In this document: one piece after another, positions 1 to 32,070 of the stretch
Layout of the letters: the number at the start of each line of letters is the position of its first letter
How positions within the stretch are numbered: the first letter of the stretch is position 1
NCBI GenBank assembly: GCA_023622385.1
Contig: JAMNZI010000144.1
Coordinates: 1-32,070, forward strand
Source: Bacillota bacterium
GTDB taxonomy: Bacteria > Bacillota > Clostridia > Caldicoprobacterales > Caldicoprobacteraceae
DNA: 32,070 nt
Direction: 5' to 3'
Notes under the pieces: generated by a model
Seen by the model: the letters and a program-made list of their open reading frames with translations, nothing else
What the model was told of the DNA's origin: nothing
The model's database searches: none
Made by a program: the position numbers and the translations under genes

Positions 1-39
1 GTTTATGACTCTTAAACGAGTCATTTCTTTTTGTGTCAT
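1..39 (-). CDS. 5' end of a probable IS transposase (N-terminal HTH), truncated by window edge
   Basis: Reverse strand reads MTQKEMTRLRVIN... from ATG at 39, preceded by a strong SD (AGGAAGGAG). The N-terminus resembles HTH transposases of ISNCY/IS481-like type. Only 13 codons are visible. Confidence 0.5.
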   Translation of the reverse strand, partial: MTQKEMTRLRVIN

Positions 40-63
40 GTTGAATATCTCCTTCCTCATGTA

Positions 64-110
64 TGACATTATATCAGAATAATTTCAATATGACATTATC
101 ACAGAATAAC
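64..110. repeat. Two direct copies of TGACATTAT(AT/CA)CAGAATAA(T/C), 27-nt period; probable IS terminal region
   Basis: tgacattatatcagaataat (64-83) and tgacattatcacagaataac (91-110), directly upstream of the transposase start. Confidence 0.55.
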
Positions 111-131
111 AACACCGATATCAATTTAAGG

Positions 132-160
132 TTGACATTTCAAAATAAATGGTTTAAAAT
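132..160 (+). promoter_or_regulatory. Sigma-A-type promoter for tRNA-Arg
   Basis: TTGACA (132-137), 17-nt spacer, TAAAAT (155-160), just upstream of the tRNA at 177. Confidence 0.75.
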
Positions 161-176
161 GAATGTACATTGAGAT

Positions 177-253
177 GTGCCCGTAGCTCAGTTGGATAGA
201 GTGTCTGACTACGAATCAGAAGGTCGGGGGTTCAAGTCCCTCCGGGCACGCCA
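177..253 (+). tRNA. tRNA-Arg (anticodon ACG)
   Basis: Acceptor GTGCCCG/CGGGCAC, D-loop TAGCTCAGTTGGATAGAG, anticodon loop CTACGAA, T-arm GGTTCAAGTCC, encoded CCA. Confidence 0.95.
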
Positions 254-254
254 G

Positions 255-289
255 AAAAGAGGCTAGAAGTCAACATTCTAGCCTCTTTT
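255..289 (+). terminator. Rho-independent terminator after tRNA-Arg
   Basis: AAAAGAGGCTAGAA-loop-TTCTAGCCTCTTTT. Confidence 0.85.
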
Positions 290-712
290 GTCATGCCCAA
301 AAAGTCTCTCAAAATGGCCGAAATTTTGGCGGTAACTAACATACAACTAACAAATTTGCGCCGTAAAAGGTAGCTGGAAAACGCCCAAATTTGGGACCAT
401 ATTCAAGCCATACAATTCGAAATAATGAGTCAAAAATATGATCAAGATTCATTGAGGGGATACACAGCCCTTTCTGCAGCATCATTTACAATTATTTGAC
501 ATTATGTTATCATAGTAGCATGAATAAAATATTGGAACTGCTTTATATGAGCGAAGTACCGCCGTAAGGATATTGCTTTGACTTTTCAGCCGCCGTCTGT
601 TTTTGTAAAGTATTGAATTCAAGCTATTACATGATTAACAATTTAAGGAGTATCTCAGATATCACGCTCGTACTACAAACTATAATTTAAAACGAAGAGG
701 CAGGGGAAATAC

Positions 713-1870
713 ATGGAGCAAACAAAAAAGATTTACTATTCCTTTATAGCTCTTTACGCTACCTTATTTATGAGCAACGCAATATATGGAACTTTTCTAC
801 CCGTTTACCTCGATTACATCGGATACAGTAAAGCTTCAATAGGAGTACTCATGTCACTGGGACCTTTTGTAGCCATAATAGCTCAACCTTTTTGGGGCAT
901 CATCAGCGATAGATCCAAGTCCAAAAATCAGATTTTAAAGCTGCTATTCATAGCAAGCATCTTAATTATGGCCTTATATCCTTTATCTTCTAATTTCTAT
1001 TACCTATTAATCATAATTGCAATTTTTACTTTTTTTCAAACGTCGATATCTCCCATTAGCGATACTATTACACTTGAATATTTAAGCACGACCCGCCAAA
1101 AATTTGGCCCAATAAGGATGGCAGGAACAATAGGATTTGCTGTAATGTCTATTGTAGCCGGTTTTTTCGCTCAGAAATACATAAAAAGCATATTTGCTCT
1201 AAATGTGGTAATCATGTGCTTAGCTTTCTTCACAGTCTTAAAGCTTCCTGTGGTCCAGGGACATCAATTCGGTAAACAGCGCGTCTCTATCATAAAGCTC
1301 TTTTCCGATAAAAACCTGGTAGCGTTAATGGCGTTAAATTTCCTTGTACAGGTTACGCTTGGCTTTTATTACACGTATTTCCCCATATACTTTAAACAGC
1401 TTGGTGGAAGCAGTTCTTTGCTTGGCTGGGCATACTTTATATCCGCTATAAGTGAAATACCGTTTTTGCTCTGCGCCGATAAGATACTTCAAAAAGTGAA
1501 AACTACAAAAGCATTACTCTTTTCCACCTTTGTAGCTTCAATTAGGTGGTTTTTAACTTTTGTTATTACCAATGCCTATATGTTCTTGCCCCTGCAGCTT
1601 TTACACGGTTTAATCTTCATTGTGTTATATTACTCCATGGCAATATATATCAACCAAGAAGTACCCAAAGAACTCAAGGCATCGGGACAAACCATAAACA
1701 ACCTAATAGGAATGGGGATAGCCAGAATCACAGGAAGCCTAGCGGGAGGATTTTTAAGCGACATTTATGGAATAAAAAACTTGTTCCTATATAATTCCAT
1801 CCTGGCTTTGATAACGGTGTTAATCTTCGCATATATATTCTTAACGATGAAAAAGCACTCATCAGTCTAA
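713..1870 (+). CDS. MFS transporter, LacY/nucleoside-H+ symporter-like (MFS_1_like)
   Basis: 385-aa polytopic ORF; SD AGGGG upstream; MFS-like loop GIISDRSKSKNQ. Confidence 0.8.
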   Translation: MEQTKKIYYSFIALYATLFMSNAIYGTFLPVYLDYIGYSKASIGVLMSLGPFVAIIAQPFWGIISDRSKSKNQILKLLFIASILIMALYPLSSNFYYLLIIIAIFTFFQTSISPISDTITLEYLSTTRQKFGPIRMAGTIGFAVMSIVAGFFAQKYIKSIFALNVVIMCLAFFTVLKLPVVQGHQFGKQRVSIIKLFSDKNLVALMALNFLVQVTLGFYYTYFPIYFKQLGGSSSLLGWAYFISAISEIPFLLCADKILQKVKTTKALLFSTFVASIRWFLTFVITNAYMFLPLQLLHGLIFIVLYYSMAIYINQEVPKELKASGQTINNLIGMGIARITGSLAGGFLSDIYGIKNLFLYNSILALITVLIFAYIFLTMKKHSSV

Positions 1871-1905
1871 TACTTATTCCACCACGAGAAGCCTTAAAAG
1901 AAAGC

Positions 1906-1941
1906 AAAAGGACCCCTTGTTTTACAGCAAGGGGTCCTTTT
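1906..1941. terminator. Bidirectional terminator between convergent genes
   Basis: AAAAGGACCCCTTG-loop-CAAGGGGTCCTTTT. Confidence 0.85.
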
Positions 1942-1948
1942 AACAAGT

Positions 1949-2107
1949 TCAATACTCTTCTCTCGCCCTATTAAAGCAATTCTGGCAATAACCATCATAA
2001 ATGTCTGCACACTCATCGCATACGTAATTGTTGCAACCGGGACATTGTGCAACTAAATCTTCGTCGGTTGGATAACCGCATACAACGCATTTTACTTTGC
2101 CAGGCAT
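1949..2107 (-). CDS. 52-aa small zinc-ribbon-like protein with four CxxC motifs
   Basis: MPGKVKCVVCGYPTDEDLVAQCPGCNNYVCDECADIYDGYCQNCFNRAREEY. The internal ATG at 2107 has SD GGGAGG; the longer ORF start at 2176 is less likely. Confidence 0.7.
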   Translation of the reverse strand: MPGKVKCVVCGYPTDEDLVAQCPGCNNYVCDECADIYDGYCQNCFNRAREEY

Positions 2108-2198
2108 ATGTATTACCTCCCGCTTACCATTTTTTATATATTCTCTCAAATTAAACTCAAAATATTCACACGACATGAAAAACGGAGGTAATAAAGAA

Positions 2199-2231
2199 AG
2201 AGGGTGCAGCTTTTAAGCTACACCCTCTATT
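2199..2231 (-). terminator. Terminator downstream of the tRNA-Ser pair
   Basis: Minus strand AGAGGGTGTAGCTTAAAAGCTGCACCCTCTTTCTTT hairpin. Confidence 0.65.
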
Positions 2232-2233
2232 TT

Positions 2234-2328
2234 TGGCGGAGAAGGAGGGATTTGAACCCTCGCGCCGGTTTTAACCCGACCTACGCCCTTAGCAGGGGCG
2301 CCCCTTCGGCCAACTTGGGTACTTCTCC
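2234..2328 (-). tRNA. tRNA-Ser (anticodon GCT)
   Basis: Reverse strand GGAGAAG...GCTAA...long variable arm...CTTCTCCGCCA. Confidence 0.93.
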
Positions 2329-2339
2329 CCGTCGAGATG

Positions 2340-2428
2340 TGGCGGAGAGAGTGGGATTCGAACCCACGGCGCCTTTCGGCGTCACTGGTTTTCAAGACCA
2401 GCTCCTTAAACCGCTCGGACATCTCTCC
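2340..2428 (-). tRNA. tRNA-Ser (anticodon TGA)
   Basis: Reverse strand GGAGAGATGTCCGAGCGG...CTGGTCTTGAAAACCAG...variable arm...GGTTCGAATCCCACTCTCTCCGCCA. Confidence 0.95.
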
Positions 2429-2435
2429 GCTAGAT

Positions 2436-2464
2436 AGTATAACAAAATAGCTGGACTGTGTCAA
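2436..2464 (-). promoter_or_regulatory. Consensus promoter for the tRNA-Ser pair
   Basis: Minus strand TTGACA-17 nt-TATACT directly upstream of tRNA-Ser(TGA). Confidence 0.85.
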
Positions 2465-2683
2465 TCACGTTTTTTGCTTTTAATCAGCTTCTCCCTAAAT
2501 CATCTTAAAAATGCTGAAAGCTTCTAAACTATCATCTCCTCCAATTGTTGACACAGCTTGATATATTACGGATTATGGCCAAGGATTATTCTTAGCTTTA
2601 CTTAGACCATCAAGCCGGTTTTGGAAAAGCGCCAATGCATAAGCCATAACCACAACAGATCCTATAAGAGTAAGTTCAAAAAA

Positions 2684-3982
<1,299 letters not shown>

Positions 3983-4109
3983 TCAATCTCGGTGTTCCTC
4001 ATAAAACAGCTTTTAGCCCCTATTTCAAAGCATATCGGATTCATATTAATTATACTACATTTTAGGAGCTATGCAACCTTTTGGAAACATTTAAAATCTG
4101 CTTTAAAGC

Positions 4110-4631
4110 TCATTCCCGGCTCAAAAGGTATCCCTTCTCCCTTAAAGCAGCTTCGATCCTGTCCAACATAGCAGCATCATCCGCCTCAATGGTATGCAAA
4201 TGTACCCCTTCTGTCAACGAACTTAAGGGCTCAGCATTTTCCCTTCTCATGGCCTCCATGAAAGCACGAACATCGCTAGGTGACTTTATCATAAGTCGCG
4301 CCTTGAACTCCCCGTACACTCCGTGCTCTACGCTCACATCCAAAACAGTTCCTCCCAAGTCCACTATAGTCATCAGTTCGTCCTCGATACCATCTTCTGA
4401 GTGCTTGCAGGCTATAACCCGTCGGTAACGCCGGGGATATAAATTTTTAGGGATCATATACCCTTGAGGCGTAGCTATTATCTCTTCACCAGCTGCTCTC
4501 AATATGGCTATATCCTGAACGATAACCTGCCTGCTCACTCCCAACAGCCCTGCCAGATAGGCACCCGTCACAGGATGGTTGCTTTCCTTTATTATCCTCA
4601 GAATCTCCTGTCGCCTTTGGTCAGCTGACAT
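4110..4631 (-). CDS. niaR: Transcription repressor NiaR-type (HTH_11 + 3H domain)
   Basis: 173 aa: N-terminal winged HTH (LAGLLGVSRQVIVQDIAILRAAG) plus a C-terminal 3H domain carrying the histidine pattern. Confidence 0.85.
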   Translation of the reverse strand: MSADQRRQEILRIIKESNHPVTGAYLAGLLGVSRQVIVQDIAILRAAGEEIIATPQGYMIPKNLYPRRYRRVIACKHSEDGIEDELMTIVDLGGTVLDVSVEHGVYGEFKARLMIKSPSDVRAFMEAMRRENAEPLSSLTEGVHLHTIEADDAAMLDRIEAALREKGYLLSRE

Positions 4632-4981
4632 TTTCCTTTACCCCCTGTCGGTAAACAAGCCTTTCACCTGCACAAATAATTATACCATTTTTTCTGCGCT
4701 TTTGTGAAAAATTCATCGTTTCTCATACATATTATCTTCTACCATCTTTACCATCTTTAAAACCATTTCTATAGAAAAGCGCTAATTTTTGTTAATACTC
4801 CTCTATATAAAGCGTACTTAACCCTGTTTAAAATCTTAAGCAATTCAAGACTCAACGCTCAAGTTAACTTTGGCGTTTAAGCTTTAGTAAATGCCTAAAC
4901 CTCAAAATCGACTAAGGAATAACATGACAAAATTTAGAACACAATAATACTATCTCGACATAAAAAAGCCAATGGGAGCGA

Positions 4982-5845
4982 TTGCAATTGAAGCCGGCAC
5001 ATAAAATGTCCATGTTAATCTATCTCTTTATCTATTTTATTCTGGTACAAAACATGAGTAGCCTCACGGCTCGTTCAAATCCTGTTGAACTGATATATAT
5101 AAAATCCAGCAAACAATCCAATTGGGCATACACCACTTCTGCCCCTATAACCGAACCTCCTATACATATAGATGGAAATATCCGTACACGCCTGAGAAAT
5201 TTTAGAAACGAGGCGGCCAAGTTGTGCCAGCTGTATCCCGAAACATTTTTAAGCAATCTCCCCACCGAAAAGAAAAAGATCGCGTTGACTTTTGACGACG
5301 GCCCTGATTCCCGTAGCACCATAAAAATCTTAGATATACTTGAATACTACAATATTCCCGCTACATTTTTTGTGATCGGCCAAAATATAGACAGGCATCG
5401 AGAAGTAATTTACCGGGCCATCAAAAATGGGCACCAAATCGCCAACCACAGCTGGACCCATATAAGGCCTACTTCTGTATCCACCTCAGAATTGATAAGC
5501 GAGGTAGAAAAAACCCAGGCAAAACTCCAAGAAATGGGAATAGCCGCAAAGATATTCAGGCCTCCCTACGGTTTGGTCACACCCCAGCAAATGGAAGCGC
5601 TCAAAGCGCTGGGCTATAAAGCAGTCATCTGGTCCGTAGACTCAATGGACTGGTATACCTCCAATCCACAAGAAATCGCGCAATGCGTGCTCAGCAATGT
5701 CCATCCCGGATCCATTATACTGATGCACTGCGCCGGTGGACCCGATAACCGAAGTGGGACTATAGAAGCCCTTCCACTCATAATCTCTGCGCTTAAAAGA
5801 GAGGGATATGAATTTGTAACCATCCAACAATTGATAAATTATTAA
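4982..5845 (+). CDS. Polysaccharide deacetylase (NodB homology domain), N-terminal signal anchor
   Basis: TFDDGPDSRST, NHSWTH, RPPYG, ILMHC motifs. TTG start at 4982 or an internal ATG at 5006. Confidence 0.9.
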   Translation: MQLKPAHKMSMLIYLFIYFILVQNMSSLTARSNPVELIYIKSSKQSNWAYTTSAPITEPPIHIDGNIRTRLRNFRNEAAKLCQLYPETFLSNLPTEKKKIALTFDDGPDSRSTIKILDILEYYNIPATFFVIGQNIDRHREVIYRAIKNGHQIANHSWTHIRPTSVSTSELISEVEKTQAKLQEMGIAAKIFRPPYGLVTPQQMEALKALGYKAVIWSVDSMDWYTSNPQEIAQCVLSNVHPGSIILMHCAGGPDNRSGTIEALPLIISALKREGYEFVTIQQLINY

Positions 5846-6137
5846 CAAACTCCGCATGACACCCGCAAGTTAGCTACTAAATATATTTCATGATCACAAT
5901 AAAACCACATATCAATTGCAAAACACACGGCTTATAGTGCCCTTATTTGCATAATTTGCTGCATAAACCCCATATTGCTCTATTCAACATTGGAAGTTTA
6001 ACATTGAAATTTTTATAAAAACTTCTTGCAAACCCCATTAAAAATCTTGCATTTTTTTTGAGTTTGTATTACTATTATACTGGGTAGGTTTTTTGGATAG
6101 TTTTAGTTGCTATACGGCTTATTAAAACCGGAAAATA

Positions 6138-6158
6138 AAGAGGGCAACATTCCCTCTT
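6138..6158 (+). other. Small hairpin in the pckG leader
   Basis: AAGAGGG caacatt CCCTCTT. Confidence 0.4.
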
Positions 6159-6201
6159 AATTTATTAAGCAAAATCGCAATCATAGAAAGGGGTTACAAG
6201 A

Positions 6202-8004
6202 ATGACTAGAAACAAGAAACTGTTAGAATGGGTAGATCAGATGGCCAAGCTGTGCAAGCCTGATCGGGTCTATTGGTGCGACGGGTCAGATGAGGAATAC
6301 CAGCGCTTACTCAACGAAATGGTGGCTTCCGGGATGGCAACTCCCTTAAACCCTGAAAAGAAACCCGGGTGTTATCTGTTCAGAAGCCATCCATCGGATG
6401 TAGCCCGCGTTGAAGACAGAACCTTTATTGCATCCAAGAGCAAAGAAGACGCTGGTCCAACCAACAACTGGATAGATCCAGAAGAACTCAAAAAGACCAT
6501 GACCGAGCTTTACGATGGCTGCATGAAAGGCAGGACGATGTACGTCATACCCTTCTCCATGGGGCCTATTGGGTCTCCTATCTCCAAGATCGGCATTGAG
6601 CTTACTGACAGCCCTTATGTTGTGGTTAACATGCGCATAATGACCCGCATGGGCAAAAAGGTACTCGATATACTGGGAGAAGATGGCGAGTTTGTGCCAT
6701 GCCTGCATTCGGTGGGTGCACCACTTGCCGAAGGCCAAAAGGATACTAAATGGCCTTGTGCTCCTATGGAAAAGAAATACATCAGCCATTTCCCCGAGGA
6801 GAGAACCATCTGGTCCTATGGCTCTGGTTATGGTGGCAATGCCTTGCTGGGCAAGAAGTGCTTTGCCCTCCGTATAGCGTCGGTAATGGCCCGCGACGAG
6901 GGTTGGCTGGCCGAGCACATGCTCATCTTAGCCATAACTAACCCCAAAGGCGAACGCAAATACGTGGCAGCCGCTTTCCCGAGTGCCTGCGGCAAAACCA
7001 ACCTGGCCATGATGGTCCCCACTCTTCCCGGCTGGAAAGTGGAGACCATAGGCGACGACATCGCGTGGATGAAATTTGGCAAGGACGGCAGGCTGTATGC
7101 TATAAACCCTGAAGCAGGATTTTTCGGCGTTGCACCTGGTACATCCATGCACTCCAATCCCAATGCTATGCTGACCATCGCCAAGAACACCATATTCACC
7201 AATGCTGCACTGACCGACGACGGCGATATATGGTGGGAAGGCATTGGGTATGATCCTCCCGGGCATCTCATTGACTGGAAGGGCAATGATTGGTATCCGG
7301 GTTCTGATACGCCAGCCGCACATCCCAATGCTCGCTTTACGGCTCCTGCTAGCCAATGTCCATCCATTGCACCCGAGTGGGAAGATCCCAACGGGGTACC
7401 CATATCAGCTATACTGTTTGGTGGCCGCAGGTCCACCACGGTACCACTGGTATATGAAAGCTTTGATTGGAACCATGGGGTATTCTTAGGTTCAATAATG
7501 GGCTCGGAAATCACGGCGGCTATTATATCCGATCAAATCGGCAAAGTGCGCCGCGATCCATTTGCCATGCGTCCTTTCTGCGGATACCATATATGCGATT
7601 ACTTCCAGCACTGGCTCAACATCGGAAAGACAGCCGATCCTGAGAAGCTACCCAGGATATTCTTCGTAAACTGGTTCCGCAAAGACAAGGACGGCAACTG
7701 GCTATGGCCAGGCTTTGGCGAGAATAGCCGCGTGCTCAAGTGGATACTCGAGAGGGTATCTGGCGAGGGTAAAGCGGTTGAAACGCCCATCGGTTACATG
7801 CCAACGCCCGATGCCATCGATACGACTGGGCTTGACATAAGCAGCAGCGCCATGCAGGAGCTCCTGAAAGTTGACCGCGATGAGTGGCTGCGCGAAGTGG
7901 CCTCCATTCGCGAATATTACGATTCCTTTGGCGACAAGTTGCCCAAAGAGCTGGCTCATCAGCTGGATGCTCTTGAAAAGAGGCTACGCGAATATAACGG
8001 TTAA
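6202..8004 (+). CDS. pckG: Phosphoenolpyruvate carboxykinase (GTP)
   Basis: 600 aa; [13 protein letters not shown] kinase-1a motif, [35 protein letters not shown] typical of GTP-PEPCK. Confidence 0.97.
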
Positions 8005-8040
8005 AAAAGGACGGCCAATAAGGCCGTCCTTTTTGTTTTT
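8004..8040 (+). terminator. Rho-independent terminator after pckG
   Basis: AAAAAGGACGGCC AATA AGGCCGTCCTTTTTGTTTTT. Confidence 0.9.
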
Positions 8041-8123
8041 CTTTTTCTTCCTTAACTTAAACATTAACCGAACAACCGTAAAAGCCATACACTATGCCCA
8101 AACCTATCAGGAATTTTTATTGT

Positions 8124-8275
8124 ACTACTCTCTCGGAGTATGACTCTGGGAGAGAGTGGCACCACCAAAGGCCAAGGTAATGATCCGGGTTAGCCGGGGA
8201 ATGCTGGTTAACCTGGTGCGATGCCGCCATCCCACGCTGAGGTGCCCCTCAATTTTAATTTATTGAGAGGAGGAT
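8124..8275 (+). ncRNA. Candidate structured RNA element (strand and class uncertain)
   Basis: ACTCTCTC(8127-8134)/GAGAGAGT(8150-8157) with inner GAGT/ACTC; GCACCA(8159-8164)/TGGTGC(8214-8219) enclosing GGTTAGCC(8188-8195)/GGTTAACC(8206-8213). GC-rich noncoding island between two genes. Confidence 0.5.
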
Positions 8276-9447
8276 GTCACGCCCGGACCATCCCCACTCT
8301 CGGGCTCGGAGTTCAATTCCGGAGGCTTGGGACCCAAAAACTGGTAATAATCCACCTTTATTCTGCCGTTGTACAGCTTTCTCTTGCGATCGGCTTTGCG
8401 CCCAAAGAGGCGCTCAAAACCTTCATGAGGCGACAGTATATACAGCGACCAGGTATCAAGGGGCTTGAAAACCTGCCCCATTTCCCTGTACAGCTCTTCC
8501 ACCTCTTTTCTGTCACCCAACCTCTCTCCATAAGGGGGATTCGTGATAATACATCCGTATTTCCTTTTGGTACTGAACTTAGACAACGACTGGGTATGAA
8601 AGTCTATATAATCACCAACGCCTGCCAGCTTTGCATTATGCCGTGCCACTTTCAAGACCTTCCCATCGATGTCATAACCCAACAGTCTAAACCGCAAATC
8701 GCGGCGTATGGCATCCTTGGCCTCTTCCCTGGCCTGTTTCCAGATATCAGCAGAAATCCATGGCCACTTCTCCGAATCAAAAGTTCTATTGAGCCCCGGC
8801 GCCATGTTAAGGCCTATCATCGCGGCCTCAATTAAAATAGTACCCGAACCGCAGAATGGGTCCACAAGCAGCCTGTTGGGATTCCAAAAGCTGAGCTGAA
8901 CCAGTGCAGCGGCCAGGGTCTCCCTCAGCGGGGCTTTGCTCGCCATCTGACGGTAACCGCGTTTGTGCAGGCCGAAACCGCTGGCATCTATGGCTAATGT
9001 GGCCACATCCTTCAGAAGCGACACTTCTATGACAAACCTGGGCCCATTCTCATCAAACCAGCTCCTCCTGTATTTTTTCTTCAACCGTTCTACAATGGCC
9101 TTCTTCACTATAGCCTGACAGTCAGGAACGCTAAACAATTTCGATTTCACAGATTTGCCTATAACGGGGAAACAGGCATTTTCGGGCAGCACATCTTCCC
9201 AGGGCAGGGCTTTGGTCCGTTCAAACAGCTCTTCAAAAGTCAAAGCCGGAAATTCGCCCATCTTTACAAACACCCTGTCTGCTGACCGCAGCCACAGGTT
9301 TGCGCGGCTGATTGCGGAAACATCGGCTTTAAATGTAACCTTTCCATTATCCACCTTAACATTTTCATAGCCCAGTGCTCTTAACTCTCCGGCTACAATA
9401 GCTTCCACTCCAAAAGCAGCCGTAGCGACGATCTCAAATGTATCCAT
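8260..9447 (-). CDS. THUMP domain class I SAM-dependent RNA (23S rRNA G2445-type) methyltransferase
   Basis: 395 aa; N-terminal THUMP, DPFCGSGTILIEAAMIGLNMAPG, ITNPPYGERL motifs (RlmL/YpsC family). Confidence 0.9.
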   Translation of the reverse strand: MDTFEIVATAAFGVEAIVAGELRALGYENVKVDNGKVTFKADVSAISRANLWLRSADRVFVKMGEFPALTFEELFERTKALPWEDVLPENACFPVIGKSVKSKLFSVPDCQAIVKKAIVERLKKKYRRSWFDENGPRFVIEVSLLKDVATLAIDASGFGLHKRGYRQMASKAPLRETLAAALVQLSFWNPNRLLVDPFCGSGTILIEAAMIGLNMAPGLNRTFDSEKWPWISADIWKQAREEAKDAIRRDLRFRLLGYDIDGKVLKVARHNAKLAGVGDYIDFHTQSLSKFSTKRKYGCIITNPPYGERLGDRKEVEELYREMGQVFKPLDTWSLYILSPHEGFERLFGRKADRKRKLYNGRIKVDYYQFLGPKPPELNSEPESGDGPGVTSSSQ

Positions 9448-9501
9448 ACTCCATACTCTCCTGCATTCTATTGCTTCATAAAGATATTTTACCTAGCGCA
9501 T

Positions 9502-10401
9502 TCAAGAGGAACTACAATATATTTCACTAGCTAATTTACGTGCTGTAGGGGTAGCAGCTAGACCTGCCTCAGCTGTTTCTTTTAAAGACGGATGCATCAG
9601 TTTCCCAACAGATTTCATGGCATCAATAACTTCATCTACCGGTATTACACTTTTAATTCCAGATAATGCGAGATCGGCAGCAACTAGTGCATTGGCAGCA
9701 CCCATAGCATTTCGCTTTATACATGGGACTTCTACCAACCCTGCTACTGGGTCGCATACCAAACCCAAAGTGGTTTTTAAAGCAATAGCGCATGCATGCC
9801 CTGCCATTTCGGGCGTTCCTCCCATCATTTCCACCAGCGCAGCAGCTGCCATTGCTGATGCACTTCCACATTCAGCCTGACATCCTCCTTCGGCGCCCGA
9901 AATACTAGCCCTCCGTGCAATTACCATTCCTATCCCAGCAGCAGTAAACATACTCATCACAATTCGAGAACGGGGGATATTCCTGTTTTCTTGTATTGTA
10001 AGAAGGACCGCTGGAATTATCCCACAAGACCCTGCTGTAGGCGCCGCCACAATCCTACCCATACAAGCATTCGTCTCAGCAAGAGCTAAAGCTTTAATAA
10101 GTACATTATCTAATACGGTTCCTCCTACGGTTTTACCATCATTCAAAGCTCTCTTAAGTCTAAACGCATCTCCTCCACTTAACCCACTCGCCGATTTGAG
10201 CATAGAAGTGGTTCCTTCATCTATCGCCTCTTCCATTACCTTAAGGTTCTTTTCCATTTTCTCGATAAGAACTTCTATAGGGCATTCCAGTACAATACTT
10301 TGATCTTCCAATACAATCTGATAAATCGTTTTGCCGCTCAAAGTAGCTTGCTCAATTAACTCCTGTACTGAATCATACGTCAACACTCGTATCTCCTCCA
10401 T
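9502..10401 (-). CDS. sdaAA: L-serine ammonia-lyase, iron-sulfur-dependent, alpha subunit
   Basis: APTAGSCGIIPAVL, SGAEGGCQAECGSASAMAAAALVEMMGG, CDPVAGLVEVPC motifs. Confidence 0.96.
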   Translation of the reverse strand: MEEIRVLTYDSVQELIEQATLSGKTIYQIVLEDQSIVLECPIEVLIEKMEKNLKVMEEAIDEGTTSMLKSASGLSGGDAFRLKRALNDGKTVGGTVLDNVLIKALALAETNACMGRIVAAPTAGSCGIIPAVLLTIQENRNIPRSRIVMSMFTAAGIGMVIARRASISGAEGGCQAECGSASAMAAAALVEMMGGTPEMAGHACAIALKTTLGLVCDPVAGLVEVPCIKRNAMGAANALVAADLALSGIKSVIPVDEVIDAMKSVGKLMHPSLKETAEAGLAATPTARKLASEIYCSSS

Positions 10402-10571
10402 ATTTGGAGTACCTATCCGATTGAACTTATCACCACAACCAGCTTAGTTGTTTCATTGTTTCTCAAACTAGTATATCTTAAAAGTAGTAATTTCTCTCCT
10501 TATAGTGAATCTTCAAAATACAGAATCATACTGGATTTTACCATAATAAAATTATAGCGATATAGATTTTA

Positions 10572-11231
10572 TTACTCGGAAGGAACCACCACAGCAAAAG
10601 TAACACAATTGATCGACCTTATACTCATCATAAGTTCATTGTCAATCAGCTGATCTGTTTCAATAATCATTATAGCTTTACCGCCCCGACAGGAACGGGA
10701 TACCTTCATCTGAGCTATATTGATACAGCCCCTGGCCAGAATGTGCGTCACCGCAGCTACGGCTCCTGGCATATCATTATGGAATACAACAAGTGTATGA
10801 CCCTCCCCTCTGAAATTCACCTCCAAACCATTTATCTTATTGATGATTATTCTTCCACCGCCTATTGAAGAACCCAATATCTCTAGTTCCCTTCCCGATT
10901 TACCCTTCAAAGATATTAATACAGTATTAGGATGTACATCACCCAGATCGGCTGTTGCAAAACTATAACTCATTCCCATATTATTGGCAAACGTCAAACT
11001 ATCTTTAATTCTTCTGTCATCGGGAAGCATACCCAATAATCCAGCTAGAATTGCCCTGTCAGTACCATGTCCTTTATACGTCTTAGCAAAAGACCCATGA
11101 AAAACAATACGGACGTTCAAGGGCTCCTCGTTTAATAAAAACCTGGCAATCCTTCCTATTCGCACAGCTCCTGCAGTATGAGAACTAGACGGCCCTACCA
11201 TTACAGGTCCTATAATGTCAAAGACATTCAC
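10572..11231 (-). CDS. sdaAB: L-serine ammonia-lyase, iron-sulfur-dependent, beta subunit
   Basis: NVFDIIGPVMVGPSSSHTAGAVRIG plus C-terminal ACT domain. Probable GTG start at 11231 with SD GGAGG; the ORF track start is 11252. Confidence 0.94.
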   Translation of the reverse strand: MNVFDIIGPVMVGPSSSHTAGAVRIGRIARFLLNEEPLNVRIVFHGSFAKTYKGHGTDRAILAGLLGMLPDDRRIKDSLTFANNMGMSYSFATADLGDVHPNTVLISLKGKSGRELEILGSSIGGGRIIINKINGLEVNFRGEGHTLVVFHNDMPGAVAAVTHILARGCINIAQMKVSRSCRGGKAIMIIETDQLIDNELMMSIRSINCVTFAVVVPSE

Positions 11232-11273
11232 GGACCTTCCTCCTCTAACCATTTCTTATGGATTTTATCATTT

Positions 11274-12725
11274 TCACGGCTTCCACCTCAGCACCGGATT
11301 TCGTGCAGCCTTAGCCTCATCAAGCCGCCTGACGGGCGTGGTATGCGGAGCGCCTTTCACCTTTTCGGGTTGATCCTCCACCTCCTGTGCAATCTCAATC
11401 AAAGCATCGGCAAAGGCATCCAAAGTCTCCTTGCTTTCGGTTTCGGTAGGCTCGATCATCAACGCCTCCTTTACTATAAGCGGGAAGTACATTGTAGGCG
11501 GATGAAAGCCAAAATCCATGAGCCGCTTAGCGATATCCAGCGCCGATACGCCCCTTTCCTTTTGCCTCTGTGCTGATATGACAAACTCATGCATGCATCT
11601 TCGGTTGTATGGTATCTGATAGTGGTCCTTAAGGCGTTCCATGAGATAATTGGCATTAAGAACGGCAAATTCAGATACCTCTCTAAGCCCCTCTGATCCC
11701 ATGGACATGATGTAAGCATACGCTTTAAGTATTACGCTAAAATTCCCATAAAACGACTTCACTCGCCCTATGGAAAGCGGCCTATCATAATCTAAATGAT
11801 AAACGCCATCTTTAAATTCCACCACGGGCACCGGCAGATAGGGTTCAAGCTCCTTCTTGACGCCCACAGGCCCTGAACCAGGTCCTCCACCGCCGTGCGG
11901 CGTGCTGAATGTCTTGTGCAGGTTGAGGTGTACCACATCGAAACCCATATCGCCAGGCCGTGCTATCCCCAGTATGGCGTTCATGTTGGCGCCATCGTAG
12001 TACAGCAGCCCACCGGCCTTGTGGACGATATCTGCTATCTCCAGTATATTTCCCTCAAACAGTCCCAAAGTATTGGGGTTGGTGAGCATGAGCCCTGCCG
12101 TGGTATCGTCCACCGCAGCTTTAAGCGCTTCTAAATCAACCTCTCCCCTATCGTTGGATTTTACCTCCACCACCTCAAATCCCACCATAGCAGCCGAAGC
12201 GGGGTTGGTACCGTGAGCCGAATCGGGCACGATAATCTTATTCCGCCTAATGTCGCCGCGGTGCTGATGATACGCCTTTATTATCATGAGCCCTGTCATC
12301 TCGCCGTGTGCTCCAGCAGCCGGCTGAAGCGAAAACCTGTCCATGCCGGTGATCTCCGACAAAAGCCTATCCATCCTATACAGTATCTCCAGGCAACCCT
12401 GAACAGCCTCATCGGGCTGAAGAGGGTGCACCTGAGTAAATCCTGGCAAAGAGGCCACATCCTCATTGACTTTGGGGTTATATTTCATAGTACAGGATCC
12501 CAAAGGATAAAAGCCCGAATCCACTCCATAATTAAGCCGCGAGAGACGAGTAAAATGCCTGATAACGTCTACTTCGCTCACCTCTGGTAGCATTGCATCT
12601 TGTTCCCTCAAACACTCCTTAGGTACCATCTCTTCCAGCGCCAGCTGCGGCACATCGCAATGGGGTAGGGAATAGGCCTTACGCCCCGGCTTGCTCATCT
12701 CAAATATTAGGGGCCTCCCCTTCAT
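11274..12725 (-). CDS. gcvPB: Glycine dehydrogenase (aminomethyl-transferring) subunit 2
   Basis: 483 aa; [38 protein letters not shown]. Confidence 0.97.
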
Positions 12726-14062
12726 CGCTGGCTCACCTCCCTAACCAACGCATCGATCTCTTCCCTTGTCCTTTTCTCGGTCACCGCCACCAGCCAACCG
12801 CCTTGAAGCTCTGGATAGTCCTTCTCCACAACATACCCGCCAATGATGCCGCAGGAAAGCAGCGCTTTATTTAATTCCTCCACCGGAGTAGGAACTTTCA
12901 CCAGAAACTCATCAAAAAACGGCGTTGAAAATACGGGGCTGCATCCCGCTCCCGAAATCAGCCTTTCAAAGGCGTAATGCGCCTTTCTCATGGATAGCAA
13001 GGCCACTTCCTTTAAGCCTTCTCTTCCCAGCACAGACAGATACACAGTGGCCGCTAGGGCATTTAGGGCCTCGTTAGAACATATGTTGGATGTCGCCTTC
13101 TCCCTTCTTATGTGCTGTTCCCTCGTCTGAAGAGTGAGCACGAAAGCCCTATTACCCTCCAAATCCACAGTTTGCCCCACGATCCTACCTGGCATCCTGC
13201 GCATCAGCTTCTGGGTTGTGGCCATAAAGCCAAGATAAGGACCACCAAAATTAAGCGGGTTGCCAAGGGGTTGTCCTTCTCCCACCACAATATCCGCCCC
13301 GCAATGCCCCGGGGGTTTGAGCACGGCCAATGAAATGGGATTTGCGCTTATAACCAGCAGCCCACCAAAATGATGGACCACTTCGGCAATTTGATCGAGA
13401 AGCTCTATTACACCAAAAAAGTTGGGGTTTTGTACCACAACCGCCGCTATATCGCGATTCATATGCTGTTTGAGCTCCTCCATATCCACCCTGCCGTCGT
13501 CATAGCCTATCTCCTGCACATTTATGCCCCTAAACCTGCCGTAGGTGACAATGACTTCTCTGCTTTGTGGATGGACGGACCTGGCAACCAACACCTTTCC
13601 CTTTCCGGTGGCTTGGCAGGCCATGCACACCGCCTCTGCCAATGCCGAGGCGCCATCATACATGGAGGCATTTGCCACATCCATGCCTGTCAACTCACAT
13701 ATCATAGTCTGGTACTCGAAAATGGCCTGAAGCGTTCCCTGGCTTATCTCAGGCTGATAAGGGGTATAGGAAGTATAAAATTCCTGGCGGGCCAGCACGT
13801 GCTTCACCACGCTGGGAATATAGCGGTCGTAGGCCCCTGCTCCAAGAAAACACACATATTCGTCAACTATCTTATTTTTAGCCGCAACAGCCCTCATGTG
13901 GCTCACCAGTTCCATCTCGGATAGCGGTGCAGGCAAAGAGAGACTATCCTTTAGCCGCACTTCAGGCGGGATATCCTCATAGAGCTGTTCAATGTTATGT
14001 AGCCCCAACTTTTCAAGCATATCCTGCCGATCTTGGTCAGTATTGGGAATATACCTTCCCAT
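12722..14062 (-). CDS. gcvPA: Glycine dehydrogenase (aminomethyl-transferring) subunit 1
   Basis: [20 protein letters not shown] start at 14062 with [43 protein letters not shown] track start is 14083. Confidence 0.97.
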
Positions 14063-14064
14063 CC

Positions 14065-14454
14065 CTACTCCTCCTCTTCGCAAAACCGCTCATAACTTTC
14101 GGCGTCCATCAGAGCGTCCAGCTCGCCTGGATCTGACATTTCCAGAATTAAAATCCAGTTTTCATAAGGATCTTGATTTATGAGCTCGGGAGAAGCCTCA
14201 AGTGCAGTGTTGACTTCTACCACCGTACCCGAAACCGGCGAATACACATCTGATGCTGCTTTTACCGATTCTACTACTGCTACGGCGTCACCTACTTGCA
14301 CATTGCGCCCCACCTCAGGCAAGTCAACAAACACTATATCGCCCAGCGAATCTTGAGCATAGTCAGTAATTCCTATTATGGCTCTATTGCCATCCACCTT
14401 TACCCATTCGTGTTCTTTGGAATACCTTAAACCTTTTATAACTTTCACCTTCAT
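14065..14454 (-). CDS. gcvH: Glycine cleavage system protein H
   Basis: YSKEHEWVKV; lipoyl-lysine motif VVESVKAASDVYSPVSG; SD TAGGAGG upstream. Confidence 0.96.
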   Translation of the reverse strand: MKVKVIKGLRYSKEHEWVKVDGNRAIIGITDYAQDSLGDIVFVDLPEVGRNVQVGDAVAVVESVKAASDVYSPVSGTVVEVNTALEASPELINQDPYENWILILEMSDPGELDALMDAESYERFCEEEE

Positions 14455-14635
14455 CAAACCTCCTATATAATATAATAATGGCCAAAATGTACCCTATAAA
14501 CGCAACTTGGGGGCACCCACTTTGGCAACAAAAACTAACCCCCCATAGCCTTTCGGATATCATGGATATCATAAAGCAGATATTTTAGATAATGCTCATC
14601 TATAATTTAACATTTAATGAATCTTTGAGCAACTT

Positions 14636-15730
14636 TTATTTTTTATATTGTTTTGCATAAAAAGGAATTTTAACCACTTCAGCCTTCAAAGCCTTGTTCC
14701 TCACAATTACATCTACATGAGAGCTCTGTGCTGCATACGAAACATCAATAAGAGCCAAGGCAATATTCTTTTTCAGGGTTGGAGAAAAACTGCCCGAAGT
14801 AATATAACCTATATTCCTACCCTTCACTTGAACCTCATAGCCCTGCCGCGGAATTCCTTTATCAATCATTTCCAGGCCCACCAGCTTTCGTGAAATACCA
14901 CCTTCTTTCTGCTTGAGCAGCGCCTCACGCCCTATAAAGTCGGCTTTATCAAGCCTTACAAATCTATCCAGTCCGGCTTCCAATGGTGAAATATCAGGAG
15001 AAAGCTCATGGTCATAAAGCGGAAGAGCAGCCTCCAATCGCAGCGTATCCCGGGCACCCAATCCCGCAGGCATTACATGAAACTCCTCACCTGCATCCAT
15101 AATGGCCTCCCACACCTTCAAAGCTCTGTCGGCCGGCACGTATATCTCAAACCCATCCTCACCGGTATATCCCGTCCGTGAAAGAAGGGCCGATACTCCA
15201 GCGATACTGACGCCATCTGCAAACCTAAAAAATTTAACACTATCCAGTGGGATATCCGCAATCTTTTGTAAAACCTCCTGGGATTTTGGCCCCTGAAGAG
15301 CTAGCTGTGCATATTGTTCGGACAAGTCTTCAACCTCCACATCATGGGGCTTATGGCTCTCTATCCATTGGACATCCTTTTGAATGTTGGCAGCATTGAC
15401 CACCAGCAAATATCGTTCGGCATCGAATTTGTAAACCAGCAGGTCATCCACAGTCCCACCATCGGGATAGCACATGGGCGAATAAAGGACCCGAAATTCG
15501 CGCATACCTGATATATCGTTGGTTATTAGCTTTTGAATGAACTCGGTAGCACCCCTCCCCCTTATCATCACCTCACCCATGTGGGACACATCAAATAAGC
15601 CTGCCCGCTGGCGCACCGCCTCATGTTCCTCCAAAATCCCTGTATACTGAAGCGGCATCATCCAGCCACCAAACTCGATCATCTTTGCTCCTAAAGATAC
15701 ATGTTTCTCATAAAGTGGCGTCTTTTTCAA
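14636..15730 (-). CDS. gcvT: Glycine cleavage system aminomethyltransferase T
   Basis: 364 aa; GLFDVSHMGEV, SRTGYTGEDGFEIY; TTG start with SD GGAGGTATTAAA. Confidence 0.97.
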   Translation of the reverse strand: MKKTPLYEKHVSLGAKMIEFGGWMMPLQYTGILEEHEAVRQRAGLFDVSHMGEVMIRGRGATEFIQKLITNDISGMREFRVLYSPMCYPDGGTVDDLLVYKFDAERYLLVVNAANIQKDVQWIESHKPHDVEVEDLSEQYAQLALQGPKSQEVLQKIADIPLDSVKFFRFADGVSIAGVSALLSRTGYTGEDGFEIYVPADRALKVWEAIMDAGEEFHVMPAGLGARDTLRLEAALPLYDHELSPDISPLEAGLDRFVRLDKADFIGREALLKQKEGGISRKLVGLEMIDKGIPRQGYEVQVKGRNIGYITSGSFSPTLKKNIALALIDVSYAAQSSHVDVIVRNKALKAEVVKIPFYAKQYKK

Positions 15731-15933
15731 TTTAATACCTCCTTAAAACGCAAAATAATTTACCGGCTTAGCTTTATTGTAGCACAAAAGACGTTTTCCG
15801 ATTATCATTTTCTGCATTTCACTCCATTCAATATATACTCCGGTTCGATTAAAATTTAATCTGTATGAGCTTCAATCAAACGACATTAGCATCTTTAAAA
15901 AAGATTATCAGCATTTTCATAAAAATAAAAAGG

Positions 15934-15958
15934 GGATGACATCACAAGCCAGCCCCTC
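15934..15958 (-). terminator. Probable terminator downstream of the MFS gene at 16074-17300
   Basis: Minus strand AGGGGCTG...CATCCCCTTTTTATTTTT, imperfect stem plus U-run. Confidence 0.5.
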
Positions 15959-16073
15959 ACAGTATAAGTTTCTAACCATATTGTACGGGTATTACCCTTT
16001 CGATTCCACACCTTGTAAGTTCGAATCCCCAAAGTTCTGTTGGGACGCGGCTCTTTATTCGAGATTTAAATTT

Positions 16074-17300
16074 TCAATGGGAATCAACGCTCTGCACGCT
16101 CTGAGCATAGCGCTTTTCCTTCTGCCTGTGCCTGTAAATATAAACCCCTACAGCCAACAACGCGATGCCCCAGATAACGAGGGACCTCATTCCCCGTTCC
16201 AGACCTATGGCTTGGGAGACCAAACCCGTAATTGCTGGCACAGTCATGCTTCCCAGCGCTGCCGTCATAACAAGCGTCCCGGTGATAAATCCTTTTTGTT
16301 CAGGATACATGCCTCCCGCTATAGCAATGGCGGTGGGAAATAGCCCCCCGAAGAAAAAGCCCGTAAACCCAAGCCCAGTTATTGTCAAGACCACAAACGG
16401 GCTAAACAGGGCCACTACCATAGATACAAGGCCTCCCAGCGCGCTTAAAAATATCACCCTATGATATCCCATCTTCTCGGCCACTATGCTACACGCGAAC
16501 CTGCCTGATGCCAATCCCAGGTTGTACACTGCAAGAGTCCCTGAAGCAAAAAACACCGGCAGTCTTACCACATCACCCATATACTTGTTTATCCAGGTAT
16601 TGATGCTATGCCCGGCTCCTGAATACAGGAACATCACCATGCTCAACAGCCACAAATAGCTTGAAGTGAACAGCATCCTATACGGCCATGAACCGGCTTG
16701 CTTTACATAGCCATCCGAATGCGGAAAAGTCTGAAACGCAAGAAATAAGGTGATAATCACGCCTATTGCGGCGTTAATATAGTAGACCGCACGCCAGTAT
16801 TCGGTATAGCTCAAAATTGTTCCCGACACCAAAGGCCCCATGAGGCATCCCACGGCAAAGAACATGTTCGCCTTATTGAGCATGCCGCTGGATCTATCGG
16901 GATACATATCCATAATAGTCGAGCTGCCCGCAGCATCAACCGCTCCATGCCCTATGCCGGCAATAAAAGCAAATGCAAGGGCAACAGGAAAGTGTGACAG
17001 GCTGCCCACCCCTATAAGCCCCAGGGTAAGGCATAGGGTCCCCAATATTACCACCCATTTAGCGCCAATGCGATCCGTCAGCAGGCCGCACAGCACAACC
17101 AGCAGCATTCTGCCCATGGCCATAAAGCTAGCAAACAAGCCTGCTTGGGCAAGGTTAATGCGGTAATTCTCTATCAAAAAGGACATGGTGGCCCCAAAGA
17201 CCGTAAAAGTCAGCCCGATGAGGAAAAACGCACCGTAAATCGACAGGGTAATAAGCCTTTTACTTGTATCAGCTGTCCTCACCAAAATTAATACCCCCAC
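16074..17300 (-). CDS. MFS transporter (FucP/sugar-permease-like)
   Basis: 408 aa, 12-TM-like; GLLTDRIGAKWVVILG motif; duplicated halves. Confidence 0.8.
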   Translation of the reverse strand: MGVLILVRTADTSKRLITLSIYGAFFLIGLTFTVFGATMSFLIENYRINLAQAGLFASFMAMGRMLLVVLCGLLTDRIGAKWVVILGTLCLTLGLIGVGSLSHFPVALAFAFIAGIGHGAVDAAGSSTIMDMYPDRSSGMLNKANMFFAVGCLMGPLVSGTILSYTEYWRAVYYINAAIGVIITLFLAFQTFPHSDGYVKQAGSWPYRMLFTSSYLWLLSMVMFLYSGAGHSINTWINKYMGDVVRLPVFFASGTLAVYNLGLASGRFACSIVAEKMGYHRVIFLSALGGLVSMVVALFSPFVVLTITGLGFTGFFFGGLFPTAIAIAGGMYPEQKGFITGTLVMTAALGSMTVPAITGLVSQAIGLERGMRSLVIWGIALLAVGVYIYRHRQKEKRYAQSVQSVDSH

Positions 17301-17326
17301 TTCGCATCATTACCAAAATATTACAA

Positions 17327-17938
17327 CTAGATGATACAGGAGATCAACCATGCGATGCACAAAAAAATTAAAATTATGTAAATCAAAGGCAAGGCCTTCT
17401 TGAAAACGCGTTTACAGAAGCGCAATACCATAAAAGGGTCGTATGCACGCAAAATATGGTACAAGGCTTCCCTGTACTCTTCGTTCTCAGGCGCCATGTT
17501 GACGGCCTGTTGAATGCTGCTGTAACCCTCAGCATACAGCCCCTTTTCCCACAACACCACGCCATTGAGATAGTACCACTGCGCCGTCTTTTTCGTTATA
17601 GCAGCCAATGCAGTTTCAGCCTCTTCAATTCTCCCAAGCAATATGAGGTCACGTATATTCTGATATGCACCTGCCTCGGTATCATAGGTCCAGGGCCATT
17701 GCCAGCGGTCACCCAATTTACTTTTGCCATTCACCTTTGTATCGCTTAAAATGGGACTAGGAACATCCATGGGTTGAAATCCACTCAAAATCTTGCCCTT
17801 TACCACTATATTTAAATTGCCTTGATTTAAATCGCCTTGTTCAACGCTATGACCTTTTTGTTGCGCTTCATCCTGAATATTCGTCGTTCTATAGGCCGGT
17901 GCTTTCCACAACGGCCCCGGCACCTTACCGATCTTCAT
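17327..17938 (-). CDS. Uncharacterised TPR-like protein with C-terminal membrane anchor
   Basis: 203 aa; helical repeat EAETALAAITKKTAQWYYLNGVVLWEKGLYAEGYSSIQQAVNMAPENEEY, then a C-terminal hydrophobic tail. Confidence 0.65.
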   Translation of the reverse strand: MKIGKVPGPLWKAPAYRTTNIQDEAQQKGHSVEQGDLNQGNLNIVVKGKILSGFQPMDVPSPILSDTKVNGKSKLGDRWQWPWTYDTEAGAYQNIRDLILLGRIEEAETALAAITKKTAQWYYLNGVVLWEKGLYAEGYSSIQQAVNMAPENEEYREALYHILRAYDPFMVLRFCKRVFKKALPLIYIILIFLCIAWLISCII

Positions 17939-17970
17939 CCCTATACCCCCACCACGCCCACATTACCATA

Positions 17971-18456
17971 TCACGCTTTCTTTTGCCTTTTGCGTTTATA
18001 CAGCTCATACCTTCTCTTTCCTTCTTCAAAAGCCTTCCTCTCCTCCTCAGTTTCGAGTATCAGCCTCGGCACTTCTACTGGACGTCCTTGTTCGTCCAAG
18101 GCCACCATGGTGAAAAATGCCGTAAGAGCAGTTATGGGCGGCTGATCGCTGCTTAAATCCTCTACCTCCACACGCACGGCCACTTCCATGGAGCTCCTTC
18201 CCACGAATACCAGCTGACCTTTGCAAGTCACCAGCTGCCCTACAAATACAGGCTGATAGAATTCCAGCTCGTCCACCCGTGCCGTTACCACGTTTCGCCT
18301 GCAGTGCTTCCTGGCCACCACATATGCTGTGTTGTCCATCATCTTCATCATTTCGCCGCCGTGGATATTGCCAGCCGGGTTGGCCTGCTCCGGCAATACA
18401 ATCTGCGACATCACGGTCCTTGAATATGAGACTGTTCTAGCCTCCACCGCTATCAC
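17971..18456 (-). CDS. Acyl-CoA thioesterase (hotdog fold, YkhA/BACH-like)
   Basis: LPEQANPAGNIHGGEMMKMMDNTAYVVARKHC; DELEFYQPVFVGQLV. Confidence 0.9.
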   Translation of the reverse strand: MIAVEARTVSYSRTVMSQIVLPEQANPAGNIHGGEMMKMMDNTAYVVARKHCRRNVVTARVDELEFYQPVFVGQLVTCKGQLVFVGRSSMEVAVRVEVEDLSSDQPPITALTAFFTMVALDEQGRPVEVPRLILETEEERKAFEEGKRRYELYKRKRQKKA

Positions 18457-18568
18457 CTCAGCATATCAGTTTGCTTAATGCCCATCATAGCGCTTAGTTT
18501 GCGTCATTTTCAATTTGTTAAATAGTGCTAAGCCTAAAAATCTTTCCTCACTACAAAAACTTTAAATA

Positions 18569-18597
18569 TTGACTTCTACTATGCTAAGAATTATATA
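18569..18597 (+). promoter_or_regulatory. Putative promoter 1 for the GNAT gene
   Basis: TTGACT-17 nt-TATATA. Confidence 0.5.
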
Positions 18598-18641
18598 CCA
18601 TCGAGATGAAAATTTAAATGAGCATTTGCGTTTTAACATCA

Positions 18642-18670
18642 TTGACATGGGCCTTTCCATGGTGTATCTT
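18642..18670 (+). promoter_or_regulatory. Putative promoter 2 for the GNAT gene
   Basis: TTGACA-17 nt-TATCTT. Confidence 0.5.
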
Positions 18671-18726
18671 AGACTTTGTATACTTGAAACATTCAAATAA
18701 ATAGTTCGAGCAACCTAAAGCATACT

Positions 18727-19212
18727 GTGACCATTAAAACGCACGGGGAAGGTGGAACCAAATTGCAGATTAAATGGCTAAAGGGTACCGATGACCTTAC
18801 AGACGCATATAAGATACGCTTCAAGGTATTTGTGGAAGAACAAAACGTACCTGTCGACCTTGAGGTAGACGACATCGATAGCATCGCGCATCACATCGTA
18901 GTATATCAGGATGGCATTCCAGTGGGAACAGGCAGGGTATTTGAGCAGGACGGCCGCTACTACCTAGGGCGAATCGCCGTTTTGAAGGAATACAGGAAAC
19001 AGCACATAGGCTCCCTCATAGTCAATTTGCTGCTCCAAAAAGCCTTCGAGTTGGGTGCAAGGGAAGTGCACATTCATGCACAGACCTCTGCCTTGGAATT
19101 TTACAAAAAATTAGGGTTCATCCCTTACGGTGAACCCTATGACGAAGCCGGAATTGAGCACGTCAGCATGGTGGTTTATAAACGCGCGAGCGAAAAAGCG
19201 ATCAAGCCTTAG
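18727..19212 (+). CDS. GNAT family N-acetyltransferase
   Basis: VFVEEQNVPVDLEVDDID; LGRIAVLKEYRKQHIGSLIV acetyl-CoA motif. TTG at 18763 with SD GGGGAAGGTGG is an alternative, perhaps better, start. Confidence 0.88.
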   Translation: MTIKTHGEGGTKLQIKWLKGTDDLTDAYKIRFKVFVEEQNVPVDLEVDDIDSIAHHIVVYQDGIPVGTGRVFEQDGRYYLGRIAVLKEYRKQHIGSLIVNLLLQKAFELGAREVHIHAQTSALEFYKKLGFIPYGEPYDEAGIEHVSMVVYKRASEKAIKP

Positions 19213-19221
19213 AAATCCACG

Positions 19222-21921
19222 TCACCCCTCCTCCGCCAGCCTCTTTGCCAGCTTGACCGCACCGTTGGCATCTTCGGCGTATCCATCGGCCCCTATTTCA
19301 TCGGCAAACTGCTGGGTCACAGCCGCTCCACCCACCATAAACTTGCACTTGAGCCCTTCCTTCTTAGCCAACGCTATCACCTCTTTCATCTGAACCATGG
19401 TGGTGGTCATGAGGGCTGACAACCCAATGATGCGTGCGCCGGTCTCCTTTGCCTTCTCGATTATGGTCTCAGCGCCCACATCTTTACCAAGGTCAATGAC
19501 TTCAAATCCATGATTCCTGAGCATGAGCGCCACTATGTTCTTTCCTATGTCATGTATATCACCCTTGACAGTGGCCAGTATCACCTTTATCTTTTTCTCT
19601 TTTGCACCGGCGCTGGCGGCCTCTTCCTGGAGCAGGGGTTCAAGGTGCTCAAAGGCCTTTTTCATAGCCTCAGCGCTCATAAGCAATTGTGGAAGAAAGT
19701 ACTCTTTCCTCTCAAACAGCTCCCCCACATGGGTTATGGCGGGTATAAGATATTCATCCATCAGGATCCGCGGAGCTATGCCGCGGGCCAAAGCATCCTT
19801 TACTATGGGCACAATGCCGTGATGGTCGCCCTTGACCACGGCATCAAAAACCTGCTGTGCGGCTTTTTCCTTCTCTGCAGCTTCGTTCAGCGTGCCCTTG
19901 ACAACATCATCCCTACCGGCAGCCCTACTTTCTGTCTCTTTCAATATACCCCCCAATACACCCTCAGTAGTGTGGGCAGCGCTACCATCAACACCTTGTT
20001 TAACAGTTTTTTTGCCATCTCGGCCGCCTTCATCAGCACCTCCAGCAGCGCCGTCCTGATACTGCGACCTACCCTTCTCGGCGTTATACTCCACTGATCT
20101 CGGCTTGTCATCTCGCACCTTTATCTGGTTCTCGCCTTGGCTCCTGCCGACTTGGGCGAAATACTTTATATATCTCTGGCTGTACACATCTCTACCCAGC
20201 AGCACTTCAGAGGCCATTTTAACGTTCATCACCATCTGGCTCAAGGGATTGACTATGGCCATAGTAAGCCCCTTACCCATTGCCATGGCCAGAAAAGCCG
20301 CATTCAGCCATCCCCTTTCGGGCAGCCCAAAGGAGACGTTGGACAGGCCCACTATCGTATTGCACCCAAAGCTGTTGCTGCACCAGTCTATTAAATTCAA
20401 GGTCTCAACTGCCTGTTCCTGGTTGGATGAAACCGCCATCACCAGCCCGTCAACCACTATGTCTTCCTTTTGATATCCTAGCAGCACGGCACGCTCAAAC
20501 ACCTCTTCGACGACCCTTTGCCTCTCCTGAGCCGTCAATGGCACGCCTTCATCGGTAAGCGGCAGGAGTATGAACATGGCGCCGTATTTGGCTGCAACAG
20601 GTAATAGCTTCTCTATCTTGTCCTTTTCAAGGGATATGGAATTGACAAGAGCTCTACCCGGATAGATTCTGAGCCCCCTCTCCAGCGCTTCAATATTGGA
20701 AGAATCCAGGCACAGCGGAGCATCCACCGCTGTAACCAAGGTGTCTATGACGTCCACCATCGTACCTGGCTCGTCAATGCCCGGCATGCCTACGTTGACA
20801 TCCAGCACATCAGCCCCTTTTTCAACCTGTTCTACTGCAAGCTGGCGGACGTACGCATAGCGCTTTTGCTTTAGAGCCTCCTGCAGCGACGGCTTTCCTG
20901 TGGGGTTTATCCTCTCGCCCACCACAACAAAGGGATTACCTGCTCCAATGAATACCGTCTTCCTGGCCGACGTGATCGCTGAACCTTGATGTTTTGATGG
21001 AGGCAGCGGCTTTACCCCCTCTACGTTTCTCGCAACCTCGGCCACATACTCAGCCGAGGTGCCACAGCATCCGCCTATCAAATTGGCCCCTGCCTGTGCT
21101 AACATCCTGGCGTACCGTCCAAACTCCTCAGGCCCCATGTCAAATACCGTCATACCATTCACCAGCTTTGGCAGCCCTGCATTGGGCTTTGCCAGCAATG
21201 GCACCTTGGCGTAGGGCTTCATGTGCTCTATAATGCTCACCATCTTGTCAGGGCCAGTGGAACAGTTACATCCCACCACATCCGCACCCAAGCTTTGAAG
21301 GGTAATAAGTGCCGTGACCGGATCAGTACCAGTCAGTGTCCTCTCCCCTTCCTCAAACGTCATGGTGACCCATACTGGAAGGTCGCAGCTTTCCTTCACC
21401 GCCAGCAAAGCCGCCCTGGCTTCCTGGATATCGGTCATGGTCTCTATAATAAACAGGTCAACTCCACCCTCAAGCAAGCCCCTTACCTGTTCCTTGTAAA
21501 CCTCTACCGCCTCTTCAAATGAAAGGTCACCGATAGGATGGATGTACCGCCCTGTGCTTGACATATCTCCAGCAACAAGGGCATGCTGTCCGGCCGCCTG
21601 CCTTGACAGCCGTGCCAGCCGGCGGTTTATCTCCGTCACTCTATCCCCTAGGCCAAACTCTTCCAGCTTTATGCGGTTGGCACCAAAAGTGGCTGTATAT
21701 ATAACACGAGCACCGGTCTTTACATAACCTTGTTGTATATCCAACAGGACATCAGGATGCTCCAAAGCCCACAGCTCGGGGCACACCCCCGGCGGCATCC
21801 CTTTTTTCTGAAGCTCGGTACCCATAGCCCCGTCCAGCACTATAACCTTTTCATTCATCAACTGCTTCAAAGTCGTCCAATTCATGCTCATCCAACCTTT
21901 CTTTAATCCATCATCTGGCAT
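19222..21921 (-). CDS. metH: Cobalamin-dependent methionine synthase (HMT + pterin-binding + B12-binding domains), no AdoMet activation domain
   Basis: GAMGTELQKKG, GCNCSTGPDK, GGCCGTS (Zn), DVNVGMPGIDEP (pterin), VKGDIHDIGKNIV (B12 DxHxxG). Ends after the B12 domain. Confidence 0.93.
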   Translation of the reverse strand: MPDDGLKKGWMSMNWTTLKQLMNEKVIVLDGAMGTELQKKGMPPGVCPELWALEHPDVLLDIQQGYVKTGARVIYTATFGANRIKLEEFGLGDRVTEINRRLARLSRQAAGQHALVAGDMSSTGRYIHPIGDLSFEEAVEVYKEQVRGLLEGGVDLFIIETMTDIQEARAALLAVKESCDLPVWVTMTFEEGERTLTGTDPVTALITLQSLGADVVGCNCSTGPDKMVSIIEHMKPYAKVPLLAKPNAGLPKLVNGMTVFDMGPEEFGRYARMLAQAGANLIGGCCGTSAEYVAEVARNVEGVKPLPPSKHQGSAITSARKTVFIGAGNPFVVVGERINPTGKPSLQEALKQKRYAYVRQLAVEQVEKGADVLDVNVGMPGIDEPGTMVDVIDTLVTAVDAPLCLDSSNIEALERGLRIYPGRALVNSISLEKDKIEKLLPVAAKYGAMFILLPLTDEGVPLTAQERQRVVEEVFERAVLLGYQKEDIVVDGLVMAVSSNQEQAVETLNLIDWCSNSFGCNTIVGLSNVSFGLPERGWLNAAFLAMAMGKGLTMAIVNPLSQMVMNVKMASEVLLGRDVYSQRYIKYFAQVGRSQGENQIKVRDDKPRSVEYNAEKGRSQYQDGAAGGADEGGRDGKKTVKQGVDGSAAHTTEGVLGGILKETESRAAGRDDVVKGTLNEAAEKEKAAQQVFDAVVKGDHHGIVPIVKDALARGIAPRILMDEYLIPAITHVGELFERKEYFLPQLLMSAEAMKKAFEHLEPLLQEEAASAGAKEKKIKVILATVKGDIHDIGKNIVALMLRNHGFEVIDLGKDVGAETIIEKAKETGARIIGLSALMTTTMVQMKEVIALAKKEGLKCKFMVGGAAVTQQFADEIGADGYAEDANGAVKLAKRLAEEG

Positions 21922-21960
21922 CCCAGTTTTGATTCTAGCATCTCCGTATCCTTAGACTTC

Positions 21961-23754
21961 TTAAAGTAAGCTTTCCTTTAAAATCCTGACCACCATGTTT
22001 ACCCTATTAAAGGGCGTTACCAGGTACAACCCATTCACATACTGCCTTATGGCGTTTATTATTTCAACGGCTATTTCAACCCCAGTATCTTCGGCTTCAT
22101 GCCTGTCCATATCCGGCCTAAAACGTTCAATATAATGGGAAGGTATGGATATCCCGGGTATCTCGTTGCTCAAAAACAGAGCATTTTTGTAGCTAACGAT
22201 GGGCATGACCCCTCCCAAGATTTTTACCTTTTTCCTGGCCTTGAGCCCGGCCAGATACTCTATGACCTCAGAAGCAAAGATGGGCTGCGTCAGGAAAAAC
22301 CGGGCCCCGTTTTCCATCTTGCGCTCCATTCTAGATATCTCGGCATCCCTGTTTTGAACATTGAGATTCAACGCCCCGCCTACTATATAAGGGTCCTGGC
22401 TGAAAAGTTCGCTGTTAATCTCCTGTATAAGAGCCATGAGCTTAAATGAGTTCAAATCAAACACGCTTTTTACAGAGCTCTTTTCAGCCTCCGGTATGGG
22501 ATCGCCGGTCACAACCAGCAAATTGCGTATCCCCTCTACATATCCCGCAAGGAGCAACGACTTTAGGCCAATTAGGTTATGGTCTCTACAGCAAAGATGG
22601 GGTATTACCTCTATGCCCACTTCCCTCTTTATCTTTGCAGCCAACATCATGGAATTGAGGCGAGGTCGGGCCAGGGGCGAATCGGCCACAGTAACGGCAG
22701 CAACGCCGTTTTGCTTTAAAATCGCGGCCCCCTCCATAACCTTTTCCACGCTCGCATCAAAAGGCGGGTCAAGCTCGACCACAACCGGGAATTTCTCCTC
22801 AGCAAGCCTGGGATAAAAATCATTTTTATGCACAGCAATATGCCAGACTTTGCGTACGGGTGCAGATGCCCTGTGCTTCTCACCCGTAAACTCAGCCAGC
22901 TTGTCCCGCATCTTGCTTATGTGCAGAGGCGTTGTCCCGCAGCAGCCGCCCAGTATTTTTACGCCCAGCCTGGCCACATCCATCATGACATCCGAAAAAT
23001 ACTCTGGATTTTGCGTGTACACCGTTCTCTGGTGTACGATTTCTGGGTAGCCGGCATTGGGCATGGCCGACACTATATCGCCCGAAAAGTCCACAGATTT
23101 TATGTTTTGATAAAGATGCGCAGGCCCGACACCACAATTAAAACCATACGCATCGATAAATGGTATCGACTTTACCTCTTTTATAATCCTGGAAATGCTT
23201 ATGCCCCTTCTGGTATACCCGTCAACCGTCGTAGCAAACTGAACTAAAATAAAAGCTTGATCGTTTTTGCTCTTTATATACTCCGTAACCTCACGTAGAT
23301 AATCCGTACTGCTCAAGGTTTCCAATACAAATATATCGGCTCCCGCTTCAATAAAAGCATCCACAATGAAGCGGTATTCATCTAAAATGAACTTAGGGTC
23401 CACTTCCTTCTTGCCGGATGTCATCTCGGGTATGGGCCCCATATCAGCCGCAACAAATACCTCTCTACCGCAGGCAGCCTGCAGCGCAATCTCGTACCCC
23501 TTCACTATAATTCGCTTTATCTCGTCTCTGGAAACATCGAGCGCCAGCGTATTTGCAGAAAAAGTATTGGTCCTTATGAGCTTTGCCCCCGCCTCGATAT
23601 ATTCCGTATGGATAGCCTTGACGACCTCTGGCTCCGTCTCATTGGCCAACTCTGAAAAAGCCGCATCTTTGCCAGTTATTTGAGAATAATAAGTCCCCAT
23701 CGCCCCATCAGCGAGCAGTATATTGTCTTGCAAGTACTCTTTTATCATAATCAT
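21961..23754 (-). CDS. Bifunctional homocysteine S-methyltransferase / methylenetetrahydrofolate reductase (YitJ type)
   Basis: DGAMGTYYSQ, GFNCGVGP, GGCCGTTPLHI, then MTHFR-like domain (VVELDPPFD, LLVVTGDP, RFFLTQPIF). Confidence 0.95.
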   Translation of the reverse strand: MIMIKEYLQDNILLADGAMGTYYSQITGKDAAFSELANETEPEVVKAIHTEYIEAGAKLIRTNTFSANTLALDVSRDEIKRIIVKGYEIALQAACGREVFVAADMGPIPEMTSGKKEVDPKFILDEYRFIVDAFIEAGADIFVLETLSSTDYLREVTEYIKSKNDQAFILVQFATTVDGYTRRGISISRIIKEVKSIPFIDAYGFNCGVGPAHLYQNIKSVDFSGDIVSAMPNAGYPEIVHQRTVYTQNPEYFSDVMMDVARLGVKILGGCCGTTPLHISKMRDKLAEFTGEKHRASAPVRKVWHIAVHKNDFYPRLAEEKFPVVVELDPPFDASVEKVMEGAAILKQNGVAAVTVADSPLARPRLNSMMLAAKIKREVGIEVIPHLCCRDHNLIGLKSLLLAGYVEGIRNLLVVTGDPIPEAEKSSVKSVFDLNSFKLMALIQEINSELFSQDPYIVGGALNLNVQNRDAEISRMERKMENGARFFLTQPIFASEVIEYLAGLKARKKVKILGGVMPIVSYKNALFLSNEIPGISIPSHYIERFRPDMDRHEAEDTGVEIAVEIINAIRQYVNGLYLVTPFNRVNMVVRILKESLL

Positions 23755-23851
23755 AGTTTAAAACTCCTTTATTGAACATTATATCCAGCAAATACTATTA
23801 TTCATTTTACTTTAAAAACTTTGACAAATACAAGTACAAAAATTCTCCTTA

Positions 23852-24412
23852 TCAACCTCCATTTAGACCAGGTATGCTCAAAATTGTAAACAAAACATCA
23901 TCCGAGTCCAAATTCAGCTTTAAACCATATTCAATTAATCCTTCAATAATTTTATTGCTTACATCTTTAGACAATTTAACTTTAAATAATTTTTGCTTAT
24001 AGCTTACCAGTTCATATTCTGACAAAATATTTTTATCCATATCCCTTGGAGTTTTCATATCAATTTCTTTGATATCTCCTACACAGGCCACTATTAATAG
24101 CGCATTTATTCCATAGTCCGGATTAAGAAAATAAAATATATACGGATATTTATCTATTAACCCTTTGACCCACCTTCTTATGGAAGGCACCTTATATATC
24201 TCCTCGGGCGTTTCTTTATACCCTTCAAAATTCAATACTAGTCTATTCCCCAAAACATTCCCTTTTTCTTCTACTTGTTTTACAAATGAATCTATTACAC
24301 TATAATCTAAGTTTTCAACCTCATCACTGGTTATAATTAAATTGATCACATTATCATTCAGCAACTCCATTTTTTTAATTCCCCACCCTTTTAACTTTAT
24401 CCGCAAAACCAT
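23852..24412 (-). CDS. Uncharacterised protein at the end of the chemotaxis operon
   Basis: 186-aa ORF, 12 nt downstream of cheB on the same strand. Probable start is the internal Met (MELLNDN). Confidence 0.65.
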   Translation of the reverse strand: MVLRIKLKGWGIKKMELLNDNVINLIITSDEVENLDYSVIDSFVKQVEEKGNVLGNRLVLNFEGYKETPEEIYKVPSIRRWVKGLIDKYPYIFYFLNPDYGINALLIVACVGDIKEIDMKTPRDMDKNILSEYELVSYKQKLFKVKLSKDVSNKIIEGLIEYGLKLNLDSDDVLFTILSIPGLNGG

Positions 24413-24424
24413 TCTTATAAACTA

Positions 24425-25480
24425 TTAAATATAAAGCATTATACTGTTTAAAATATTTGGTAATGGCACTTGAATATCCGCAAGTCCTGCTTCATAAACC
24501 GCTTTCGGCATACCATATACCACACAAGATTCTTCTGCTTCAACAATTACATGTCCATTATATTTTTTTACAGCCCTACAGCCCTCAAGCCCATCATTAC
24601 CCATCCCCGTGAGAATAACAGCCAGTAAACGTTCTTTATAAATAGGAGCTGCGGAATTAAGAGTTACATTTACAGAAGGTTTATATAGTATTCTTTCGTC
24701 TGAACTCTCTTCTATTTTTAAAGCTATTCCACCATCATTCCTTTTGTTTAACAGCGTCTGGAACCCTGCTGGAGCAATATAAATGTTTCCCGGCTCCAAA
24801 ACATCTCCATCTTCCGCTTCTTTAACACGCAAATTACAGAAAGTATTAAAGCGTTCTGCAAAAGGCTTGGTAAAACCCGGAGGCATATGCTGTAAAACCA
24901 GTATAGGTACACGTGTATCTTGCGGAAAATATGGAAGGATGGACTGCAGAGCGGCAGGCCCCCCTGTGGATGTACCAATAATTAAAAGATCTACCAGTGG
25001 TCCCCTATCACTGAACTTACCTTCTTTTGACGCAATTCCTTTGTATTGTAGGTTTTTAGCTTGTCGCAGATACAAGTTTTTGTTTTGAGCAATTATTTTC
25101 AATCTATTCAAGAAATCATAAATAACTTCTTCTTTTACGTCACCTTTAATAAGTTCGCTTTTAAGAAAAAAATCTGCAGCTCCTAGTTCCAAAGCTTTAA
25201 TAGTAATTTCAGCACCTTCTTGAGTATAATTGCTCAACATCATTACAGGAACCGGACATAAATTCATTATTTTTTCCAATGCTGTTATACCATCCATTAC
25301 CGGCATTTCAACATCCATTGTCACAACATTAGGTTTTAACCGCTGTATCTTTTCTATTGCATCCATTCCATCTCTGGCAATACCAATAATAAAAAGCTGC
25401 GGATCTTTTTCTATAATCATACTTATACTCTTTCTCATAAACGAAGAATCATCAACCACTAGTACACCGTACCGCTGCAT
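24425..25480 (-). CDS. cheB: Chemotaxis response regulator protein-glutamate methylesterase
   Basis: Receiver domain (VVDDSSFMRK, MDVEMPVMDGI) plus methylesterase (IGTSTGGPAALQ, LQHMPPGFTKPFAERFN, LTGMGNDG). Confidence 0.97.
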   Translation of the reverse strand: MQRYGVLVVDDSSFMRKSISMIIEKDPQLFIIGIARDGMDAIEKIQRLKPNVVTMDVEMPVMDGITALEKIMNLCPVPVMMLSNYTQEGAEITIKALELGAADFFLKSELIKGDVKEEVIYDFLNRLKIIAQNKNLYLRQAKNLQYKGIASKEGKFSDRGPLVDLLIIGTSTGGPAALQSILPYFPQDTRVPILVLQHMPPGFTKPFAERFNTFCNLRVKEAEDGDVLEPGNIYIAPAGFQTLLNKRNDGGIALKIEESSDERILYKPSVNVTLNSAAPIYKERLLAVILTGMGNDGLEGCRAVKKYNGHVIVEAEESCVVYGMPKAVYEAGLADIQVPLPNILNSIMLYI

Positions 25481-26297
25481 GACGAGTTCCTCCTTTTCTA
25501 TAATAGTAGACAGAAGGAGTATATATCACTTCAAATCCTGTATGCAGGCCGGTAATTGTCTCAGCATGGCCTAAAAATAAATACCCTCCGGGTTTTAAAA
25601 TATCATAAATTGCGTTAACTATTTTTCGTATAGCATTATTATCAAAATATATAAGAACATTTCTACAAAAAACGATATCAGATTTTTCAATTTTGTTTAT
25701 TATATCATTATCCAAAAGATTTACATGTCTAAAGTCTACCATTTCTATAATGGAATCTTTTACCCGATAGTCTTCTCCAAGTTCAACAAAGAATTTACTA
25801 TAAGCCCAATCAGGCGTTCTTCTGAAAGACAACGAGTTCTTTTTATATAAACCGCTTTTAGCCTTATTTAACGCCTTTTTATTAATATCCGTTGCTATTA
25901 TTTTTACTGTTCCAGGTCTGAACAATCCGCTATCTTCAACCAGCATTCCTATAGTGTAAGGCTCTTCACCGGTAGAACAGGCAGCAGACCATATTCGCAA
26001 CGGATTCTCCGGAGTACATTCGGTGTATTTAGGCAATATAGCTTTTCTAAACTCTTCCAGTATATTTTCTTCTCTAAAAAAATAAGTTTCATTTACTGTT
26101 ATCAACTCAATAAGAACATCCCATTCCTTTGGTTCCATTCGAAGATAACCACAATATTCCCAGGGGGATAATCCCAATACATTCAGCCTTTCTTTAATCT
26201 TTGATTTGAGGGACAAAAGATTCTTCCTGTAATCAATGCCGCAATAATCATATATTATACCTGCTAATTCCATTAAAGCGAATTCATCTGCGATCAC
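25452..26297 (-). CDS. cheR: Chemotaxis protein methyltransferase
   Basis: TVNETYFFREE, WSAACSTGEEPYTIGM, FCRNVLIYFD, FLGHAETI. GTG start with SD AGGGGGAG. Confidence 0.96.
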   Translation of the reverse strand: MIADEFALMELAGIIYDYCGIDYRKNLLSLKSKIKERLNVLGLSPWEYCGYLRMEPKEWDVLIELITVNETYFFREENILEEFRKAILPKYTECTPENPLRIWSAACSTGEEPYTIGMLVEDSGLFRPGTVKIIATDINKKALNKAKSGLYKKNSLSFRRTPDWAYSKFFVELGEDYRVKDSIIEMVDFRHVNLLDNDIINKIEKSDIVFCRNVLIYFDNNAIRKIVNAIYDILKPGGYLFLGHAETITGLHTGFEVIYTPSVYYYRKGGTRHAAVRCTSG

Positions 26298-26326
26298 GTC
26301 TTTTTCTCCCCCTTTATCATAAAGTT

Positions 26327-26359
26327 GCCTACTGGGAAAGAAAATCTTTCCCAGTAGGC
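26327..26359. other. Perfect 15-bp stem, 3-nt loop hairpin between MCP and cheR
   Basis: GCCTACTGGGAAAGA AAA TCTTTCCCAGTAGGC; no U-run follows on the minus strand. Confidence 0.8.
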
Positions 26360-26370
26360 GTAAGTGTTAT

Positions 26371-27948
26371 TTATCCTTGAAATTCTGTTAATGCTTGATT
26401 TATTTCATCTGCACAAGCAATAAGTTCCCTGGTAACTGTAAGAGTCTTTTCCAATTCCTTATTGTTTAAAGATACTATTTCACTTATATCAGACATAATT
26501 CTTGAAAGCTGTTCAATCTCTTTAGTCTGAACTTCTGTTGCTTTTGTAACCTGGCTTACCTGTTGTGCCACATTTCTTACATTAGAAAGAACATCATCAA
26601 TATTTGAAGTCTGTTCTTTTACCGCTACCGTGATTTGCCTTACCTGCTCCCTGGCATTGGCTACTCCCTGGACTATCTCCTCTACCCCTCTCGCCTGCTC
26701 CACCGTCGCCTGGGTCACCTGCGCTGCCTGGTTGGCTACATTCTCTACCGCCTGCACTATGTTCTGCCCTTGCTTAGCCTGCTCCTTTACCGCTACCGTG
26801 ATCTGCCTTACCTGTTCCCTCGCATTAGCTACCCCCTGTACTATCTCCTCTACCCCTCTCGCCTGCTCCACCGTCGCCTGGGTCACCTGTGCTGCCTGGC
26901 TGGTTACATTCTCTACCGCCTCCACTATATTCTGTCCCTGCTTGGCCTGCTCCTTCATCGCTAACGTGATCTGATTAATTTCGGTATCTATATTTTCGAT
27001 ACCACCAATAATTCTTTCTATTACTTTACTCATCTCATTACTCAATTTTGTTCCGTGTTCAGTTTTTTCTTTACCAACTTCAATTACTTTAATAGCCTGA
27101 TCCGTTTCCTTTTGAATTCCTTTAATCAATGCAGCAATTTCTTTTGTCGCAGTAGCCGTTCTCTCAGCAAGTTTTCTTACTTCATCAGCAACAACAGCAA
27201 AACCCTTGCCATGTTCTCCAGCTCTTGCGGCTTCAATGGCAGCGTTTAATGCAAGTAAATTAGTTTGCTCTGCTATATCATCAATAACCTCTGTTATACT
27301 TCCGATTTTTTCAGAACTTTCTCCAAGATTATTCATCACAACCCCAGCATGCGAAATTACTTCTGATATTTCTTTAATAGCAGATAAAGTATCTTCTACA
27401 GCTTTTTTCCCTGTTTCTGCTTCGTTTTTCAGCATGTTGCTTAATCTGTTAACATTTTCCGCATTACCTGCCACTTGATTGATGGATGCCACTATCTCCT
27501 GTATCGCTGCCGATGCCTCCTCCGCCGCCGCCGATAAACTCTCCGCATTACCGGCTACTCCCTTTATCGACTTGCTCATCTCCTCTATCGACGCCGATAT
27601 CTGCTCTACTGAACCAGCCGTGCTCTCCGCATTGCCCGCTACCTGGTTGATACTTACAGCTATTTCTTCTAACAAACCATTGACTTGTTTGCAAATTCCA
27701 GCCAACTGTTCGGCATTTTTTACTACATCTTCAATAGAATTAGAAAGCTTGTCCAATATTTTAGATGTAGATTCAACTGCTGCAGATTGCTCATTGGTGC
27801 CCTTTGCAGTTTCTACCATCGTAACCGATAGATCCTTAATCTTTTCACCAAACCTCTTAGTAATATTAATTACTTCATGCAGTTTTTGAAAAATACCCGA
27901 ACCTTTCATAAATCTTATAGCCATATTTTTTTGAATTCCATAAATCAT
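26371..27948 (-). CDS. Soluble methyl-accepting chemotaxis protein (signalling domain only, no TM or sensor domain evident)
   Basis: [43 protein letters not shown] hairpin tip; no transmembrane segment in 525 aa; SD GGGAGG. Confidence 0.93.
26620..26955 (-). repeat. 168-bp in-frame tandem duplication in the MCP gene
   Basis: taccgctaccgtgat... begins at 26620 and again at 26788; protein unit [10 protein letters not shown](E/Q)AVENV...ITVAVK (56 aa = 8 heptads). A partial third start is near 26956. Confidence 0.9.
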
Positions 27949-27983
27949 ACCTCCCTATGTATAATTTTAATTTCAATTATTTA

Positions 27984-30056
27984 TCACATGTTGTGTGTAA
28001 GAATTTTATTGTTTTCTACCATCTTGGCAATTCCTCCAACATCCAAAATGCAGGCTACACTGCCATCACCCAAAATGGTAGCTCCTGAAAAAGTTTCTAC
28101 TTTGCCTATATAAGAACCCAGCGGCTTAACAACAATTTCCTGAGTACCAATAAGTTCATCCACCACCAACCCAAACCTTTTTTCAGCAACACCTAAAACC
28201 ACAATAAAAATATTTTTATGATGCATCTTTATACGCTGGATATTAAAGTAATCGTGCAACCAGATAAGAGGAAGTACCTTTTCCCTTATTAACGTGATAG
28301 CTTGCCCTTTTATAAATCCAATTTCATTTTCGGGCTTGCGTACAATTTCAACCACATTGCTCATTGGCAATGCATATACCTCATCACTTATCCTTACTAA
28401 AAGCCCTGGAAGAATGGCCAAAGTGAGAGGAAGCTTTATTGTAAATTTCGTTCCCTCTCCATGCTTTGTTTCTACTTCAATAATTCCATTTAGCTTTTCT
28501 ATATGGTTGCGCACTATATCCATTCCCACTCCGCGTCCGGAAATTTCATTTACTTCTTGTGACGTGGAGAAACCCGTATGAAATATAAGATTGATAATCT
28601 CCTGCTCTGTTAAGGTATCGGCTTCCTTTTCAGTAATAATCCCTTTTTTTATAGCACATTCTTTTACCTTTTGTACATCAATCCCCCGACCATCATCCTG
28701 TACAATAAGCACAACATGATTTTCCTGGTAAAAAGCGCTTATTATTAATTTGCCTTTTGGGGGTTTGCCAATACTAATACGTTCCTCTGAAGGCTCAATT
28801 CCATGGTCAATGGCGTTTCTGATAAGATGAATCAGCGGGTCGGCTATATCCTCTATTATTGTCTTGTCCAGTTCCGTCTCTTCTCCTTCAATAACAAGCT
28901 CAACTTCTTTGCCTAGAGCCTCTGCCAGATCTCTTACTATACGCGGAAAACGATTAAATAACTGTTGAATTGGCAACATACGCATTTTCATAACACCCTC
29001 TTGCAGTTCGCTAATTACCCTTGACACATGGTTTGATATCATTAAAAGCTCGTCAACCATGCCATCAGAAATGTAACAGCTGTGTAACTCATTTCCCACC
29101 TTATATATCCTGGTCTGTTCAATCACCAACTCTCCTACCAGATCCACAAGCTTCTCAACCCTTTCTACATCTACACGTATTGTTCTTTTTTGAGCATATG
29201 TATTCACAGATATTTTATTTCTGTTAATTTGTTCTTCTCTATGTTCAGCAAACGCTTGTTGTTCTGATAATTTAATATCATACGGATATATATCAACATT
29301 ATCTATATCCACCAGCTCATTTAGTATTTTTGCTTTAATGGTTTTTGCATCTAACTTCGTAATTAAAAGATAATAAACATCGCTTATTTGAATATCGTCA
29401 GAAGGTTCTATCACATTTGGCTCTGTTGTAATTACATTGCCCATCTGATTAAAATAATTAAGTATCAAGTATGCACGTGCAGTTTTCATAAGACTATCAT
29501 CCGAAATTTTCACTTTACATACCAGTATATTTAATTCTGATTTCAATGCCTGGATAAGCTGATATCTCTGATCAAAGTCAAGCTCAAACTCTATAGTTTT
29601 GTTATCTTGTTCTGTATTTTGAACACCCTTATCTTGTTTTATATATTGGTTTTGATTGTACCCTCCGGACAGTATTTCTTTTAATTTATTTACTGTACTA
29701 GATATATCAGTTTTAATATTATTCCTGTCAGATACAAAATCTTGTTTTAGCATTCTCAGCTGATCCAGACATTGAAATAATGCATTTATAACTGTTTTGG
29801 TTGCTTTAAGTCGGTGATTTCGTATTTCATCCAATACATTTTCCATCTCATGTGTCAGAATCTTCATTTCTTCAAATCCCATTGCCGATGAAGACCCTTT
29901 TAATGTATGCGCTACACGAAATATTTTTTGAATTACTTCTGGAGTTTCGCCATTTTGTTCCAACTCCAAAATGCTCTGTTCCAGGACTTCCAATTGTTCT
30001 TCAACCTCTTCAAGAAAGGCATCTATCATCTCCGGAGTATCATACAGCCCAGCCAT
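27984..30056 (-). CDS. cheA: Chemotaxis histidine kinase
   Basis: HPt FRVAHTLKGSSSAMGF; VERVEKLVDLVGELVI; HLIRNAIDHGIE; DDGRGID; GRGVGMDIVR; C-terminal CheW-like domain. Confidence 0.97.
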   Translation of the reverse strand: MAGLYDTPEMIDAFLEEVEEQLEVLEQSILELEQNGETPEVIQKIFRVAHTLKGSSSAMGFEEMKILTHEMENVLDEIRNHRLKATKTVINALFQCLDQLRMLKQDFVSDRNNIKTDISSTVNKLKEILSGGYNQNQYIKQDKGVQNTEQDNKTIEFELDFDQRYQLIQALKSELNILVCKVKISDDSLMKTARAYLILNYFNQMGNVITTEPNVIEPSDDIQISDVYYLLITKLDAKTIKAKILNELVDIDNVDIYPYDIKLSEQQAFAEHREEQINRNKISVNTYAQKRTIRVDVERVEKLVDLVGELVIEQTRIYKVGNELHSCYISDGMVDELLMISNHVSRVISELQEGVMKMRMLPIQQLFNRFPRIVRDLAEALGKEVELVIEGEETELDKTIIEDIADPLIHLIRNAIDHGIEPSEERISIGKPPKGKLIISAFYQENHVVLIVQDDGRGIDVQKVKECAIKKGIITEKEADTLTEQEIINLIFHTGFSTSQEVNEISGRGVGMDIVRNHIEKLNGIIEVETKHGEGTKFTIKLPLTLAILPGLLVRISDEVYALPMSNVVEIVRKPENEIGFIKGQAITLIREKVLPLIWLHDYFNIQRIKMHHKNIFIVVLGVAEKRFGLVVDELIGTQEIVVKPLGSYIGKVETFSGATILGDGSVACILDVGGIAKMVENNKILTHNM

Positions 30057-30070
30057 GTTACACCTCCTCC

Positions 30071-30493
30071 CTACTCATAAAGTACTTTGTCGATCTTTAA
30101 GATGCTGACAATTTCCTCACCGGCAATGCCTATACCTTCAAAGTAACTGCCATCAATACCTGCCATCATTTCAGGAGGAGGTTGGATGTCTGAAAATCTA
30201 ACCACCTGATTAACTTTGTCAACTATTATTCCTACCATTTCATCCCGGCTTTTTACAATTACAATACGAGTTGACTTGGTAACGGTATAGTGATTTAAAC
30301 CAAACCGTTTGGGAAGATTAATAACTGGAATAATTTTACCGCGAAGATTAATAACTCCTTCAAGAAAAGATTTGCTATTATGTACAGGAGTAATTTTCTG
30401 CATTTTAATTATTTCATATACATCACTAATTTTCAGTGCATACTTTTCATTAGCTAGTTCATACACAATATACTGAGTGTCGAGTAAATTCAT
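30071..30493 (-). CDS. cheW: Chemotaxis coupling protein
   Basis: YIVYELANEKYALKISDVYEIIK, GVINLRGKIIPVINLPKRFG. Confidence 0.96.
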   Translation of the reverse strand: MNLLDTQYIVYELANEKYALKISDVYEIIKMQKITPVHNSKSFLEGVINLRGKIIPVINLPKRFGLNHYTVTKSTRIVIVKSRDEMVGIIVDKVNQVVRFSDIQPPPEMMAGIDGSYFEGIGIAGEEIVSILKIDKVLYE

Positions 30494-30499
30494 GCTTCT

Positions 30500-30703
30500 T
30501 CACCTCCTTCTAATACTACTTTTCTTTATCTCCGCAACAGCCTTGCTACTACCCATAGCTTTGCGATACACCCTGTAATGAGTCATGGCATCGTATGCAT
30601 CCACCACTGCCAGAATACGACTTACATTGCATTTCACCTGCCCTCTATTCCTGTTTTTGAAAAAATAAAGGGCCTCTTTCACTACATTACCTTCATAACC
30701 CAT
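30500..30703 (-). pseudogene. Remnant of an HD-GYP phosphodiesterase/response-regulator C-terminus
   Basis: SRILAVVDAYDAMTHYRVYRKAMGSSKAVAEIKKSS matches the conserved HD-GYP post-GYP segment (RILAVVDAYDAMTSDRPYRKA...). No HD or GYP residues upstream; the ORF stops in the cheW SD. Confidence 0.75.
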
Positions 30704-30741
30704 AACAAGTCCTGAAAAGCATAGTGAAAGTAGGCCCTTAT
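30665..30741. repeat. Imperfect about 20-bp inverted repeat with a 37-nt loop
   Basis: ATAAAGGGCCTCTTTCACTA (30665-30684) versus the reverse complement of tagtgaaagtaggcccttat (30722-30741). Confidence 0.75.
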
Positions 30742-30799
30742 ATCTAATGTAATATAACAGAACTATGCAATATAAGTAAATATAACCATAATTTTACAT

Positions 30800-30919
30800 T
30801 TAATACATTAAATACCCCCCATGCGAACATATGTTCTTGCATATATATGCATAACCGTTCAACTTTCGTGCATCTATTTCATTTACTGAATATTGTTGTA
30901 AATCATATATTAACACCAT
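30800..30919 (-). CDS. Hypothetical 39-aa small ORF
   Basis: MVLIYDLQQYSVNEIDARKLNGYAYICKNICSHGGYLMY, ATG at 30919 preceded by AAAAGGGGAGATGGATAA (SD about 8 nt away). Confidence 0.35.
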   Translation of the reverse strand: MVLIYDLQQYSVNEIDARKLNGYAYICKNICSHGGYLMY

Positions 30920-30970
30920 TTATCCATCTCCCCTTTTATATCATGCCTTTATATATACACTACAAAGAAT

Positions 30971-31001
30971 AAACCTCTTTGCAGTAAACAAAAGAGGCTT
31001 T
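30971..31001 (-). terminator. Putative terminator/hairpin downstream of cysS
   Basis: AAGCCTCTTT-loop-AAAGAGGTTTATTCTTT on the minus strand. Confidence 0.5.
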
Positions 31002-31218
31002 ATCTTGTAAGAATTTTTAACTGTCAAATTTCTTCATTTTTCGCACTTCTAGAAAATATATTAAACCCTATTAAACTACATTGCAAAAGGACCATTTTAC
31101 TATATTTTGGTACTATATTCCTATTTAGTGCTGCTCGTTATAGTATCATTTGTCTATTTAAACATCTATCATTTTACAAAATTCAACAAAATTCCAGCTT
31201 AAATCAATCCTTATTTCT

Positions 31219-32070
31219 TTATATCTCTTTATGCTTAAAAATCACCCTGACCCCCTGCGGCGTATCCTCAAGTATAATTCCACGAGCCCTAAGTTCATCC
31301 CGTATTTGATCAGCCAGTGCCCAGTTCTTTTCCTTGCGCGCCTGTTGCCTCTTTTCAATCAAGGCTTTAATCTCGGGATCAAGCTCTTGCCTTGGGTCCT
31401 TCCTCAAAAGCCCCAAGACGCCTGTCAGCTCATCCAAAAGCGCATAGGCCCTCTCCACAGCCTGCTTTGAACTGCTGGCACTCAGCTGAGAATTTATATC
31501 CCTTACCATATCAAAGATGGCAGCCAGGGCATCGGCGGTATTTATGTCATCGTCCATTGCCTCTTCAAACCTGGCCTTATACCCCGCAAGCCTTTGGAAG
31601 AAATCCCTTTCTTCCTCCGAGAGCTCCTTTTCAGCAGCGTTTTCCATCATGTGCAAGAGATTGGCCTTGCAATTGTACAGGCGTTCCAGGGCGCTCTGCG
31701 CCTGTCTAAGCATATCCTCGCTGAAGTTTATAGGATTGCGGTAATGGGCCGAGAGCATGAAGAATCGCACCACTTCCGGATCAAACTGTTTGAGTATATC
31801 ACGAACAGTGAAGAAGTTGCCCAGGGACTTGGACATTTTCTGGTTATTTACATTGATATATCCGTTATGCAGCCAGTACCTTGCAAAAGGCTTGCCGGTA
31901 GCCGCCTCACTCTGAGCAATCTCGTTTTCATGATGTGGGAATATGAGGTCCTGGCCGCCAGCGTGTATGTCAATGGTCTCCCCCAGGTACTTCATGGCCA
32001 TCACCGAGCACTCTATGTGCCAGCCCGGCCTTCCCTTGCCCCACGGGCTATCCCACGCGGGCTCGCCCGG
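31219..32070 (-). CDS. cysS: Cysteine--tRNA ligase, C-terminal part (5' end beyond the window)
   Basis: [68 protein letters not shown]. The reading frame continues to the window edge. Confidence 0.97.

Follow-up and report, generated by a model that had tools for sequence, protein, structure and literature searches.

Between pckG and a convergent gene for a THUMP methyltransferase (ORF 8260-9447, minus strand), a Caldicoprobacter sp. contig carries a compact multistem segment, and the question is what this segment is. An earlier note on the 32,070-nucleotide stretch analysed here (henceforth the window) had marked positions 8124-8275 as a candidate trans-acting non-coding RNA. The true extent goes slightly beyond, up to 8280, and 8130-8280 very probably comprises the scaffold of an omegaRNA (reRNA) together with the right end of an IS1341-like IS200/IS605 transposon, stranded at this site as a probably inactive relic.

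Fold of the segment and search for described RNA families

All complementarities named in the earlier note could be located in the sequence. At 8128-8135, ACTCTCTC is complementary to GAGAGAGT at 8150-8157, giving a hairpin; GCACCA (8159-8164) is complementary to TGGTGC (8214-8219), GGTTAGCC (8188-8195) to GGTTAACC (8206-8213) and CCTCAAT (8247-8253) to ATTGAGAGG (8262-8270). This last pairing overlaps the stop codon of the methyltransferase (TAA, 8262-8260 on the minus strand), also as proposed. For the plus strand of 8115-8275 the fold energy is -68.2 kcal/mol, where 200 dinucleotide shuffles give -48.1 +/- 3.9 kcal/mol (z -5.20, 0/200 as good), and the minus-strand fold of the same stretch is weaker (z -2.9 against shuffles).

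Rfam recognised only tRNAs in the window at the gathering score, corresponding to three tRNA genes at 177-250 and 2237-2428, of which two form a tandem pair and have long variable arms. When 8000-8350 was searched at E up to 10, the matches were weak, far below gathering scores and mostly on the pckG terminator; none was to raiA, the class that the earlier note had placed first for testing. Even the intact loci described below matched no Rfam family. Under strict filters, neither the window's genome nor the six relatives searched from its family gave a raiA match (0/7); two other families of the order were searched as well, and most of their genomes have raiA RNA. A raiA-motif RNA or another described host non-coding RNA would suit a compact multistem segment lying between genes in a clostridial genome, but no family other than tRNA reaches the gathering score, raiA is absent even among the weak matches and the covarying structure is accounted for by homologues linked to tnpB (see below), so that this identity has practically no chance of being right. 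The view that the segment is neither an obvious leader nor a classical riboswitch was borne out.

Homologues beside tnpB and the conserved scaffold

Among 61 genomes there was one good match at the DNA level, in the congener C. oshimai (81% identity). Within the genus, sequence like the 3' end of the segment is found again where tnpB genes, or remnants lacking tnpB, have their right ends. In a collection of 84,980 species genomes, the core pattern of this right end was found at 29 stretches, mostly from Clostridia and including many thermophiles, and these mostly adjoin tnpB or tnpB remnants. A phylum-wide search found many more copies, with matches at E <= 1e-40 in 14 of 399 genomes; the plasmid and phage collections searched gave no match, and one viral contig bears the element with its 372-aa tnpB. 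Homologues outside the species, on which the earlier note had made its candidate depend, thus exist, and they lie beside tnpB in other Clostridia and Bacillota.

The intact elements reveal what the segment was. In a Syntrophomonadaceae locus (L131) and in Clostridia isolate 27 (L109), an intact 372-aa tnpB ends in ..ALDALGA* and continues directly into window-like sequence, the match running from a hairpin at the stop codon to ..GAGGATGTCAC; other Clostridia and Bacillota likewise carry an intact 372-aa tnpB with window-like 3' sequence. The window ORF 7871-8143 ends ..YYSLGV* at the same place as the intact TnpB. By Pfam the 372-aa protein is Cas12f1-like_TNB (E 3e-21), and the solved structures nearest to it are annotated as IS605 OrfB-domain, Cas12f and TnpB proteins. 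The element type carries tnpB only, with target TTTAC and right terminus GTCAC. The parts found in the window are as follows.

8126-8130: left truncation junction, where the host flank shared with C. oshimai and C. algeriensis (flank alignment) stops at about ..TTGTACT and the tnpB remnant follows
8130-8143, plus strand: tnpB 3' remnant, the final sense codons with the stop (..S L G V *; TGA 8141-8143), homologous to ..ALDALGA* of intact TnpB
8130-8152, plus strand: helix 1, hairpin across the tnpB stop codon (8130-8138 with 8144-8152), 97.4% of cells paired
8156-8280, plus strand: helix closing the scaffold, GTGGCACC.. (8156-8164) with ..GGATGTCAC (8272-8280), 97.7% of cells paired in 22 sequences
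8170-8209, plus strand: helix 3, GGCCA (8170-8174) with TGGTT (8205-8209), around a local hairpin, helix 4 (8184-8188 with 8194-8198)
8215-8244, plus strand: two small consensus hairpins, helices 5 and 6 (8215-8219 with 8223-8227, 8228-8233 with 8239-8244)
8245-8270, plus strand: right-end hairpin, CCCCTCAAT..ATTGAGAGG, containing the core pattern of the 29 stretches; covariation of helix 8 strong
8276-8280, plus strand: right transposon boundary GTCAC, directly after which the flanks diverge in the 22-copy alignment; sequence from 8281 would be the guide
8260-8280, minus strand: last six residues of the methyltransferase (VTSSSQ) and its stop, element-derived, read within ORF 8260-9447

Alignment of 22 copies gave a consensus of 48 pairs in eight helices, 96% paired across the copies, although this figure favours the structure somewhat, as the consensus came from the fold of one alignment row (L142). 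Changes on both sides were seen at 11 pairs against 4.6 in shuffles, and 0/500 shuffles were as high, counts that are not probabilities because the sequences are related. Sliding the pairing partners abolishes the signal, and it is on this control and on the double changes that the weight of the covariation rests. The covariation check that the earlier note had proposed therefore came out in favour of a conserved fold, with all eight helices supported. Helix 1 has two pairs with both-side changes, and in the window a G-C pair has become A-U by change on both sides. Helix 3 is paired in 100% of cells and helix 4 in 89%, its stem being replaced in L151. In the window, three mispairs break helices 5 and 6 in part, and the right-end hairpin differs from those of intact elements by one mismatch and a longer loop.

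The conserved structure departs in part from the stems first proposed: GTGGCACC at 8156-8163 pairs with GGATGTCAC at 8272-8280, and the long helix of GGTTAGCC with GGTTAACC, real as a pairing, is an alternative specific to the window. In complete intact relatives the minimum-energy fold of the window fits 34-42 of 48 pairs, the consensus fold 46-50 of 50. A covariance model (R2) built from 17 tnpB-linked loci, none of them from Caldicoprobacter, recovers window positions 8123-8280 at full length with 103.5 bits (E about 1e-29); it scores the C. oshimai copy at 151 bits, and the decayed second copy that the window's genome also contains at 21.8 bits.

Three features expected of an omegaRNA are thus present: the intact homologues lie directly 3' of tnpB and overlap its end, the covarying scaffold is shared with intact elements, and the 3' end coincides with a right end bearing a subterminal hairpin, followed by variable flank (the guide). 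A cognate TnpB was found neither in cis nor elsewhere in the genome, which is why we call the segment a relic derived from the family and not a working member; as the assembly is 94% complete, the gene could be absent from the assembly. Of the earlier proposal, the compact, multistem and covarying scaffold stands; a free-standing host RNA it is not: the segment is of a known kind, the omegaRNA and right end of a TnpB-type element whose cognate tnpB is gone, and not a new host RNA.

Three other TnpB lineages were considered as sources and set aside. The 410-aa TnpB of C. oshimai has the right-end hairpin in common and a different scaffold (only 25-29 bits with R2), the 412-aa lineage has a different right end, and the TnpB of Clostridiaceae AS04akNAM_68 shows the same layout with a distant scaffold (41-47 bits).

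Insertion history and present state of the copy

Intact copies start after TTTAC or a close variant and finish with GTCAC. In the window the host flank stops at about 8126-8130 and gives way to the 3' part of tnpB, so that the left end and the body of tnpB are gone; the left-end motif GAATGCCCC was looked for throughout the window and not found, so no left-end hairpin stands beside a target motif, as it would in an intact or mobilisable IS200/IS605 element. At the syntenic site C. algeriensis has TTTAC and the left-end hairpin, followed directly by the right end, the scaffold being lost, and C. oshimai has no recognisable element. Comparison of these sequences suggests one old insertion, with differing later deletions in the window and in C. 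algeriensis.

Solo copies occur elsewhere. The second copy in the window's genome (L087, G000:C56:16709-16852) is decayed and lies between beta-galactosidase-like and oxidoreductase-like genes; the better-preserved C. oshimai copy occupies the orthologous place. Directly after a carbohydrate kinase gene, C. oshimai (L025) and C. algeriensis (L027) share an orthologous solo right end with an omegaRNA-like scaffold, which, conserved between both species, may be another solo omegaRNA that has been retained. Orthologous C-terminal TnpB remnants of the same lineage (L181 in G003, L167 in G002) have lost most of the scaffold and kept the ends. Four very short left-end/right-end elements without tnpB were also found in Caldicoprobacter (L022, L029, L070, L074), of which L070 has an omegaRNA-like scaffold; they are MITE/PATE-like and derive from a second IS200/IS605 lineage, the target of which appears to be TTTAG.

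Could the solo omegaRNA have been kept by selection after the loss of tnpB, to act in trans, either with a non-cognate TnpB or as a regulatory RNA of the host? The window retains 42 of 47 scored pairs against 37.3 expected under random substitution (P 0.014-0.022 with three references), a surplus that may reflect constraint on the stranded copy, and the related C. oshimai copy also keeps 43 of 47 (P 0.06-0.10). However, part of this signal must stem from the active period of the element, and much of the divergence of the window may be older than the tnpB loss. The second copy in the same genome keeps 24 of 38 pairs, no more than chance, the scaffold is missing at the orthologous C. algeriensis site, a search of the plus strand of 7900-8500 gave no sigma-70-like promoter, the pckG terminator lies just upstream of the segment, and no partner TnpB was found. 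Retention by selection is accordingly very unlikely. We consider it extremely unlikely that the segment is a non-autonomous, still mobilisable MITE/PATE-like element with an omegaRNA, moved in trans by a TnpA of the cell: the short elements of the genus offer a precedent and the right-end hairpin is largely intact in the window, but the left end is lacking, which weighs heavily against mobility, and the genome has two copies only, of differing divergence and with no recent duplication.

The position downstream of pckG, together with a CCCCTCA hairpin that looks like a weak terminator, might also suggest an ordinary pckG 3' UTR or the hairpin region of a bidirectional terminator. A strong pckG terminator already stands upstream at 8004-8034, syntenic relatives lack the segment or have a remnant only, and the homologues adjoin tnpB in unrelated bacteria, leaving this explanation a negligible probability; the same terminator and tnpB-linked homologues speak against a read-through 3' UTR devoid of conserved structure, the outcome that the earlier note had named as fatal to its candidate. 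A relic is the best reading because neither a cognate TnpB, nor a left end, nor a promoter was found. Its sole likely effect today is to supply the VTSSSQ and stop codon of the convergent methyltransferase.

Significance and comparison with known systems

A candidate 'new ncRNA' is thus settled as transposon-derived, and a Cas12f-like TnpB lineage gains an omegaRNA family that is backed by covariation and goes unrecognised by Rfam. In intergenic scans, stranded guide scaffolds of TnpB can look like host ncRNAs. The intact Clostridia pairs of TnpB and omegaRNA (372-aa TnpB, target TTTAC) are candidates for RNA-guided cleavage.

PATE/MITE derivatives of IS200/IS605 elements, remnants without tnpA and tnpB bounded by IS605-type hairpins, have reportedly been described in Haloquadratum; unlike these, the window copy retains the omegaRNA and has no left end. 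With the raiA motif RNA (RF03072; e.g. ModT, PMC11706538) the segment shares a compact multistem intergenic layout in Clostridia, but neither sequence nor structure matches. A precedent is RAGATH-18, once an orphan RNA motif and now recognised as the guide scaffold of a TnpB (Ren et al. 2024, PMC11061315): the IS607 reRNA derived from it is also a structured intergenic RNA serving an adjacent TnpB as guide scaffold. RAGATH-18 is of the IS607 type and a different motif, and no RAGATH family appeared in the Rfam scans.

The RNA bound by ISDra2 TnpB is ~150 nt long and combines the tnpB 3' end and the right end with about 16 nt of flanking sequence; the protein cuts matching DNA beside a target motif (Karvelis et al. 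2021, PMC8612924). By analogy, the TnpB of the intact element, a Cas12f-related RNA-guided nuclease, would use the scaffold RNA with adjacent host sequence as guide, and guided TnpB would keep the transposon at its donor site. In the Caldicoprobacter sp. of the window, the left end and tnpB body have been deleted, so that the element is unable to move by itself and is without its cognate nuclease. Scaffold and target (TTTAC here, TTGAT in ISDra2) differ, and the window has lost its tnpB and left end; what the two have in common is an RNA of about 150 nt from the tnpB 3' end and right end, a guide taken from flanking DNA, an adjacent motif at the target side and a TnpB with a Cas12f1-like domain.
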